From NCBI GenBank assembly GCA_016786665.1, contig JAEUVZ010000058.1:1-64000 (forward strand): a stretch of DNA of 64,000 nucleotides. The letters run 5' to 3'. Positions 1-64,000 of this stretch are shown here, piece by piece. The notes beneath the pieces are model-generated. The model was not told where the DNA came from. It saw nothing but the letters and a program-made list of their open reading frames with translations, and ran no database searches. Source of the stretch: Flavipsychrobacter sp. Lineage in GTDB: Bacteria; Bacteroidota; Bacteroidia; Chitinophagales; Chitinophagaceae. Both the position numbers and the translations under genes were made by a program. Positions within the stretch are counted from its first letter, which is position 1; each line of letters opens with the position of its first letter.

Positions 1-2
1 CG

Positions 3-239
3 CGCTACGAATACTCGGCGGTAGACCTCAGCAGCAATTACTACCGCATCCGTAATACCTATAGTGGCGGCACCCAGGTATATGCTACTGCCGGCGCAAC
101 GCTCTACACCGGCAACCTGGCGGTGGGCGTAATGGCCAGCCTGCCCGCATGGCAACACTTTGCCGGCGGACTGGTGCAGAGCAAAACCCGCTGCGAAGTG
201 CAGCTGCAGTACCTTATTAAGAACAAAAAGAACCAGTAA
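3..239 (+). CDS. C-terminal fragment of a probable outer-membrane/envelope protein
   Basis: This is the last 78 codons of a gene that begins before the window; the frame is open from base 3 to a TAA at 237-239. The fragment is rich in Tyr, Gly, Ser and Thr with alternating polar and hydrophobic residues (e.g. YYRIRNTY, VYATAGATLYTG), as in the last strands of a beta-barrel, and ends in a Lys/Asn-rich tail. It lies 18 bp before a lipoprotein gene in a run of envelope genes that includes an MbnP-like protein, so a porin-like or transporter-type barrel is plausible. That role is inference from composition and neighbours; no family was identified. Confidence 0.6.
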   Translation, partial: RYEYSAVDLSSNYYRIRNTYSGGTQVYATAGATLYTGNLAVGVMASLPAWQHFAGGLVQSKTRCEVQLQYLIKNKKNQ

Positions 240-257
240 AACGAGAAAAAATCGGAA

Positions 258-662
258 ATGAACATTGCAAAGCAACTAGCGAAATATGGCTTAATTGTTG
301 TGGTTACAGGTATGGTATTCTCCTGCCGGAAAAAGGAACCCACCACGCCGGAACCAACGATAACGATAGATATACAGTCTACGGTAGAAGGGGCGGTGTA
401 CCAGCGGGGAGATACGGTGCAGGTAAAAGCACTGGTAAGCAGCCCTGTAGAGGTGCATGGCTACCGGTGGACCATCACCAAAGCCAACGGCACGGTGCTG
501 CACAGCAGCAGCGACCATGTACACGGGCGTGATTTCGCAATAAACGGGGTGTATGTAAATATGGTAGATACCTCTACCGCCGCTACGCTCCAAATAACAG
601 TAGAAGTGGACCATGACGGAAATCAGCAGCAGAAATCTGTTTCCTTCATGCTTCAGCAGTAA
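258..662 (+). CDS. small lipoprotein, unknown function
   Basis: A 134-residue lipoprotein. The N-terminus has a Lys, a hydrophobic core and a lipobox ending MVFSC with Cys23 as the lipidation site, followed by a charged RKKEP linker. The rest (residues about 35-134) alternates short beta-strand-like segments and contains a His-rich stretch (SSDHVHGRDF), which could ligate metal. No named family was recognised. The gene starts 18 bp after the envelope protein fragment and ends 35 bp before the MbnP-like gene, so it is probably cotranscribed with them. A metal-related periplasmic job is suggested only by the His residues and context. Confidence 0.8.
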   Translation: MNIAKQLAKYGLIVVVTGMVFSCRKKEPTTPEPTITIDIQSTVEGAVYQRGDTVQVKALVSSPVEVHGYRWTITKANGTVLHSSSDHVHGRDFAINGVYVNMVDTSTAATLQITVEVDHDGNQQQKSVSFMLQQ

Positions 663-697
663 CTTTAATAACAATAACTTTTTAAAAAATCACAGTA

Positions 698-1480
698 ATG
701 AAAAAAACGATCACGCATTTTTTATCGCTCAGTATATGCTCTGCCCTGCTACTCTCTTCCTGCCAGAAAAAGGAAGACCCTATAACGCCTGAGCCAACAC
801 CGGTAGCTGCCAGTGGAAAGGTAAAAATGGAGTTCACCAACAAGGTGGGCGCCAGTAACCTGGCACTCAACAGCCAGGCCTACATTAATCAGTCAGGCGA
901 TTCCTTTACGGTAAGTAAGTTTGATTACTACATCAGCAATATCAAATTCAACAGAGAAAACGGGGAGCAGTATACCGAACCGGAAAGCTACCACCTGCTC
1001 AAACAATCGGATGCCGCTACACTGGCTTTTGACGTATCCTCCATACCGAACGGCACTTACAAGTCGGTAACATTTATGATAGGCGTGGACAGTACCCGGA
1101 ACGTATCAGGTGCGCAAACAGGAGCGCTGGACCAGGGTAATAATATGTTCTGGAGCTGGATAACCGGGTATATCATGCTGAAAATGGAAGGCACTTCCCC
1201 ATCCTCCACAGAGCCGGGAAACTTCCTGCAATTTCATCTTGGGGGCTTTAGCGGCGCTAACAGTGTGCTGCGGACAGTGACACTTACCTTTCCTCAAGAC
1301 CTGGTAATCAACGGGAATACCAAGCACCTGCACGTAAGCGCGAACCTGCTGAGCATGTTCGGCAACCCGAACCCAATTGACTTCGCCACACTCTCCGCGA
1401 TACATATGCCAGGAGCGAATGCAAAGAAAATAGCGGACAACTACGCACAAATGTTCACCGTAACAGCAGTAGGCGACTAA
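698..1480 (+). CDS. MbnP-family lipoprotein (copper-associated)
   Basis: This 260-residue protein has a lipoprotein signal with lipobox LLSSC (Cys22) and a Pro/Glu linker. The mature part has the features I associate with the MbnP family: an opening KMEFTNKVG strand, the FDYYISNIKF segment, GVDSTRN, a GNNMFWSW stretch, an FHLGG motif and a C-terminal HMPGANA segment. MbnP proteins are known as periplasmic partners of MbnH-type di-haem enzymes that oxidise a Trp in MbnP and create a copper site; the WSW stretch is a candidate for that region. No MbnH/MauG-type haem protein lies in the window, though one could be upstream of base 1. Cotranscription with flanking lipoprotein genes is likely. Confidence 0.75.
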   Translation: MKKTITHFLSLSICSALLLSSCQKKEDPITPEPTPVAASGKVKMEFTNKVGASNLALNSQAYINQSGDSFTVSKFDYYISNIKFNRENGEQYTEPESYHLLKQSDAATLAFDVSSIPNGTYKSVTFMIGVDSTRNVSGAQTGALDQGNNMFWSWITGYIMLKMEGTSPSSTEPGNFLQFHLGGFSGANSVLRTVTLTFPQDLVINGNTKHLHVSANLLSMFGNPNPIDFATLSAIHMPGANAKKIADNYAQMFTVTAVGD

Positions 1481-1490
1481 AAGCAAAACG

Positions 1491-1808
1491 ATGCGCATAG
1501 AAAGACAACTGGAATACGTACTCACAGGGCTGGGCCTGGCGCTGGCGCTGATACTGGCACCAGCGGTGCTGCCCCTGCTGATGGCCGACTTCCCATCGCT
1601 GTGGCTGGTGGCAATAGCCTTGCTCTCGGCGGGCACCCTGTTCCTGGGGCTGCAGATGTATCTTTACACCCGCAGGCTCTGCACGGCAGAGGAACGGAAC
1701 GAACCACTAAAACAAATAAATACTAATGAAGAAGCAACTATGGATAAGCCTGTTGGCTGCGGGCATACTGGGCGTCGCCTCCTGTGGCGAAGGCACGACG
1801 GCCGGTAA
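1491..1808 (+). CDS. possible small two-helix membrane protein
   Basis: An ORF of 105 codons beginning 10 bp after the MbnP-like gene. Residues 10-32 and about 38-60 are two strongly hydrophobic stretches separated by a short MADFPS loop, fitting a small inner-membrane protein. Codon use looks like the neighbours up to about residue 78. The last 27 codons overlap the start of the next gene by 83 bp in another frame and look non-coding (Arg-rich, GRRLLWRRHDGR). Either the protein really has this tail, or an indel has moved the true stop. The gene is probable but its 3' end is uncertain. Confidence 0.5.
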   Translation: MRIERQLEYVLTGLGLALALILAPAVLPLLMADFPSLWLVAIALLSAGTLFLGLQMYLYTRRLCTAEERNEPLKQINTNEEATMDKPVGCGHTGRRLLWRRHDGR

Positions 1809-2028
1809 TACCGAAGAAGGCGACAATACCGACATGAAGCATAACAGCACCCCCAACGCCGATATAAAGGCGCAGGTGCTGGCGGGAAAAACCGACCCGA
1901 TATGCGAAATGGAAAAAGACGCGAGCTGGACCGATTACAGTGTGTATAAGGGCGACAGCGTGTGGTTTTGCGGTGAAGGCTGCAAGAAAGCCTTTGAAGC
2001 CCGGCCGGAGAAATATGTAGGCAACTAA
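1726..2028 (+). CDS. YHS-domain lipoprotein
   Basis: A 100-residue lipoprotein with lipobox GVASC (Cys20) and a Glu/Asp/Thr/Asn linker to about residue 48. Residues 55-100 form a YHS domain: DPICEM with Cys60, a Tyr-rich middle (YSVYKGDSVWFC) and the closing CGEGCKKAFEARPEKY with Cys82 and Cys86. YHS and TRASH-like domains are short Cys modules linked to metal binding, often copper, and occur in metal-transporting ATPases and metallochaperones. With the MbnP-like gene 250 bp upstream, a periplasmic metal-handling role is a reasonable inference. The start ATG lies inside the preceding ORF. Confidence 0.85.
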   Translation: MKKQLWISLLAAGILGVASCGEGTTAGNTEEGDNTDMKHNSTPNADIKAQVLAGKTDPICEMEKDASWTDYSVYKGDSVWFCGEGCKKAFEARPEKYVGN

Positions 2029-2043
2029 AAAACAACAACGTAT

Positions 2044-2442
2044 ATGAAAGCAACACGAATGCTCGCAGTGATAGCGCTGGCCGCCGGCTTACTGGCGGGC
2101 GGGTGCCAGCGGGAAGAAAAAGGCGGGAAAGGTGGCAATGCCGTGCTGAAAGTAACCCCGCAGCATCACGGCGTGGACATGAGTGACTGCGTCATTTACC
2201 TGAAGTACGCCTCGCAAACGCCACCATCGGAAACGACGGACGGCTATGATGAGAACGTGGCCTGCGTAATGGAGAACGGAAAGCCAACAGCCACCTTTAC
2301 CGGGCTGCGGAATGGCAAATACTACATATACGGATATGGGTACGACCCCGCCGTAGCTCAAAACGTAAAAGGCGGTATTCCATACGAGATAAAATCGCAG
2401 GGGACTATCCCCATTAATATTCCGGTGACGGAAGGCGACTAA
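2044..2442 (+). CDS. small lipoprotein, unknown function
   Basis: A 132-residue lipoprotein with a signal ending LLAGGC (Cys21), then a Lys/Glu/Gly linker (REEKGGKGG). The mature domain is predicted to be all beta and has the pattern of a carboxypeptidase-regulatory or transthyretin-like fold: strand AVLKVTPQHHG, a variable loop with TTDGYDENV, then ATFTGLRNGKYYIYGYGYD, which resembles the 'GL-NG-Y' signature of such domains. The family call is tentative. It follows the YHS gene by 15 bp and precedes a strong terminator, so it is the last gene of this cluster. Confidence 0.75.
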   Translation: MKATRMLAVIALAAGLLAGGCQREEKGGKGGNAVLKVTPQHHGVDMSDCVIYLKYASQTPPSETTDGYDENVACVMENGKPTATFTGLRNGKYYIYGYGYDPAVAQNVKGGIPYEIKSQGTIPINIPVTEGD

Positions 2443-2467
2443 AGCGGTATTTCGTTATTAATACAGG

Positions 2468-2497
2468 AGCCGGGCACTACAGTTGCCCGGCTTTTTG
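2468..2497 (+). terminator. Rho-independent terminator of the lipoprotein cluster
   Basis: A perfect 9-bp stem (AGCCGGGCA at 2468-2476, TGCCCGGCT at 2484-2492), a 7-nt loop and a T5 run. It lies 26 bp after the last lipoprotein stop. Confidence 0.9.
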
Positions 2498-2510
2498 TAT
2501 GCGGTACGGG

Positions 2511-2543
2511 CAAAAAAATAGCCTGCTGTAAGAAACAGCAGGC
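2511..2543 (-). terminator. minus-strand Rho-independent terminator
   Basis: An 8-bp stem (GCCTGCTG at 2521-2528, CAGCAGGC at 2536-2543). Read on the minus strand it is followed by TATTTTTTTG. It would end the transcript of the gene at 2752-3102, leaving a 3' untranslated part of about 210 nt. Confidence 0.75.
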
Positions 2544-2751
2544 GTGTCAAAACAAAAAATAAAAAACACAAACCGTGGACAAGATAAAAACAAAATCACA
2601 GAAAAGCCAGCAACAAATTAACAATCAATACTATTTAACATTTTTTTGCATTGAAAATAGTGGCATAAATGATGACCACAAGGCATAGAACAGCCATCAC
2701 CTACTCATATAGATAGATGTTAAAATTATTCAAAAACCGATATAACACGGA

Positions 2752-3102
2752 TTACCTGGCGGCTCTGTGCTCCTGCACGTCGCTGAGTACGAGGTTGTTT
2801 TTCTCCAGCCAGGTGTAGATGTCGTACTGTACCAGGTCAGTAGTGATATCCAGTGAGCGGGCGATAATGATTACATCGTAGAGGAGACCGTGGAATTCTT
2901 CCAATGCCCTGTGGGCATCGTCGCAAAGCAAGTAATGCAACAGGAACTGCTTTTTGTTTTGGAGGTCGAACGGAGCCACGGCCACACATTCTATAGGCCC
3001 TATATCCGGCATTGCCGGGTCAAAATCCCCCCCAATTAAGTTCTGCAGGTTAGCACAGAGTTGCTTTGCATCGTTCAATGCAAATGGTATGTGTTTCATC
3101 AT
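2752..3102 (-). CDS. hypothetical protein
   Basis: A protein of about 116 residues that I do not recognise. The open frame extends further upstream, but the MMKHIPFALNDAK start at 3102 is more credible than the upstream hydrophobic extension. The sequence is mainly amphipathic helix, with a His/Leu/Cys-rich middle (FLLHYLLCDDAHRAL) and no signal peptide or membrane segment in the shortened form. It looks like a small cytosolic helical protein. It stands alone between two terminators, so it is probably monocistronic. The coding direction is supported by the terminator at 2511-2543. Confidence 0.6.
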   Translation of the reverse strand: MMKHIPFALNDAKQLCANLQNLIGGDFDPAMPDIGPIECVAVAPFDLQNKKQFLLHYLLCDDAHRALEEFHGLLYDVIIIARSLDITTDLVQYDIYTWLEKNNLVLSDVQEHRAAR

Positions 3103-3326
3103 GAAAAAAGTCACTGCGAATATAAGAAAACAATAATGTACAGACAAGTATTATATGTACATTATATCCCGGTTTCCTTGTTTCTATAACGCCAACATTG
3201 GACGCTATATTATACCAAATCCTGTGCCGGATGGACTGTGTGTTTTTTACTCAAAATGCGCTGGGTGGAAGAGGCACTCCGGGCACAGTGCTGACGGTCC
3301 CCAACTTATGGTACAGGCGTTGGCCA

Positions 3327-3363
3327 ATAAAAAAGCAGAGGCTACCCGGGGGCAGCCTCTGCT
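3327..3363 (-). terminator. Rho-independent terminator of the beta-helix protein gene
   Basis: A perfect 10-bp stem (AGCAGAGGCT at 3334-3343, AGCCTCTGCT at 3354-3363). On the minus strand it is followed by a T-run (plus-strand AATAAAAAA). It lies 26 bp beyond the stop of the 3389-5920 gene. Confidence 0.9.
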
Positions 3364-3388
3364 TGCAATAATGGTACTATTCGGGATA

Positions 3389-5920
3389 CTATTGCTTTAC
3401 AAACTTCTGGATGCTGGAAGTGCCATCAGCCAGTGTTGCCTTTATCATATAGATGCCGGCAGGCAGTTCCGATACATTTACACTAATGTCGTTGGCGCCG
3501 GCTTGCACCGCTGTATTCTGCGACAGCAGCGATTTACCGGTAAGGTCTGTCACTACCAGGGAAAGTGTAGACTGAGTAGCCGCAGCCAGCACTACATTCA
3601 GGCTGCTGGTAGCGGGATTAGGATACACGGAGGTGATATCCATATCCGCAGCACCGGCATTCTTCACAGCCACTATGTCCGAATAAGTAAACAGGCCGTT
3701 CTTTTCATACATCTTCAGGCGATAGTAATTGTAGCCAGCGTTCGGCGTGTTATCGCTGAAGGCATATTGGCTGCCCATGAACTCGTTCTTGCAATTTACT
3801 TTGCCGATGGCGGAGAAGTTCCGTCCATCCGCAGAGCGGAGCACTTCAAAATGGCTCATGTTCTTTTCATCGGCCGTCTTCCAGTTCAGCTGGTTGATGC
3901 CGCCATTGTTGCGCGCGGTAAACTGCAGCAGTTCCAGGCCCAGGGGTACACTACCCAGTGAGAAGGTAGTAAAACCGGTGAGTACTACTGATAGTTCGCA
4001 TACGCGGCCATCGGGATTGATGTTGCTTACTGTACCTGCAGCATTTACCCAGTCGCCTGCCTGCGTACTATCGCGGATGATGTTCAGGCTGCCGTCGGCT
4101 TGCTGGTTGTTTTCCGCAACGGTATAAGTAAGCGATAACTCGTAATCGTAACCAGCGCCGCCGGACTCAGTAATGTCCCAATAGCTGTGTATGCTGGGTA
4201 CTACGCCAATGGCGGGAGGCGCCTGGCCGGAATAGTACTTAACGTACACATCGGTAGGTACCGTACCGGCTGTTCCCCAAACAATCTCCGCTACCTTACG
4301 GCCGGCAGAGGTATAAGATGTAGTAGTTCCCGGTGCCGGTGCGGCTGAGGCTATCGCATCCGGAGGCAGTACGCCTGTCTGTGGCGTAAACTCGCGGTCG
4401 CCTATGTCGGAAGGAATGCCCACTATGGTGCTGCGCATCAGTCCGCGGGAGTCGATAGCATAGGAAGGCAACGCAATAGAGCGGCCGTGTATGAACCAGC
4501 AATTGGCATCTGAAGAGTCTACGTAAATGTAGTTGGCATCATACTGAAACACCATGCTTCCGCTTACGGAGCCGGTATCCTGCATGGTGAGCGCCTTCCA
4601 GGAAGCCAGGTCTGGCACGGCGGCACCCAGGTAGCTGAGGTCGGCATCGGCGCTGTAATAGAGGTTGTAGTCTATGGCATTAACACCAAACGCTGCGGGG
4701 GCGCCATTGTACACGGAGTACGCCGTGCCCACGCTGGTGGACGTGTAGAAGATATTGTTCTTAACCGCGATAATTGCATTTAGTTCCACACCCTGGCCTA
4801 TGTAGAGCGCCGCTGTATGGCCGTCGCCGCTTTCCGGGTCGGCGTCCATCAGTACGGTATTGTGGTACAGCTGGAAATTACCCCCCTGTACCAGGGCTAT
4901 ACCCCAGGCGTTGTCATCCGCGGTCCACGATGTGTTGTTTCCTTCGCAACCTACGCCCCATACCTGGTTGTTGTAAATGACGATACCAGAGTTGTCGTTT
5001 GTCGTGTTCACAAAAATTCCACAAGCCCCCGCGGGAACCGTAGCATCCGTATTGGTAAGGAAGTGTATCTTATTGTTGGAGATTTGCACGTTGTCTACAG
5101 TCTGGCCAAGGTTGATACCCTTTACAGACTGCGGCACGTCTCCATATATCCCGGCTATGTCGTTGCCACGGATGATGATATCTGTGGCGTTAACTACAGA
5201 AATACCCTGGTAACCCAGGTTGGTATTGATGTCGCTGCTGCCGAAGAGGTTTTGGGTAATGCTCCAGCCATCATCGAAGCTGAAACCACCAACTATCGCG
5301 ATACCATCGCGTGTCTGCTGGAAGCTGTTACCCGTGATGGTATTGTTCATAGCAGCTGCCGTGGATGGTAACCCCAGGTTGGTGTGCGCACCGGTGAGGA
5401 TGCCATAGAAAACTTCGTCTTTATCTACACCCATGATGTTGCAATCCTGTATCACGTTGTTGCGCGCGCCATCAGTGGAACCATTACTGGTTATCCAGAT
5501 AACAGTGCTGCTGCCGCCAAGCGATGCGTTGTAGAACGTAAGATCGCGGGTAGTAGTCAGGTCGGCGGCGTAGTCGCCGTATATTTTTACATTGTCAGCG
5601 CCTTTCAGTTGTATTACCGCGGCACTCTCTCCCGTGTCTACAATGCCGGGAGCCGTAGGGCGTATCACTACGCTATCGTACAGGGCGGGGCCTACTCCAC
5701 TTCCGTTAAGAGAAGCGATACCCGTACCCTCTGTAATGCTGGCGGTGATATCGATACTGATAGAGCCCTGGTGTACACCTGTGTTGATAGCGGCAAAAGC
5801 GTTGGTAAGGTTAACATAAGAGCCCGTGAGCGTGCCGGCCGTAGCGGTCACATTTACCTGCGCCTGTGTGGCGAAGCAGCCCAACATGATGCTACTTAAT
5901 AGTAAGTATGCTTTTTTCAT
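3389..5920 (-). CDS. secreted right-handed beta-helix protein with T9SS type A sorting domain
   Basis: An 843-residue secreted protein. Residues 1-20 are a Sec signal peptide ending in ATQAQ. Residues about 60-430 are a parallel beta-helix of the pectate-lyase type: repeated Asn-rich turns (NNVIQDCNI, NNTITGNSF, NDIAGIYG, NNKIHFL, NNQVWGV). A middle region with predicted beta-sandwich character follows, then residues about 760-843 carry the T9SS signal (VYPNPATSSLNVVL ... LPAGIYMIKATLADG ... FVKQ). Such cargo is exported by Sec, moved across the outer membrane by the Por/T9SS system and usually anchored or released. The substrate of the helix, probably a carbohydrate, is unknown. It is monocistronic, with its own terminator. 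Confidence 0.9.
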   Translation of the reverse strand: MKKAYLLLSSIMLGCFATQAQVNVTATAGTLTGSYVNLTNAFAAINTGVHQGSISIDITASITEGTGIASLNGSGVGPALYDSVVIRPTAPGIVDTGESAAVIQLKGADNVKIYGDYAADLTTTRDLTFYNASLGGSSTVIWITSNGSTDGARNNVIQDCNIMGVDKDEVFYGILTGAHTNLGLPSTAAAMNNTITGNSFQQTRDGIAIVGGFSFDDGWSITQNLFGSSDINTNLGYQGISVVNATDIIIRGNDIAGIYGDVPQSVKGINLGQTVDNVQISNNKIHFLTNTDATVPAGACGIFVNTTNDNSGIVIYNNQVWGVGCEGNNTSWTADDNAWGIALVQGGNFQLYHNTVLMDADPESGDGHTAALYIGQGVELNAIIAVKNNIFYTSTSVGTAYSVYNGAPAAFGVNAIDYNLYYSADADLSYLGAAVPDLASWKALTMQDTGSVSGSMVFQYDANYIYVDSSDANCWFIHGRSIALPSYAIDSRGLMRSTIVGIPSDIGDREFTPQTGVLPPDAIASAAPAPGTTTSYTSAGRKVAEIVWGTAGTVPTDVYVKYYSGQAPPAIGVVPSIHSYWDITESGGAGYDYELSLTYTVAENNQQADGSLNIIRDSTQAGDWVNAAGTVSNINPDGRVCELSVVLTGFTTFSLGSVPLGLELLQFTARNNGGINQLNWKTADEKNMSHFEVLRSADGRNFSAIGKVNCKNEFMGSQYAFSDNTPNAGYNYYRLKMYEKNGLFTYSDIVAVKNAGAADMDITSVYPNPATSSLNVVLAAATQSTLSLVVTDLTGKSLLSQNTAVQAGANDISVNVSELPAGIYMIKATLADGTSSIQKFVKQ

Positions 5921-6029
5921 AAGTTCTGATTATCAAAATTCCCTTAAAGATAATCATTTATGTGCTTCTTTCAGAACTGAAATGGGGTAAACGGCAGATG
6001 TTTTGAGGAGAACAGTGGCGGAACCGCAC

Positions 6030-6060
6030 AAAAAAAACGCCCCGGTTTCCGGGGCGCTTT
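6030..6060 (-). terminator. Rho-independent terminator of the large repeat-protein gene
   Basis: An 8-bp G/C stem (6038-6045 with 6049-6056) with a TTT loop. Read on the minus strand it is followed by T7. It lies just past the stop at 6082. On the plus strand only a short T-run follows. Confidence 0.9.
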
Positions 6061-6081
6061 TCCTATTGGCTTATTGTTCTG

Positions 6082-9000
6082 TTATTTACTCACTACAAAG
6101 CGCATTTGCGTGGTTTGTCCATCGGCCTGTATGCGGATGATGTACATACCCGGAGCTATATCAGCAATCTTCATTTGCTTATCCAGCTTACCGTTGTTCA
6201 CCAGCGCCTGGTCTTTGTACACTACCTGGCCCACGGCGTTCACTACTTCTATAGCAGCGTCTTTGGTACCGGTCATGCCGCTGAACGTACCGCTGAGGAT
6301 AAAGGTACCGTTGTTCGGGTTCGGGAAGAGCTTCATGTCTTCCACTACTTTTCCGCCTACGGTTACGCTCAGGTTTACGATAGCGTTCCAGGTATCTGAT
6401 GAAGTATCAGGTATCGCGCACGGAGCATTGCTGGTTACCACTACAGAAAGTATATCGGTATCCACCAGGGTGCTGCTGTTGTAGGTCATAGCTGTTTCGC
6501 CCGCGAGTATCGCGCCGTTCAGGTACCATTGGTAAGATGGGTTGGTGCCTGCGTTCAGCGCGTGCGCGGTAAAGGTCATTGGCTGTCCCGCGGCATATAC
6601 CAGCGGCCAGCTGTCTATCAGTACAGATGGTATGGTATTGGGAGCCATATGTACCGCTATCTTGTTGCTGGTATCGGCAGAAGCAGTAGTACACGTAGTT
6701 GCATTCACCAGTACACAGTAGATAGTATCCAGGTCGGTGAGGTATGGAGAACCCCAGAAGCTATCAATAGCGCCTATTACCGGAACACCGTTCTTGTACC
6801 ATTGATATATCGGGCTGGTGCCGCCATCCGTGATCACCGAAGTGAAGTTGATGTTGGTACCGTAGCAAACCGTATCAGAAGGGTCAGCGGTAATGGTAAT
6901 ATTCGGCGTGAGTGATTGAATCACCGAAACGTGTACCATAGAGGTGCCGGAGTTACAACCATCGAGGGTAGTGTATACGAAGTAGTCGCCGGAGTCGGCT
7001 ACGGTAATAGCCGGCCTTACCGGGTTTTGTGTGTTAGCGGAGTAGCCGGTAGGGCCCGACCATACATAAGTAGCGCCCGCTGTAGAGTTGGTAGCTGTCA
7101 GGTTCAGGTTGGAACCAGAGCACACCGGCGTGTTAGCGCCTGCCGTTGGCGTGGTAGGTATCACGGTACCTACTACTACGTCAACGCTGTCTTTGCGTGT
7201 ACACAGGTTGGGACCGGTAGCCGTTGCCACATACCAGCCGTCATTTGCCGGAGAAGCGTTCGTAATAGTTGGATTGGGCACTATGGACAGGAACGAGTTT
7301 GGCCCGGTCCATTGGTAGGTGGTGCCACCGGTAGTGCTGCTTGCCTGCAGGGTGATGGTATTACCCATACAAACAGGTGAGTTGCTGTTTACGGTCAGGT
7401 TCGGAGCGGGGTTCACCACTACGGTAACTGTAGACGGCTGTGAGGTACAGCCCATGTTGTCGGTAATAGTTACGTTGTACGGACCAGATGCCGCTACACC
7501 CACGTTAACTATGCTTGGGTTCTGCTGGGCAGAGAAGAAGCTGTTAGGGCCGGTCCAGGTGTAGGTGCCTACGGTACCTGAAGAAGCCGTGAGCTGCAAG
7601 GTAGAGAACTGGCACAGGGGCGAGTTAGAACCTACAGTAGGTGGCGCCGGGGCGTTAGGGTCGGATAATATCACCGCTGGTACTGTATTAGTATTGCTAC
7701 ACGCTCCTACCATTACTTCTATCAGCGTATACGTACCTGCAATCAGGCCGGTAACGGTATAAGTACCCACATTGGACGAAACGATGGTACCGCCATTGGT
7801 AGGCGCACCGTTGTAGTTGTAGGTAAGCTGGTAAACGGTATTGGGCGCCAGGCCATTGATGCGGAAGCTGCCATTGGCCGCGCCACAGAAAGTAGGATTG
7901 GTATGATTGCTGGTAGTAATGTTGCCTGGGTTCGGACTAACTGTTACAGTCTGGTATGCCGTATCAATACACTGGCCACTGTTATAAATGTAGCGAATCT
8001 GGTGTGTTCCCAGTCCGGCAGTCATTGGGTTGAAAATAGTACCCGTTACACCAGGACCGGTAAAGGTACCGCCAACTGGTGTAGCCTGTAATGCAATAGA
8101 AGGATCATTCAAACACATCGCCGCTATCGGCGGGAAGTTGATCATGTCTGATTCCAATACTACAAACTCACCAGAGTCGGTAGCGGAACAACCATTACCG
8201 TTGGTGTATTCGTAATAGATAACAAATGTATCTGCGCCGATAGTAGGATTAAAGTAGTAGAGGTTGCCCGGGAATGGACCGGAAACACCAGGGCCGGAGT
8301 AATCGTTACCCGGACCAGAGCCACCAGGGATACCCATGTTCAGCAGTATAGGCTGGCCATTAGAGCAGTATGGGCCTATATAACCGCCCGGCATGCTCAC
8401 ATTGTTCGGTAACGCGTTAACGGTTACCGGTAGTGTTACCGAGTTACCGCAGCCAGTCAGCGGATCTACGTAGGTATATATAACATTGTATGTACCTGCT
8501 GTGGTGGGAGTGAACAGGCCACCCGGGGCAACAAGACCAGTATTAGAGAAGGTACCACCCGCCGGTGTTACGTAACCGGTAAGCATAAATGCCGCTGAAC
8601 CGGCACATACCGGAGGAACAGGGCCGTTGAAAGTTACCGTTGGCGGTACATCTACGTTAATATCCTGGTTGCTGGCACTGGTACATCCGTTTTGTGTCAG
8701 CGTATAGGTAATGGTACATGTTCCGTTCTGACCAGCAGGATTGAAGTTGTTACCCGTAACTGCAGTGGGACAGGTGGTACTGGTAAATACACCACCATTG
8801 GGGTCTGCGTAAGGGTCCATATTCAGCACAGGGCTGTTTTGGCAAAGGTTAGGGAACAGGTTGTTCCAAACAATAACCGGGTTGTTGAACACGGTGATAT
8901 TGATGCTCTGGCTCTGTGAACAGCCATTACCATCGGTGTAGGTATAGGTTACGGTTTGCGCACCCGCCGCAGTTGGGCAGAACAGACCGGAACTGCTAAC

Positions 9001-10317
9001 CAGCGTAGAACCGGAATAAGTACCACCCGCAGGAGTTGCATTAAGTTGTACGCAAGGGGCGTTCAGGCACTGGCTACCCGGGTTAGGGAAGTTCAGTACC
9101 GGGCTGGCATAAATAGTTACCGGCTGGCAAACTACGGAAGAACAGGTACCGTCGTTGTAAGTATAGCATACCGGGTTGTTATTACCTACCGTACCATTGC
9201 CGGGAATAATGTTATTAGAAACCACGAAAAGGCCTGTACCGGCATAAGAGCCACCTGTAGGCGTTACCAGGTTCATTGGAATTATGGGATAGATACCGGG
9301 GTCGTTGATGCAATAGCCGTTCGGGAATGGCAGGAACGTAACCGCAGGAGTATCAACGCCGGTAAATGCCTGCGAAGCAGAAGCAGAACAACCATTGCCA
9401 TCGGTATAGTCGTAAATTATAGTGAACGTACCGGCACCAGACAATAACGGATTCCAGGTATTACCAACAAGGCCACCACCGCCACCAGAGTAAGAACCTC
9501 CCGTTGGCGTAGCCGTAAGCGTTATAGCACCTGCATTCAGACATTGCGGGCCTGCACCGGGGAATATAACCACGGGCAATGCATTGATGGTATCCAGAAC
9601 GGGGTTGTTCGTAGTATCCATACCTACGGTATTGTTGGTACCATTACAGGTTACCACCGCGCGGAAGCTATAGATGCCTGGGTTAAGGGGACCAAAATCG
9701 AACGGAGAATAGATACCGCCGGAAACATTCGTCCACGGACCGGTTCCATTGAACTGGTACTGCCACTGGAAGCTGGAACCGGGAGAATTACCGGAGAGTG
9801 TGAGCGTCACCGAGTCGTTCATACAACCGTGAGACACGTTGGCGGAAGCCACACCCGCATCGCAGGGGCACTCTACCTTGTAAGCCATAGTAGCGAAGTT
9901 GGAAGCCCCTACCTGGCTACAGCAGCACTTTTCGTGGTGTATCCGGTAGGTACCGGTAGTACCACAGGTCCACACGATGGTAGCGCCCCCGTTACCGCAG
10001 CCGCCATCATCGTTAAAAGAAAGGATGTTGTTGCTGGCATCGGTAAGCGACAGGGCCGGGTCGGTACCTACCGGCACCGCACCGCCATTGGAGCAATGCG
10101 TAAACGTGTAGGTACAGCCTGCCGTGGCGGCAAACGAATAATAACGGCCCGATTGGGTAGTGACCGTCTGGTAAGCTACGGTAGGCGTAAGTGTTGCGGG
10201 TACACCGGCCACGGTAGTGGTGGCACAGTTTACCTGCGCCGACGATTGTTGCGGCGCCGCACCAAATAACACTACCAGCATGGTAAGATAAAGGCTTCTG
10301 AGTGTATAATTTTTCAT
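6082..10317 (-). CDS. giant secreted Ig/PKD-like repeat protein with T9SS sorting domain
   Basis: A 1411-residue surface protein. A signal peptide (1-27, ending QSSAQ) precedes a Cys-rich N-terminal domain. Next comes a tandem block of 75-95-residue repeats around Y-x-Y-TDGNGCS (IIYDYTDGNGCS, VTYTYTDGNGCS, YYEYTNGNGCS), each with a 'GG-(S/T)-(Y/F)-(S/T)-G' strand. A second block has about 80-residue repeats with SNSPLC, SNSPVC, ANTPVC openings and a TWTGPNSF / QWTGPNSF / VWSGPTGY core; both resemble Ig-like or PKD-like adhesin domains. The end (about 1335-1411: LFPNPNNGTF ... IAPGMYIIRIQ ... FVVSK) is a T9SS type A sorting domain. Adhesion or matrix function is inferred. It is probably cotranscribed with the gene 30 bp upstream. 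Confidence 0.9.
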   Translation of the reverse strand: MKNYTLRSLYLTMLVVLFGAAPQQSSAQVNCATTTVAGVPATLTPTVAYQTVTTQSGRYYSFAATAGCTYTFTHCSNGGAVPVGTDPALSLTDASNNILSFNDDGGCGNGGATIVWTCGTTGTYRIHHEKCCCSQVGASNFATMAYKVECPCDAGVASANVSHGCMNDSVTLTLSGNSPGSSFQWQYQFNGTGPWTNVSGGIYSPFDFGPLNPGIYSFRAVVTCNGTNNTVGMDTTNNPVLDTINALPVVIFPGAGPQCLNAGAITLTATPTGGSYSGGGGGLVGNTWNPLLSGAGTFTIIYDYTDGNGCSASASQAFTGVDTPAVTFLPFPNGYCINDPGIYPIIPMNLVTPTGGSYAGTGLFVVSNNIIPGNGTVGNNNPVCYTYNDGTCSSVVCQPVTIYASPVLNFPNPGSQCLNAPCVQLNATPAGGTYSGSTLVSSSGLFCPTAAGAQTVTYTYTDGNGCSQSQSINITVFNNPVIVWNNLFPNLCQNSPVLNMDPYADPNGGVFTSTTCPTAVTGNNFNPAGQNGTCTITYTLTQNGCTSASNQDINVDVPPTVTFNGPVPPVCAGSAAFMLTGYVTPAGGTFSNTGLVAPGGLFTPTTAGTYNVIYTYVDPLTGCGNSVTLPVTVNALPNNVSMPGGYIGPYCSNGQPILLNMGIPGGSGPGNDYSGPGVSGPFPGNLYYFNPTIGADTFVIYYEYTNGNGCSATDSGEFVVLESDMINFPPIAAMCLNDPSIALQATPVGGTFTGPGVTGTIFNPMTAGLGTHQIRYIYNSGQCIDTAYQTVTVSPNPGNITTSNHTNPTFCGAANGSFRINGLAPNTVYQLTYNYNGAPTNGGTIVSSNVGTYTVTGLIAGTYTLIEVMVGACSNTNTVPAVILSDPNAPAPPTVGSNSPLCQFSTLQLTASSGTVGTYTWTGPNSFFSAQQNPSIVNVGVAASGPYNVTITDNMGCTSQPSTVTVVVNPAPNLTVNSNSPVCMGNTITLQASSTTGGTTYQWTGPNSFLSIVPNPTITNASPANDGWYVATATGPNLCTRKDSVDVVVGTVIPTTPTAGANTPVCSGSNLNLTATNSTAGATYVWSGPTGYSANTQNPVRPAITVADSGDYFVYTTLDGCNSGTSMVHVSVIQSLTPNITITADPSDTVCYGTNINFTSVITDGGTSPIYQWYKNGVPVIGAIDSFWGSPYLTDLDTIYCVLVNATTCTTASADTSNKIAVHMAPNTIPSVLIDSWPLVYAAGQPMTFTAHALNAGTNPSYQWYLNGAILAGETAMTYNSSTLVDTDILSVVVTSNAPCAIPDTSSDTWNAIVNLSVTVGGKVVEDMKLFPNPNNGTFILSGTFSGMTGTKDAAIEVVNAVGQVVYKDQALVNNGKLDKQMKIADIAPGMYIIRIQADGQTTQMRFVVSK

Positions 10318-10347
10318 ATGCTGCTTTATGACGTGTTTCTTTTTTTA

Positions 10348-10857
10348 TTACTGCTTTTGTTGTTGTGTTGGCTGCTTTATCACTCCACCCGGTATATCGC
10401 CTTCTTCGGCGGCTGGGTGATTGGCTATCCAGTCCAGTTTTTCTATTCGGTAACTGCGGGAGTCCAGCAGGTTATCTCCGGTATCGTAATGCAGGGGGAA
10501 GGTAGGGTCCTGGCGGGTAATGGTCTTTTTCACCTCGCGGAATCCTTCATTGATGTAGCTGGAGAGGTAGAGCTTCTTTACTACCGCATCGCGGAAAGAG
10601 TTGTGCAGGCTGGTTTGCAATGCGCTCGCGGCTTCCTCGCTACGGGCCTTCAGCAGGAAGGCCTGGTCTTTCATCCGGTAGCCTACCAGCTCGCCTTCCT
10701 CCAAATGCACCAGGCGGATACGCATCGCGCAACGCACCTCCAGGCCTGTATCGGCGCCGGCGGGAGCCAGCAGCACATACACGCCTTTGCCGCCGTCGCT
10801 TTGCGCGGCAGCGGTGAAGGAAAGCAATAAAAACGCGAAGAGTAAGTGTAGCTTCAT
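10348..10857 (-). CDS. secreted protein, unknown function
   Basis: A 169-residue protein with a clear signal peptide (MKLHLLFAFLLLSFTAAAQ). The mature chain has a beta-rich part (VYVLLAPAGADTGLEVR), a helical mid-part and a Gln-rich tail (KQPTQQQKQ). No family was recognised. It lies 30 bp upstream of the giant T9SS repeat protein on the same strand, without a terminator between, so it could be a periplasmic partner made together with that surface protein. That link is inference from spacing only. Confidence 0.75.
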   Translation of the reverse strand: MKLHLLFAFLLLSFTAAAQSDGGKGVYVLLAPAGADTGLEVRCAMRIRLVHLEEGELVGYRMKDQAFLLKARSEEAASALQTSLHNSFRDAVVKKLYLSSYINEGFREVKKTITRQDPTFPLHYDTGDNLLDSRSYRIEKLDWIANHPAAEEGDIPGGVIKQPTQQQKQ

Positions 10858-11024
10858 GTACCTGTTTATAACGCCCGCCCATAGCCGGGCAGAACATTAC
10901 CGTACTAAGATACATAAATCATAACAAGAATGTTAAGATTTAGATAAAAAAATCATTTTAAAGGCCTGCTGGTACTGGCGCGGGGGTGAAAGAGCGGTGC
11001 AGGAAAACAACCGGCGATTAGATA

Positions 11025-12437
11025 CTAATTCTCCTCTTTTAACTCCGGATTAATGGAAAGTTTTACTTTCTGAATGCGCATCTTGTCAATTTCCAGTACG
11101 GTGAACTCAAACTGGGCGAAATTGACCATCTGGTTAACGGCGGGAAACTTACCGGAAATCTCCAGGATAAGCCCGGCCAGCGACTCGCTGCCGCCCCTGA
11201 CTTCCTCAAATATATCGGCCGACTCGCCAATGGCGCGGCACACATCGTTGATGAGCGTCTTGCCTTCAAAAATGTAGTTGTACTCGTCTATCTTTTTGTA
11301 ACTGTTGTCTTCTTCGTCAAACTCATCGCGTATATCACCAATGATCTCCTCCATGATGTCCTCCAGCGTAACGATACCGGAGGTGCCGCCAAACTCATCT
11401 ACCACTACCGCAAAGTGGATGCGCTTCTGCTGAAACTCGTGGCGGAGGTCCTTTATGAGCTTTCCCTCGTGCACAAAATACGCCGGGCGTATGAGGGTGT
11501 GCCAATCGAAATTATCGTCGTCTATATAGGGCAGAAAATCTTTGGTGTACACCATGCCCTTTATCTTATCCAGGCTGTCTTCATACACGGGCAGGCGGCT
11601 ATACCCGGTATCAAGGCAATGCTTCTTTACCTGTGCAAACGATAAGTCGTGCTCCAGCCCGCTTACGTCCATGCGCGTGCGCATTATCTGCGTTACGGAG
11701 ATATTATTGAACTTAAGGATACCTTTAAAGATATTCACTTCGGCCTTGGTGGCGCTGTGGCCCATGGTTACCTCTATGGCATGCTCAAAATCTTCGCTGC
11801 TGATGTTGGCCATCGACTTGCTGCTGAGGCGGTCCTCTATGTAGTTGGTAGAAGACACCAGCATACTGCTGACGGGCTTAAAGACCCCTTGCATGGTTTT
11901 GAGTATGGGCGCGGCAAAAAGCGCCATGCGCATGTTGTTCTGCGTAGCGTACACTTTGGGCAGCACCTCGCCAAAGAGCACCAGCAGAAAGGTAACAGCT
12001 ACCACGTGCACCCCGAAGAACATCAGCATGTTAGAGGCTTTATCCAGCTCAGGGAATATAGTAGCCACCAGCCGGTTGGTGGTGATAATAATAGCGATAT
12101 TAATAAAGGTATTGGCTACCAGCATGGTGGCCAGCAGCAGCTTGGGCTGCTCCAGCAAGCTGATGGCCTGGCGCGCGCTGGACTGCTCCTTTACCTTCAG
12201 GTAATTGATGTCTTTGGCGGTAAGTGAGAAAAATGCGGTTTCGGCCCCGGCAATAATAGCCGTAACCAACAGCAGCACCAGGGTAATGATGATGAGTATG
12301 GTAACATTAGACGCCTGGAAAGCCGATGAAGCTTGGAGCAATAGAGGAAACTGGCTGGTGATCCCGTCGGCGTTCTGCAAAGTGTTTTCGTTTGGTCTTG
12401 TTATCAAAAATAGAGAAAGGAAAGAAATTCGTATCAA
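11025..12437 (-). CDS. gldE: GldE-like DUF21/CBS/CorC-domain membrane protein
   Basis: A protein of about 470 residues in the HlyC/CorC (DUF21) family. An N-terminal membrane domain has three or four helices (about 45-70, 105-125, 135-160), then come paired CBS domains (about 230-350, with IVTLEDIMEEIIGDI) and a C-terminal CorC/HlyC domain (about 370-465). In Bacteroidota the member coded beside ssb and mutY is GldE, first found through gliding motility and later tied to the T9SS machinery; the gene order here (mutY-ssb-gldE, gaps of 47 and 41 bp) supports that name. No GldD gene follows. The frame has no early ATG: the longest form starts with TTG at 12437, and another TTG at 12380 is possible, so the N-terminus is uncertain. 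Confidence 0.85.
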   Translation of the reverse strand: MIRISFLSLFLITRPNENTLQNADGITSQFPLLLQASSAFQASNVTILIIITLVLLLVTAIIAGAETAFFSLTAKDINYLKVKEQSSARQAISLLEQPKLLLATMLVANTFINIAIIITTNRLVATIFPELDKASNMLMFFGVHVVAVTFLLVLFGEVLPKVYATQNNMRMALFAAPILKTMQGVFKPVSSMLVSSTNYIEDRLSSKSMANISSEDFEHAIEVTMGHSATKAEVNIFKGILKFNNISVTQIMRTRMDVSGLEHDLSFAQVKKHCLDTGYSRLPVYEDSLDKIKGMVYTKDFLPYIDDDNFDWHTLIRPAYFVHEGKLIKDLRHEFQQKRIHFAVVVDEFGGTSGIVTLEDIMEEIIGDIRDEFDEEDNSYKKIDEYNYIFEGKTLINDVCRAIGESADIFEEVRGGSESLAGLILEISGKFPAVNQMVNFAQFEFTVLEIDKMRIQKVKLSINPELKEEN

Positions 12438-12478
12438 TTTTCTTTCCCTTCGCTTCTATAATTTGTTGCCTGCTGGCG

Positions 12479-12946
12479 CTAAAACGGCAGATTGTCGTTG
12501 GGCGTCCCGCTTCCGGCGTTGTAGTCCAGGTCGTCGTTCAGTTCGTTATCTCCGGGCTGCGCGGGTGTGGCAGGTGCCTGGTAGTCGCCGCCGCTGCCGT
12601 TCCCGTTCCCATCCTTGCGCCGCTCCAGCATCACCAGGTTGTCGGCTACTATCTCGGTGCTGAAGTGTTTTCTTTTGTCGCGGTCTTCCCACGAGCGGGT
12701 GCGCAGTTTGCCTTCTATAAATACGAGGCTGCCCTTGCGCAGGTACTTCCCTGCCAGGTCGGCCAGTCCGCGCCACAGCACTACGGTGTGCCATTCTGTC
12801 TGCGCTACCAGGTTTCCGTTGCGGTCTTTGTAGGTTTCTGTGGTGGCGAGCGGGAATTTAGCTACAGGTATGTTGCCTTCTATGTGCTGAATATCCGGGT
12901 CTTTACCAATATTTCCGATCAATACAACCCTATTAACACCTCTCAT
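12479..12946 (-). CDS. ssb: single-stranded DNA-binding protein
   Basis: A 155-residue SSB. Residues 1-105 form the OB fold (MRGVNRVVLIGNIG, DPDIQ, VAKFPLATTETY, TEWHTVVLWRGLAD, GSLVFIEGKLRTRSW). A Gly/Asn/Asp-rich flexible linker follows, then the acidic-aromatic tail NDNLPF, which is known to dock replication and repair partners. Length and layout match standard bacterial SSB. The gene sits between mutY and gldE on the same strand and is probably translated from a shared message. Confidence 0.97.
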   Translation of the reverse strand: MRGVNRVVLIGNIGKDPDIQHIEGNIPVAKFPLATTETYKDRNGNLVAQTEWHTVVLWRGLADLAGKYLRKGSLVFIEGKLRTRSWEDRDKRKHFSTEIVADNLVMLERRKDGNGNGSGGDYQAPATPAQPGDNELNDDLDYNAGSGTPNDNLPF

Positions 12947-12993
12947 TCGAGTTTCAATTTATCAATTAGTAAAAATCATAACCTTTAACTCCT

Positions 12994-14067
12994 TTAAAAG
13001 TATAATTTTTTTTCTAAAAAAGAAACAAGGGTCTTGGGGAAGGCCAAGTTTTTGAGCTGCTCCAGCGGCTGCCAGTTTCCATTATCACCGGGCATGGGTA
13101 TCGTGCCGCGCAGGTGCAGGGTAAAGAAGTGGCTCTCTATCACCCGGTGGCTGAGGCGCTGGCGGAGCATCCCCTCGTAGGCGGGCGATCCCCCCTTCGG
13201 TACTGGCAGGCTGCGGTAGCCGGGGTGCTTTACCAGCCCTGCCGCATCCAGCGGGGCGGTAGCCTCCAGCAGGTAGGGTTCGTGCAGGTTCTGCCATATA
13301 TCCTTCGCGCTGCGCTTCTGTATCCAGAGCTGTCCGTCCGCCAGTAGCAGCAGGTAATGAAAATAGCGGGTCTTCACCTCCGTGCGTTTGCTCTTTACCG
13401 GCAGCAGCGCCACCATACCGTGGCGGAAAGCCACGCATTTCTTTTGCAGGGGACAATCGCCGCACCGCGCCGTGGCGCCGGGCGTGCAAACGGTAGCGCC
13501 CAGGTCCATTATGGCCTGGTTATACGCCGCGCTGTCATTGGCCAGCAACTGCTGCGCCAGCTCGCTGAAGCGCCTCTTACCCTCAGTAGTATCGAAGGGG
13601 GTATCTATACCAAAATACCGGGACAGCACCCGGTAGACATTGCCGTCTACCACCGCGCAAGGCAGCCCGTAAGCGAACGAAGCAATAGCCGATGCCGTAT
13701 AGGGGCCAATGCCCTTCAGCGCCAGTATGCCTTCATACGTCTCCGGGAACCGCCCCTCCAGCTGGCTGCTGATATAGCGGGCGGTAGCCAGCATGTTCTT
13801 GCAGCGATTGTAGTAGCCCAGCCCCTGCCACAGCCGGAAAGCCTCTTCATCAGCGGCGGCAGCCAGGGCGTGCACATCGGGGTAGGCCTGCGTGAAGCCG
13901 AGGTAATAGGGCAGCCCCTGCTGCGCACGGGTCTGCTGCAGGATGATCTCTGAAAGCCAGATTTTATAGGGGTCTTTCTCCTCTTTCCAGGGCAGGCTGC
14001 GGGTATTGGCGCTGTGGTGCCAGCGCATCAGCTCTTCGGTAAAGTATTTTTTCTGCGTCGCAGTCAT
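12994..14067 (-). CDS. mutY: A/G-specific adenine glycosylase MutY
   Basis: MutY removes adenine mispaired with 8-oxoguanine or G. With the ATG at 14067 (an upstream TTG at 14103 is less likely) the protein is 357 residues. The catalytic Glu40 is in SEIILQQT; the helix-hairpin-helix is LKGIGPYTASA (117-127); the conserved Asp141 is in VVDGNV. The 4Fe-4S loop is Cys194-Cys202-Cys205-Cys211, with seven residues in the first gap where six is usual. The C-terminal NUDIX-like domain (about 220-350, LLADGQLWIQKR, LHEPYLLEA) recognises 8-oxoG. It is the first gene of the mutY-ssb-gldE set. Confidence 0.96.
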   Translation of the reverse strand: MTATQKKYFTEELMRWHHSANTRSLPWKEEKDPYKIWLSEIILQQTRAQQGLPYYLGFTQAYPDVHALAAAADEEAFRLWQGLGYYNRCKNMLATARYISSQLEGRFPETYEGILALKGIGPYTASAIASFAYGLPCAVVDGNVYRVLSRYFGIDTPFDTTEGKRRFSELAQQLLANDSAAYNQAIMDLGATVCTPGATARCGDCPLQKKCVAFRHGMVALLPVKSKRTEVKTRYFHYLLLLADGQLWIQKRSAKDIWQNLHEPYLLEATAPLDAAGLVKHPGYRSLPVPKGGSPAYEGMLRQRLSHRVIESHFFTLHLRGTIPMPGDNGNWQPLEQLKNLAFPKTLVSFLEKKLYF

Positions 14068-14243
14068 TTCCGCTTGCAAAGTAAACAAGGTTTTTAACTG
14101 CAACTACTCTGCAGCGGAAAGGTTTTATTGATAAGACCATTGTAAAACCCTTCCGCAGGAGCCTTTACATCCCGGCGATTCCCTGGCTCCACACCACTAC
14201 CCATTCATCATTTTCACATTCTCATATTCTCACATTTCCACAT

Positions 14244-14251
14244 TATCTTTG
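14244..14251 (+). promoter_or_regulatory. Bacteroidota-type -7 box before the transketolase gene
   Basis: TATCTTTG matches TAnnTTTG and lies 20 bp before the ATG at 14272. No clear TTG is seen at the -33 position. The upstream 40 bp is a run of CACATT/CATATT-like short repeats. Confidence 0.55.
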
Positions 14252-14271
14252 CCGCACAATTTTCAGCAGCA

Positions 14272-15114
14272 ATGGATATTCAAAAACTGGAAGATATAGC
14301 CTGCCAGGTGCGCCGCGATATAGTGCGCATGGTGCATACCAATCAAAGCGGACACCCGGGTGGCTCGCTGGGCTGTACCGAGTACATGGTAGCGCTTTAT
14401 TTCCACGTAATGAAGCACGACCCGAAGTTCAACATGGACGGTAAAGGCGAAGACTTGTTTTTCCTTTCCAACGGGCATATATCGCCGGTATTCTATTCGG
14501 TATTAGCGCGCTCGGGCTACTTCCCGGTGAGCGAACTGGGTACATTCCGCAACATAAACTCACGCCTGCAGGGCCACCCTGCCACGCACGAGCACCTGCC
14601 GGGCGTACGCATAGCCAGCGGTTCGCTGGGCCAGGGTATGAGCGTAGCGGCTGGTGCGGCGCTGGCCAAAAAGCTGAATGGCGACGACCGCATGGTGTAC
14701 TCGCTCCACGGCGATGGCGAACTGCAGGAAGGACAAAACTGGGAAGCCATTATGTTTGCCGCGCATCATAAAGTGGACAACCTGGTAGCCGCTATAGACG
14801 TGAACGGCCAGCAGATAGACGGGCCTACCAATGTGGTGATGAACCTGGGTTCTATAAAGGCCAAGTTTGAAGCCTTTGGCTGGATAGTGCTGGAACTGCC
14901 GGAAGGCAATGACATGAAAGCAGTAATAGATATGCTGGAACTGGCAAAGCAGCACTGCGGCAAAGCCAAGCCTGTGTGCATACTGATGCATACCGTAATG
15001 GGCAAGGGCGTTGACTTTATGGAAGGCACGCACGAGTGGCACGGCATAGCGCCGAATGACAAGCAACTGGCGCTGGCTAAAGAACAACTGAAAGAAACAC
15101 TGGGCGATTATTAG
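14272..15114 (+). CDS. transketolase, N-terminal (thiamine-diphosphate) subunit
   Basis: A 280-residue protein that is only the N-terminal half of a transketolase. It has the entry motif QSGHPGGSLG, the cofactor motif HGDGELQEGQNWEA (about 144-157, GDGE...NWE matching the ThDP/Mg signature), and LVAAIDVNGQQIDG after it. A full transketolase is about 620-670 residues; split bacterial and archaeal forms have an N-subunit of about 270-290 and a separate C-subunit of about 310-330, normally coded side by side. Here the next gene is tonB on the other strand and no C-subunit gene occurs in the window. Activity in the pentose phosphate pathway would need a partner coded elsewhere. Confidence 0.93.
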   Translation: MDIQKLEDIACQVRRDIVRMVHTNQSGHPGGSLGCTEYMVALYFHVMKHDPKFNMDGKGEDLFFLSNGHISPVFYSVLARSGYFPVSELGTFRNINSRLQGHPATHEHLPGVRIASGSLGQGMSVAAGAALAKKLNGDDRMVYSLHGDGELQEGQNWEAIMFAAHHKVDNLVAAIDVNGQQIDGPTNVVMNLGSIKAKFEAFGWIVLELPEGNDMKAVIDMLELAKQHCGKAKPVCILMHTVMGKGVDFMEGTHEWHGIAPNDKQLALAKEQLKETLGDY

Positions 15115-15174
15115 CTCCCCCACCGCGCCTGCGCCTCCTTAAGGAGCGCACCGCGGAACTGACTAAATAGGGAA

Positions 15175-15201
15175 AGCCTCACCGTATGGTGGGGCTTTTT
15201 T
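15175..15201 (+). terminator. Rho-independent terminator after transketolase
   Basis: A 9-bp stem AGCCTCACC / GGTGGGGCT with one G-T pair, loop GTAT, then T6. It starts 60 bp after the transketolase stop. Confidence 0.85.
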
Positions 15202-15326
15202 GCGGGTGATGACCTCGCTGCCCGACGGCCATGGAGCCGTACAGGCGATGTGTTGGATTGTGGTGTGCCTTTAAAACTGCTTCTACTACTCCGCTCCCCA
15301 CAGTGACAACGAAAATGTATACAAAG

Positions 15327-15352
15327 CAAAACGAGGCCAGGTGGCCTCGTTT
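15327..15352 (-). terminator. Rho-independent terminator of the exb-tonB operon
   Basis: An inverted repeat ACGAGGCCA / TGGCCTCGT (15331-15350). On the minus strand it is followed by TTTTGCTTTG. It lies 22 bp past the tonB stop. Confidence 0.85.
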
Positions 15353-15373
15353 CTATTTTTAGTTTTTCCTGTA

Positions 15374-16192
15374 TTACTGCAGCTGGAACCTGATGGGCAG
15401 GTTGTAGTACACTTTTACGGGTTTACCATTCTGCTTACCCGGCTTCCAGGGGGGCATACCTGCTACTACGCGTTTTGCTTCTTCGTCGCAGCCACTACCT
15501 ATTCCCTTCACCACGGTAATGTTCGATACCCTACCCTCTTCGTCTACCACAAACTTCAGTGTTACCTTACCCTGAACGTTGGCGTCGCGGGCCATCTGCG
15601 GATACTGGAGGTTTTTCCTCAGGTAATCGCCTATGTCTACAGAAGGTTCCGGCATCTGGTCCACATACTGGAAGATCTCTTCCTTAGGTGGTGGTGGCGC
15701 TTCTACCGGTCCTGAACCCGTTCCCGGAGTTTCAGAAGGTATGTCCGAACCGTTCAGGTCGCCGTCACGTGTTTGGGTGCCAGCCACTTTATCCTTCAGG
15801 TCTTCTTTTACATCCGGTGGTTTCTCGTCTTCCTTCACCTCTTCATCCTTCTTAATTACCGGCGGCGTGAACTTCACCGTTGGCTTGGCCGGTGGTGGTG
15901 GCTCTGAAGGCGCCGGTGGTGGTGGTGGCTTATTTTCATCTATTGGTGGCGGTTCGGCCATCACTATCTCCTTCATTACCGGTGGCGGTGTTTTCTTCAC
16001 CGTCTTGTCCTTCAGCGCATCGGCTATCACAGGGCCGGCCAGGATGACAGCCAGCACGCTGAGGCCGATGATACCGGCATTGCGCATACGCACGGGATAC
16101 TTTCTGCGCAACTCGTAACCACCATAACTTTTGTTACGGCCCTCAAACAGGATGTCGAGGTAGTCGGCCTTAAGTATTTTATTAATATCCAT
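15374..16192 (-). CDS. tonB: TonB energy-transducing protein
   Basis: A 272-residue TonB. A cytoplasmic N-terminus carries a Tyr/Arg-rich stretch (GRNKSYGGYELRRKY) common in Bacteroidota TonB proteins. One membrane helix spans about 38-57, then a Pro-rich periplasmic spacer runs through about 68-110 (PPPPPAPSEPPPP), an acidic Lys/Glu stretch follows, and the TonB C-terminal domain is at about 190-272 (YPQMARDANVQGKVTLKFVVDEEG ... PPWKPGKQNGKPV). It transmits proton-motive energy from ExbB/ExbD to outer-membrane receptors such as the one coded at 37267-39354. It is the last gene of the exbB-exbD-exbD-tonB operon, 68 bp after the second exbD. Confidence 0.95.
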   Translation of the reverse strand: MDINKILKADYLDILFEGRNKSYGGYELRRKYPVRMRNAGIIGLSVLAVILAGPVIADALKDKTVKKTPPPVMKEIVMAEPPPIDENKPPPPPAPSEPPPPAKPTVKFTPPVIKKDEEVKEDEKPPDVKEDLKDKVAGTQTRDGDLNGSDIPSETPGTGSGPVEAPPPPKEEIFQYVDQMPEPSVDIGDYLRKNLQYPQMARDANVQGKVTLKFVVDEEGRVSNITVVKGIGSGCDEEAKRVVAGMPPWKPGKQNGKPVKVYYNLPIRFQLQ

Positions 16193-16260
16193 TTTACTGT
16201 TTCCTTTTTACTGTTATAAGACGCGTGGGTAGCCTGTATTCCACAAGCTCATCCGGCGCA

Positions 16261-16851
16261 TTACTGTACACCGCTGGCCTTCTCGGTCAGCGCGATAAAC
16301 TCCTGGTCTACCGGTGTAATGTCTATAATGGCGAATACGCGCGCATCATTAATGGTCATTTCATCCAGTATGTCTACCAGGTCTTTGTACGAACTGTTGG
16401 TATCCGGTTTTATCAGGAAAGCCGCCTTGTCCTTGGCATCCAGCTGGCCGGAGGCCTGGAGTGCTTTTACCTTTTCTATCTTGCTGATGATCGCATCGCG
16501 TATACCGTCTTTCTCCCTGAAGTAAGTCACTTTCAGTTCGGGTGGCTGCGTCGGGTCTGTCGCCAGCCCTTCGTAATAGTATATGCGGTGATCCTGGCTC
16601 AGCAATATGGTCATTGCGGTGCTTTCCTTTATCTTGGTCTGGTCTTTCTCTTCTATCTGTTTAGTGTTCGGCATATTTATCTCCATGGTCTTTGGTTTTG
16701 CCATGGTAGTAGTAAATATGAAGAACGTGATCAGCAGAAAGCCCAGATCCACCATTGGTGTGAGGTCCACACGGGTGGACATCTTTTTACTTTTCTTGAC
16801 CCCGGGGCCTTTCTTATGCCCCCCCCCGGAGGAGGTATCCATTTCTGCCAT
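16261..16851 (-). CDS. exbD: ExbD/TolR-family biopolymer transport protein (second copy)
   Basis: A 196-residue ExbD. A positively charged N-terminus with Gly/His/Lys (GGGHKKGPGVKKSKKMSTRVDLTPMVDLGFLL) leads into one membrane helix at about 30-50, which contains the conserved Asp of the family (DLTPMVDLGFLL, Asp at about 37) needed for proton flow. The rest is a periplasmic domain with the IRDAIISKIEK helix and the closing IIDITPVD segment. It lies 51 bp after the first exbD. Two different ExbD subunits beside one ExbB is the common Bacteroidota layout. Confidence 0.93.
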   Translation of the reverse strand: MAEMDTSSGGGHKKGPGVKKSKKMSTRVDLTPMVDLGFLLITFFIFTTTMAKPKTMEINMPNTKQIEEKDQTKIKESTAMTILLSQDHRIYYYEGLATDPTQPPELKVTYFREKDGIRDAIISKIEKVKALQASGQLDAKDKAAFLIKPDTNSSYKDLVDILDEMTINDARVFAIIDITPVDQEFIALTEKASGVQ

Positions 16852-16902
16852 TGGATGAAGCTTTTATACTGTTTTACAATATTGTTTCGTTAGCGGGAAG
16901 GG

Positions 16903-17568
16903 TTACTTGCTTTTAGCGTTTGCCTCTTCCAGTTGTATCCTCGCCAGCGCCGAGCCTTCAGGCACACCTTCCAGGGCGGTAATGAGGTTGAACTTGAAAA
17001 TGTCCAGACCACCCAGGGTTTTTACGATGCGTTGAATTTCGGGATATGGCGTTTTGCTATCTGCCTTTATACAGATGCGGAGCTTACCGTTCACCACGCG
17101 GGCGCTGCGTATCCAGTGCGCCAATTCGTTGGCCTCTGTAATAGCGGTGTCCAGCGGTATACCGGGAGCGGCTGCATCAAAAGCGCGTTGATCATCAGGT
17201 GTGGAAGCCAGGTACGACTTCAGTTGCCTCAGCGGCACGCCCAGTGAGCTACCGATAGCGAAAGAGTTCATTTCATCGTCGGTCAGGCCGAGATTCTTGT
17301 ACTCATTCATGTTTTCTATCAGCTCTTTACGCTTGTTTTTGTTATCAATAGCAAAGAACGTACGGCCCGCCTGGTCTATCGTTATCAGCATAATGCTGGT
17401 ATCCGGCAGGGGTATGTCCGATACGGAGGACGGGGTGCTTACCTGCACCGGCTCGTCCGGTTTGAATTTCGTTGCCAGCATGAAAAAGGACAGCAGCAGG
17501 AACGCTACGTCGCACATCGCCGTCATGTCGATGTTGGTGCTTTTTCGTGGCAGTTTTACTTTAGGCAT
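16903..17568 (-). CDS. exbD: ExbD/TolR-family biopolymer transport protein (first copy)
   Basis: A 221-residue ExbD. It begins with basic residues (MPKVKLPRKSTNID), then TAMCDVAFLLLSFFML, a single membrane helix with the conserved Asp (Asp19). The periplasmic part is longer than in the second copy and includes a Pro-rich insert (QVSTPSSVSDIPLPD). Compared with the second copy it has a shorter N-terminal extension. The pair probably forms mixed ExbB/ExbD complexes, which is inference. It lies 92 bp after exbB. Confidence 0.93.
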   Translation of the reverse strand: MPKVKLPRKSTNIDMTAMCDVAFLLLSFFMLATKFKPDEPVQVSTPSSVSDIPLPDTSIMLITIDQAGRTFFAIDNKNKRKELIENMNEYKNLGLTDDEMNSFAIGSSLGVPLRQLKSYLASTPDDQRAFDAAAPGIPLDTAITEANELAHWIRSARVVNGKLRICIKADSKTPYPEIQRIVKTLGGLDIFKFNLITALEGVPEGSALARIQLEEANAKSK

Positions 17569-17660
17569 CTTTTAAAATTCTGCTGTTTAACTAATAAGAT
17601 AAATTATCGCCTTTATTCCACACACTTCTTTCATCACTAAGCCTTATAGGGCCTATGCTA

Positions 17661-18506
17661 TTACTTATAGTTAGCAGCAAAGCTTTGCGTCAGCGTAAAG
17701 CCGCTTTCGTCTATACCGAAAGTGATACCGTCGATAATGGTAGTATAGAAGTTGTACGCAATGATGGCCAGGAACGATGTACCGATACCGAGCGCCGTAT
17801 TGATAAGGGCCTCAGAGATACCGGCAGCCAGGGCAGCCGCATCGGGGTTACCTTGAGTGGCCATCGCGGAGAATGAACGGATCATACCCAGTACCGTACC
17901 GAACAGACCAAGGAGCGTGGCGCAAGAAGCGATGGTAGAAAGGAACACCAGGTTCTTTTCCAGCATCGGCAGTTCCAGTGCGGTAGCCTCTTCTATTTCT
18001 TTCTGTATGCTCAGTACTTTTTGTTCCGTATCCAGTTCGTTGTTAGAAATCATTTCACGGTATTTAACCAGGCCGGCACGCATTACATTACCTACGGAAC
18101 CCGCTTGCTTGTCGCACTCTGCCAGTGCCGCGTCTACATTTTTATTAGCCAGGTGGTATTGTACTTTACGTACAAATTCGCCGGCGGCTACTTTACCTTT
18201 TGCTTTAAAGATGGTGAGCGCGCGCTCTATCACGAAGCAGATAAGAACCAGTGCTGTTGACATCAGAACCGGTACCACCCATCCACCGGTGTATATTGTG
18301 CCCATAAAGTCGGCTGGCTTGTGCTTAGTAGCGCCATCCTTAAAGTGAGACTCCGCCCCGAACACGAAATGGAAAACAGCATGCGCCGCAGCAAGGCAGG
18401 CTACCACCACGATAAGGTTGATAAGCATGTTGTTAGCATTTTTTGGCTGGCCCGCGCGTGATCCTGTAGAAGAAGGTTTAGCTACGCCTGTTTTTACATC
18501 TGCCAT
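17661..18506 (-). CDS. exbB: ExbB/TolQ/MotA-family proton channel protein
   Basis: A 281-residue ExbB. There are hydrophobic helices at about 28-50, 74-95, 187-212 and 222-252; the long cytoplasmic loop between the second and third (about 100-180) has the ExbB helical pattern, and the last two helices carry TIASCATLLGLFGTVLGMI and ALINTALGIGTSFLAI, the conserved MotA/TolQ/ExbB signature. It is the first gene of the exb-tonB operon. A good promoter is seen 72-102 bp upstream. There is a Thr/Ser/Gly N-terminal extension of about 25 residues, common in this phylum. Confidence 0.95.
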   Translation of the reverse strand: MADVKTGVAKPSSTGSRAGQPKNANNMLINLIVVVACLAAAHAVFHFVFGAESHFKDGATKHKPADFMGTIYTGGWVVPVLMSTALVLICFVIERALTIFKAKGKVAAGEFVRKVQYHLANKNVDAALAECDKQAGSVGNVMRAGLVKYREMISNNELDTEQKVLSIQKEIEEATALELPMLEKNLVFLSTIASCATLLGLFGTVLGMIRSFSAMATQGNPDAAALAAGISEALINTALGIGTSFLAIIAYNFYTTIIDGITFGIDESGFTLTQSFAANYK

Positions 18507-18578
18507 AATTCTGATTTTTTTAAAAAATTGATTTTAGTTATTGAAATTATCGTTTAATAATTGCGAAACGTGTGCCTG

Positions 18579-18608
18579 CAAAGATAAAAGTACACTTTAA
18601 AAAAACAA
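18579..18608 (-). promoter_or_regulatory. promoter of the exbB-exbD-exbD-tonB operon
   Basis: On the minus strand a -33 TTG (plus 18606-18608) and a -7 TATCTTTG (plus 18579-18586) are separated by 19 bp, the spacing expected for the main Bacteroidota sigma factor. The start of transcription would lie near 18572, giving a leader of about 66 nt before the exbB ATG. Confidence 0.75.
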
Positions 18609-18771
18609 CTTTGGGGATTAAAAATTCCCCCAAACTTAATGTTGGGCTTCAAAAGCGGGAAAAACCTGTCCTGCAAGGTCCGGAGGGCAATTATATACCC
18701 CGAACGCAGGGCGGCTCCTTTTATTGTGCAGATAATTTTCTGTGACATTTACCTGTCAATAATTATACCCC

Positions 18772-18779
18772 TAACTTTG
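18772..18779 (+). promoter_or_regulatory. -7 box of the ppa promoter
   Basis: TAACTTTG fits TAnnTTTG and is 22 bp before the ppa ATG. The -33 element is not clear. Confidence 0.6.
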
Positions 18780-18801
18780 CACCCTAAATATAGACGACAA
18801 A

Positions 18802-19347
18802 ATGAGCTTCAACCCCTGGCATGCGGTCAGTTATGGTGAAAAAATTCCCGAAATTGTAAATGCGATTATCGAAATACCCAAGAATTCAAGGGCGAAATAT
18901 GAACTGGACAAGGAAACCGGCATGCTGAAACTGGACCGGGTGCTGTACTCCTCGGTGTACTACCCCGCCAACTACGGCTTTATACCCCGCACCTATTGCG
19001 ACGATAACGACCCGCTGGACATATTAGTATTATCGCAGATAGAAATGCAACCCCTCTGCCTGGTAGAGGCCAAAGTGATAGGCGTGATGCGCATGCTGGA
19101 CCAGGGCGAGGCCGATGATAAAATCATTGCCGTATGCGCCAATGACACCAGTGTGGCCCACATCAATGATATCAGCGAGCTTCCCGGCTACTTTATAGAG
19201 GAACTCCGCCACTTCTTTGAAGAATACAAAAAACTGGAAAACAAGGTGGTGAAAATTGAAGAATTCCAGGGGGAACGCCTGGCCAAAAAAATCATCGGCC
19301 ACAGCATCAACGACTACAAAACCAAATTTGGCGGGCAAGGCATATAA
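18802..19347 (+). CDS. ppa: inorganic pyrophosphatase (family I)
   Basis: A 181-residue soluble pyrophosphatase that hydrolyses diphosphate to phosphate. Family I signatures are present: a Lys/Glu pocket near [14 protein letters not shown] (23-36), [10 protein letters not shown] (53-62), and the metal site [13 protein letters not shown] (66-78) with the Asp67/70/73 pattern, then [12 protein letters not shown] with acidic ligands. The length matches the bacterial family. It has its own promoter box, is divergent from exbB, and is followed after 63 bp by the TauE-like gene. Confidence 0.96.
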
Positions 19348-19410
19348 TAATAGCGTGTGTCGTACGGCATAATATTATTATACTTGCAGCTTCCCGTACT
19401 AAAACGACAT

Positions 19411-19794
19411 ATGAAAATGGAAATGACAACCGGCACCATACTGGGCCTGCTGGCCGTAGGGCTGGCGGCAGGCTTCCTCAGCAGCCTGGTAGGCATAGGC
19501 GGCGGCATTGTAATAGTGCCCGCCCTGGTACTGATATTTGGACTGGGCCAAAAGGAAGCGCAGGGCACCTCCCTGGCGCTGCTCTCCATGCCCGTGGCGC
19601 TGGTAGCCGCTTTTAACTACCACAAGGCGGGGCAGGTAAACTGGAAGATCGCCCTCATACTGGCCGTCACCTTTGTGGTGGGGGGCTTCGTGGGCAGCAA
19701 GCTGGTGCTGGGGCTCGATACCGGCCTGGTAAAGAAAATATTCGCTATCGGCATGATAGCTATCGCAATTAAATACCTCTTTTTCGATAAATAA
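19411..19794 (+). CDS. half-size TauE/SafE-type membrane protein
   Basis: A 127-residue integral membrane protein. The start was set at the ATG at 19411 (MKMEMTTG) rather than an upstream ATG at 19357. Four hydrophobic segments are seen (about 8-28, 33-50, 60-75, 82-125). The motif GFLSSLVGIGGGIVIVPAL near the N-terminus is the TauE/SafE (DUF81) signature of putative anion and sulfur-compound exporters. Full family members are about 240-270 residues with two such repeats, so this is one repeat and would have to work as a dimer. It ends 3 bp before the asnS ATG, so the two are probably cotranscribed. Confidence 0.85.
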   Translation: MKMEMTTGTILGLLAVGLAAGFLSSLVGIGGGIVIVPALVLIFGLGQKEAQGTSLALLSMPVALVAAFNYHKAGQVNWKIALILAVTFVVGGFVGSKLVLGLDTGLVKKIFAIGMIAIAIKYLFFDK

Positions 19795-19797
19795 AAC

Positions 19798-21228
19798 ATG
19801 GCACGCACAAAGATAAAAGACATACTGGCGAGTGAAAAAACGGACTACCCGGTTACGGTAAAGGGCTGGGTACGCTCTTTCCGCAACAACCAATTCATAG
19901 CACTGAACGACGGCTCGTGCATGGGCAATATACAGGTAGTGATAGACCTGGATACCGATGCCGAACTGGTAAAGAACATAACCACCGGCGCATCGCTGAG
20001 CATCAACGGGCAGGTGGTGGCCTCGCAGGGAAAGGGGCAGAAGGTAGAAATAAAAGCTACCGATGTGGAACTGCTGGGCGCCTGCGACGCGGAGAAATAC
20101 CCGCTGCAACTCAAGAACCGCCCCAGCCTGGAATACCTGCGCGAGATAGCGCACCTGCGCTTCCGGACCAATACCTTCGGGGCGGTGTTCCGGGTACGCC
20201 ACTCGCTGGCATTCGCCATACACAAGTTCTTTAACGATAAAGGATTCGTATACCTGCATACGCCGATAGTAACAGCCAGTGATGCGGAAGGCGCGGGCGA
20301 AATGTTCCGGGTTACTACACTGCCTTTCGACAATCCTCCACGCGATGAAAACGGGGCGATCAACTTTAAGGAAGATTTCTTTGGCCGCAGCACCAACCTG
20401 ACCGTGAGCGGGCAACTGGAAGCCGAGCTGGGCGCTATGGCCTTTAGCGAGGTATATACCTTCGGCCCTACCTTCCGCGCGGAAAATTCCAACACTGCCC
20501 GTCACCTGGCAGAGTTCTGGATGATAGAACCCGAAGTAGCCTTCAACGATATAGTAGACAACATGGACCTGGCGGAAGAGTTCATACAGTACCTGATAAA
20601 GTATGTACTGGACAACAACCGCGAAGACCTCGACTTCCTGGCGCAGCGCCTGGTGGACGAAGAAAAACAAAAGCCGCAAAACGAACGCAGCGAAATGGGG
20701 CTGGTGGAGAAGCTGGAATTTGTACTGAATAACAAGTTTGAGCGCATCACCTATACCGAAGCAATAGACATACTGCTGCAATCGCCGGCCTATAAGAAGA
20801 AGAAATTCCAGTATGAAGTAAGCTGGGGCATAGATATGCAGAGCGAGCACGAACGCTACCTGGTAGAAAAACACTTTAAAAAACCGGTGATAGTTACCAA
20901 CTACCCCAAAGACATTAAAGCCTTCTACATGCGCCAGAACGACGACGGAAAGACCGTAGCCGCTATGGACATACTGGCACCCGGAATAGGCGAAATAGTG
21001 GGTGGTTCGCAAAGGGAAGAACGCCTGGAAAAACTGCAGCAGCGCATGGCCGAAATGCACATACCCGAAGAAGAGCTCTACTGGTACCTGGACACCCGCC
21101 GCTTCGGCACGGTGCCGCACGCGGGTTTCGGCCTCGGCTTCGAGCGCATGGTATTGTTCGTTACCGGCATGACCAACATCCGCGACGTAATACCGTTCCC
21201 GAGGACGCCAAAGAACGCGGAATTCTAA
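19798..21228 (+). CDS. asnS: asparagine--tRNA ligase
   Basis: A 476-residue class IIb aminoacyl-tRNA synthetase. The N-terminal OB-fold that binds the anticodon is at about 15-105 ([19 protein letters not shown]). The catalytic domain includes motif 2, [19 protein letters not shown] (about 225-245), and motif 3, [12 protein letters not shown] (about 445-457). The Asn-type '[14 protein letters not shown]' segment fits AsnRS rather than AspRS. Length is normal for bacterial AsnRS (about 465-480). It follows the TauE gene by 3 bp and ends at a strong terminator. Confidence 0.96.
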
Positions 21229-21270
21229 AATCTCCGGGGCCCTCCATTTATTGGTGGGCATACGATACCA

Positions 21271-21297
21271 CGGGCTGCTGCCGCAGCCCGTTTTTTT
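21271..21297 (+). terminator. Rho-independent terminator after asnS
   Basis: A perfect 8-bp stem CGGGCTGC / GCAGCCCG with loop TGCC and T7. Confidence 0.93.
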
Positions 21298-21484
21298 ATA
21301 CGTATACCTGTTGGGGTGGCGGGCCGCTTTCGATAATTATTTGCAGAATGGAGATGCACCCCACCCATATTCCCCCACCATTCAACCATACCACAGCGCA
21401 CCCATGGGGTATTTCCGCATTTATCCATTCGCTAAATGAGGAAAATATTGTAAAATTGCGTTTTAATTGCCCCGCAAGACTATT

Positions 21485-22624
21485 ATGGATTTTAAATACA
21501 CAGATACCCAACTGGAGATCGCGAACATGATACGCGACTTCGCTAATAAGCATATACGCCCGCAAATGATGGAGTGGGACGAATCGCAAAAGTTCCCCGT
21601 AGAGGTTTTCAAGAAGCTGGGCGAGCTGGGACTGATGGGTGTGCTGGTTCCGTCTGAATATGGCGGCTCGGGCATGGGCTATTTTGAATATGTTACCGTG
21701 GTGAGCGAGATTGCCAAGGTTTGTGGTTCTATAGGCCTGTCGGTAGCGGCGCACAACTCGCTGTGCACGGGCCACATACTATACTTCGGCACCGAAGAGC
21801 AGAAGAAAAAATACCTGCCCAAGCTGGCGACAGCGGAATGGATAGGCGCATGGGGGCTTACGGAAGCTAATACCGGAAGCGATGCCGGCAATATGCGCTG
21901 TGTGGCCACCAAAGACGGCGACGACTGGATACTGAACGGTACCAAAAACTGGATAACACACGCCATAAGCGGCGATGTAGCCGTAGTGCTGGCGCGCACG
22001 GGCGAACCCCGCGCAAAAAACAATGTAACAGCCTTCATTGTGGAAAAAGGCACACCGGGCTTTAGCGCCGGCAAAAAAGAAAACAAGCTGGGCATGCGTG
22101 CTTCAGAAACTGCGGAAATGGTTTTCGACAACTGCCGTATTTCCGACGCGCAGCGTATGGGCCCTGTGGGCGATGGCTTTAAACAAGCCATGAAAGTGCT
22201 GGATGGCGGGCGCATTTCCATTGCAGCGCTCTCGCTGGGTATTGCCAAAGGCGCTTACGAGGCATCGCTGAAATACTCCAAAGAACGCCAGCAGTTTGAC
22301 CAGCCTATTGCCAACTTCCAGGCAATAGCCTTTAAACTGGCGGACATGGCTACCAAGATAGAAGTATCGGAAATGCTTATCTACCAGGCCGCCGATATGA
22401 AGAACCGTGGCGTAAAGATGACCAAAGAATCGGCCATGGCTAAATACTACGCCTCCGAAGTATCGGTACAGGTATCTACTGATGCCGTGCAAATCTTTGG
22501 CGGCTACGGCTACACCAAAGATTTCCCGGTAGAAAAATACTACCGCGACTCCAAGCTTTGTACCATAGGCGAAGGAACTTCTGAAATTCAGAAGCTGGTT
22601 ATTTCCAGAGATGTTCTTCAATAG
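21485..22624 (+). CDS. acyl-CoA dehydrogenase
   Basis: A 379-residue FAD enzyme of the acyl-CoA dehydrogenase family; it oxidises an acyl-CoA to the 2,3-enoyl-CoA and passes electrons to ETF. The start MDFKYTDTQLEIA at 21485 fits the family better than an ATG 18 bp upstream. Signs are the mid-domain GLTEANTGSDAG, the FAD-binding ITHAISGD segment, KLGMRASETAEMVFDNCRI, and the C-terminal Arg/Gln QIFGGYGYTKDFPVEKYYRDSK. The likely catalytic base is Glu363 (GEGTSEIQ). Chain-length specificity cannot be read. It is followed directly by its terminator. Confidence 0.95.
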   Translation: MDFKYTDTQLEIANMIRDFANKHIRPQMMEWDESQKFPVEVFKKLGELGLMGVLVPSEYGGSGMGYFEYVTVVSEIAKVCGSIGLSVAAHNSLCTGHILYFGTEEQKKKYLPKLATAEWIGAWGLTEANTGSDAGNMRCVATKDGDDWILNGTKNWITHAISGDVAVVLARTGEPRAKNNVTAFIVEKGTPGFSAGKKENKLGMRASETAEMVFDNCRISDAQRMGPVGDGFKQAMKVLDGGRISIAALSLGIAKGAYEASLKYSKERQQFDQPIANFQAIAFKLADMATKIEVSEMLIYQAADMKNRGVKMTKESAMAKYYASEVSVQVSTDAVQIFGGYGYTKDFPVEKYYRDSKLCTIGEGTSEIQKLVISRDVLQ

Positions 22625-22633
22625 TACTTTAAG

Positions 22634-22664
22634 AAACTCCTGTTAAATCGGGAGTTTTTTTTTA
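22634..22664 (+). terminator. Rho-independent terminator after the acyl-CoA dehydrogenase
   Basis: A 7-bp stem AAACTCC / GGAGTTT (22634-22640, 22651-22657), a 10-nt loop and a T-run ending about 22664. Confidence 0.85.
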
Positions 22665-22674
22665 TTTTGGATGT

Positions 22675-23286
22675 ATGCCCTCATACCGCACCACCAGGCC
22701 CAGATACTCCACCATGGAACAGGTATCTAACGTGGAGTACCGATTCAACCGTGACGATACGTATTTCCGGTATGTTGCAGGTTTGGGAGTAGCCATCTAT
22801 CTACTATTTGCATTGCCCATAGCTTTTCTGACGAAAGGTGGATACGATTTGGTCTTCAAGAGAGAACAGTTTGGCGGTACGTATGTTTTTGTAAATTCAG
22901 AAACCGGCTTTGTGAATGTATCTCCCAAAGTTTTTGATTGGAAATCTCTGGTGGTCATCATTCTTCTTCATATATTCTGGTACTATATTTTCATACGCGA
23001 GTATCGGGGCACATTCAAAAAAAAATTGACTATCACGGACAACTTTATAAAGAGCGGACGGAGGCAATTCGAACGAAGCAAAGTGGCATTCATCTCTATA
23101 ACACCAGGCATCACAAGCAAATACGGCCGCGCACAGACATACCGCGTGAACCTGAAAATGAAAGGTTGGATATTTACTAACAAATGCCTTTCCCCAATAG
23201 AGAAGAAAGAGGATGCGCTAAGAATAGCCCAGGAAATTGCTACCATCCTGGGGTTGCAAGTTTGGGACGAAACAGGCCGCTCCTGA
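22675..23286 (+). CDS. two-helix membrane protein, unknown function
   Basis: A 203-residue protein that I do not recognise. Two membrane helices are visible (about 34-55, FRYVAGLGVAIYLLFALPIAF, and about 88-108, LVVIILLHIFWYYIF) with a loop of about 30 residues between them. The C-terminal half (about 110-203) is cytosolic and basic, with a beta-rich PH-like pattern (KLTITDNFIKSG, FISITPG, YRVNLKMKGW) ending in a helix; it may be a bacterial PH-type domain, but that is only resemblance. An alternative ATG lies at 22714 (MEQVSNVEY). It begins 10 bp after a terminator and the sequence is slightly AT-richer than its neighbours. Confidence 0.75.
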   Translation: MPSYRTTRPRYSTMEQVSNVEYRFNRDDTYFRYVAGLGVAIYLLFALPIAFLTKGGYDLVFKREQFGGTYVFVNSETGFVNVSPKVFDWKSLVVIILLHIFWYYIFIREYRGTFKKKLTITDNFIKSGRRQFERSKVAFISITPGITSKYGRAQTYRVNLKMKGWIFTNKCLSPIEKKEDALRIAQEIATILGLQVWDETGRS

Positions 23287-23312
23287 TAACGCAGTATGAG
23301 CATATTCACCTT

Positions 23313-24758
23313 CTAAAACTTGCCTCCCGGCAATACCAATACCTTGTAGCCATTGCCCTGCAGGCTGTCGATAGTTGACGGCGCGGGAACAATGGGGTAC
23401 ACCGTGGCATCCAGGTAGAACATGGCCTCTATATAGTGCTCGGCGTTAAAAATGATACAGTTGGCGCTATCCCACTCCCCGCACCTTAGTTTCTTTATTT
23501 CCCTGCTCCAGTCATCCTCGCGGCTGGCAATGGGTATCGGCTTTATACGCTCCAGGGTGTACTTTACCGAGAAGAGCACAATGGCCAACGCTGCCAATCG
23601 CAGGGCGGGCCGGTAGCTGCCCGTGTCGGCACGTGTGAGCAGCCAGTCTACGGCACAAGCCATCATCAGCACCACGGCCGGGGACGCAATTAATGTATAG
23701 GCGGGCATCTTGGTAGCTACCACGGTAAAAAACGCATAAGGTATGCCCCACCATACCAGGCACAGCAGGTGACCGTTGCTGCGCTGCCGGGCGGTCTGCA
23801 CGGCAAAGATGATCAGCGCGGGGTACACCAGGTAACCATATATGGTACCCATCCAGCCGAAATGAAACCAGGCCGAACCCTCATGCTCTTCCAATGCTTC
23901 GTAAAGGTGAAGGTTGTTGTAAGCATATTCCCATTTTGCCTCCACGGGATACGAATGCAGTATGTGCCACTGCCAGGGAAGGAAAACCGCGGTTGCTACC
24001 ACCAGCACCAGCAATACCCGCAGCAGGGCGGCAACGTATCGCCCCTTGAGGCTGCCGCGCTGCGATAGCACCAGCCACAGCGGCAGCACGATAAAAGCGG
24101 TAAGCCACTTGGTGAGCACGGCGAGGCCCAGGGCTATACCTGTAAGCAGCAACAGGTAAAACCGCTCCTTCCGGAAATAGCTGACCGATAACCACACCGC
24201 CAGCAATATAAAGAACTGGAACAGCGCATCGGGGTGGTCGGTATGCACCCTGCCGGCGGCAATGGCGATAACGTAACCGTTGATGGCGAACAGCAGCGCG
24301 GCTATATAGGCTACACGCGAGGAGAACAGGTACCGCCCTACATCAAACACCAGCCATATGGCCAGGGTAGACAGCAGTATGGATGGCAGGCGCACTGCAA
24401 AAGCGCTCATCCCAAATACCTTTAAGCTGAGCGCTATCAGCCAGAGCGTTACGGGCTGTTTATGTACCCATACGTGATTGGCCTGCCAGTCGGTAGGGTC
24501 ATAGGGCAATACAGGATGCTCATAAAGGGTGGGCTTGAGCCAATGCCCCGGCATATTGCCGGCCACCAGCGCATGATAGCGCTCATCCCACGCATGTAGC
24601 TGCGGATCGGCGGCTACAAACACGCGCAGGCTGAGGCCTGCCAGCATTACCAAGCCTATTGCCACCGCATATCGTTCCTGCTGCGCGGCTTTCCACGACA
24701 GGTATAAGCCCGCGGTACTGAGCAGGATAAGGATGATAGCGCTTACCAGGTGCTGCAT
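23313..24758 (-). CDS. GT39/ArnT-type membrane glycosyltransferase
   Basis: A 481-residue multi-spanning protein (about 11-12 hydrophobic segments) of the dolichyl/undecaprenyl-phosphate sugar transferase type. The first periplasmic loop has the family's acidic motif WDERYHALVAGNM (Asp58-Glu59), then a PLLP/ALP-like PVLPYD, and VHTDHPDALFQFFIL later; these are typical catalytic and substrate sites. A C-terminal soluble domain begins around 400 and ends at GGKF. Such enzymes move a sugar from a lipid-phosphate donor to lipid A, a protein or a polysaccharide; the acceptor here is unknown. It lies 15 bp after the hydrolase gene on the same strand. Confidence 0.9.
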   Translation of the reverse strand: MQHLVSAIILILLSTAGLYLSWKAAQQERYAVAIGLVMLAGLSLRVFVAADPQLHAWDERYHALVAGNMPGHWLKPTLYEHPVLPYDPTDWQANHVWVHKQPVTLWLIALSLKVFGMSAFAVRLPSILLSTLAIWLVFDVGRYLFSSRVAYIAALLFAINGYVIAIAAGRVHTDHPDALFQFFILLAVWLSVSYFRKERFYLLLLTGIALGLAVLTKWLTAFIVLPLWLVLSQRGSLKGRYVAALLRVLLVLVVATAVFLPWQWHILHSYPVEAKWEYAYNNLHLYEALEEHEGSAWFHFGWMGTIYGYLVYPALIIFAVQTARQRSNGHLLCLVWWGIPYAFFTVVATKMPAYTLIASPAVVLMMACAVDWLLTRADTGSYRPALRLAALAIVLFSVKYTLERIKPIPIASREDDWSREIKKLRCGEWDSANCIIFNAEHYIEAMFYLDATVYPIVPAPSTIDSLQGNGYKVLVLPGGKF

Positions 24759-24773
24759 GGGCGCAAGATACTA

Positions 24774-26153
24774 CTATCCTCCATTCCTCGGCAGGAACCA
24801 GGTTACGTTGTTCTCCTGCCTCATAGGGAGCGGCTCGCGGTTGAGTATAATTTCCATAAGGGTAGTGGTGAACGGATAAAAAAACGAAAGCTCCTCCTTC
24901 TCAAACATGGGCGCCACATTCATACTGAAGGTGGGCAGCGCGTTGTTAATGTTGTCTTCATTGGCATTGGCCACGTCATAGTATCCTATCAGTTCAGTGC
25001 CCGAGGACGCGGTAAACTCCAGCCGAAGGGTTGATAACTCCTCGCTGCGGATGTCATCTACATTCACATGAAAGCAACGGAAGCTGTTATCGGCGGCATA
25101 GGTATGCACGTCAAAGGGTATCTGCTGCCATTGGCTGGCATCGTTGGGGTCTTTACCTTTCAGTACGCGGTATAGCTGCAGGTTGTAGTCTATTATTCCA
25201 TCTCCCCGCTCATCCACCGCCCGCACTACGAACTGCTGGTATTTCTCCATGTTCTTCAGCGTCCTTTCTGAGCGGGCAACGGCCTTGTCTATCCAGTTGT
25301 CGTATGCCGCCAGGCTTGTTACCTGCAGTGCTTCGGTCACATAGTCCACCAGTTCATCGGATGGGTCCTCCAGTATCGTGGCGTGGTTCAATCCTTTCAC
25401 GGGTATAAAGGGCATCCTCAGGTTGCTGCGGTGGTCTTGCGGCCACGAGGTGATGCGAATGCGGTCTTGCCCGCTCACTTCATCATCGGGCAGGGTAAAG
25501 TCAAGGGTTATTTTGCGCACATTCAGCGCGCATCCTGTCCAGCGCACCGTGCCATCGGTACCATCCGACCGGGTAACCAATCCTTTCAGTCCCTTATAGG
25601 GGGTATCGCCGCAGAAGGTAAATACGTAAGGGGTATCAGCCCCCGGTCCATAATATATTTTCTCACCCAGAAGGTCTTTATGGGCCAGGTCCCAGGTGAA
25701 ACGGCTGCCCAGCTCCAGCCCATCTAGCACCAGGTTGCCCGCCTCCATAAAGTCAGGCCCACGCTCCCTGCTGCCTTTAAAAATAGAACCTATCCAGCTG
25801 CGCCCCTTGTGCGCCAGCGGTGAGCCGAACGAGGCCGGCGCTATGGCTATCAAGTGCTTCAGCCGCTCATGCCGCCCATAAACCGACAACCACGACCGCA
25901 ATACCAGCATACCGGTAGAGTGTACCATGGCATCAAAAGGCTGCTGCGGGTCTATGTTGAATTTCAGGCGCAGCGCGCGGTCAAAGCCCTCCGCTATGTC
26001 TTTTATGGTCACTTCATTAGTGAGCGACTTGTAGCTGCATATGTGTATGTCCTCGGCTTTGTAGATACCCTTTTTCGCGAGTATCTCCTTCCAGCGCTGA
26101 AAGCTCTCACCCTTGTCGGAGTAGCCGTGTATAAGTACCATCGGTATGGCCAT
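24774..26153 (-). CDS. alpha/beta hydrolase (lipase/esterase-like)
   Basis: A 459-residue protein with the start MAIPMVLIHGYSDKG at 26153 (an earlier ATG at 26264 gives a poorly supported extension). The N-terminal half has the fold's features: strand MVLIHGYSD with an oxyanion HG, and the nucleophile elbow MVHSTGMLV, where Ser79 sits in H-S-x-G. A candidate His is in GLNHATI. The C-terminal third (about 320-459) is a separate beta-rich domain (WQQIPFDVHTYAADN, RCFHVNVDD), probably for binding. Substrate is unknown. It is followed 15 bp downstream by the GT39 gene. Confidence 0.85.
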   Translation of the reverse strand: MAIPMVLIHGYSDKGESFQRWKEILAKKGIYKAEDIHICSYKSLTNEVTIKDIAEGFDRALRLKFNIDPQQPFDAMVHSTGMLVLRSWLSVYGRHERLKHLIAIAPASFGSPLAHKGRSWIGSIFKGSRERGPDFMEAGNLVLDGLELGSRFTWDLAHKDLLGEKIYYGPGADTPYVFTFCGDTPYKGLKGLVTRSDGTDGTVRWTGCALNVRKITLDFTLPDDEVSGQDRIRITSWPQDHRSNLRMPFIPVKGLNHATILEDPSDELVDYVTEALQVTSLAAYDNWIDKAVARSERTLKNMEKYQQFVVRAVDERGDGIIDYNLQLYRVLKGKDPNDASQWQQIPFDVHTYAADNSFRCFHVNVDDIRSEELSTLRLEFTASSGTELIGYYDVANANEDNINNALPTFSMNVAPMFEKEELSFFYPFTTTLMEIILNREPLPMRQENNVTWFLPRNGG

Positions 26154-26230
26154 ATTGTTTCGTTTTAATAATGATGAAGAAATTTGAGTTGAGTAAATTA
26201 ATATTAATCTCTTGCATATTCTACTGTTAA

Positions 26231-26262
26231 TAAAAAAGCCGCTCACCTTCCGGTGAGCGGCC
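26231..26262 (-). terminator. Rho-independent terminator of the Tudor-like gene
   Basis: A perfect 10-bp stem GCCGCTCACC / GGTGAGCGGC (26238-26247, 26252-26261) with a 4-nt loop. On the minus strand it is followed by TTTTTTATT. It lies 22 bp past the stop at 26284. Confidence 0.93.
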
Positions 26263-26283
26263 ACACAATGGTTTGTGCCTATG

Positions 26284-26673
26284 CTATAGTTTTTTCATCT
26301 GCTTCTCGGTTACCCACTTAGTGCCGTACACCGATTTCTCATACTCTATCTTGTACTTGTTCTCTCCCACTTCTATCACCTTTGCCGGTTCGGGTATCAT
26401 ACCGTATTCCACTTCCACTTTGTCCCCCACTTTAAATTTGGTTAGCGGTGCCTGCGTAGCATAGCCGCGTATCTTGTCTTTTGTTACCCATTCGTTCCAG
26501 CTATCGCTCCAGTCGTCGTAGCTCACAAAGTATTTGTCGCCATCTACTTTCTCTATCTTACCCTTATACCACGAGCCTTCGTGGTCTATCTCTATCTTAT
26601 CACCCACTTTTTGCGCCTGCGCCGCAAACGTGCCGATGCACAACATCATTACCAGGAAGAAAAGTTTTTTCAT
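26284..26673 (-). CDS. secreted protein with two Tudor/chromo-like domains
   Basis: A 129-residue protein. The start MKKLFFLVMM at 26673 gives a clear signal peptide ending AAQAQ; the longer frame at 26700 would mask it. Two repeats follow: KVGDKIEIDHEGSWYKGKIEKVDGDKYFVSYDDWSDSWNEWVTKDKI (about 22-68) and KVGDKVEVEYGMIPEPAKVIEVGENKYKIEYE (about 79-112). The W-Y-x-G-K and Y-x-Y-x-x-W pattern is that of Tudor-knot/agenet-type barrels. A secreted form is unusual for a fold best known from nucleic-acid and chromatin proteins. The ligand is unknown. It has its own terminator and is probably monocistronic. Confidence 0.8.
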   Translation of the reverse strand: MKKLFFLVMMLCIGTFAAQAQKVGDKIEIDHEGSWYKGKIEKVDGDKYFVSYDDWSDSWNEWVTKDKIRGYATQAPLTKFKVGDKVEVEYGMIPEPAKVIEVGENKYKIEYEKSVYGTKWVTEKQMKKL

Positions 26674-26759
26674 CTTTTTGTGTTTTAAAGCGTTAAACAT
26701 TAATTATTAAATGACCGTTTGTTTAGTGACTATGGATGAGTACAGGCAATTTAGGGGCC

Positions 26760-26789
26760 AAAAAAATGCCGCCCAAAAGGACGGCATTA
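26760..26789 (-). terminator. Rho-independent terminator of the metzincin gene
   Basis: A stem AATGCCGCCC / GGACGGCATT with one G-T pair (26765-26774, 26779-26788). On the minus strand it is followed by T6. It starts about 20 bp past the stop at 26808. Confidence 0.85.
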
Positions 26790-26807
26790 AAATTTAATTA
26801 AAAATAT

Positions 26808-29336
26808 CTATCCTTTCGGCTCCAGCGCCTGCTTTATGCGCTCGCTGATATCCTGAAGGTGGTATTTGCTCATTTTATCGGTAGTGCCGGGTATGGCGGC
26901 GTTCACCTGGGCCCGCAGGCTGCTCAGTTGCCCCCTCGCCACCGACATTACATCGGTATTCTTATACACCGTATTGGCCGTCTGCACGCTGCCGCGGCCC
27001 ACGCTCATGGTCGACTTGCCCTCGGGGTCTACCAGGTTGATGAGCGCTTCGGTATATGCCTTCTGCAGGTTACGGCGGTAGGCGTCTATGGGCTTCCGGC
27101 TGGTGAGTTCGCTCCATATGCCCTTGCGCACATCGCTTATCATATCGTCCATAGAGTACGTTCCGGCACCAAAACGGTTACTGCTTACCGACAGGCGGTG
27201 CAGGCGCTGCGCGGAAAACAGGCTGTTCAGCACATTTACCTGCAGGTTGCTCACCGACTCGAACCCTACAGGGTTGCTTATCTTGTTCAGTATCTGCCCG
27301 TCCAGCAACCAAACCGGTGTTTCAAACAGCTGCTTGTTCAGGAAGGCTACAGCTTCCTGCTGTATCGCTTTCGGGGTAGGTTCGTACACGTCTCCCTGCT
27401 GCTCTATGCTTTTGGGTGTTTCGTACACACCACCTACATTCTTCAGCACGTGGTTCATGTAGCGATTAAACTGGCCCACCAGCGCTCCGTACATGGTAGA
27501 GAGGTTCTCATACTTGTCCGCATCTTCTTTGGTCCACTCGGGCAGGTTCACCAGTATGCGCTTCAGGTTCTTAATACCATATTCGCTGGCCTTCATGCTG
27601 TTATCGCCCAGGTCTTCGGTTTGTGAGCGCGGGTCGAAGGGGTTGGTCTCCGTACCGAACCATAGCCTGGGGTTAGCCGATAGATTATCGATGATCCACT
27701 TGTTCACTATCTTTTTATCCGCTTCCGCGTCGCGGGCGTCGGTCAGGGTATAGCCCCACTTTATCGCCCACAGGTCGTACTCCCCTATGCGCGGAAACAA
27801 ACCTACCTGTGCTATGTTATCTTCCGGCTGCGCCACATAGTTGAAGCGGGCGTAGTCCATTATAGAGGCGGTGTGGCCATTGGCTTCTACCCACGCTTTG
27901 TTGCGCAGGTTCTCTACCGGCGTGCGGCTGCTGCTGCCCATGTTGTGGCGCAGGCCCAGGGTATGCCCTACCTCGTGGCTGGAGACGAAGCGGATGAGCT
28001 GGCCCATCAGTTCGTCGTCAAATTTCATCTTGCGCGCGCGCGGGTCTACCGCTGCCGCCTGTATCATATACCAGTCGTGCACCAGCTTCATCACGTTGTG
28101 GTACCAGCCTATGTGGCTCTCCATTATTTCTCCGCTCCGCGGGTCGTGTACGTTGGGGCCATATGCGTTGGGGATATCCGAAGGGAGGTAGCGCACTACC
28201 GAGAAGCGCGCGTCTTCCAGGTTCATGGTGCTGTCTTCCGGCCACTCCTTCCCTACTATCGCATTCTTAAAGCCCGCTTTCTCAAAAGCCACCTGCCAGT
28301 CGTCTATACCCTGTATCAGGTACTTGCGCCAGCGCTTGGGCGTTGCGGGGTCTATATAGTACACTATGGGCTTCTTAGGCTCTACCAGTTCGCCGCGCTT
28401 CCACCTGGCCACGTCCTCGTCTTTAGGCTCCAGCCTCCAGCGCACGATGAACACTTCATTTTCCGCCTTCTGCTGGTCGTCGGCATACACCGTGTAGTCA
28501 TCCGCAAAATAACCCACGCGTGGGTCAAACAGGCGCTTCTTCATCGGCACCTTTGGCAGTAGTATAAAGGAGTTGTTCATCTCCAGCGTTACCGTACCGG
28601 CGGTATAGGCCGCAGGCAGCGTAGTGCTGGGGAACTGCCCGGGAGAAACCGGCATAAAGCTGGGTACCGAGCTGTAAGTGCGCACCGTGCGCACTTCGGT
28701 ATTGATGGGATACGAGTGAATATGCGCTATATACGATTTGTCGGCCTGGATGCCGCCCAGGTTAAAACGCTTTTTGGTGTAAGGGCTCAGGCTTACCGGG
28801 GCGTTGTCCCCTTTAAAGTAGTCAGTAACATCTATTACCACGGCGCCGCTGTCTTTGCCCATCGCCTTTATTTCAAACGCCCCGGCTATCGGGTTCAGGT
28901 TAGAGTTGCTCACCGCCTTGTAGATGTCGGTGGTGGAGTCGGCCATGCTGATGGTGGTGACCACGCGCAGAAATACATTCTTATTCGGCCCTTTCTCAAA
29001 CATGATGGTCTGCTGGTTTTCCAGCTCTCCGGCATATACGCCGCCGCCGCCGGCCGTCTTGCTGTATCGGGTGGTCATGATCATTTCCCGGCCCATCAGG
29101 CTGTCGGCTATTTCAAAATACCACTTATCCTCCACCTGGTGAACGATAAACAAACCATTTCGGGTAATAGCTTTATCGGTGATCACCTTTTTATACGGTT
29201 GAGGGCCTTTCTTGCTGGCCGCGGAACTATCCGCCTTGGGAGCCGCAGCCGCTACCGGCTTGTTCTTATCCTTCTTCTTAGCCGTTGCCCCCAATACCGG
29301 CAACAGCAGCAATGCTGCAATGAGCGCTTTCTTCAT
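26808..29336 (-). CDS. zinc-dependent metzincin-type metalloprotease (DUF5117/DUF5118 type)
   Basis: An 842-residue secreted protein. Residues 1-20 are a signal peptide (MKKALIAALLLLPVLGATAK), then a Lys/Ala/Pro linker. The zinc site HEVGHTLGLRH (454-464) fits HExxHxxGxxH, with a following Met-turn-like region. The N-terminal 250 residues resemble a DUF5118/DUF5117 pair that precedes the protease in this Bacteroidota family (YSKTAGGGGVYAG, FEIKAMG). The C-terminal part (about 560-842) is a helical domain. These enzymes are periplasmic or surface endopeptidases of unknown physiological targets. It is monocistronic. Confidence 0.92.
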   Translation of the reverse strand: MKKALIAALLLLPVLGATAKKKDKNKPVAAAAPKADSSAASKKGPQPYKKVITDKAITRNGLFIVHQVEDKWYFEIADSLMGREMIMTTRYSKTAGGGGVYAGELENQQTIMFEKGPNKNVFLRVVTTISMADSTTDIYKAVSNSNLNPIAGAFEIKAMGKDSGAVVIDVTDYFKGDNAPVSLSPYTKKRFNLGGIQADKSYIAHIHSYPINTEVRTVRTYSSVPSFMPVSPGQFPSTTLPAAYTAGTVTLEMNNSFILLPKVPMKKRLFDPRVGYFADDYTVYADDQQKAENEVFIVRWRLEPKDEDVARWKRGELVEPKKPIVYYIDPATPKRWRKYLIQGIDDWQVAFEKAGFKNAIVGKEWPEDSTMNLEDARFSVVRYLPSDIPNAYGPNVHDPRSGEIMESHIGWYHNVMKLVHDWYMIQAAAVDPRARKMKFDDELMGQLIRFVSSHEVGHTLGLRHNMGSSSRTPVENLRNKAWVEANGHTASIMDYARFNYVAQPEDNIAQVGLFPRIGEYDLWAIKWGYTLTDARDAEADKKIVNKWIIDNLSANPRLWFGTETNPFDPRSQTEDLGDNSMKASEYGIKNLKRILVNLPEWTKEDADKYENLSTMYGALVGQFNRYMNHVLKNVGGVYETPKSIEQQGDVYEPTPKAIQQEAVAFLNKQLFETPVWLLDGQILNKISNPVGFESVSNLQVNVLNSLFSAQRLHRLSVSSNRFGAGTYSMDDMISDVRKGIWSELTSRKPIDAYRRNLQKAYTEALINLVDPEGKSTMSVGRGSVQTANTVYKNTDVMSVARGQLSSLRAQVNAAIPGTTDKMSKYHLQDISERIKQALEPKG

Positions 29337-29456
29337 ACTTGTGCGTGTAATAAACCGCTAATATATTGAATTAGAGGCAGGAATGGACAGACTACCGGGT
29401 AAAATACCGTTGGATGGGGGAGGGGTGATTATTATTAAGTTATCCACTTTAATACA

Positions 29457-31904
29457 CTATTTAGATTGCCAATAATTCTTCATCTGTTCTTTTATTAACA
29501 AATATTCAGCCTCATCAATACCGTAATTAGTAATGTATTTCATATCTATGTCGAACCTCTTCTCAAAATCTTCAAATCTATCAAAGCCTAAAACACACTC
29601 CTTGTAAAAATCGATTGCCCTGTCTGTATTTCCCGAGCACAACTCAAAATGTCCCAAATTGCCTAGCAAAATTTTACTTTTTTGAATTGAATATGCTTTA
29701 TACATATATTTACCGGCCAACTCTAAATCAATTTTGCAAACAAGGTACATTCGTCCAACATTCATCAATGTCAGAAGATTATTCTTTTCAATACCTAGTG
29801 CTAATTCAGAATACTTTAATGCCTGACTATTATCTTCTAAGTCCGTATATGCAGAAATCAACAAATTGTAGATACGAGAAAGCAATTTCTTTTCTTGCTT
29901 AGCTAATGCCCTCAGCCCATAGTTTGCTGCTTGTTGGTAATCCTCTTTCGCCATGTAAGCCCATCCTTTTCTGACTAAGAATTCTGGATCATTTGGATAT
30001 AAACTTAGACCGTAATCCAAAATATTAACCTCATCATCGTTTCGATCAAGATTGTCGTAACAGAGACTCAAGTTGAGAATTATCTCTCTATTTGATGGAG
30101 AAATTTCTTTTGCCAGTAATAATACTCCTAAAGCGTCATCATACATTTCCAAATTCGCATAACAAAGTCCCATTAAACGAAATGCATTAAAGCTTAATTC
30201 ATCTTCTTTAATCTTACGAAGGTACTGAAGTGCCAATTTATAGTCTGGATTGGAAAGATTGGCATGAGATTCAGCTATCAGAATTAATGCTTCCATATTC
30301 TGAGGCTCTATCTGTAATAGCTCATTCAAACGAACTATTGCATTAGCATAATCCTCATTATTGACTAAATTCTCGGCAGTTAAAAACAATTCATTTATTC
30401 TACTCAGAATAAGAGACTTAACTTTCGTTTGCACGATAGTTGTACGAGTCTTGAAAACATCCTGAATTTTATTTTTTGAATAGTGTGTTAGAAAATTATA
30501 GTATTCTGCAGTGAGATTTTGATAAGGTGCAAACGCCGATGAAATTGATAACTGGCGATTCATAGTGTCAATAAACTGTTTTAAGGCCTCATTTCTCTTA
30601 AGGTCTACATCTTTGACTTCCTTAACATTACCTTCAGGTAGAGACAAACACAAGAAATACTTGAAAGAGTCTAGAAATGGTAATTTTGTAATAGCTGCCT
30701 TAAAATGCTCACCATCAATATTTTCAGGACAATTGTCTAGTGACTCTTCTAGTACGGAGTTATCCTCGTAAAAGGGCAGGAAACAGTTTGCTGGCGAGTC
30801 AAAAAAGCTATTACTATAAATAGAATCAGCTGATATTGTCTCTTTGAACAATCCATGTACTAAAATTAACTCCATAACTTTCAATCCTTCTTGAACATCA
30901 TCTAGATTTTTGAGCGTTTCTAACCTCTTTTTCAAATTATCAAATCGCCCAATTTTATTGTGATGTTTTATCAAAGCAAGAACGAGGCTAACTAACGCAC
31001 ATTGCCACACCCTATCTTCAAAATCGGTCAAAAAATCTATCAGAACACTTATCTTTTGAGGGGCAAATTTTCTGTCACTCAACAGAGATAAGGTTATCGC
31101 ATTCACAATAATTTTTCGGTCATACCAGGAAAAATCCCTCTGATTACCTCGAACCTTGAGAATCTCTTGATAAGTCAAATCGTCTAACACCTCCAGCGAT
31201 ATAATACTTTCAAATAACGACTTAGCTACTTTATTCTTAAGCGCTGACACATTCAGTATTTTATCATCAAGCACTCCAACTAGTTTGTTGTACAGTGCCC
31301 TTTTAAGTTCCTGAACGGTATCAAAATCTCCCTGTGAACTATTATAGTTAAGTGCAGTTGCTTCCTGCGAAAAAAGTGCTACTAAACTTTCAAGAGATTC
31401 ATTCAAGTCACTATCATTGTCTACAAGTACCTTCTCGACGCTACTTTTTTTCGTAGAAATAGCTAATATTACCTTCTTAAGACTTTGGGTAATATCATTA
31501 AAAGCAGCATCTTGATCTGACCATTTGGTAATAGGCAAAGCACTTTTGGGCAAGCACTCCATATTTTTAAAAGGAAGTTTCTCATGTTGCCAATCACACT
31601 CTCGTAATATTATCGGAATTACTACTGCCTTTCCCTCGCTATACAGTTCAATGGCTTTTGCAACTTCTACATCAACGCAATAATTTGAAGCTAAAAAATC
31701 ACGGCTTAACAACAACAGAATTATATCAGATTCTTGCAACTCCACCATAATATTTTCATCAATATCACCACCAGGGATTATCTTTCGAAAGTACCACTCA
31801 TGCAGCCCATCATGCCTCTTAAGTATAGCTAAAGACTTTTCCAATTCTTCTCGGAAAGACTCATCTTTCTCAGCATATGAATAAAACAACTTAATAGTTT
31901 TCAT
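29457..31904 (-). CDS. TIR-domain protein with C-terminal TPR array
   Basis: An 815-residue protein. Residues 1-150 are a TIR domain: box 1 LFYSYAEKDESF, then GDIDENIMVELQESDIILLLLSRDFLASNYC with Ser67-Arg68-Asp69 and Cys76. Glu80 (in CVDVEVAKA) is in the place of the catalytic Glu of NAD-cleaving TIR enzymes. Residues about 150-510 are helical with no family recognised. Residues about 515-790 hold about seven TPR repeats (RLMGLCYANLEMYDDAL, ILNLSLCYDNLDR, KGWAYMAKEDYQQA). There is no signal or membrane segment, so it is cytosolic. The gene is far AT-richer than its neighbours: two hand-counted 60-base lines are 27% and 33% GC, against 63% for a line just past its upstream end. It lies 55 bp after the FAD gene. 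An immune or NAD-depleting role is inference from the domains. Confidence 0.9.
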   Translation of the reverse strand: MKTIKLFYSYAEKDESFREELEKSLAILKRHDGLHEWYFRKIIPGGDIDENIMVELQESDIILLLLSRDFLASNYCVDVEVAKAIELYSEGKAVVIPIILRECDWQHEKLPFKNMECLPKSALPITKWSDQDAAFNDITQSLKKVILAISTKKSSVEKVLVDNDSDLNESLESLVALFSQEATALNYNSSQGDFDTVQELKRALYNKLVGVLDDKILNVSALKNKVAKSLFESIISLEVLDDLTYQEILKVRGNQRDFSWYDRKIIVNAITLSLLSDRKFAPQKISVLIDFLTDFEDRVWQCALVSLVLALIKHHNKIGRFDNLKKRLETLKNLDDVQEGLKVMELILVHGLFKETISADSIYSNSFFDSPANCFLPFYEDNSVLEESLDNCPENIDGEHFKAAITKLPFLDSFKYFLCLSLPEGNVKEVKDVDLKRNEALKQFIDTMNRQLSISSAFAPYQNLTAEYYNFLTHYSKNKIQDVFKTRTTIVQTKVKSLILSRINELFLTAENLVNNEDYANAIVRLNELLQIEPQNMEALILIAESHANLSNPDYKLALQYLRKIKEDELSFNAFRLMGLCYANLEMYDDALGVLLLAKEISPSNREIILNLSLCYDNLDRNDDEVNILDYGLSLYPNDPEFLVRKGWAYMAKEDYQQAANYGLRALAKQEKKLLSRIYNLLISAYTDLEDNSQALKYSELALGIEKNNLLTLMNVGRMYLVCKIDLELAGKYMYKAYSIQKSKILLGNLGHFELCSGNTDRAIDFYKECVLGFDRFEDFEKRFDIDMKYITNYGIDEAEYLLIKEQMKNYWQSK

Positions 31905-31959
31905 CAGTAGGCAGCTATTTTACTTAAAAATACAGTTTGAAAGCTTATATAGCAAGTCC

Positions 31960-33102
31960 TTATAACACCTCCCCATGCGTCAGCCCTATCAGTTTCCGCT
32001 CCAGCGGGGGTATGGCGTGTACCGTGTTCAGGAACAGGCTCGTGAGTGCCGGGTTGCCGAAGAAGCGCTGAATGGTGCGGCCCCAGTAGAGGCGGGTTTT
32101 GAATTGTTTGCTCCAGAGGCGGAGGTAGGCGGCTTCCAGTTGCGCGCGCTCGCGCGGGGGTATGGTGGTGTGGCGCAGTATGTCGCTTTCTTTTATCAGG
32201 TCTGTTAACAGCTTCGCCGCACCTATGGCCATGCTCATGCCGTTGCCGCAGAGCGGGGTGATGAGTCCGGCGGCATCGCCGCACATGAGGATGTGGTTAT
32301 CTACTACCGTCTTGGGCGCAAACGATATTTGCGTAATGGCCAGCGGCGCCTCCCACAAAAAATTCGCTCGCCTGAAAATATCTTTCAGCACCGGGTTTTT
32401 AAAGAGCACTTTTTCTTCCAGCTCGGGTATGCTGCTGTGCTGCTCCTTTGGCGCGCGGTAGCTGAGGTAGCAAAGGTTGTATCTATTCCCTTCCACCCGG
32501 GAGATACCACAATAGCCATCCCGGAAGTTGTCCAGCCCTATCTCATCTTCCGGGTAGTCTATTTCTATATGGTACTTTACACCGGTGTAGCCGGTATGTT
32601 GCTGTATAAAGTCGCGATGGAGTTTCTTATCCAGGGTATCGCGCTTGCCATAGCTGCCGATAACGAGTTTGCCGCTATAAGTATCGCTGCTGGTAGTAAC
32701 CGTAAACTGCTCACCGCTGAACGCAATATCGCTCACCCGGGTATTGGTGCGCACCTCCGCCCCCAGGGCGAGCGCCCGCTGATACAATTCATTATCTATT
32801 GTATAGCGGCTGATGCCAAAGCCCCCCATATCAAGCGCGGTACGGATGTTCTTTCCCATGGGCGTAGAGATGCGCAGGCGTTTAATAGCCGCCGCGCCAT
32901 GGGCAAAGGGGTCAAACCCCAGCGAGCGCAGGTAGGGCAGCACCTCGTTGCTGATATACTCGCCGCAGACCTTATGATAGGGATACTGTTTCTTTTCTAT
33001 CAGCAGTGTTTTGTATCCGGCACGGGCTAGTTCAATGGTAGCGGTAAGGCCCGCCAGGCCGCCGCCAATCACTATCACATCATATGTTGCGTTCGCGCTC
33101 AT
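31960..33102 (-). CDS. FAD-dependent oxidoreductase of the geranylgeranyl-reductase/monooxygenase type
   Basis: A 380-residue protein. The ATG at 33102 (MSANATYDVIVIGGG) overlaps the preceding stop as ATGA, so the two genes are probably translationally coupled. The FAD-binding Rossmann motif is GGGLAG (13-18), the second FAD motif is MCGDAAGLITPLCGNGMSMA (about 285-305). The N-terminal HKVCGEYISNEV segment is typical of the geranylgeranyl-reductase-like oxidoreductases. A ring hydroxylase or reductase acting on the type III PKS product is the likely job; SrsC, an FAD hydroxylase in the srsABC phenolic-lipid set of Streptomyces griseus, is the nearest functional analogy known to me. Confidence 0.9.
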   Translation of the reverse strand: MSANATYDVIVIGGGLAGLTATIELARAGYKTLLIEKKQYPYHKVCGEYISNEVLPYLRSLGFDPFAHGAAAIKRLRISTPMGKNIRTALDMGGFGISRYTIDNELYQRALALGAEVRTNTRVSDIAFSGEQFTVTTSSDTYSGKLVIGSYGKRDTLDKKLHRDFIQQHTGYTGVKYHIEIDYPEDEIGLDNFRDGYCGISRVEGNRYNLCYLSYRAPKEQHSSIPELEEKVLFKNPVLKDIFRRANFLWEAPLAITQISFAPKTVVDNHILMCGDAAGLITPLCGNGMSMAIGAAKLLTDLIKESDILRHTTIPPRERAQLEAAYLRLWSKQFKTRLYWGRTIQRFFGNPALTSLFLNTVHAIPPLERKLIGLTHGEVL

Positions 33103-33797
33103 TTGTAGATGATGAGTTGCCAGCGCCAGGCCCAGCGCCACTTGAGTGAATAATGACTGATGCCCGCCGCCGCCAGCGTTTCCTCCCAGTCCCGGCGGGT
33201 AAAAGCGCGCGCTACCGAGAGCCGTGCATCGTAGCGCACCAGGCGGGCTTTGGCAAACAAGTACGTAAGTACCGCAATGGCATAGTAGGCGAACCAATGC
33301 CGGTGCAGGTCGTTTATGATAACGGCGCGTTGGGCCAATGTGTGCATCCGCTTCAAAATACCAACCAGCGCCTCTTTCTCAAAGTGGTGGCAAAAGAGGC
33401 TGGCGGTGGTGATGTCGGCACGCTCGCTCATCAGCGCGTCATCAAATACGTTGAGCGCTTTATAGGTAATGTCTGTATACCCCGCCGAGCGCTCTTCGGC
33501 AAACTCTATTATGTCGGGGTTCAGGTCTATGCCGGTGAGCTGCACTTTCTTGTGGCGTCTCTTCGCCCATTCCGATATTTTCCGGAGCATATCTCCGCCG
33601 CCGCAACCTACATCCAGTATGGTGAGCGGTTCTTCTTTTATATCCAGTTTGTCAAGCGCCTCCGTTACTACCCCGTATCCCCCCAGGCGGATGTTGATGG
33701 CTTCTATCTCGCGCAGCGCTATGCGGATGTCCTCGCGCGGTATATCCGGCTCGTCCATTATTTCCAAAAGGGTGCTGCGTTGGGAGAAATCCGGCAT
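33099..33797 (-). CDS. class I SAM-dependent methyltransferase
   Basis: A 232-residue methyltransferase. SAM-binding motif I is TILDVGCGGGDML (59-71), the acidic motif is LTGIDLNPDIIEFA, and the later segment ALNVFDDALMSERADITTASLFCHHFE matches motif post-I/II. It lies 10 bp after the type III PKS gene and overlaps the FAD gene by 4 bp. This order (PKS, methyltransferase, FAD enzyme) is the same as srsA-srsB-srsC, where the methyltransferase acts on the alkylresorcinol product. The substrate here is not known. Confidence 0.93.
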   Translation of the reverse strand: MPDFSQRSTLLEIMDEPDIPREDIRIALREIEAINIRLGGYGVVTEALDKLDIKEEPLTILDVGCGGGDMLRKISEWAKRRHKKVQLTGIDLNPDIIEFAEERSAGYTDITYKALNVFDDALMSERADITTASLFCHHFEKEALVGILKRMHTLAQRAVIINDLHRHWFAYYAIAVLTYLFAKARLVRYDARLSVARAFTRRDWEETLAAAGISHYSLKWRWAWRWQLIIYK

Positions 33798-33807
33798 GAG
33801 CAGTGGT

Positions 33808-34926
33808 TTACATCACTTCCAATATCATAGACTCCATCGTAATGCCGGGGCCGAAGGCACAGGATAATATTTTCTTTCCTTTATCGGCAGCCGACCATTG
33901 CTCCAGGTAGCGCCGCAGCACGAACATGACTGTCACAGAGCTCATGTTACCGTAGTCGCGCAGTATGGAGTACGATACACCATTCTGCTCCCGGCTGATG
34001 TTCAGCGACTCCTGGCAGGCTTCCAGTATTTTCACCCCGCCTGGGTGTATGGCGTAGTAGTCTATTTCTTCTTGTTCCAGTTGTGCTTTGCGCAGCAGGC
34101 TATCTACCAGGGCGCGCATATTTCCTTTTACCACGTTGGGCACTTCGGGCGTCAGGCGCAGGTCAAAGCCATAATCACCTATACGCCACACCATGTCGTT
34201 GGAGGCATTGGGCTCAAATTCCGAGTAGAAGTGGCGCAGGCCCAGGGTGCTGTGCGTTTCCCCGCTGTTAATATTTTTCGCCGATATCACCGCCGCGGCA
34301 GCCCCATCACTAAAGATGGCATTGGCCACCACCTGGAAGGGGTCGCTGCTTCTGCGGTAGTGCAGCGAGCAGAGTTCCACACCGGCTATCAGTACCACGG
34401 CGCTCTCGTCGGCTTTGGATATGTAGTAGGCCGACTTCAACGCATTAATAGCGGCATAGCAGCCCATAAAGTTGATACAGGTGCGTTCCACATGACGCTC
34501 CAGGCCCAGGCTTTCCACCAGCTGTATATCCAGGCCGGGGGCGTGCATGCCCGTGCAGCTAAAGGTGATGAGATGGGTAATGTCTTTCCGGTCCAGCGTG
34601 GGCAGTTGCGCCAGGCAATCGCGCGCGGCTTCGTCGCAGAGGGCGGGCGCGTATTCCTCGTATATATTCATCCGCAGCGAAACGGCCACATCCGGGTAGT
34701 CTCCCGAAGGGTGAAAAAGCCGGTTCTCCGCACTGTCCTCACGCTCAAATTCACTCAGCACACTGTGGCGGTATTTAATGCCGCTTCTGCCATATATCGT
34801 TTTCAGTACCAGCCGCTCCTCGCGGCTGATGCCATTGGCCGCTTCTATCACAGAAGCGTGCTGCTCCTGCGATATCCTGTTCGGCGGCACCGCTGTTCCT
34901 ATCGCTTGTATTCCGGGGTAAATCAT
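33808..34926 (-). CDS. type III polyketide synthase
   Basis: A 372-residue chalcone-synthase-like enzyme. The catalytic triad is visible as Cys156 in INFMGCYAAI, His294 in YYAIHPGGVK and Asn327 in RDYGNMSS, with a final GFGPG-like segment AFGPGITMESMIL. Type III PKS enzymes are homodimers that condense malonyl-CoA onto a starter acyl-CoA to give resorcinols, pyrones or chalcones. The product cannot be read from sequence. It heads the PKS-methyltransferase-FAD series, and the UbiA gene starts 45 bp away in the opposite direction. Confidence 0.95.
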   Translation of the reverse strand: MIYPGIQAIGTAVPPNRISQEQHASVIEAANGISREERLVLKTIYGRSGIKYRHSVLSEFEREDSAENRLFHPSGDYPDVAVSLRMNIYEEYAPALCDEAARDCLAQLPTLDRKDITHLITFSCTGMHAPGLDIQLVESLGLERHVERTCINFMGCYAAINALKSAYYISKADESAVVLIAGVELCSLHYRRSSDPFQVVANAIFSDGAAAAVISAKNINSGETHSTLGLRHFYSEFEPNASNDMVWRIGDYGFDLRLTPEVPNVVKGNMRALVDSLLRKAQLEQEEIDYYAIHPGGVKILEACQESLNISREQNGVSYSILRDYGNMSSVTVMFVLRRYLEQWSAADKGKKILSCAFGPGITMESMILEVM

Positions 34927-34971
34927 TCTTGCCTTAAATTACTCTATATTTAGGATATAAATATCGTACTC

Positions 34972-35892
34972 TTGAGCGCAGGAACACTAAATCTTTTCAA
35001 CATCTTCGACCGCGACACCCGGATTCACCTGCGCATACCTTTTTCTTACTATTTATTACCCGTATATGTTTTCGGCCTAAGCCAGGCCAGTCCTATATAC
35101 GTAGTAGATACGCTCATTGTTTTCGTAGCGCTGCATTTATTCATATATCCCGGCAGCAATATCTACAATAGCTATATGGATAACGATACCGGCAGCATAG
35201 GCGGCATCAAGAATCCACCGCCGGTTACCCCCAGGCTGTATTATGCCAGCATTATTTTCGACCTCGTTGGCCTGGCGCTCTGCCTGCTGGCCGGCTGGCA
35301 GACACTGCTGCTCATGCTGGGCTATGTCGGCTTTTCCAAAGGCTATAGCTGGCACGGCATCCGCTTCAAGAAATATACTTATGGTGGCTGGCTCTCCGTG
35401 GCCTTCTTCCAGGGGGGCTACACCTTCCTGCTCTCCAATATGTCGGCAGAGGGGCTGTTTTCTACGGGGTGGTTCACACCCCGCAACCTGGAGTGTATGG
35501 CCATAGCCTCCATCCTCATAGGGGGCTCCTACCCGCTCACCCAGGTGTACCAGCATAAGCAGGACAGCGAAAGCGGCGACATGACCATCAGCCGGAAGCT
35601 GGGGGTAAAGGGCACGTTCATCTTTTCGGGGCTTTCGTTCTTTACAGGGGCTATGCTACTGCTGCACTATTTCTATACCTTCTATACGCTGAACCAGTTC
35701 TACGTATTCGCCGCCTGCCTGTCGCCGGTCATTATTTATTTCAACTGGTGGTTTATTCAGTCAATGAAGAATGCGGAACAGGTAAACTACGAAAATACCA
35801 TGATGATAAACCGCATATCTGCCACCTGCATGATTCTGTGCTTCAGCATCATACTGTACCTCAATTACGCGCAGGCGGGCCTTATTTGGTAG
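34972..35892 (+). CDS. UbiA-family prenyltransferase-like membrane protein
   Basis: A 306-residue membrane protein with about eight or nine hydrophobic segments. The first Asp motif is altered: NIYNSYMDNDTGSIGG has Asn66, Asp70 and Asp72 where UbiA family members usually show NDxxDxxxD. The second motif QDSESGDMTISRKLG (Asp198, Asp203) is typical. Family members attach an isoprenoid chain to aromatic rings at the membrane. The start is a TTG at 34972; an in-frame TAG at 34951 excludes longer forms and no ATG is near. It is divergent from the PKS gene with a 45-bp gap and overlaps the convergent dehydrogenase by 11 bp. Confidence 0.88.
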   Translation: MSAGTLNLFNIFDRDTRIHLRIPFSYYLLPVYVFGLSQASPIYVVDTLIVFVALHLFIYPGSNIYNSYMDNDTGSIGGIKNPPPVTPRLYYASIIFDLVGLALCLLAGWQTLLLMLGYVGFSKGYSWHGIRFKKYTYGGWLSVAFFQGGYTFLLSNMSAEGLFSTGWFTPRNLECMAIASILIGGSYPLTQVYQHKQDSESGDMTISRKLGVKGTFIFSGLSFFTGAMLLLHYFYTFYTLNQFYVFAACLSPVIIYFNWWFIQSMKNAEQVNYENTMMINRISATCMILCFSIILYLNYAQAGLIW

Positions 35893-37159
35893 CGGCCACG
35901 CGCCAGATGGTATTTTCCACATCATCGGTCAGCAGCATAGAGCCATCAGGCAGAAAGACTATACCTGTGGGGCGCCCGTACACCTCGTCCTTTTCCAGGT
36001 CGGCAATGAAGCCGGTAAGAAAATCTTCCGGCTTTCCGGAGGGTTTCCTGTTCTTAAAGGGAACAAATACTACTTTATACCCCGAAAGTGTAGAGCGGTT
36101 CCACGAGCCATGTTGGGCAATAAACGCACCACCATGATACCGCGCCGGGAACGATTTGCCCCGGTAAAAGGCCAGCCCCAGCGATGCCGTGTGCGAGCCC
36201 AGGTCCACCTCGGGAACTATTGTTTTCTTCAGTAGCTCCGGCTTCAGGTCTTTTACACGGGTATCTATGTTCTGCCCCCAATAGCTGTAGGGCCACCCGT
36301 AGAAGCCGCCATCTTTCACCGATGTCAGGTAGTCGGGCACCAGGTCGTCGCCCAGTCCATCACGTTCGTTCACTGTTGTCCAGAGCGTTTGGGTACCGGG
36401 CGCCCAGTCCATACCCACGGGGTTACGCAGGCCTTCCGCGTAGATGCGTTTCTTGCTGCCGTCCGGGTTCATTTCTATAATGCAGGCGCGCTCTATTTCT
36501 TCTTCCAGCCCGTTTTCCGCTACGTTGCTGGAGCTGCCCACCGCTATGTATATTTTAGAGTTATCAGCATTGGCGATAATATTACGGGTCCAGTGCTGGT
36601 TCTTGCTGCTCACCCGCAGGTCGGTGATTTTCTGCGGAGCGTCAGCTATGCTGGTTTGCCCCTCCTTGTAGGGGAAACGCACCACCGCATCGGTATTGGC
36701 TACATAGATGTACCCATTCATATACAGCATCCCAAAGGGCTGGTTCAGGCCGTTTACAATAAAGTAATTACGTGTTTCGGGAATACCGTCTTTATCCGCA
36801 TCGCGCAGCAGGGTGATCCGGTCTGCGCTTTTCTTGGTATCGTGCGAGTTATCAGCGCCGGTTACGGCGGCTCCTGCCTTGGTGAGCAGGTTCATATTCA
36901 TATTGCTTTCTGCCACCAGCACGTCGCCATTGGGCAACACATACATCCAGCGGGGATTTTGAAATCCCTCGGCATACTTTGTAACCGCCAAACCGGCAGG
37001 TGCCTGGGGTTTGTTGCCGTCTTTCCATCCTTCCGACTTGCTGAAGTTCATCACCGACTTCGTGGCATTCGGTGCCGGCAAATCGGTGCGGGTATTCTGG
37101 GCGGTGGTGTAATGGCTGGCGAGTAAGGCGATTGCTGCTGAGAATAGTATTTTTTTCAT
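35882..37159 (-). CDS. PQQ-type soluble sugar dehydrogenase (sorbosone-dehydrogenase-like)
   Basis: A 425-residue secreted protein with the start MKKILFSAAIALLASHY at 37159; a longer frame to 37234 lacks a signal. The beta-propeller pattern is seen: NPRWMYVLPNGDVLVAE, ADKDGIPE, GLNQPFGMLYMNGYIYVANTD, GLRNPVGMDWAPGTQTLWTTVNERDGLG, GFYGWPYSYWGQN, LGLAFYRGKSFPARYHGGAFIAQHGSWNRS, FLPDGSMLLTDD. These motifs fit the soluble glucose/sorbosone dehydrogenase family, which uses pyrroloquinoline quinone. The true substrate is unknown. It is divergent from a TonB receptor gene, with 107 bp between the starts. Confidence 0.9.
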   Translation of the reverse strand: MKKILFSAAIALLASHYTTAQNTRTDLPAPNATKSVMNFSKSEGWKDGNKPQAPAGLAVTKYAEGFQNPRWMYVLPNGDVLVAESNMNMNLLTKAGAAVTGADNSHDTKKSADRITLLRDADKDGIPETRNYFIVNGLNQPFGMLYMNGYIYVANTDAVVRFPYKEGQTSIADAPQKITDLRVSSKNQHWTRNIIANADNSKIYIAVGSSSNVAENGLEEEIERACIIEMNPDGSKKRIYAEGLRNPVGMDWAPGTQTLWTTVNERDGLGDDLVPDYLTSVKDGGFYGWPYSYWGQNIDTRVKDLKPELLKKTIVPEVDLGSHTASLGLAFYRGKSFPARYHGGAFIAQHGSWNRSTLSGYKVVFVPFKNRKPSGKPEDFLTGFIADLEKDEVYGRPTGIVFLPDGSMLLTDDVENTIWRVAATK

Positions 37160-37266
37160 GGCGTAATGCTGTGTAGCCATACCCTCAAAAATTCCGTACC
37201 AACTCATCCTTTTATCGGCATGAATTTTTGACATTTGTACTGCTGTGCTTTAGCGCGCCACACTTC

Positions 37267-39354
37267 ATGAAGAAATACTACCTCTTTATCATAGCTGTCG
37301 CATGTTCCATCCCGCTGTGGGGCCAGGACACGACTTCATCATCTGCAAAGACACTAGAGAGCCATCTACCTGATATTGTAGTCTACTCTTTTACGGCCCC
37401 GGAAGTAATCGCCCTCAGCGACCTGAACCGGTACAGTAATACCAGCATTTTACCTGCCGTTAATACCATACCCGGCGTACGTATGGAGGAGCGCTCCCCC
37501 AGCAGTTACCGTTTCGGCATACGCGGCAGCTCCGCCCAAACGCCGTTCGGGGTGCGGAACGTAAAAGCATACTACAATGGCATCCCTTTCACCGATGCGG
37601 GCGGCAATACTTACCTGAACCAACTGGGCTTTTACAACATCAACAACCTGAGTGTGAAGAAAGGCCCCTCCGGCAGCCTTTACGGAGCGGGCACAGGTGG
37701 CGTATTGCTGATAAATAGCCTGCCCGATGAAGTGGAAAACATGGCGAAGGTGCACTATACGGCAGGCAGCTATGGGTTGCAGTCCGCCGCTGGTGAAGTC
37801 TTTATCAGCGATACCAACTCCCGGCAAGTCATTCGCTACCAGCATGCAGAGGCGGATGGCTACCGGCAGCAGTCGGCCAGCAGGAAAGGTGTCTTTTCTT
37901 ACGATGCCGCCCTGCGCACCGGCCAACGGAATACCCTAAAAGCGCACTTACTCTACAGTAAACTCACTTATCAGACACCCGGCGGCCTGACACTGGCCCA
38001 GTACCAGGCCGACTCAAGAGCGGCCCGCCCCGGCACTACTACCATACCCGGCGCCGTTGAGAATAAAGCGACTGTTTACCAGGAGTCGTTCCTGGCCGGC
38101 ATCACCAACGAGTTACGCATCAGCACCCGTTGGGAGAACACCACCGCGCTTTTCGCCTCCTACAACCAACTCATCAACCCTACCATCCGAAACTACTCCC
38201 GAAGCGCGCAGCCCAACACGGGAATAACCACGGCTTTCCGCTTCAACGCGAAGAAAGGGCGCTCTACCTACTGGTGGACCACGGGAGGAGAGGCTCTGCA
38301 GCAATTCGCCACTGAAAAGACTTATACGAACAATGCCGGCACACCGGGTACCCTCACCAACGATGTGGAGATAAATAACCTGCTCGCATTCGCCTACACG
38401 CATCTGCAATGGCAATACCGCAGGCTGATAGTATCGGGCGGCATCAGCATCAATAACTCCCGGGTGCGTATCACCAGCTTATTGCCGGCATACAGTACGC
38501 AGTCCGCGCAGTTCAACAACCAACTGGCCCCGGCCATTACTGCAAAATACTGGCTGCGCGGCCAGAACAATGTATATGTGCTGGCCGAAAAAGGCTACAC
38601 GCCACCATCGGTAAGCGAGCTGTCTCCTACGGGCAGCAATATTAATCTCGGCCTGCGTCCCTCCCAGGGCTGGAACTATGCCGTGGGGTCACAGGGCTAC
38701 TTCTTCGGCCGCCGGCTTTTCTACGATGTCAGCCTGTTCCATTTCCGGCTGTCGCAGGCCATCGTACAGCGCAGGGACAGCGCAGGGGGAGATTACTACA
38801 TCAACTCAGGCGGCACTTATCAGTCCGGCGCGGAAGCGCTCGTGCGTTACACATGGCAGGTGGGCAACAAGAACGAATTGCTCAAAAAAATGGAAGCGAC
38901 ACTAGCCTATACCGGCTACCAGTTCACCTACCGTGACTTTACACAGCTTTCCGCTAATTACACGGGCAACCGCCTCCCGGGAGTTCCCGACCATGTCGTT
39001 AGTCTTTCCGTGGATGCCGATATGCGCCCTGGCATATACGCCAATCTCAGCTATTACTATTGCAGCGCCATCTACCTCAACGATGCCAATACCGACCGGG
39101 CTGTCGATTACACGTTGCTGGGCGCACGTCTCGGTTACCGCAAATCCTTTAAGCGGGTGCTGCTGGATGTATATGCCGGTGGCGATAACCTGCTGAACAA
39201 AAAGTACAGCCTGGGAAATGACATCAACGCCGCGGGAGGGCGGTATTACAATGCCGCACCGGGCGTCAACTTCTTCGCCGGGCTATCGCTCGGGTTCAGG
39301 TACCGCTTACCCCGGCTGCCTGCACCCGGCGCCGTATTAGAAATACTTGATTAG
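37267..39354 (+). CDS. TonB-dependent outer-membrane receptor
   Basis: A 695-residue receptor, started at MKKYYLFIIAVACSIP (37267; an earlier ATG at 37228 overlaps the divergent gene's untranslated region). A signal peptide ends WGQ. The plug domain (about 30-160) has LPAVNTIPGVRMEERSP, the RGS motif GIRGSSAQTPFG and KKGPSGSLYGAGTGGVLLI. The barrel follows to the C-terminus (FRYRLPRLP...), with no CarboxypepD_reg N-terminal domain, so it is the FepA/BtuB-like rather than the SusC type. The substrate is unknown; haem, siderophore, vitamin or PQQ are options. Energy would come from the exb-tonB operon at 15374-18506. Confidence 0.93.
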   Translation: MKKYYLFIIAVACSIPLWGQDTTSSSAKTLESHLPDIVVYSFTAPEVIALSDLNRYSNTSILPAVNTIPGVRMEERSPSSYRFGIRGSSAQTPFGVRNVKAYYNGIPFTDAGGNTYLNQLGFYNINNLSVKKGPSGSLYGAGTGGVLLINSLPDEVENMAKVHYTAGSYGLQSAAGEVFISDTNSRQVIRYQHAEADGYRQQSASRKGVFSYDAALRTGQRNTLKAHLLYSKLTYQTPGGLTLAQYQADSRAARPGTTTIPGAVENKATVYQESFLAGITNELRISTRWENTTALFASYNQLINPTIRNYSRSAQPNTGITTAFRFNAKKGRSTYWWTTGGEALQQFATEKTYTNNAGTPGTLTNDVEINNLLAFAYTHLQWQYRRLIVSGGISINNSRVRITSLLPAYSTQSAQFNNQLAPAITAKYWLRGQNNVYVLAEKGYTPPSVSELSPTGSNINLGLRPSQGWNYAVGSQGYFFGRRLFYDVSLFHFRLSQAIVQRRDSAGGDYYINSGGTYQSGAEALVRYTWQVGNKNELLKKMEATLAYTGYQFTYRDFTQLSANYTGNRLPGVPDHVVSLSVDADMRPGIYANLSYYYCSAIYLNDANTDRAVDYTLLGARLGYRKSFKRVLLDVYAGGDNLLNKKYSLGNDINAAGGRYYNAAPGVNFFAGLSLGFRYRLPRLPAPGAVLEILD

Positions 39355-39437
39355 TTTCCTGTTCGCCACACACCGATATAAAAAAATATTAAAAAATCAA
39401 CCGCCAAAAGACCCTAAACGAAAATTCTTTTTTATCC

Positions 39438-39445
39438 TACATTTG
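39438..39445 (+). promoter_or_regulatory. -7 box before the receiver-PAS gene
   Basis: TACATTTG matches TAnnTTTG and lies 26 bp before the ATG at 39472. No clear -33 TTG. Confidence 0.5.
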
Positions 39446-39471
39446 ACACTTACGATTGGTGAAGGATAAGG

Positions 39472-41181
39472 ATGAAAACAAGTGCCCGCATATTACTATT
39501 GGAAGACGACGAGGAAAGTGTCTTTCTCATTTCCCGGCTATTGCAGCGGATAGGGTATGAGGAAAATAATATCGTTGCCTGCTACTCGCTGGAAGAGCTC
39601 AACAACACTACCGAAGATGATTTTGAGGTAATACTTACCGATCTCACTCTACCCGACTCTACCTTCGACCAGACTTTTGAGCGGGTTCACGCTGTATTTC
39701 CCTACGCTCCCATTATCATCCTTACCGGCAAAGACGAGCGGGACTTCGCGCAAGCCATGATACAACAGGGGGCCCAGGATTATCTCATTAAGGGTACATT
39801 CGGACAGGAGTTGCTGGAAAAATCAATACGGTACAGCATAGAACGGAATAAGATCCGCCGCGAACTGGAAAAATCCCGGGCCGACTATACCCGGGTGTTT
39901 GAGGATAATCCCCACCCCATCATTATTTTCAACCGGCATACCTACCAGGTACTGGCCGTAAACAGTGCCGCTATACACCAATACGGCTACTCGCGGCAGG
40001 AATGGCTCGCCCGGTACATGGACATGATTCGCCCGGAAGAAGACCGGCAGCCCTTCCGGGACATACTCCATACCCTCACCGACAAGTACATGGATGCGGG
40101 CACATGGCGGCACATATACCACGACGGCACCATAGTGCACGTGCAGATATACAGCCACAAAACAAAATTCCACAATACCGACGCTATCGTAACGATGGCG
40201 ATAAATATCGACGAAAAAGTAAGAACCAAAGAGCGGCTGCGCGAGCGCAACAAGGAAATAACCGATATCCTGGATAGCATTTCCGATGGCTTCTATACCG
40301 TGAACCGGGAGTGGGTGATTACCTATGTGAACGCCGCCTTTGAAGAAATGTTCCGGAAGAAGAAGGAGCAGGTGACCGGCCAGTCGCTGTGGGAGTGCTT
40401 CCCGTTGTTTAAAGACAGTCCCCTGCACGATGAGGTGCGCCGGGTAATGGAGGAAGGCAACGTTTACCAAACCATCCTCCAATCAGTTACTATCGGCAAA
40501 TGGCTATCAGTAAGCGTGTACCCGGTTAAGGACGGTGTAGCCATTTACCTGCAGAACATAAACGAAGAACTACAGCTGAAACAGAAGCTGATGAACAACG
40601 ATAAAGCCCTCCGCGCCATCATCAACAATACCGAAGACGTTATCTGGTCCATAGACCGGAAGCTGCGGGTAATAGAGGCCAACCAACCTTTCTGGGACAC
40701 GCTGCGCCAGCGCACCGGGAAGGAGTATGCGGAGTTGGAACAGCAAGACCTGGACCCGCAGCTATTCGCGGAATGGGAAGGGCTTTTTGAGCGCGCCTTC
40801 AAGGGAGAGCGTTTCAGCACTATCTGGACCGAGGAAACGGTAACAGGCACCACCTTTGCCGAAATCAGCTTTAACCCCATCTACGATAACGACAACAACA
40901 TTTCAGCTATCAGTTGTTTTTCCCGCAACATCACCGCCGAGCGCACCTACCTGAACAGGATAGAGCAGCAAAACCGGCAACTGAAAGAGATAGCCTGGCT
41001 ACAGTCGCACAAAGTACGCAGCCACGTAGCCACCATACTGGGCCTCAGCCAGTTCATTAACAAAAACATTGTCGCCGACCCCGACCTCAATAAGGTGCTG
41101 GTCGGCATACAAGACGCAGCCCGTCAGCTGGATGTTGTCATCCGCGATATCAACGGGCTTACCAGGAGCGTGGACGGTTAA
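39472..41181 (+). CDS. response-regulator receiver / multi-PAS protein without an ATPase domain
   Basis: A 569-residue signalling protein. The receiver domain spans 1-125 with acidic residues Glu11-Asp12-Asp13, phosphoacceptor Asp57 (VILTDLTLPDS) and a Lys in QDYLIKGTF. Three PAS domains follow (about 135-250, 260-375 and 385-500). The last 66 residues resemble a histidine-kinase dimerisation helix pair (LKEIAWLQSHKVRSHVATILGL, His513 and His518), but no HATPase domain follows and the protein stops at 569. It could be a phosphorelay adaptor or a degenerate kinase. Partner is unknown. It shares a terminator region with the convergent Fic gene. Confidence 0.85.
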   Translation: MKTSARILLLEDDEESVFLISRLLQRIGYEENNIVACYSLEELNNTTEDDFEVILTDLTLPDSTFDQTFERVHAVFPYAPIIILTGKDERDFAQAMIQQGAQDYLIKGTFGQELLEKSIRYSIERNKIRRELEKSRADYTRVFEDNPHPIIIFNRHTYQVLAVNSAAIHQYGYSRQEWLARYMDMIRPEEDRQPFRDILHTLTDKYMDAGTWRHIYHDGTIVHVQIYSHKTKFHNTDAIVTMAINIDEKVRTKERLRERNKEITDILDSISDGFYTVNREWVITYVNAAFEEMFRKKKEQVTGQSLWECFPLFKDSPLHDEVRRVMEEGNVYQTILQSVTIGKWLSVSVYPVKDGVAIYLQNINEELQLKQKLMNNDKALRAIINNTEDVIWSIDRKLRVIEANQPFWDTLRQRTGKEYAELEQQDLDPQLFAEWEGLFERAFKGERFSTIWTEETVTGTTFAEISFNPIYDNDNNISAISCFSRNITAERTYLNRIEQQNRQLKEIAWLQSHKVRSHVATILGLSQFINKNIVADPDLNKVLVGIQDAARQLDVVIRDINGLTRSVDG

Positions 41182-41220
41182 TAATTGTCTTTGTTTGTTC
41201 GCAAAAACGGCCAAGTCCGC

Positions 41221-41249
41221 AAAAAAGCCCTGCGTCATGCAGGGCTTTG
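41221..41249. terminator. bidirectional Rho-independent terminator
   Basis: A 9-bp stem AAGCCCTGC / GCAGGGCTT (41225-41233, 41239-41247) with T-runs on both strands. It serves the PAS gene on plus and the Fic gene on minus; the minus side has the longer T-run. Confidence 0.85.
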
Positions 41250-41265
41250 ATTATAATTTACGGTC

Positions 41266-42072
41266 CTATTCGGTATCCTTTCCTTCCATTACATCGAGCA
41301 GCACCTGCTGCGACCTGGTGAGCAAACCTGCCATGAAATCATAGAAGAGATCAGGGTCTCCTCCATAGCCTTGCACATCAGCAAGAAACTGGTAGTACAT
41401 TCTGCGCTCCTCTTCTTTTATATAAATGGGCGGATACCCGTAAGAGATCAAAATCAGGTTGGTAAGTATACGGCACGTCCTTCCATTCCCATCATAAAAG
41501 GGGTGGATAACAATAAAGTCAAGATGAGCTTGCAATGCCAGGGAAACCGGGTGCAGTGCGTCAATAGCACCCTCTTTTATTTTGTCCGCTTCGGCGTTCA
41601 GCCAATTTATCAGCCGATGCATGCGTTCAGGTACCTCAGCGTGGTTCACAAAATCAAAACGCTCCCCTTTATAATTAGTCAGGTAGTTGTTGCTCGTTTT
41701 CCATTTACCTATTAGCTGTGCCTTCTCACGGTTTTCTTCGTGCATTATCCCCTTATGTAACTCCCGTATCCGCCGCTCACTAATGCGCACGTGCGATCTT
41801 CCTATTTTCAGTATTTCAGTAATCACCTCATCATGTCCTTTCATCTCCAGGATGTCACCTATTGGCTTCCCATCCACCGTTATATTACCTACCATCACAC
41901 TGCGTGTCTCCGAACGGGTAAGCGAATTCCCCTCCATGCTATTAGAAGTGTAGTTCCACTCCAGCCGGAACTTGTAGTTGATTTTCTTCAACACTTCATC
42001 AGGCAGCTTGCCATGTTTTTCAATAGCCTGCTGCATGTCGTCTATCTGCCTTAATTTATCTAAATACGACAT
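41266..42072 (-). CDS. Fic-family protein with N-terminal inhibitory motif
   Basis: A 268-residue Fic protein. The start MSYLDKLRQIDDM at 42072 is chosen over an upstream one at 42099. The catalytic motif HPFYDGNGRTCR (190-201) matches HxFx(D/E)GNGRxxR. The inhibitory motif (S/T)xxxE(G/N) is present before it as SNSMEG (Ser43, Glu47), which marks a self-inhibited (class II type) Fic enzyme. Such enzymes transfer AMP to a hydroxyl side chain on a target protein; the target is not known. There is no FicA-like antitoxin gene next to it. Its base composition is slightly AT-richer than the flanking genes. Confidence 0.92.
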   Translation of the reverse strand: MSYLDKLRQIDDMQQAIEKHGKLPDEVLKKINYKFRLEWNYTSNSMEGNSLTRSETRSVMVGNITVDGKPIGDILEMKGHDEVITEILKIGRSHVRISERRIRELHKGIMHEENREKAQLIGKWKTSNNYLTNYKGERFDFVNHAEVPERMHRLINWLNAEADKIKEGAIDALHPVSLALQAHLDFIVIHPFYDGNGRTCRILTNLILISYGYPPIYIKEEERRMYYQFLADVQGYGGDPDLFYDFMAGLLTRSQQVLLDVMEGKDTE

Positions 42073-42096
42073 ACTTACCTTTCTATTATAAATATA

Positions 42097-42131
42097 CAAA
42101 AGCGCCGCACATATCCAGTGCGGCGCTTTCT
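42097..42131 (-). terminator. Rho-independent terminator after metK
   Basis: An inverted repeat AGCGCCGCAC / GTGCGGCGCT (42101-42110, 42118-42127) with a 7-nt loop. On the minus strand it is followed by TTTTGTA. It lies 16 bp beyond the metK stop. Confidence 0.85.
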
Positions 42132-42146
42132 ATAAGTTGTTTGTCC

Positions 42147-43400
42147 TTACTTCAGCTTAAAGGCTTTCTTCACCTTGGGCACGTAGTCCAGTTTTTCCCA
42201 GGTAAACAGTTCTACTTTCACGCTCTTGGTTTTGCCATCGGCAGACTTAAAGGTCTTGGTAACTGTTTCCGGCGTGCGGCCCATGTGGCCGTAGGCGGCG
42301 CACTCGCTATACATAGGCTGGCGCAGCTTCAGGCGCTCTTCTATAAAGTAAGGGCGCATGTCAAATACTTCCTGTACTATTTTAGCAATAGCGCCATCGT
42401 TCAGGTTCACCTTTGCGGTACCGTAAGTGTTTACGTACACACCCATCGGCTTTGCTACACCTATCGCGTAAGATACCTGTACCAGCACTTCGTCGCAAAC
42501 GCCGGCAGCTACCAGGTTCTTGGCTATGTGGCGGGTAGCATAGGCCGCGGAACGGTCAACCTTCGAAGGGTCTTTGCCCGAGAAAGCGCCACCACCGTGT
42601 GCACCTTTACCACCGTAGGTATCTACAATGATTTTACGGCCGGTAAGGCCTGTATCTCCGTGCGGTCCGCCAATAACGAACTTACCGGTAGGGTTCACGT
42701 GGTAGTTGATCTTGTTGTTGAACAGGTGCTTGTACTGCGGATACTTCTTAATAACGCGTGGTATCAGTATCGCCTTCACGTCTTTAGTAATTTTATCCAG
42801 CATCGCCTTCTCTTCAGCAAAATCATCGTGCTGTGTAGAAATAACGATGGTATCTATGCGCACCGGCTTGTTATCGTCGCTGTACTCCAGTGTTACCTGG
42901 CTCTTCGCATCGGGGCGCAGGTACTTCATCTGCTTCCCTTCACGGCGGATAGACGACAGCTCCTGCAGCAGCAGGTGAGCCATATCCAGCGCCAGCGGCA
43001 TGTAGTTGGCCGTTTCGTTGGTGGCGTAGCCAAACATCATCCCCTGGTCACCCGCACCCTGGTCTTCTTTCTTTTTGCGCTCTACACCCTGGTTTATGTC
43101 GGGCGATTGCTCATGTATCGCGGAAAGAACACCGCACGAGTGCGCTTCAAACATATACTCGCTCTTCGTGTAGCCTATCTTAGCTATTACTTCGCGGGCT
43201 ATTGTCTGCACATCTATGTAGGTATTGCATTTTACTTCACCTGCCAGCACTACCTGTCCTGTGGTCACCAGCGTTTCGCAGGCAATTTTAGATTGTGGGT
43301 CCCATGCAAGGAAGTTGTCTACTAACGCATCGGATATCTGGTCGGCTACTTTATCAGGGTGTCCTTCAGAAACGGACTCTGACGTGAATAAATATGGCAT
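42147..43400 (-). CDS. metK: S-adenosylmethionine synthase
   Basis: A 417-residue enzyme that makes SAM from Met and ATP. Signatures are [13 protein letters not shown] near the N-terminus, [12 protein letters not shown] (the central conserved motif), and the P-loop [16 protein letters not shown] (about 267-282). The order and length fit bacterial MetK, with an extra C-terminal stretch typical of Bacteroidota. There is a gap of 177 bp before glmS on the same strand, and a hairpin there (43522-43547) may end glmS. SAM made here serves the methyltransferase at 33099 among others. Confidence 0.97.
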
Positions 43401-43521
43401 GTTTTGTACTGTGATTAAAGAATTAAAAATTCAGATAGGGCTGCAATTTAGCTTATGTGTAGTAAAATTTCAATTTTTAATCTGTCTATATCCACATTAT
43501 ACGCGCTATGTGCATAAACAA

Positions 43522-43547
43522 GGCCCGGAAGACGTGTCTTCCGGGCC
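43522..43547 (-). terminator. terminator-like hairpin after glmS
   Basis: A perfect 12-bp stem (43522-43533 with 43536-43547) and a 2-nt spacer. The T-run on the minus strand is weak (TTGTTTATG). It lies 31 bp past the glmS stop. Confidence 0.65.
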
Positions 43548-43577
43548 GATATAGTTCGTTCTTCAGCTTCGCTATAT

Positions 43578-45416
43578 TTATTCCACCGTTACCGACTTTG
43601 CCAGGTTCCTCGGCTGGTCTACGTTGCAGCCCCGGAAGATAGCTATATGGTATGCCAGCAGTTGCAGTGGCACTATCGTTACCAGAGGAGATAGTATCTC
43701 TTCCGTCTCAGGCACTTCTATCACGTGGTCGGCCAGTTCCGATATCACCTTGTCGCCTTTGTTCACCACGGCTATTATACGGCCTTTACGGGCTTTTACT
43801 TCCTGTATGTTCGATACGATTTTCTCATACGCGCTCCTGTTGGTAGCCAGGAACACCACGGGCATTTCCTCATCTATCAGGGCTATGGGTCCGTGTTTCA
43901 TTTCGGCGGCCGGGTAGCCCTCAGCGTGTATGTACGATATTTCTTTCAGCTTCAGGGCGCCTTCCAGGGCTACGGGGAAGTTGTAGCCTCGGCCCAGGTA
44001 CAGGAAGTTGCGCGCGTCTTTAAATTGGTACGCTATCTCCTTTATCTGGCTGTCCAGTTGCAGGGCTTCTTCTATTTTCTTAGGTATGCTTTCCAGCTCA
44101 TAGAGGTAGGCGCGTAGCTGAGACTGTGCTATGGTGCCCTTCTGCATGGCTATCTGCAGCGCTATCAGGGTAAGGATAGATACCTGGGTAGAGAATGCTT
44201 TGGTAGAGGCCACGCCTATTTCAGGCCCGGCGTGTGTATAGGCCCCGGCATGCGAGGTTCGCGCTATGGAAGAACCAATAACATTACAGATGCCGAATAT
44301 CAGCGCCTGCCGCTCCTTGGCCAGCTCTATCGCTGCCAGGGTATCTGCCGTTTCGCCCGATTGGGATATGGCCAATACTACATCGCTCTCGTTAATGATG
44401 GGGTTGCGATAGCGGAATTCAGAAGCGTATTCCACTTCCACCGGTACGCGTGCCAGGTCTTCTATCAGGTATTCGCCTATCAGGCCCGAGTGCCACGAGG
44501 TGCCGCAGGCGGTCACCACAAAGCGCTTGGCGTTGTCTATCTTGTTCATGTACTCGGTAAGTCCACCGAGCTTTATCCAACCCTGCAGTGCGTTCATCCT
44601 CCCGCGGAAGGAGTCGGCCAGCACTTTAGGCTGTTCGTATATTTCCTTCAGCATGAAGTGCTCAAAACCACCTTTCTCTATCGCTTCTATCGACAGCTCC
44701 AGTTTCTGGATAGCGGGCGACTTTTCTACATTGCCCAGTGTCTTTACGGTAAAGCTTCCGTCGCGGTTTATCACGGCGTACTCCTGCTCTTCCAGGTACA
44801 CTACATTCTTCGTGTATTCTATTATCGGTGAGGCGTCTGAAGCTATAAAGAATTCACCCTCGCCTATACCTATCACCAGCGGGCTGCCCTTGCGCGCCGC
44901 CACTATCTGGTCGTGGTTGTTTTTATCTACTACTACTATCGCATAGGCGCCCACTACCTCGTTCAGCGCTATACGCACCGAATCTTCCAGGTTGGTGTTC
45001 TCCTGCTTGCGCACCTCTTCTATCAGGTTCACCAGTACCTCGGTATCCGTATCTGAGTGAAACACGTAGCCGCGCTTCACCAGTTCCGCCTTTACCGAGG
45101 CGTAGTTTTCAATAATGCCGTTGTGTATAATGGCCAGGTTGCCCGACTGCGACAAGTGCGGGTGGGCATTGGTATCGTTGGGCTCTCCGTGGGTAGCCCA
45201 GCGCGTGTGCCCTATACCCACCGTAGCCGATAGCTCTTTGCCATCAGTGTAGGCTTCCAGTTCGCTTACTTTACCGGCCTTTTTGTATACGTTGAGATTT
45301 CCGTTCAGCAGCGCGATACCTGCACTGTCATACCCTCTGTACTCCAGGCGCTTCAGGCCTTTAATAAGAATGGGGAAGGCTTCTTTGGTACCGATATAGC
45401 CTACAATTCCGCACAT
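43578..45416 (-). CDS. glmS: glutamine--fructose-6-phosphate aminotransferase
   Basis: A 612-residue enzyme that makes glucosamine-6-phosphate, the first step toward UDP-GlcNAc and peptidoglycan. The N-terminal glutaminase begins MCGIVGYIGT with the nucleophile Cys2. The class II amidotransferase signatures RWATHGEPN and HNGIIENY are present. Two SIS domains follow (about 285-425 and 455-590), with ACGTSWHSG and SQSGETADT. The end is SVTVE. The gene follows the DUF4270 gene by 16 bp, an order often seen in this phylum. Confidence 0.97.
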   Translation of the reverse strand: MCGIVGYIGTKEAFPILIKGLKRLEYRGYDSAGIALLNGNLNVYKKAGKVSELEAYTDGKELSATVGIGHTRWATHGEPNDTNAHPHLSQSGNLAIIHNGIIENYASVKAELVKRGYVFHSDTDTEVLVNLIEEVRKQENTNLEDSVRIALNEVVGAYAIVVVDKNNHDQIVAARKGSPLVIGIGEGEFFIASDASPIIEYTKNVVYLEEQEYAVINRDGSFTVKTLGNVEKSPAIQKLELSIEAIEKGGFEHFMLKEIYEQPKVLADSFRGRMNALQGWIKLGGLTEYMNKIDNAKRFVVTACGTSWHSGLIGEYLIEDLARVPVEVEYASEFRYRNPIINESDVVLAISQSGETADTLAAIELAKERQALIFGICNVIGSSIARTSHAGAYTHAGPEIGVASTKAFSTQVSILTLIALQIAMQKGTIAQSQLRAYLYELESIPKKIEEALQLDSQIKEIAYQFKDARNFLYLGRGYNFPVALEGALKLKEISYIHAEGYPAAEMKHGPIALIDEEMPVVFLATNRSAYEKIVSNIQEVKARKGRIIAVVNKGDKVISELADHVIEVPETEEILSPLVTIVPLQLLAYHIAIFRGCNVDQPRNLAKSVTVE

Positions 45417-45432
45417 AGTGTTGGTGATTTAA

Positions 45433-46818
45433 TTATTCTACTCCTGAATATACAACATTCAGGCGGATATTAAAATCGGAGCCGGACATGTCCTTGCCCG
45501 CCTTCAGGCGGAAGGCCCCGATATAGCCGCCATTGATGCCCGTGATACGCAGGGTCATTTCTTTCTTTTCAATGAGGGCTTTCTGGAATTCGCGGGGAAC
45601 ATTGATCGTGTACCTGTTATACACGTTCCCGCCTATGGTTACTTTCGTCGCTTTGCCGTTAATGAAGTTCAGCCCCGAAGCAGTGGTGCCGGTAGAGGAG
45701 GTATAGAACGCTCCCTCTATCAGCTTCAGCGTATCTATGCCTGCGGTATTTAGCCCCGGCACATACGGGTAAAGGTATTCCGGTTCAAAATAAGTTTGCG
45801 GTGTAGGGGTCACCTCGGTTATCACCAGTTCGGCCTTGTTCACTATCCGGTTCGGAAGGTTCTTTACATCTTTGGTGCTTATCTCTATGGAGTAGCCGGG
45901 GCGGCCCTGCAGGTACAGGAAGTTGGCCGTGTCCAGTTGGGCGGCGGTCTGGTCGTAATCAATTTTATTGAAGAACGCGCAGTTTTCCGGGTTAAAGCCC
46001 AGCACATTGGAAAGGACTACCGTGGGCGCAGCGGTTTCGTGGTAGTACACTACTATGCCCGCACGCGAGTAAGCATTACCCGAGGCGTTATCGTCCAGCC
46101 GGAAGTACGGAATGCAATTGTTACCGCCATTATCCTGCACACGTACATACAGCCCGTTGAACGTGCCCAGGAAGTCGGCGAAGGAACTGTAGTTTGCATT
46201 TTGCAGCAGCGGCAGCAGCACGTTTACATCCAGCGGTATGCGCACATGCGGTGCCACTTTGTTAGCCTGGTCACCTACGGTTACCGAGTCTTTCAGTGTC
46301 TGGTAGCTTACCGTCGCTGTGGTGGTCCCCAGCGCTGTGGTATTGTAGGTTTTGCTGCTGAAGTTATAATATTGCGCATCGCGCGGAAAAGCCTCGGTAA
46401 TGTAGTGCGCGCTGTAGTGCATGGGCGTGGAAGACATAGATGTGTCACCATAGGTAAAGCCGGAATACGGCAACACCAGTACTATGGAATCTATGTTAGC
46501 GGGCAGCGCATAACCCGAGCTCTGCCCGGGCACTACCTGCATATACATGCTGGCATCCATCCAGCCTATTTCCGGGTCGGCGTTTATACGGCCCAGTCCC
46601 ATTATTACTTTCTGGCCGGTAGTGTAGGTATTGGTCAGGAAGGGAGAGTAAACGGTACGGGCAACAATTGCCACCGACTCACCCACAATAGCCAGGCTAT
46701 CTCCCGACGGGGTCAGGTTAGTGTTAATAATAGTATTCTCCCGGCAACCTGTCTGCAAAAACAGGGCTGCCATTAATATAGTTATCGCCGTAAAACGGCT
46801 AAGGGTACGTTTTGTCAA
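45433..46818 (-). CDS. DUF4270-family lipoprotein
   Basis: A 461-residue outer-membrane or periplasmic lipoprotein with lipobox LQTGC (Cys25). The long beta-rich chain has the family traits: DSLAIVGESVAIVARTV near the start, TNTYTTGQKVIMGLGRINADPEIGW, and a C-terminal LRITGINGGYIGAFRLKAG strand-turn pattern. DUF4270 members occur widely in Bacteroidota and are often coded between glmS and a starch-synthase-like gene, as here. Function unknown; the DUF4270 call is from memory of family motifs, with no search run. Confidence 0.85.
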   Translation of the reverse strand: MTKRTLSRFTAITILMAALFLQTGCRENTIINTNLTPSGDSLAIVGESVAIVARTVYSPFLTNTYTTGQKVIMGLGRINADPEIGWMDASMYMQVVPGQSSGYALPANIDSIVLVLPYSGFTYGDTSMSSTPMHYSAHYITEAFPRDAQYYNFSSKTYNTTALGTTTATVSYQTLKDSVTVGDQANKVAPHVRIPLDVNVLLPLLQNANYSSFADFLGTFNGLYVRVQDNGGNNCIPYFRLDDNASGNAYSRAGIVVYYHETAAPTVVLSNVLGFNPENCAFFNKIDYDQTAAQLDTANFLYLQGRPGYSIEISTKDVKNLPNRIVNKAELVITEVTPTPQTYFEPEYLYPYVPGLNTAGIDTLKLIEGAFYTSSTGTTASGLNFINGKATKVTIGGNVYNRYTINVPREFQKALIEKKEMTLRITGINGGYIGAFRLKAGKDMSGSDFNIRLNVVYSGVE

Positions 46819-46855
46819 CTTCTCTGATTATTAAGCGAATGTGCGAAAAGAATTA

Positions 46856-47683
46856 CTAAGACTCTGTTAAGCTTTTGTACAGCTCCAGCAGAGGGGTTAC
46901 ATCTTCTTTCCAGCTCTCCTCATATTTTATTACTTTCTTGTACCGGCTCGGCTTTATCTCGTCGGTTACCGCTTTGGGCAGGTTAGCCTCGCCCTGTATC
47001 ACCACATCGGCATACTTGGAGGCGCCAATGGTCAGTGCCTGGTTGGTACCTTCCTTGTAGGCGTCAAAGTCTTTCTCTTTCACATCGGCGTTCACTATGG
47101 CTTTGCGGATAAACGAATCCGGCAATACATCGCTGAACTGGTCGCCCTGGGCGGTGTAGATCACTTTGGAGTAGTTAAATACCGGTTCTTTTTTATAAGC
47201 GGTCTTCAGGTACAGCGGCAGCAGCGAGGTCATCCAGCCATGGCAATGGATGACATGCGGCGGCCAGCCAAATTTCTTCACGGTCTCCAGTGCGCTCTTG
47301 CAGAAGAATATCATCCGTTCTGCACTGTCGTCAAACAGGTTGCCGTCATCATCGCGAAACGCCGTCTTGCGCTTAAAATAATCGTCGTTATCCATAAAGT
47401 ACACCTGGAGGCGCGCATTGGGCAGCGAAGCCACCTTTATGATAAGAGGATAGTCGTCTTTGTCTATGATTACATTTATACCCGACAGGCGCACTACCTC
47501 GTGCAGGCGATGACGGCGTTCGTTAATGGTGCCAAAACGCGGCATTATCACACGAACCTCTATCCCTGAGTCAAAGGTTTTTATGGCTAACTTATTGAGT
47601 ATCTGTGCAAAATCTGAATATTCCAGGTAAGGAGAAAGCTCGTTCGCAACTATTAATACACGTTTTTTGTTGTCTGCAGACAT
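46856..47683 (-). CDS. N-terminal-only glycogen/starch synthase-like protein (GT5 half)
   Basis: A 275-residue protein started at the ATG at 47683 (MSADNKKRVLIVANEL); the longer start at 47689 is TTG. It covers only the N-terminal Rossmann half of a GT5 glycogen synthase (VANELSPY, EVRVIMPRFG, HVIHCHGWMTSLLPLYLK, KVIYTAQGDQF). The Lys-x-Gly-Gly loop that binds ADP-glucose near the N-terminus of true synthases is replaced by EYSDFAQIL, and the C-terminal catalytic half is absent. It is therefore unlikely to make glycogen; a binding or regulatory role is more likely. It neighbours panC (divergent) and the DUF4270 gene. Confidence 0.85.
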   Translation of the reverse strand: MSADNKKRVLIVANELSPYLEYSDFAQILNKLAIKTFDSGIEVRVIMPRFGTINERRHRLHEVVRLSGINVIIDKDDYPLIIKVASLPNARLQVYFMDNDDYFKRKTAFRDDDGNLFDDSAERMIFFCKSALETVKKFGWPPHVIHCHGWMTSLLPLYLKTAYKKEPVFNYSKVIYTAQGDQFSDVLPDSFIRKAIVNADVKEKDFDAYKEGTNQALTIGASKYADVVIQGEANLPKAVTDEIKPSRYKKVIKYEESWKEDVTPLLELYKSLTES

Positions 47684-47771
47684 GCGCAAGTATTAGATTA
47701 AAACCGGAAAAATGTAATAGTGATATTGAAAATTGTCTGCAAAATTACGAAAATATTGCATTCCAAACTTT

Positions 47772-47779
47772 TACTTTGC
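47772..47779 (+). promoter_or_regulatory. possible -7 box before panC
   Basis: TACTTTGC resembles the TAnnTTTG type with one base less; it lies 20 bp before the ATG at 47799. Confidence 0.4.
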
Positions 47780-47798
47780 ACCTCTAAGGGCATAAACC

Positions 47799-48638
47799 AT
47801 GGTCGTATTTAAGAAAATAGCTGATTTACAGGCTTATTTGCATCAACAAAAAACATCAGGTACGGATATCGGCTTTATCCCGACCATGGGCGCGCTGCAC
47901 AAAGGGCACATTTCCCTGCTGGGCGAGGCCAAAAAAGCAGGATGTCTTTCCGTTTGCAGCATCTTTGTAAATCCTACCCAGTTCAACGATAAAGAAGACT
48001 TCGAAAAATACCCCACCTCCCTGGAGGCTGATATGACCCTCCTGCTGGATGCCGGATGCGACGTGCTCTTCCTGCCCCCGGTGACGGAAATGTACCCCGC
48101 CGGCACCGAAGAGGCCTCAAAGTACGACCTGGGCTACCTTGATACCGTACTGGAAGCCGCTCACCGCCCCGGCCACTTTAAGGGCGTGGCGCAGATAGTG
48201 GCCAAGCTGCTGGATGCCGTGCAGCCGCAAAAGCTCTATATGGGGCAGAAAGACTACCAGCAATGCATGGTGGTGCGCAAAATGATAGAAATAGACAACC
48301 GCGACGTGGCAATGGTCATCTGCCCTACCCAGCGAGAGGACGACGGATTGGCTATGAGTTCCCGCAACCGAAGGCTCACCGACCCTCAGCGGGCCGTTGC
48401 CGGCATCATCTACCAGTGCCTGGTGTCTATACTTACCAAAAAAGGAAATGCCGATTTCGCTATTGTCCGCAAGGAGTGCTTTGACCTGATGAAACACAAA
48501 GGACTGGAACCCGACTATGTAGAACTGGCCGACGCCAACGACCTCACCATACTGAGCAACTATAATGGCCGCCCCATGGTTGCCCTGATCGCCGCCAAAG
48601 TAGGCAACGTACGCCTGATTGACAATATGATACTATAA
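47799..48638 (+). CDS. panC: pantothenate synthetase
   Basis: A 279-residue enzyme that joins pantoate and beta-alanine with ATP to make pantothenate. The HIGH-like motif is PTMGALHKGHISL (28-40, with His34 and His37). The KMSKS-like site is LAMSSRNRRL. The length is normal. A panD gene, often next to panC in this phylum, does not follow here. It is divergent from the GT5-like gene with a 115-bp spacer. Confidence 0.96.
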   Translation: MVVFKKIADLQAYLHQQKTSGTDIGFIPTMGALHKGHISLLGEAKKAGCLSVCSIFVNPTQFNDKEDFEKYPTSLEADMTLLLDAGCDVLFLPPVTEMYPAGTEEASKYDLGYLDTVLEAAHRPGHFKGVAQIVAKLLDAVQPQKLYMGQKDYQQCMVVRKMIEIDNRDVAMVICPTQREDDGLAMSSRNRRLTDPQRAVAGIIYQCLVSILTKKGNADFAIVRKECFDLMKHKGLEPDYVELADANDLTILSNYNGRPMVALIAAKVGNVRLIDNMIL

Positions 48639-48751
48639 TACAGCAGGTAGAGAAATAGCTTAAGTCAAGCTAAAGGTCTCAAGTCAACAATGCGCGATAC
48701 AGCTTTAAACGGTATGGTTCTGATACGCATTCCCCGCTCCGTTTATTAAGA

Positions 48752-48825
48752 AAGACGGAAGCAAGAATACCCCCTCCATTTACGGAGAAAGACAGCACCA
48801 AGACTACCCCTCTCCATTTATGGAT
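48752..48825. repeat. imperfect two-copy tandem repeat
   Basis: Two copies of about 37 bp, at 48752-48788 and 48789-48825, share AAGAC, CAAGA, TACCCC and CTCCATTTA with about eight substitutions and one inserted base. It lies between panC and the convergent pyk gene. No hairpin or ORF is seen in the unit. Confidence 0.6.
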
Positions 48826-48843
48826 AGGGACGGGGTGAGGTCC

Positions 48844-50265
48844 CTACTTCACCTTGGTCACTTTCAGCATATTAGTTGGCAGGTGCTCCTGTATCGGTGT
48901 GCTGCCCGTGTTTACCACTATATCTCCCGGTTCTACCAGGTTGCGTTGTTTCAGGAAGTCTATCTGGTCATTTATTATCTGGTCCATACTTTCTTCCTTA
49001 TCGTAGTAAAACGCGGTAACCCCCCAGCTCAGGCTCAACTGGTTTACCAGCGACTCCGTTTTGGTAAACACATACAGCGGCGACCTTGGACGGTAGCTGG
49101 AAAGCATAAAACCCGTATAGCCCGACTGTGTCATCCCTATCAGGGCGTGTGCTTTCAGGTCCCTGGCGGTCTCACAGGCGTTGTAGCATACAGCATCGCT
49201 CATAAATGAGGGCGAGTGCGGCTGCGGCACCAGGTTGCGGTTATATACTATCTCTTCTTTCTCCACTTCTTTTATTATGCTCACCATGGTGCGTATCACC
49301 AGCTCCGGGTACATACCGGTCGCCGTTTCGGCGCTCAGCATTACAGCGTCGGCGCCTTCCAGCACGGCATTGGCCACATCGGTTATTTCGCTGCGGTTCG
49401 GGCGGGTACGGTCCAGCATACTTTCCATCATCTGCGTGGCTATTATCACCGGCTTAGCCCGGTGTATGCATTTGCGGATGATGTTCTTCTGTATCATCGG
49501 TATCTGCTCCAGCGGCAGTTCTACGCCCAGGTCGCCACGGGCTACCATTACCGCGTCCGATGCCAGTATTATCTCGCGCAGGTGCTCCAGCGCCTCGGGC
49601 TTCTCTATCTTCGATATTATCTTGGCGCTGTGGCCTTTCGCTTTCAGTATCTCCCGCAGGCTGTGTACGTCTTCAGGCCGCCGCACGAACGATAAAGCTA
49701 CCCAGTCTATATGCTGCGCTATAATAAAGTCCACATCGGCCAGGTCTTTGTCGGTCAGCGAGGGCAGCGATATTTTGGTGTCCGGAAGGTTCACCCCTTT
49801 TCGCGGTAGCAGCGCCCCGGAGTTCAGCACCTGCACTTTCACCTTATTGTCCGGGGTTATTTCCGATACCAGCACTTCTATTTTGCCGTCGTCTATCAGT
49901 ATTTTTTCCCCCACTTTCACATCCCGGGCAAAGTTGGGGTACGATATGTACACTCCTTCCTTCGTGCCCACCTGCTTCTCGTTCGTGAAGTAGAAATAGT
50001 CCCCTTTGTCCAGTTGCAGGGCGCCATTGGCTATATCGCCTACCCTCAGCTTTGGCCCTTGCAGGTCGGCCAGTATGGCTATGTTGAACGGGAAGCTGTC
50101 ATTTATTTTGCGGATGTGCGCTATTACTTCCTTGTGCTGCTCGTGCGTCCCGTGCGAAAAGTTCAGGCGAAACACGTTTACTCCTTCTTCTACCAGTGCC
50201 AGCAGTTTCTCGTATGTATTACAGGCTGGCCCTACCGTGGCAATGATCTTCGTTTTATGTAGCAT
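48844..50265 (-). CDS. pyk: pyruvate kinase
   Basis: A 473-residue glycolytic enzyme that makes pyruvate and ATP from phosphoenolpyruvate and ADP. Signatures are TKIIATVGPACNT at the start, VFRLNFSHGTHEQH (substrate and K+ site), ISKIEKPEAL with the catalytic Lys, ARGDLGVELP and MLSAETATGMYP. The C-terminal allosteric domain runs from about 350. A possible promoter box TAACTTTA (minus strand, 50291-50298) lies about 26 bp upstream of the ATG. It is convergent with panC. Confidence 0.97.
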   Translation of the reverse strand: MLHKTKIIATVGPACNTYEKLLALVEEGVNVFRLNFSHGTHEQHKEVIAHIRKINDSFPFNIAILADLQGPKLRVGDIANGALQLDKGDYFYFTNEKQVGTKEGVYISYPNFARDVKVGEKILIDDGKIEVLVSEITPDNKVKVQVLNSGALLPRKGVNLPDTKISLPSLTDKDLADVDFIIAQHIDWVALSFVRRPEDVHSLREILKAKGHSAKIISKIEKPEALEHLREIILASDAVMVARGDLGVELPLEQIPMIQKNIIRKCIHRAKPVIIATQMMESMLDRTRPNRSEITDVANAVLEGADAVMLSAETATGMYPELVIRTMVSIIKEVEKEEIVYNRNLVPQPHSPSFMSDAVCYNACETARDLKAHALIGMTQSGYTGFMLSSYRPRSPLYVFTKTESLVNQLSLSWGVTAFYYDKEESMDQIINDQIDFLKQRNLVEPGDIVVNTGSTPIQEHLPTNMLKVTKVK

Positions 50266-50581
50266 AGTTTCTCTATTCCTTACTGTGCCGTAAAGTTAAT
50301 GGTTGAGAGCGGGAAAGCTCCCGGGCACTGTTACAGGAAGGTTAAATCTATGAAACTTTCAGCAGAGCTTGGCACGGATTTTTTTACCTGTATAGCATGG
50401 ACAACTTTGACCAGGGGGCAAGGAAAAATGTACGAGATGCGAAGGTGCCTGGCCGTGCCGGCGCTATCCACTACATACCTTGTCCCTTTTTTGTTCTTCC
50501 CATACTGGATATAAAAAAGCAACCACCCCGCTTTAGCGGTGCAGTTGCTTCACATGTTGCCTATGAAAAACGGTGGGGAAT
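50266..50581. other. intergenic region between pyk and a small membrane gene
   Basis: About 316 bp. It contains the possible pyk promoter at 50291-50298 and the minus-strand terminator at 50512-50549 of the small gene at 50582. Open frames here (e.g. 50299-50514) have no support and are not called. Confidence 0.6.
50512..50549 (-). terminator. Rho-independent terminator of the 41-residue gene
   Basis: A long imperfect stem (AGCAAC at 50518-50523 pairs with GTTGCT at 50544-50549, then ACC/GGT and GC pairs around a TTTA loop). Read on the minus strand it is followed by TTTTTTATA. Confidence 0.75.
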
Positions 50582-50707
50582 TTATCGCTTGTAGGTGCGG
50601 CGCTTCTTACGGGCGTACTTCCGGGTATCCTCATGATACTCCGTGGTGTAGGCTCCCAGTGCCAGCAGCACCAGCGCTATTACAATGACCAATGATGCGG
50701 TGGACAT
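50582..50707 (-). CDS. 41-residue single-span membrane protein
   Basis: A very small ORF: an N-terminal hydrophobic helix (ASLVIVIALVLLALGAY, residues about 4-20), then an acidic patch (TEYHED) and a strongly basic tail (RKYARKKRRTYKR). The topology would place the basic tail in the cytoplasm. Support comes from flanking signals: a -33 TTG and TAATCTTTG box upstream (50738-50769) and a terminator just downstream. Function unknown; small membrane proteins of this type may act as regulators or assembly factors. Confidence 0.65.
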   Translation of the reverse strand: MSTASLVIVIALVLLALGAYTTEYHEDTRKYARKKRRTYKR

Positions 50708-50737
50708 AACAGAAGGACATTTTTTATAATCCTTGTG

Positions 50738-50769
50738 CAAAGATTACCCACGAAAAACCCCATTGCCAA
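50738..50769 (-). promoter_or_regulatory. promoter of the 41-residue gene
   Basis: On the minus strand, TTG (plus 50767-50769) is followed after 20 bp by TAATCTTTG (plus 50738-50746). This fits the phylum's -33/-7 pattern with one extra base in the -7 box. It is 31 bp from the ATG. Confidence 0.55.
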
Positions 50770-50903
50770 CTTTACACCCCTGCTTAACGCCTCCTTTACT
50801 AGCCATTAACGAGCCGATAACAACCGCCCGAAGCAAAGGATATCCACAATCCCGGCAATAACGCGCTATTCCGCTGTATCTTACAGGCACAATCGTATTG
50901 CAT

Positions 50904-51452
50904 ATGTCTTACTGCCGCGCTATAGAAACCATGTCGGATGAAAAGAAGGCCATTCACCAGCCCTACCACGACAAGGCTTATGGATTCCCCATACACAATG
51001 ACGACGAACTCTTCTGCCGCCTCATCCTGGAAATAAACCAGGCAGGCCTTAGCTGGGAGACCATACTGAAGAAAGAACAGACCTTCCGCAAGGCATACAG
51101 CAATTTCAACATCAAGAAAGTAGCGGCTTACAAAGAAAAAGACATCGAGCGCCTCCTGGCCGACCCCGGTATTATCCGCAACCGACTAAAAGTAAACGCC
51201 GCCATAGAGAACGCAAAAACCATCCTCCAACTCCAGAAAGAATTTGGCTCATTCGAGAAGTGGCTGGAACACCACCACCCTAAGACAAAAGAAGAATGGG
51301 TAAAACTATTCAAGAAAACCTTCCGCTTCACCGGCGGCGAAATCGTCAACGAATTTCTCATGTCCATCGGCTACCTCCCCGGCGCACATACTGCTGATTG
51401 TAAGATTTACAAAAAGGCGCTCAAGGAGAAACCTATGTGGACGAGGAAATAA
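50904..51452 (+). CDS. tag: DNA-3-methyladenine glycosylase I
   Basis: A 182-residue base-excision enzyme, started at ATG 50904 (MSYCRAIETMSDEKKAI); a TTG at 50898 is less likely. Family signs are YHDKAYGFPIHNDDELFCRLILEINQAGLSWETIL (the conserved W-G/DDE-LFE-L-E-QAGLSW region, about 23-55) and the C-terminal SIGYLPGAHTADCKIYK, whose His/Cys residues are the zinc ligands of Tag with the N-terminal Cys4. It removes N3-methyladenine. The stop is followed by the repeat region. Confidence 0.92.
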   Translation: MSYCRAIETMSDEKKAIHQPYHDKAYGFPIHNDDELFCRLILEINQAGLSWETILKKEQTFRKAYSNFNIKKVAAYKEKDIERLLADPGIIRNRLKVNAAIENAKTILQLQKEFGSFEKWLEHHHPKTKEEWVKLFKKTFRFTGGEIVNEFLMSIGYLPGAHTADCKIYKKALKEKPMWTRK

Positions 51453-51513
51453 CATCACAAGTTTCCAGAAATGCAGGGGCGTTGCCCAGCCAACACATGC
51501 ACACAAACTCAGA

Positions 51514-51737
51514 AAAGCCCCCTTTAGGGGGTTGGGGGCGACCCCGCACCAATCACCCCAATACCACAACCGTTGTCACTGCGAGGAGGCACGACGAAGC
51601 AGTCCAACCAGCTCACGAAAACAAAACACAAGCAAATACCCAACACGCACATACCCCAACCGTCCTTGCGAGCGCAGCGAAGCAACCTCACCACACGTTC
51701 TTGCCCACCTGCACAGCCAACACATACACACCACAGA
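51514..51737. repeat. REP-like composite repeat, copy 1
   Basis: It begins with a GCCCCCTTTAGGGGG hairpin and a G-rich arm (GGGTTGGGGGCGACC). It includes a hairpin unit with stem ACTGC / GCAGT (51578-51582, 51599-51603) around GAGGAGGCACGACGAA, and a second with stem TTGC / GCAA (51666-51669, 51682-51685). Copy 2 follows directly. Confidence 0.85.
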
Positions 51738-51928
51738 AAGCCCCCTTTAGGGGGTTGGGGGCGACCCGCACCCACACCAACCCCCAACCGTTGTCACTGC
51801 GAGGAGGCACGACGAAGCAGTCCAACCAGCTCACGAAAACAAAACACAAGCAAATACCCAACACGCACATACCCCAACCGTCCTTGCGAGCGCAGCGAAG
51901 CAACCTCACCCCACGTTCTTGCCCACCT
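51738..51928. repeat. REP-like composite repeat, copy 2
   Basis: Nearly identical to copy 1 from the AAAGCCCCC hairpin through ACGTTCTTGCCCACCT, with a few substitutions near 51770-51790. The period to copy 1 is about 223 bp. Confidence 0.85.
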
Positions 51929-52035
51929 ACCCAACCACAATCCCATATTCCCCCTTTGTGCGCTGGTCTTGTGCGTGAGCGAAGGGGGCTAGGGGGATGT
52001 CCTCACGCCACGTTCTTGCCTAAAACAAAAAAAAC

Positions 52036-52229
52036 AAAGCCCCCTTCAGGGGGTTGGGGGCGACCCGCACCCACACACCAACCCCCAACCGTTGTCACTG
52101 CGAGGAGGCACGACGAAGCAGTCTAACCAGCTTCACGAAAACAAAAACACAAGCAAATACCCAACACCAACCGTCCTTGCGAGCGCAGCGAAGCAACCTC
52201 ACCCCACGTTCTTGCCCACCTGCACAGCC
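52036..52229. repeat. REP-like composite repeat, copy 3
   Basis: The same order of elements, with CCCCCTTCAGGGGG as the hairpin, GTCTAACC instead of GTCCAACC, and a short deletion near 52165. It is about 298 bp from copy 2 because of the insert at 51929-52035. Confidence 0.85.
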
Positions 52230-52236
52230 AACACAA

Positions 52237-52266
52237 CAAAAAAAAGCCCCGCAGTTGCGGGGCTTT
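52237..52266 (-). terminator. Rho-independent terminator of the aldolase gene
   Basis: A perfect 8-bp stem AGCCCCGC / GCGGGGCT (52245-52252, 52257-52264) with loop AGTT. On the minus strand it is followed by T8. It lies about 20 bp past the stop. Confidence 0.93.
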
Positions 52267-52286
52267 TGCACTCTGTATATACAGGA

Positions 52287-53345
52287 CTAAGCTATGGTGA
52301 TAGAGTCGTCCAGATAAACATCTTGTATCGTTTGCAGCAGTTCCACACCTTCGTTCATTGGCTTTTGGAACGCCTTACGTCCGCTAATGAGGCCCATACC
52401 ACCGGCACGCTTGTTCACTACAGCGGTCATTACTGCTTCCGCCATATCTGTAGCGCCCTTACTCTCACCACCAGAGTTAATGAGGCCCACACGGCCCATG
52501 TAGCAGTTAGCTACCTGGTAGCGGCAAAGGTCTATCGGGTGGTCAGTGGTCAGCTTGTCATAAACGATTTTGCTGGTCTTACCCACTTTTATAGCGTTAT
52601 AGCCACCATTGTTAGTAGGTAACTTCTGCTTAATGATGTCCGCTTGCAGCGTTACACCCAGGTGATTGGCCTGCGCGGTAAGATCGGCGGCGGCATGATA
52701 ATCAACGCCATCTTTCTTGAAGTCGCTGTTACGCAGGTAGCACCACAGTACAGTAGCCATACCCAGCTGGTGAGCATATTCAAAAGCCTTGGCGATTTCC
52801 ACTATCTGGCGGTTGCTTTCCGCAGAACCGAAGTAGATAGTAGCGCCTATTGCTACGGCACCCATATTCCATGCATCCTTTATAGTACCAAACATGATTT
52901 GGTCGTAGTTGTCAGGATACGAGATAAACTCGTTGTGGTTCACCTTTACGATGAACGGTATTTTGTGAGCGTATTTACGGGCTACTGCACCCAGTACGCC
53001 ATAAGTGGAAGCCACCGCGTTACAGCCGCCTTCCAGGGCCAGCTTCACGATGTTCTCGGGGTCAAAGTAGATGGGGTTGGGGGCGAACGAAGCGCCTGCG
53101 CTGTGCTCTATACCCTGGTCTACCGGAAGGATAGATACATAGCCGGTACCCGCCAGGCGTCCGTTATTCTGAAGAGCCGCTATGCTGCGCAGTGTTTGTA
53201 CGTTACGGTTGGAGTCAGCCCATACGGTATCAATAGCATTGCCCGATGGCAGGTGCAGGGATGATTTATCGATGGTGGTGGAAGTATGACCCAGGTAGTA
53301 TTCTGCTTTGTCAGCGAGCAGTTCTTGAATTTTTTGAGACGCCAT
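52287..53345 (-). CDS. class I fructose-bisphosphate aldolase (FbaB/DhnA type)
   Basis: A 352-residue cytosolic aldolase. The start [13 protein letters not shown] at 53345 is used; a longer open frame to 53426 is unsupported. Features are [19 protein letters not shown] (about 74-92), [40 protein letters not shown] and [11 protein letters not shown], fitting the DhnA-type Schiff-base aldolases that use a Lys rather than zinc. It splits fructose-1,6-bisphosphate in glycolysis and may run in reverse. The family is distinct from the class II (FbaA) enzyme. Its exact substrate is the usual assignment and was not verified. Confidence 0.9.
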
Positions 53346-53462
53346 ATCTGAAAGAGTATTTTGAAAAATTTCGGGCAAAGGTAAGCAACGGCCGGGAAAT
53401 ATGTAAAAAAAAGCCGCACCCGCCAAACCTGCCGGCCAATCCTGCGGAAAATTCGCGCCTTT

Positions 53463-55046
53463 CTACCGCCCCGTCAGCTCAAAAACCCGCACCCCGTAGG
53501 CATCATCGCGCATCAGCTCGGGCATCTCCTCTCCCTTTTCGTTGGTAAACCGGTACCCTTCCCCCTCCGATGGATTGCGGAAATACACGTAGTATTTCAC
53601 CCCGTAGCGGCGCATTTCGGCCAGCAGTTCCGCATGGCTCAGCGTGGGGTCGGGTATATTATAATATTGCATGCCCGAAAAATAGGCCACCCGCTCTATG
53701 CCCTGCAGTTGCCGCCCGGGCGCCGGTAGCGCGGTGAACGAACCGCTGCCGGCACGCTTTTGCAGCTCGGCCGCCAGGCGGGCGTCTTCCTCGCCCACCC
53801 GGTACATCGCTTTCATTTCATACACCGGCCAGTACAGGTAGCTGAACAGGAACAGGGCTACAGCCGCCACCTTTATCACCCGGCTATCGCCCGGCCAATC
53901 CAGTAGCCGCTGCGTCAGCAGGGCGCCCATCACTATGTTCAGGGGCAACATATACCATATATACCGCGCCTCAAAGTTCATAAGGGTGAATGCCAGCGGA
54001 AACAGGAGGAACGAAAGCGCCACCACCTCCGTCCGGGAGGGGAACAGCCGGCGAACCCGGGGCGATGCCAGCGTGGCCAGCAGCACTGCCGATATGGGGA
54101 GGAACAGCAGCGATAGCTGGTTCATACAGTTCACCATCTTCACCAGGTTATACGGTATCCGTATCAACTGTAGCCGGAACATGGAAAACGAGCTCAGGAA
54201 ATTGGGGGTAGGGCCGTTCACCAGGTAGGGGTCTTCCCAGTAGTAGGGGCTATCGGGGTGCGGCGGCGGCACCAGGTGGGTGATGCCCTCTTTCCAGTAC
54301 CCATGCCCTACCACGTACCACGATAGGTTCAGCTTGCCGGCGGTGGCAGTCATCCACTCTCCGTACTTCAGTTGCAGGGCATATATCCACGGCAGGCTGC
54401 CCAGCACCATTACGCCTATGCTCACGGCGCATACCTTCAGCCACAGCCGCCGGTTGCGCTTGTCCCACGCACGCGCCAGCACAAAGGTCACTACGGTAGT
54501 ATGCAGTATAAAGAAGGGGAACGAGTAAGCTTTGGCGAAGTAGGCCAGCGCCCCCAGCAGCCCGCTGGCCACCCACAGCCACGGTTTGCGCAGGTAGTCG
54601 CTGCGCAGCATCAGCCGCAAAATGCTCAGCAGGAAAAAACACTCCCACAGGTCGTCAAAAAGCTGGCCGTATACGGCATACGAAAGAAAGACCGCCAGCA
54701 TCAGGTCAATGGCCCACAGCAATCCCTTCCGTATACCAAAGTGTACCAGGAAGGAGTGCGTAATGAACAGGAACCCGATAGCCCCCCAGGTGTTCACCCG
54801 CACGGCGCAGTGCATCAGCCCCAGGTGGGTGTACTTTTCCATCAGCGCTACCAGCCAGCAGCTCCAGGGGCTCCAGTAGCCGTTAATGGCCGCCAGGTAG
54901 TCGCCCTCCACGTAGCGGCGGCTAACGGTCAGGTAGCCGGTAGCATCGGGGTCTACATAGTATTGGTAGTAGGGGTATAATAGGTACACTGCGGCGCACA
55001 GCAGCAATGCCGATACAATAAATGGTATGTGCTGTGTCTTCCGCAT
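53463..55046 (-). CDS. GT-C-type multi-spanning membrane protein (paralogue A)
   Basis: A 527-residue membrane protein with about 10-12 hydrophobic segments. It has an early DPDATGYLTVSRRYVEGDY segment and NGYWSPWSCWLVALME, then a C-terminal soluble part ending in HAELLAEMRRYGVKYYVYFRNP. The layout and the Asp-rich first loop are like GT39/GT83-class glycosyltransferases, though the acidic motif is not exact. It is a paralogue of the next protein: NGYWSPWSCWLVAL is shared, as are WEDPYLV and the C-terminal RRYGVKYY / LRKVKYY pattern. Its start codon overlaps the stop of paralogue B by one base. Its sugar donor and acceptor are unknown. Confidence 0.85.
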   Translation of the reverse strand: MRKTQHIPFIVSALLLCAAVYLLYPYYQYYVDPDATGYLTVSRRYVEGDYLAAINGYWSPWSCWLVALMEKYTHLGLMHCAVRVNTWGAIGFLFITHSFLVHFGIRKGLLWAIDLMLAVFLSYAVYGQLFDDLWECFFLLSILRLMLRSDYLRKPWLWVASGLLGALAYFAKAYSFPFFILHTTVVTFVLARAWDKRNRRLWLKVCAVSIGVMVLGSLPWIYALQLKYGEWMTATAGKLNLSWYVVGHGYWKEGITHLVPPPHPDSPYYWEDPYLVNGPTPNFLSSFSMFRLQLIRIPYNLVKMVNCMNQLSLLFLPISAVLLATLASPRVRRLFPSRTEVVALSFLLFPLAFTLMNFEARYIWYMLPLNIVMGALLTQRLLDWPGDSRVIKVAAVALFLFSYLYWPVYEMKAMYRVGEEDARLAAELQKRAGSGSFTALPAPGRQLQGIERVAYFSGMQYYNIPDPTLSHAELLAEMRRYGVKYYVYFRNPSEGEGYRFTNEKGEEMPELMRDDAYGVRVFELTGR

Positions 55047-56614
55047 CAGTCAATATCGTAGAATATCCTGAAGTTCGTTTTTATATCCAGGGGCACTTCC
55101 GGCAGGGGATGGCCCTTGCTGTTGCGGGGCTGGTAACCCGCGCCGTCCGCCTCCCGGGCAAAGTGCAGGTAGTATTTTACCTTCCGCAGGCTCATTTCCG
55201 CCATCAGTTGCTCGTGCGAGGGTGCGTTGATAGGGTGATAATAGTGAAAGTCGTCCATATAGTACGACAGGCGTATCACCCGCTCCTTTTCCGCACCGGG
55301 CTGTGGATTGCCGGTAAAGCCTCCTTTCAGCCCGGCTCTTTGCAGGGCGTCAGCTATCTGGCGGTCTTCCAGGCCATTGCGGTACATTTCCTTTAGCTTC
55401 ATCACCGGGTGGCACACGTAGCACAGCGCCAGCAAGTAGAGCGCCGCTTTGTACACGCGCGGCTCTGTCTGCCTCATAGCTTTTGCCAGCAGCAGGGCCA
55501 GCGGCACCATACTCAGCGGCACCATATACCACAGGTAGCGCTCTTCTGAAACAACCACGGTATAGCCCAGCGGCAGCAGGAGCATAGAGGCCGACAACAG
55601 TTCCAGCCGCGCCGGAAAATGACTGCGTATCCTGGCCGACAACACCAGTGCCAGGCCAAACAGTATAGCCAGCATCAGGAAGGGCGATAGCGCCCCCAGG
55701 TCGGTACCCATTTTAGAGAGGTTGTACACTACGCGCATAGCCTGTGAGCGCGCAAAGCCTGCCGCGGTGCCCTGGTAGGGCATCACCTTGCCTACCAGGT
55801 AGGGGTCTTCCCACAGGTAGGGCGAGCCGGGGTGCGCGGGTGGCACCAGGTAGCGGTATTCGTCTTTCCAGTATTGTTTGCCGTTCAGTACCCACGAGGT
55901 ATTCAGGCTGCCGGCGGTGCCAATGGTCCAGGTATCGTATTTCTGGTGCAGTGCCAGCACCCACCCGAAAGCCATCACCAGTGTAAGCCCGGCAATGGTG
56001 AGCAACCCTTTTATCCTCCCGCTGCGGTCAGCGTCCCGGCGGGCCATCCAGGCGAATGCCGCCGTTTGCAGCACCACAAAAGGCAGGGCGTAGGCTTTGG
56101 CATAGTAGGCCAGCCCACCCGCAATGCCTCCCGCTATCCAGTAGCCGGGCCAGGCGGCGAATCGCTCGCTGACGGTTATCCGCAGCAATGCCAGCAGGAA
56201 AAAACACATCCACAGGTCGGCAAACCATTGCAGGTACACGGCGTAGCAAAGGAACAAGGTAAGTGCCGCGCCCATCAGCCACTGCACCACCCGCCCCAGC
56301 GAGAAGCGCAGGAAAAAAGACTGGCTGAGCGCCACTATGCCGGCGGCTGCCAGCGTGTCGATAATAATAGCCGAGGGTATGGGCTGCAGGCCGCTCTTTA
56401 GCAGCAGGGCCACCAGCCAGCAGCTCCAGGGGCTCCAGTAGCCGTTAATGGCGGTAGCCACATCGCCCGCGGCATACCGGCGCGCTATGGTCAGGTAGGC
56501 TATAGAGTCCGCATCCAGGCAGCCCCCGTAATAGGGGTACAGCAGGTACACCAGCAGCCCCAGGGCTGCCGTCGTTACCAGGGCGGGTACGTAGCGTTGC
56601 AGGTGCGGCATCAT
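55046..56614 (-). CDS. GT-C-type multi-spanning membrane protein (paralogue B)
   Basis: A 522-residue membrane protein with the same topology and the same NGYWSPWSCWLVALL and DADSIAYLTIARRYAAGD segments as paralogue A. Shared tandem arrangement and sequence imply duplication. The start codon ATG at 56614 overlaps the preceding stop as ATGA. A C-terminal domain (residues about 440-522: LSYYMDDFHYYHP...LRKVKYYLHF) is probably periplasmic. The genes are GC-rich, which fits native origin. Exact reaction unknown. Confidence 0.85.
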   Translation of the reverse strand: MMPHLQRYVPALVTTAALGLLVYLLYPYYGGCLDADSIAYLTIARRYAAGDVATAINGYWSPWSCWLVALLLKSGLQPIPSAIIIDTLAAAGIVALSQSFFLRFSLGRVVQWLMGAALTLFLCYAVYLQWFADLWMCFFLLALLRITVSERFAAWPGYWIAGGIAGGLAYYAKAYALPFVVLQTAAFAWMARRDADRSGRIKGLLTIAGLTLVMAFGWVLALHQKYDTWTIGTAGSLNTSWVLNGKQYWKDEYRYLVPPAHPGSPYLWEDPYLVGKVMPYQGTAAGFARSQAMRVVYNLSKMGTDLGALSPFLMLAILFGLALVLSARIRSHFPARLELLSASMLLLPLGYTVVVSEERYLWYMVPLSMVPLALLLAKAMRQTEPRVYKAALYLLALCYVCHPVMKLKEMYRNGLEDRQIADALQRAGLKGGFTGNPQPGAEKERVIRLSYYMDDFHYYHPINAPSHEQLMAEMSLRKVKYYLHFAREADGAGYQPRNSKGHPLPEVPLDIKTNFRIFYDID

Positions 56615-57954
56615 GCAGGCACCTCCTTTTTTCGTTCCTCCCGCCAGTGCGCGAAGCCCGTTACCGCACAGCCTATCACCATCAGCGATATCGGCAGAAA
56701 ATAATGGGTATTGGCAATGGGGCCCGTAGTAAGGGCAAAGTAGCAGAACACCCCGGCCAGCAGCAACCGCACCGGCAGCAATACACGGCGGCTGCGCAGG
56801 AACAGGACAACACCCGCCAGCCGCAACAGGTTAAAAAGAAACACCACCAGCGCTACCAGCAGCGACGGGTTATTTTTTATATAGCCGGGCAGGGCTTTTA
56901 TTCCCTGCTCTTTTAAGGTGGCTTTAAAGCCCTTACCGCCTACATCATACAGTTGGGCCAGGGTCAGCTTGCCGGTAAAAAGGTCTATTTCCGACTTGCC
57001 GGGCTCTATAAAGTAGCGCGCGCTGTGCTTCAGGTGGAACGCCGTGTAGGGCACAAAATGGCTTTTCAGCAAGGCTATTCCACGGGCGTTGGCGTAGTCG
57101 TATCGTTCTGCGTAGTTCTCTATCGAGTCCAGCCGCGCCTGCTCTACGGCCAGGAATGCTCTTGCTTTTCGCCCGCCTTCTTTTTCAGAGTAGTAAAAGT
57201 AGTTGTAGTAAATAGCGTTGAAAGCCTGGTTGCTGGAAAAATGAAACTTGCCGGTGCGTTGCAGGTTCCAGTAGTTATACATCAGCACGGCCAGCAGGGG
57301 CAGTATCCCCAGGCCCAGCGCGCGCAGCAGCGGCATCCGGCCGCGGAAGGCCCATAGCAGCACCAGGGCCAGGTGCACCACTACAAAGGGGTACAGCACC
57401 GGCTTCACAAAAAGGCCCGCTATCAGCGCCAGGCTGGCGAGCGCCGCGTGGCTCCACCGGCGGTGCTGCAGCAGGCGCACCATTTGCAGCAGGTATATCA
57501 GGGTAAAGGTCTGCAGCAGTATCTCGGGCGATATCGTGTTGGCATAGATGAACTGTATCGGGTATGCCAGCAGCAGCACCAGCAGCAGCCAGTCGTAGCC
57601 CCCCCGGTAACCTATCACCGTCAGCCCCCGCCTCAGGTACCAGATATTGAACATAGACAGCACATTCTGAAGCACCAGCACTATCCAGTTGTTTACAGAA
57701 AAGACATACACCAGCGAGAGGAACAAGGGGTACAGGGGTTGCCGCTGGGTCATGTATTCGGGCTGCACGGGCAGTGCCGGGTTGCCGCTATAAAAAAACC
57801 AGCGGTCCAGGATGTTCACCGCCTCATAAATGTATTCAAACGAATCGCCCATGTATATCTGTCTATACAGGCAGGCCAGCAAAAAGAAGGCAATATGGTA
57901 AATGGCGACTACCGCCATAAACTTTTTGCCCGACACATTACTGGTATTACTCAT
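56611..57954 (-). CDS. ArnT/GT39-like membrane protein
   Basis: A 447-residue protein with about 10 hydrophobic segments. It has YMGDSFEYIYEAVNIL near the N-terminus, where an acidic motif is expected, and YMTQRQPLYPLFLSL, a typical PLYP motif of the GT39/GT83 fold. It is related in layout, but not closely in sequence, to the two downstream paralogues. It is the first of three overlapping genes: 57954 to 53463 with overlaps of 4 and 1 bp. A lipid-linked sugar transferase for surface polysaccharide or glycoprotein is likely, by fold class only. Confidence 0.85.
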   Translation of the reverse strand: MSNTSNVSGKKFMAVVAIYHIAFFLLACLYRQIYMGDSFEYIYEAVNILDRWFFYSGNPALPVQPEYMTQRQPLYPLFLSLVYVFSVNNWIVLVLQNVLSMFNIWYLRRGLTVIGYRGGYDWLLLVLLLAYPIQFIYANTISPEILLQTFTLIYLLQMVRLLQHRRWSHAALASLALIAGLFVKPVLYPFVVVHLALVLLWAFRGRMPLLRALGLGILPLLAVLMYNYWNLQRTGKFHFSSNQAFNAIYYNYFYYSEKEGGRKARAFLAVEQARLDSIENYAERYDYANARGIALLKSHFVPYTAFHLKHSARYFIEPGKSEIDLFTGKLTLAQLYDVGGKGFKATLKEQGIKALPGYIKNNPSLLVALVVFLFNLLRLAGVVLFLRSRRVLLPVRLLLAGVFCYFALTTGPIANTHYFLPISLMVIGCAVTGFAHWREERKKEVPA

Positions 57955-58073
57955 TTATTGCATTGAAAATCAAACAAATATAAGATTCCGAAGCCTCCAG
58001 CCGAAAAAACTGTTAACAGGCGTACGAAAATTAAAGATATTATTTAACTTTAATCTTTTAAGAACAACGTGTC

Positions 58074-58445
58074 ATGAAAAAATTATTATTCTGTATAGGC
58101 CTCTTCATCGCCGCCTCCAATGTCACTTACGCCCAAAGCGGCAGCGCCCAGACCGGGTTTGTAGCCACCACTACCGAGATCACCAAAGGGGGTAACGTAG
58201 TAGCTACTTACGACCGTAAAGAAACCCGCATGCCCAACGGTAAAGTGGAAATGGTAATGACCTTTAAAGACGCAAGCGGTGCGGTAGTGGCTACAGCTAC
58301 CATACCATACCAGCAGAAGGGCATGGCTACTTCTATTAAGACAGCCCGCGACAACAAAGAACAGCGCCTGGTGCTGAAAGGCAAAATGGACACGGAAATG
58401 GCTACCGAAATAGCTAACCAACTGGCCGCCGGAAAATACCTGTAA
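58074..58445 (+). CDS. small secreted protein (tandem pair, first)
   Basis: A 123-residue protein with a signal peptide (MKKLLFCIGLFIAASNVTYAQ). The mature chain is beta-rich, about 100 residues, and ends with a helix, AAGKYL. No family was recognised. It is 4 bp before its partner, and both share signal type, length and C-terminal MATEIANQLAAGKYL / MDIAREVAMFLSDNKYL layout, so they are probably paralogues in one operon. A possible -7 box TAACTTTAATC lies upstream near 58043-58051. Confidence 0.8.
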   Translation: MKKLLFCIGLFIAASNVTYAQSGSAQTGFVATTTEITKGGNVVATYDRKETRMPNGKVEMVMTFKDASGAVVATATIPYQQKGMATSIKTARDNKEQRLVLKGKMDTEMATEIANQLAAGKYL

Positions 58446-58449
58446 GTAC

Positions 58450-58836
58450 ATGAAGCGTTTTCTTTTTTGCATAGGCTTCGCCATAGCCTCTGTGGCTTCG
58501 TATGCGCAGGAGCAGGCCGAAGCACCTAAGTACGAACTGGTGGAACGAAACCGCCGGATGCCCTTCGTAACCAGCGATGGATACGTAAAGCAGGACAATA
58601 AGGTCATCACCTACTACACCATCGAAAAGGCGGGCGAAACCGGGAAGAAGTTCCGCTACACGCTGCCCAACGGCACGGCGGTAGCTGAAGCTTTTATTAA
58701 GCACGACAACATGGGAAAGATGGTGGTAACCACCATGATAGACAACAAGAAGCACACCGTAGGCGTGAAGAACATCACCGAAATGGACATTGCTCGCGAA
58801 GTGGCCATGTTCCTGTCCGACAATAAGTACCTTTAG
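58450..58836 (+). CDS. small secreted protein (tandem pair, second)
   Basis: A 128-residue protein with a signal peptide (MKRFLFCIGFAIASVASYAQ). The mature domain has the same strand and helix layout as the upstream protein (KKFRYTLPNGTAVAEAFIKHDNMGK, then a helix AREVAMFLSDNKYL). Identity looks low but the architecture is preserved. It is followed by a plus-strand terminator at 58868-58898. Function unknown; a small secreted effector or binding protein is possible. Confidence 0.8.
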   Translation: MKRFLFCIGFAIASVASYAQEQAEAPKYELVERNRRMPFVTSDGYVKQDNKVITYYTIEKAGETGKKFRYTLPNGTAVAEAFIKHDNMGKMVVTTMIDNKKHTVGVKNITEMDIAREVAMFLSDNKYL

Positions 58837-58865
58837 TTTACACCGCTATACATAACAGTTTTGGT

Positions 58866-59672
58866 TTAATCCTCTCGTTGACCCGGGAGGATTTTTTTCT
58901 GGAGCTCTTTCATGTAAGGAGTGGCCAGGCGCATACGGCTGCCGTACCAGCTAAACATTTCACCGTCCACCAGTAGCACATCAGCATTCGGGAGTACCTC
59001 TTTTATTTCGGCTATGTGCTGCTCTTTAAAAGGAAACGGTTCTGACGAAAGTAATACCAGTTCGGGGTCAGCTTCTTTAAGTTCTTCCAGGCTGATTTCA
59101 GGGTAACGCGCGCGCGCTTTAAAGACGTTCTCAAAGTCCATCGCCTCCACCATGTGGCTGATAAATGTATCCCCACCCACTGTCATCCATGGCTTGTACC
59201 AAATGAAATATGCCGTTCTTACTGGTCTATCTGCCTTACGAAAGCCATAAAACCCAAGTTCTATTTCCCGCCCCAGGTGGAACGCCGCATCTTCTTTCCC
59301 TACCAGTTTGCCCACATGTGCTATCATTTCCAGGGCGTCCACTATCGTATGTATATCACTCACCCACACCGGGAACTCACGGGCCAGTTCTTCTATCTGC
59401 TGCTGGGTATTTTCTTCTTTGTTGGCTATTATCAGGTCGGGCTGCAGGGCGCGTATTTTATCCAGGTGCAGTTGCTTGGTGCCGCCTACCCTCGTTTTAC
59501 TCCGAAACCAACTTTCAGGGTGTACACAGAATTTCGTGATGCCCACCACTTCATCTTCCAGCCCCAGGTCGTGCAGCAGCTCCGTCTGCGAGGGCACTAC
59601 CGACACGATGCGCTTCGGCGGAAACGGTATCTCCACTACCCTGCCCATCATATCGGTGAAGCGGCGTTTCAT
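58866..59672 (-). CDS. helical-backbone metal/cobalamin-binding protein
   Basis: A 268-residue protein of the ABC-type periplasmic-binding family with a long helix linking two lobes. Motifs are PKRIVSVVPSQTELLHDLGLEDEVVGIT (start of the first lobe), GGTKQLHLDKIRALQPDLIIANKEENT, and the second-lobe SHMVEAMDFENVF and YPEISLEELKEADPELVLLSSEPFPF. This matches the helical-backbone metal receptor group (BtuF-like cobalamin-binding, siderophore-type). It lacks a signal peptide or lipobox, unlike most such proteins. It begins 1 bp after the preceding gene's stop. Confidence 0.85.
   Translation of the reverse strand: MKRRFTDMMGRVVEIPFPPKRIVSVVPSQTELLHDLGLEDEVVGITKFCVHPESWFRSKTRVGGTKQLHLDKIRALQPDLIIANKEENTQQQIEELAREFPVWVSDIHTIVDALEMIAHVGKLVGKEDAAFHLGREIELGFYGFRKADRPVRTAYFIWYKPWMTVGGDTFISHMVEAMDFENVFKARARYPEISLEELKEADPELVLLSSEPFPFKEQHIAEIKEVLPNADVLLVDGEMFSWYGSRMRLATPYMKELQKKILPGQRED
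58868..58898 (+). terminator. Rho-independent terminator of the small secreted pair
   Basis: A 7-bp stem AATCCTC / GAGGATT (58868-58874, 58887-58893) with a T-run. It overlaps the end of the convergent gene on the minus strand. Confidence 0.75.
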
Positions 59673-60065
59673 TTATTGATTAAATCGGCGGAAGTGAAAC
59701 AGCACCAGGAAGCTGAACAGCAGCGCCGGCAGCCACAGGGTACTCACATAGGTACCCATCAGCGCGTCACGGCGAAAGTCGTTATCTACCGCGTAGTAAA
59801 AGTACAGGAACAGCCCGGTATTAGCCATCGTAAGAACGATGTACGATACAGCCGCCCACCTGCGCAGGTCGCAGGTGTACAGCCAGCTCACCGTAAAGGC
59901 CAGCAGCCACACCACCTCCATGTAGTAGTCGGTTATTTTTACGCCCCAGTTCAGCAACAGCATCAGCAGGAACACCAGCACATGAAATAACCCTATGGCG
60001 GGAAACAACTTCGGTGCCTTGCTCCTGATATCCTTTATAAATACTCCTATATCCCTGGTGGCCAT
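59673..60065 (-). CDS. four-helix membrane protein, unknown
   Basis: A 130-residue membrane protein. Four hydrophobic stretches are visible (about 22-40, 48-65, 72-92, 105-124). It begins MATRDIGVFIKDIRSK and ends FRRFNQ. No family was recognised. Its stop codon abuts the start of the metal-binding-like gene, so the two are probably an operon; it might be a membrane partner of that protein, though no ABC ATPase or permease of the usual type lies alongside. Confidence 0.75.
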   Translation of the reverse strand: MATRDIGVFIKDIRSKAPKLFPAIGLFHVLVFLLMLLLNWGVKITDYYMEVVWLLAFTVSWLYTCDLRRWAAVSYIVLTMANTGLFLYFYYAVDNDFRRDALMGTYVSTLWLPALLFSFLVLFHFRRFNQ

Positions 60066-60315
60066 TATACTGGTCGCTATTTTATTTTTATATCTTTCTT
60101 ACGCTACACCAATCCTCCCCCCGTTGTCATCGCGTGGCACGCCTGCCCGCCGAGCAATAGCTCCCCACCCGTTGTCATCGCGAGGCACGAAGCGATCTAA
60201 CCAGCTTCTTAAACACCAATCCTCCCCACCCGTTGTCATCGCGAGGCACGAAGCGATCTAACCAGCTTCCTACACACCAATCCCCCCAAACACCCCACAG
60301 GGCATCCCCCGCGTA
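60066..60315. other. intergenic region with a short repeat array
   Basis: About 250 bp holding the repeat at 60110-60290 (see separate entry). No ORF of note is seen. Confidence 0.7.
60110..60290. repeat. three-copy 61-64-bp REP-like array
   Basis: Three units, one partly diverged (60110-60170), then 60163-60226 and 60227-60290. The unit contains GTTGTCATCGCGAGGCACGAA and GCGATCTAACCAGCTTC. A stem ATCGC / GCGAT (60177-60181 with 60192-60196; 60238-60242 with 60253-60257) flanks GAGGCACGAA. The core is clearly related to the array at 51514-52229. Confidence 0.8.
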
Positions 60316-61689
60316 TTACTTCGAGAAAGCATTCAGCACATCATACTTCGTCAGTATGTGGTACTGCCCGCTTTCGTCCTGGGTCAGTATCGCGCCATTG
60401 TCTTTGGTTATGTAGTGCGTCAGCCTGTCCAGCTTGGTATTCATGTCCACCACCGGCATGGCGGCTTCCTTCACATCACCTATCAGCATATCCTTCACAT
60501 CCGCCTGCTCTATCATCCGCTTAAAGAGGCCACTCTGCGTTATCGTACCCGTCACCTCACCGTTCAGCATCACCGGTATCTGCTCTATGTCATACTTCTT
60601 CATCAGCTCTATACCGTCCGATACTTTGGCGTTCTCGTCTATCGTCACCAGGCGGCGGCGGCCCAGTCCGCCCAGCAGGTCTTTCACCGTCTGCACGTCC
60701 AGGAAGCCCCGGTCCATCATCCACTCATCGTTGTATATTTTAGCTACATAGCGGCTGCCGTGGTCGTGGAAGATAACCACTACCAGGTCGTCCTTGGTTA
60801 GCTGGCTTTTCAGCTGGTTCAGGCCGGCTATCACCGAGCCCGCCGAATAGCCCACAAATATGCCTTCTTCCTTCGTGATGCGGCGCGCCATTACAGCGCC
60901 ATCCTTATCCGTTACCTTTTCAAAGTGGTCGAGCGCCGTGCGGTCGTAGTTCTCCGGCAGAAAGTCCTCGCCAAAGCCCTCCGAGATATAAGGGTGAACC
61001 TCACCCATATCCAGTTCCCCGGTATCAAACCACTTTTTCAGCAGCGAGCCATAGGTATCTATCGCCCACACCTTTATGTTGGGGTTCTTTTCTTTCAGGT
61101 ATTTGCCCGTGCCCACTATGGTCCCACCGGTTCCGGCAGCCACCACCAGGTGGGTCACCTTGCCCTCGGTTTGTTCCCATATTTCGGGGCCCGTTTGCTC
61201 GTAGTGCGCCTGCCGGTTGGCCAGGTTATCATACTGGTTTACATACCACGAGTTGGGTATCTCCGTAGCCAGCCGCTTCGATACCGAGTAGTACGAGCGC
61301 GGATCTTCCGGCTCCACATTGGTAGGGCACACGATCACCTCGGCGCCCATCGCCTTCAGTATATCAGCCTTCTCTTTCGATTGCTTATCCGTAGTGGCAA
61401 AGATGCACTTGTAGCCCTTTATAATGGCCGCCATCGCCAGGCCCATACCCGTATTGCCACTCGTGCCCTCTATGATGGTGCCGCCCGGCTTTATCTTGCC
61501 CTCCTGCTCAGCCACCTCCAGCATCTTCAGGGCCATCCGGTCCTTAATGGAATTACCCGGGTTGAACGTCTCCACCTTGGCATACACCGGGCAGGGCAAC
61601 TCCGAAGTCACCTTATTCAGTTTCACCAGTGGAGTATTCCCAATGGTCTGGAGGATATTGTCGTAAACACGCTTTGCAGTATTACCCAT
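60316..61689 (-). CDS. cystathionine beta-synthase-like PLP enzyme with CBS domains
   Basis: A 457-residue fold-type II PLP enzyme. The PLP Lys is Lys49 in NSIKDRM; the phosphate-binding GTSGNTG is at 75-81; GTGGTIVGTGKYL follows at about 185. Two CBS domains are at about 335-455 (SDGIELMKKYDIEQIPVML, RLTHYITKDNGAIL). This layout (cysteine-synthase-like catalytic part plus CBS pair) is that of cystathionine beta-synthase, which condenses serine and homocysteine. A cysteine-synthase activity is also possible, as seen in this family. It is monocistronic, divergent from the frameshifted lipoprotein gene. Confidence 0.92.
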   Translation of the reverse strand: MGNTAKRVYDNILQTIGNTPLVKLNKVTSELPCPVYAKVETFNPGNSIKDRMALKMLEVAEQEGKIKPGGTIIEGTSGNTGMGLAMAAIIKGYKCIFATTDKQSKEKADILKAMGAEVIVCPTNVEPEDPRSYYSVSKRLATEIPNSWYVNQYDNLANRQAHYEQTGPEIWEQTEGKVTHLVVAAGTGGTIVGTGKYLKEKNPNIKVWAIDTYGSLLKKWFDTGELDMGEVHPYISEGFGEDFLPENYDRTALDHFEKVTDKDGAVMARRITKEEGIFVGYSAGSVIAGLNQLKSQLTKDDLVVVIFHDHGSRYVAKIYNDEWMMDRGFLDVQTVKDLLGGLGRRRLVTIDENAKVSDGIELMKKYDIEQIPVMLNGEVTGTITQSGLFKRMIEQADVKDMLIGDVKEAAMPVVDMNTKLDRLTHYITKDNGAILTQDESGQYHILTKYDVLNAFSK

Positions 61690-61758
61690 AATATATTATC
61701 TAAAAACTTGCCGCGAAGGTAAGAAAAATTGAGGGGAGGTATTATATTGTTTCCTGCT

Positions 61759-62240
61759 ATGCAATTAAATACTCTGAGAACATTGGCCCTGTCATTATCG
61801 CTTCTTTTGAGCAGCTGTTCCAATCCTCCCCAAAAGCACTCCATTATTAAAAAAACAATCTGTTACCTACGGGATTTTACCCTATATCTAACCGATTTAC
61901 AGATTTTGAACGTACGCTTCCACTAGAGGGCGGCTACAAATACTTCCTTGTACCCCGCCCCATCGTAACAGCTGCTGATATTAAGAAGGCTACGGCAGAG
62001 TATGAGCAAAGGGGCAAGAAGAATATACTCAAATTGCAGTTTGCCGAAGAGGGGACAAAAGCATTGGCAGCGTTTACGGAACAAAAAGGAAAAAGTATCG
62101 GATTAATTGTTGATGACGAACTACTGCTTGTGGCAACCATTCAAGGAACTATCACAACCGGGCAAATCGAAATCGGGTCGTTGACATCGGAAGAGATAGC
62201 AAACACCATAAACAGCATTAACCATTCAAAGAAGAAATGA
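61759..62240 (+). pseudogene. frameshifted lipoprotein with SecD-head-like domain
   Basis: The start MQLNTLRTLALSLSLLLSSC at 61759 gives a lipoprotein signal (lipobox LLSSC). The frame then runs into an early stop near 61926. The frame that follows resumes LPTGFYPISNRFTDFERTL, EGGYKYFLVPRP and then LQFAEEGTKALAAFTEQKGKSIGLIVDDELLLVATIQGTITTG, which matches the P1-head domain seen in SecD. The two frames join if the A7 run at 61849-61855 had eight A residues. So it is either a real frameshift, a sequencing error, or a slippage site. The reconstructed protein has about 160 residues. Confidence 0.75.
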
Positions 62241-62600
62241 TCACCCGATAGAACCGTCATTTCGAACGAAGTGAAATGTTCTCTGAACATTGAAAGCAGA
62301 GAGAAATCCGCTGAGAAATAGTACTGAAGTCTAATAGAGTTCCCCCTCTGTCTGCCCCCTGTCAGCCTGAGCGGTAGTCGAAGGCTTGTTGAGGAATAGA
62401 ACCGAACGCCCCATCGAGCACCACTCATACTACTCTTCAACGAGCACCACTCCGGAATAGCATTTAAACCGCAACTACAAGCCAATCAAAAACACCGTCA
62501 CGCGAAGCGCCACCGTGTGGATATCTACCACCCCATCCCCCGCCAAAAAACAGTAAATTACAGCTAGGCAATATGCCGCCCAACACAGGCCCGCCATGCG

Positions 62601-62723
62601 ATGTAAGTATAACACAACTGTATGTAACCCACTGTTCCCAACCTGTAGTTGTCTGTCGCTATGATGTAACTGACTGATAGCAAAATGTAACTATAATGTA
62701 ACTAAACCAAAGCAAAATGTAAC
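62601..62723 (+). promoter_or_regulatory. helically phased ATGTAAC box array
   Basis: ATGTAAG/C boxes begin at 62601, 62622, 62664, 62685, 62696 and 62717, with a degenerate CTGTAGT at 62643. The steps are 21, 21, 21, 21, 11 and 21 bp, about two or one helical turns. All are in the same orientation. An outlying ATGTAAG lies at 62784. The arrangement suggests a protein-binding array, but the binding protein is unknown. Confidence 0.6.
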
Positions 62724-62735
62724 CATCCCTGGGCG

Positions 62736-62748
62736 TTATCATTGATAA
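62736..62748. promoter_or_regulatory. 13-bp palindrome, possible operator
   Basis: TTATCA-T-TGATAA is a perfect inverted repeat immediately after the ATGTAAC array and 124 bp before the small membrane gene. It is a possible operator; a chance palindrome is also possible. Confidence 0.4.
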
Positions 62749-62872
62749 TCAACCACTTACAGAACCCACCACTTCTAAGTCCGATGTAAGTAAAAAAACA
62801 ACAGTAAAATCCTCAGTGGCGCTACCGCCTGCCATGGCATAGCTTTTATCCCCATGTCACTAAAAAAAAGAC

Positions 62873-63085
62873 ATGGAAAAGCGAATATTCGGCATCATAC
62901 TCACTCTATTAGGAATAGCGGGACTGGTAATGGCAGCGATGGAATTTGCCAATGGCGTAGGCAACAACCGCGAGATACGCACCACCATAGTGTATGGCGT
63001 ATTGGGCGCCGTGTTTTTCTTCGCCGGCATAGGCCTCATTCGCAGCACCAAAGAGATAAAGAAACACGACGAAGAAATGGTATAG
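62873..63085 (+). CDS. small two-helix membrane protein
   Basis: A 70-residue protein. Two helices are visible, residues about 5-25 (IFGIILTLLGIAGLVMAAMEF) and about 38-57 (TIVYGVLGAVFFFAGIGLI), with a charged turn GNNREIRT between and a charged tail (KEIKKHDEEMV). I believe similar small proteins occur in other Bacteroidota, but no function is known. It is the only gene downstream of the phased array at 62601 on this strand, so it may be its regulatory target. It is convergent with the T9SS cargo fragment. Confidence 0.75.
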   Translation: MEKRIFGIILTLLGIAGLVMAAMEFANGVGNNREIRTTIVYGVLGAVFFFAGIGLIRSTKEIKKHDEEMV

Positions 63086-63127
63086 CAACGCCACCCGGTA
63101 CCTCCGGGTAGGCCGCACGGGGCGGGG

Positions 63128-64000
63128 CTAGTCCGCTTTTACTATCCGCTCGTGGTGCAGGCCATCCCTCGTTGCGATACGCAAAAGATAGATACCCGCG
63201 GGCAGTTGGTCCAGGTCCATACGGGTTCGGTTGCCGGTAGCCCTGCCGCTCCAAACCGTTTGTCCGGTCAGGCTCATCATATCCAGGCGGGCGTCCTCAT
63301 CCGCGCTTTCTACCACCAGGTAGTCGTTGGCGGGGTTGGGGTACACGCGTATTCCAGCCGCCGGCTTGTTCCCGGCCACGGAAAGGGTGTAGGGCGTAAT
63401 GCCACCGCTGCCACACGCTATCCCGCCCGATTCCATGTAGGTGATGGTAGTATCCAGCACGGTACCGGCGGAAAGGTTGTACGATTTCATTTTACCCAGC
63501 CCCATTTTATAAATGCGGTACTGGCTGTTGGCGGTATTGATGGTATAGTTGGTACGGATAAAGTTGGCTACCTGCATCACCTTCAGGCCGGGGCGGCAGT
63601 AGGTGGTATCATCCGGGTAGTAGTAGAGGAAGTTGGGCTGGCGTATCTCTTCCGGCATCAGCGAGGTGGAAAACAGCGGTATGGTATCGTGGTAGCTCAG
63701 CAGCGTATTTTGCGGCGATAGCTGGTAGAGCCCGGTATCTACAAAGGTAGCCTCTACGCCCCGCATCATCACCAGGCGGTTGAGGCCGGGCAGGGTGTTG
63801 CTCACCACCGTATCCAGGTGGCAGCGGTAAGGCACCGCGGTAGGGCACAGCGATGCGATGTCTTCGCACGTGTGGTAGAGCAGTACATCTCCGGGCTGCA
63901 GCCCAGCGGCCATTTGCCCCGCGCTGAGGTTTTGCAGCGCTACCTGGCGGAACAGGCTGTTGTAGCGCCCCGGCCTGGGGGTAGCGGGGAACGGGCTGGC
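63128..64000 (-). CDS. C-terminal part of a T9SS-sorted secreted protein
   Basis: The open frame continues to the window edge at 64000, so this is the C-terminal 290 residues of a longer protein. The chain is beta-rich. The final domain (about 210 to 290 of the fragment) has IRVYPNPANDYLVVES, LDMMSLTGQTVWSG, LDQLPAGIYLLRIATRDG and IVKAD, a T9SS type A sorting signal. It was probably exported by Sec and then by the Por system like the proteins at 3389 and 6082. The catalytic or binding part lies outside the window. Confidence 0.88.
   Translation of the reverse strand, partial: ASPFPATPRPGRYNSLFRQVALQNLSAGQMAAGLQPGDVLLYHTCEDIASLCPTAVPYRCHLDTVVSNTLPGLNRLVMMRGVEATFVDTGLYQLSPQNTLLSYHDTIPLFSTSLMPEEIRQPNFLYYYPDDTTYCRPGLKVMQVANFIRTNYTINTANSQYRIYKMGLGKMKSYNLSAGTVLDTTITYMESGGIACGSGGITPYTLSVAGNKPAAGIRVYPNPANDYLVVESADEDARLDMMSLTGQTVWSGRATGNRTRMDLDQLPAGIYLLRIATRDGLHHERIVKAD

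What the first reader, a model, noticed from the sequence alone, without database searches (positions are those of the whole stretch)
29457..31904. AT-rich TIR-TPR gene with the catalytic Glu in place
Seen: an N-terminal TIR domain (1-150) with Glu80 at the NADase position, an uncharacterised helical middle (150-510) and a TPR array (515-790) in one cytosolic 815-residue chain. The gene is far AT-richer than its neighbours (16/60 and 20/60 GC in two counted lines, against 38/60 just beyond it). Known: many bacterial TIR proteins cleave NAD+ or make cyclic ADP-ribose signals in anti-phage defence. Inference: a horizontally acquired single-gene defence or signalling protein whose TPR and middle domains sense a trigger. 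No ThsA, STING, Argonaute or cyclase gene is adjacent, so it does not match the multi-gene systems I know.
Basis: partly seen in the sequence, partly recalled or inferred. Interest (0 to 1): 0.72.

Follow-up and report, generated by a model that had tools for sequence, protein, structure and literature searches.

The report
TIR enzyme fused to swappable sensor
A rare gene acquired from elsewhere in a Chitinophagaceae bacterium joins a TIR domain (a domain that often destroys the cell's NAD+ to stop viruses) to a sensor-like module which, in a relative, carries an immune adaptor tag in place of the TIR; this points to a one-gene anti-virus system and to a possible link with a conserved Bacteroidales protein of unknown role.

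Summary
In detail: an 815-aa ORF (29457-31904, minus) with TIR, helical middle and TPR array, GC 0.35 and GC3 0.32 against about 0.51-0.56 and 0.42-0.72 in neighbouring genes. It is accessory: a congener keeps both flanks but has an unrelated gene in the slot, and the middle module occurs in 2 of 299 genomes of the family. The best relative, in Hymenobacter (another order), is again AT-rich in a GC-rich genome.

The "uncharacterised middle" plus TPR is not unique: Bacteroidales carry it as a ~740-aa protein without TIR (56 of 61 genomes of one family). Its N-terminal domain there aligns with effector-associated domain 11 (EAD11). In a relative from the same order the same middle carries EAD11 instead of TIR, in a genome with 27 EAD11 places, including TIR-EAD11, caspase-EAD11 and CHAT-EAD11 proteins. 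A third TIR-fused relative lies within 6 kb of a bSEFIR defence gene. So this looks like a TIR effector fused to an EAD11-type conflict-system core.

Caveat: Glu80 matches catalytic Glu74 of Cat1, but the essential Asp (Cat1 D33) is Phe39 here, so NADase activity is plausible, not assured. No phage trigger is known.

The parts
29457..31904 (-). Whole gene: 815-aa TIR - middle module - TPR protein
31455..31904 (-). TIR domain, residues 1-150
   Evidence: Pfam TIR_2, PADLOC ThsB-type TIR, Cat1 match; predicted alternating strands and helices, moderate confidence
31665..31667 (-). Glu80, aligned with Glu74 of Cat1
   Evidence: alignment, role of E74 in PMC12162218; Glu in 27 of 30 aligned TIR sequences
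31788..31790 (-). Phe39, at the position of the essential Asp33 of Cat1
   Evidence: Asp in 23 of 30 and Cys in 5 of 30 aligned TIR sequences, Phe only here; D33A defective in Cat1
31320..31454 (-). Linker, residues 151-195, low model confidence
30405..31319 (-). Middle helical module, residues 196-500; homologous to Bacteroidales ~740-aa proteins and to the EAD11-tagged G939 protein
30759..30785 (-). FLPF motif (residues 374-382, CFLPFYEDN), among the most conserved stretches of the middle module
   Evidence: alignments
29589..30392 (-). TPR array, about residues 505-772
29460..29588 (-). C-terminal cap, residues 773-815, helices also seen in relatives
29389..31966 (.). Exchanged slot: DNA similarity to congener G043 stops at 29388 and resumes at 31967

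Best explanation
This is a horizontally acquired, single-gene conflict (most likely anti-phage) protein. The middle module plus TPR array is a sensor or adaptor core. In its relatives without TIR the N-terminus carries an EAD11-type domain, which in G939 would recruit separate EAD11-tagged effectors (TIR, caspase, CHAT); in this clade a TIR effector is fused directly instead. Proposed sequence: a phage or stress trigger binds the fast-diverging TPR/middle superhelix (inferred); the protein multimerises (inferred); paired TIR domains form an active site around Glu80 and consume NAD+ or make an ADP-ribose signal (inferred from the TIR family); the infected cell stops growing (inferred). Shown here by computation: domain layout, homology of the middle+TPR module, TIR/EAD11 exchange at the same position, accessory and foreign character.
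For: TIR with Glu80 aligned to Cat1 E74. Same middle module with EAD11 in place of TIR in G939 (31% identity to the window's middle), a genome with 27 EAD11 places, among them TIR-EAD11 (L101, L104), caspase-EAD11, CHAT-EAD11 and iSTAND-EAD11. TIR and EAD11 members form one clade, 99% SH-aLRT. The core proteins' N-terminus matches EAD11 profile to profile (probability 88%, P 2.8e-6; reversed and TPR controls 3.6% and 0.4%). The UBA7600 relative lies within 6 kb of a bSEFIR gene (E 3.6e-98) and near another TIR gene. Foreign composition and patchy presence. Identity to the Hymenobacter protein is 43% in the middle, 35% in the TIR and 26% in the TPRs, as expected if TPRs track a changing ligand. 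The EAD principle is described in PMC8195603.
Against: No phage data. The essential Asp is replaced by Phe39 here, and Tyr appears to stand there in the UBA7600 protein (my reading of the alignment), so NADase activity may be weak, altered or lost. No defence gene was recognised next to the gene in the window or in Hymenobacter. Only three TIR-fused members were found. The EAD11 match of the G939 protein is borderline by Pfam (22.8 bits by hmmscan, 26.1 counting frame neighbours, cut-off 26), and that gene, which lacks TPRs, ends 48 bases from a contig end. The 50 best Foldseek matches are helical-repeat proteins only, so the fold search adds nothing on the TIR.
Confidence: 0.55

Rival explanations
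1. The TIR is non-enzymatic or altered: it acts as an assembly scaffold that recruits other TIR proteins, because the active-site Asp is lost.
For: Phe39 where Cat1 and 23 of 30 aligned TIR sequences have Asp; Ile48 where Trp is common.
Against: Glu80, Ser9, Ser67 and Ser73 are kept; the Hymenobacter relative keeps Asp. Five relatives have Cys at the position, so it tolerates change.
Confidence: 0.2
2. A Thoeris-like signal producer: the TIR makes a cyclic ADP-ribose signal for an effector encoded elsewhere in the genome.
For: Closest PADLOC TIR model is ThsB (E 3.5e-44).
Against: No SIR2_2 (ThsA-type) gene in the genome, which is 98.7% complete; no partner recognised nearby. Membrane/macro-type ThsA was not searched.
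Confidence: 0.1
3. A housekeeping or regulatory protein related to the Bacteroidales core TPR protein, with the TIR used only for protein contacts and no role in defence.
For: The TIR-less relatives look like core genes (56 of 61 genomes, one copy each).
Against: In its own family the module is rare (2 of 299), and the gene is foreign in composition and absent from four congeners; a relative sits near a bSEFIR gene.
Confidence: 0.12
4. A decaying cargo gene with no present function.
For: Single isolated foreign gene with an active-site substitution.
Against: 815 codons intact; middle module 43% identical to the Hymenobacter protein.
Confidence: 0.03

Closest known systems
EAD11-based conflict systems (EAD principle: PMC7159879, PMC8195603)
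   Same: A core module coupled to its effector either by an EAD or by direct fusion; TIR, caspase and CHAT effectors carry EAD11 in G939.
   Different: The window protein carries the TIR itself, and no EAD11 was found in its genome. The middle module matches no Pfam family.
SpbK (single-protein TIR NADase defence, PMC12847820)
   Same: One-gene TIR protein with effector and sensor in one chain.
   Different: Sensor homology was not tested; no known trigger here; Asp position changed here.
DSR2 (SIR2 with a long C-terminal sensor; PMC11087589 and others)
   Same: NAD-consuming N-terminal domain followed by a long helical part (own knowledge for the DSR2 layout).
   Different: SIR2 rather than TIR; homology of the helical parts was not tested.
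Avs5 / AVAST type 5 (PMC12931631)
   Same: N-terminal effector followed by a repeat-type sensor (own knowledge).
   Different: Avs5 is a STAND NTPase; no Walker A motif here.
Thoeris ThsB
   Same: Nearest PADLOC model for the TIR domain.
   Different: ThsB works with ThsA; no SIR2_2 gene in this genome.
Cat1 (CRISPR-associated TIR, PMC12162218)
   Same: Best TIR match among solved structures; E74 aligns with Glu80.
   Different: Cat1 senses cA4 through a CARF domain; none matched here.

Membership tests
Bacterial TIR NADases | TIR domain | tested here: met
   PF13676 E 3e-11 above cut-off, PADLOC 3.5e-44
Bacterial TIR NADases | Catalytic Glu | tested here: met
   Glu80 = Cat1 E74
Bacterial TIR NADases | Active-site Asp equivalent to Cat1 D33 (common, not universal among the relatives aligned) | tested here: not met
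   Phe39; Asp in 23 of 30, Cys in 5
Bacterial TIR NADases | NAD+ cleavage | not testable with these tools
   needs enzymology
Thoeris | Adjacent or trans-encoded ThsA | tested here: inconclusive
   no partner recognised nearby, no SIR2_2 in genome; macro-type ThsA not searched
STAND/Avs proteins | P-loop NTPase (Walker A) | tested here: not met
   no G-x4-G-K-[ST] motif; no NTPase Pfam match
EAD11 conflict systems | EAD11 domain in the protein | tested here: not met
   the window protein has TIR in that place; no EAD11 match in G000
EAD11 conflict systems | Core module shared with an EAD11-tagged homologue | tested here: met
   G939 protein; EAD11 borderline by Pfam, P 4.6e-7 by hhalign
Middle+TPR family of Bacteroidales core proteins | Homologous middle module with FLPF motif, TPR array and C-terminal cap | tested here: met
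DSR2-type SIR2 defence | SIR2 domain | tested here: not met
   no SIR2 match
Anti-phage defence system | Protection from phage | not testable with these tools
   needs a phage assay

The most novel reading that the evidence does not exclude
The EAD11-like/middle/TPR protein conserved across Bacteroidales is itself an immune hub, or a target that phages attack, and the TIR-fused version is a built-in sensor derived from it (a bacterial analogue of integrated decoys in plant receptors), so that attack on the module releases TIR activity.
Probability: 0.15. Interest if true: 0.8.

Novelty: new variant of a known kind. Interest (0 to 1): 0.55.

Why it matters
It ties an unnamed helical module to the EAD11 network by a swap at one position (TIR here, EAD11 in G939), which makes a testable prediction: the same core works with a fused or a recruited effector. 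It also gives a first functional lead for a ~740-aa protein present in most genomes of a Bacteroidales family, whose N-terminal domain looks EAD11-like.

Tried and rejected
Close relatives by single-protein scan of genome contigs: none. Relatives in IMG/VR viral contigs: none in three scans. Plasmid collection: the rows listed are TIR-only hits, and no record covers 80% of the query. The one phage-collection hit, MT836672, looks like bacterial chromosome (uvrA-like and prmA-like ORFs) and was used as a TIR-less relative. Direct repeats or other insertion marks at the gene's edges: none convincing. Bacteroidota -7 promoter motif: no match just upstream of the gene, and no enrichment in the window. 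ThsA-type SIR2 in the genome: none. Literature for a named bacterial TIR-TPR family: nothing found in this library. A guess that the Bacteroidales protein is a known P. gingivalis TPR protein was searched but could not be tied to the sequence, and was dropped. Foldseek: the 50 best matches are helical-repeat proteins.

Full report
Observation. The ORF is as described. Pfam and PADLOC confirm a TIR domain at about 5-154 and TPRs at about 506-771; the middle has no family match. The gene has GC 0.35 and GC3 0.32; eight other genes of the window have GC 0.51-0.56 and GC3 0.42-0.72. No Walker A motif, no membrane segment.

Foreign and accessory. In congener G043 both flanking genes are present (84% and 79% identity) but the slot holds an unrelated 792-aa gene on the other strand; DNA similarity stops at 29388 and resumes at 31967. 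The middle module was found in 2 of 299 genomes of the family and in none of the four congeners, and in 2 of 399 of the order. The family is Chitinophagaceae by inference: G064, placed in the window's family, has the same contig (52,196 bases, same ORFs) as the record named Chitinophagaceae bacterium UBA7600. The best full-length relative is in Hymenobacter properus (34% over 1-808), GC 0.36 inside a stretch of GC 0.61. The UBA7600 gene is not AT-rich against its genome (0.46), so the AT-rich signature holds for two of three TIR-fused members.

What the middle is. A profile of the middle alone finds ~740-aa proteins without TIR in Bacteroidales, present in 56 of 61 genomes of one family, one per genome, several near pgk-like genes (gene identified by own reading of the sequence). 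Alignment shows homology through middle, TPRs and C-terminal cap.

EAD11. In G939, same order, the module starts with EAD11 instead of TIR (borderline by Pfam; P 4.6e-7 by hhalign). That genome has 27 EAD11 places, with EAD11 fused to TIR, caspase, CHAT, iSTAND and EAD7 in the proteins looked at. The core proteins' N-terminus also matches a profile of ten G939 EAD11 domains (88%, P 2.8e-6; reversed control 3.6%, TPR control 0.4%). A quick maximum-likelihood tree places TIR- and EAD11-bearing members in one clade, 99% SH-aLRT; the UBA7600 branch is long, so its exact place is unsure. By the EAD principle (PMC8195603) EADs recruit effectors to a core by homotypic contacts; direct fusion is the other way to couple the same parts. 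The UBA7600 relative lies within 6 kb of a bSEFIR gene, with another TIR gene and one further ORF between them.

Active site. Glu80 aligns with Cat1 E74 and is Glu in 27 of 30 aligned TIR sequences. Cat1 D33, also needed, corresponds to Phe39; 23 of 30 have Asp and 5 Cys. The Hymenobacter protein keeps Asp.

Structure. AlphaFold2 with 11 sequences gives mean pLDDT 77.7, pTM 0.57; TIR moderate, much of the middle and the TPRs high, with weak stretches among 154-222 and at 424-454. The 50 Foldseek matches listed are helical-repeat proteins.

Conclusion. Most likely a TIR effector fused to a sensor core of the EAD11 type, acquired horizontally. Shown: layout, homology, swap, accessory status. Inferred: trigger, multimerisation, NAD+ consumption, defence.

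Noticed in passing
window 41266-42099 (-): Fic-domain-like protein, GC 0.45, matches PADLOC PDC-S04 (E 3e-28) and SoFic (E 3e-25).
   Followed up: partly
window about 22632-26808: A second block with no DNA match in the G043 stretch, between conserved segments: PMT-type glycosyltransferase, lipase-like protein, Agenet-domain protein.
   Followed up: no
window 31960-35892: Type III polyketide synthase, methyltransferase, FAD-dependent reductase and UbiA genes; same order in G043 and G249.
   Followed up: no
L032 (MT836672.1): Record labelled Bacteriophage sp. from human faeces looks like Bacteroidales chromosome (uvrA-like, prmA-like ORFs; own reading).
   Followed up: partly
G939 genome (L101-L112): 27 EAD11 places, including TIR, caspase, CHAT and iSTAND fusions.
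   Followed up: partly
L047:34-5087: UBA7600 cluster: bSEFIR gene, another TIR-like protein and a 476-aa protein with no PADLOC match.
   Followed up: no
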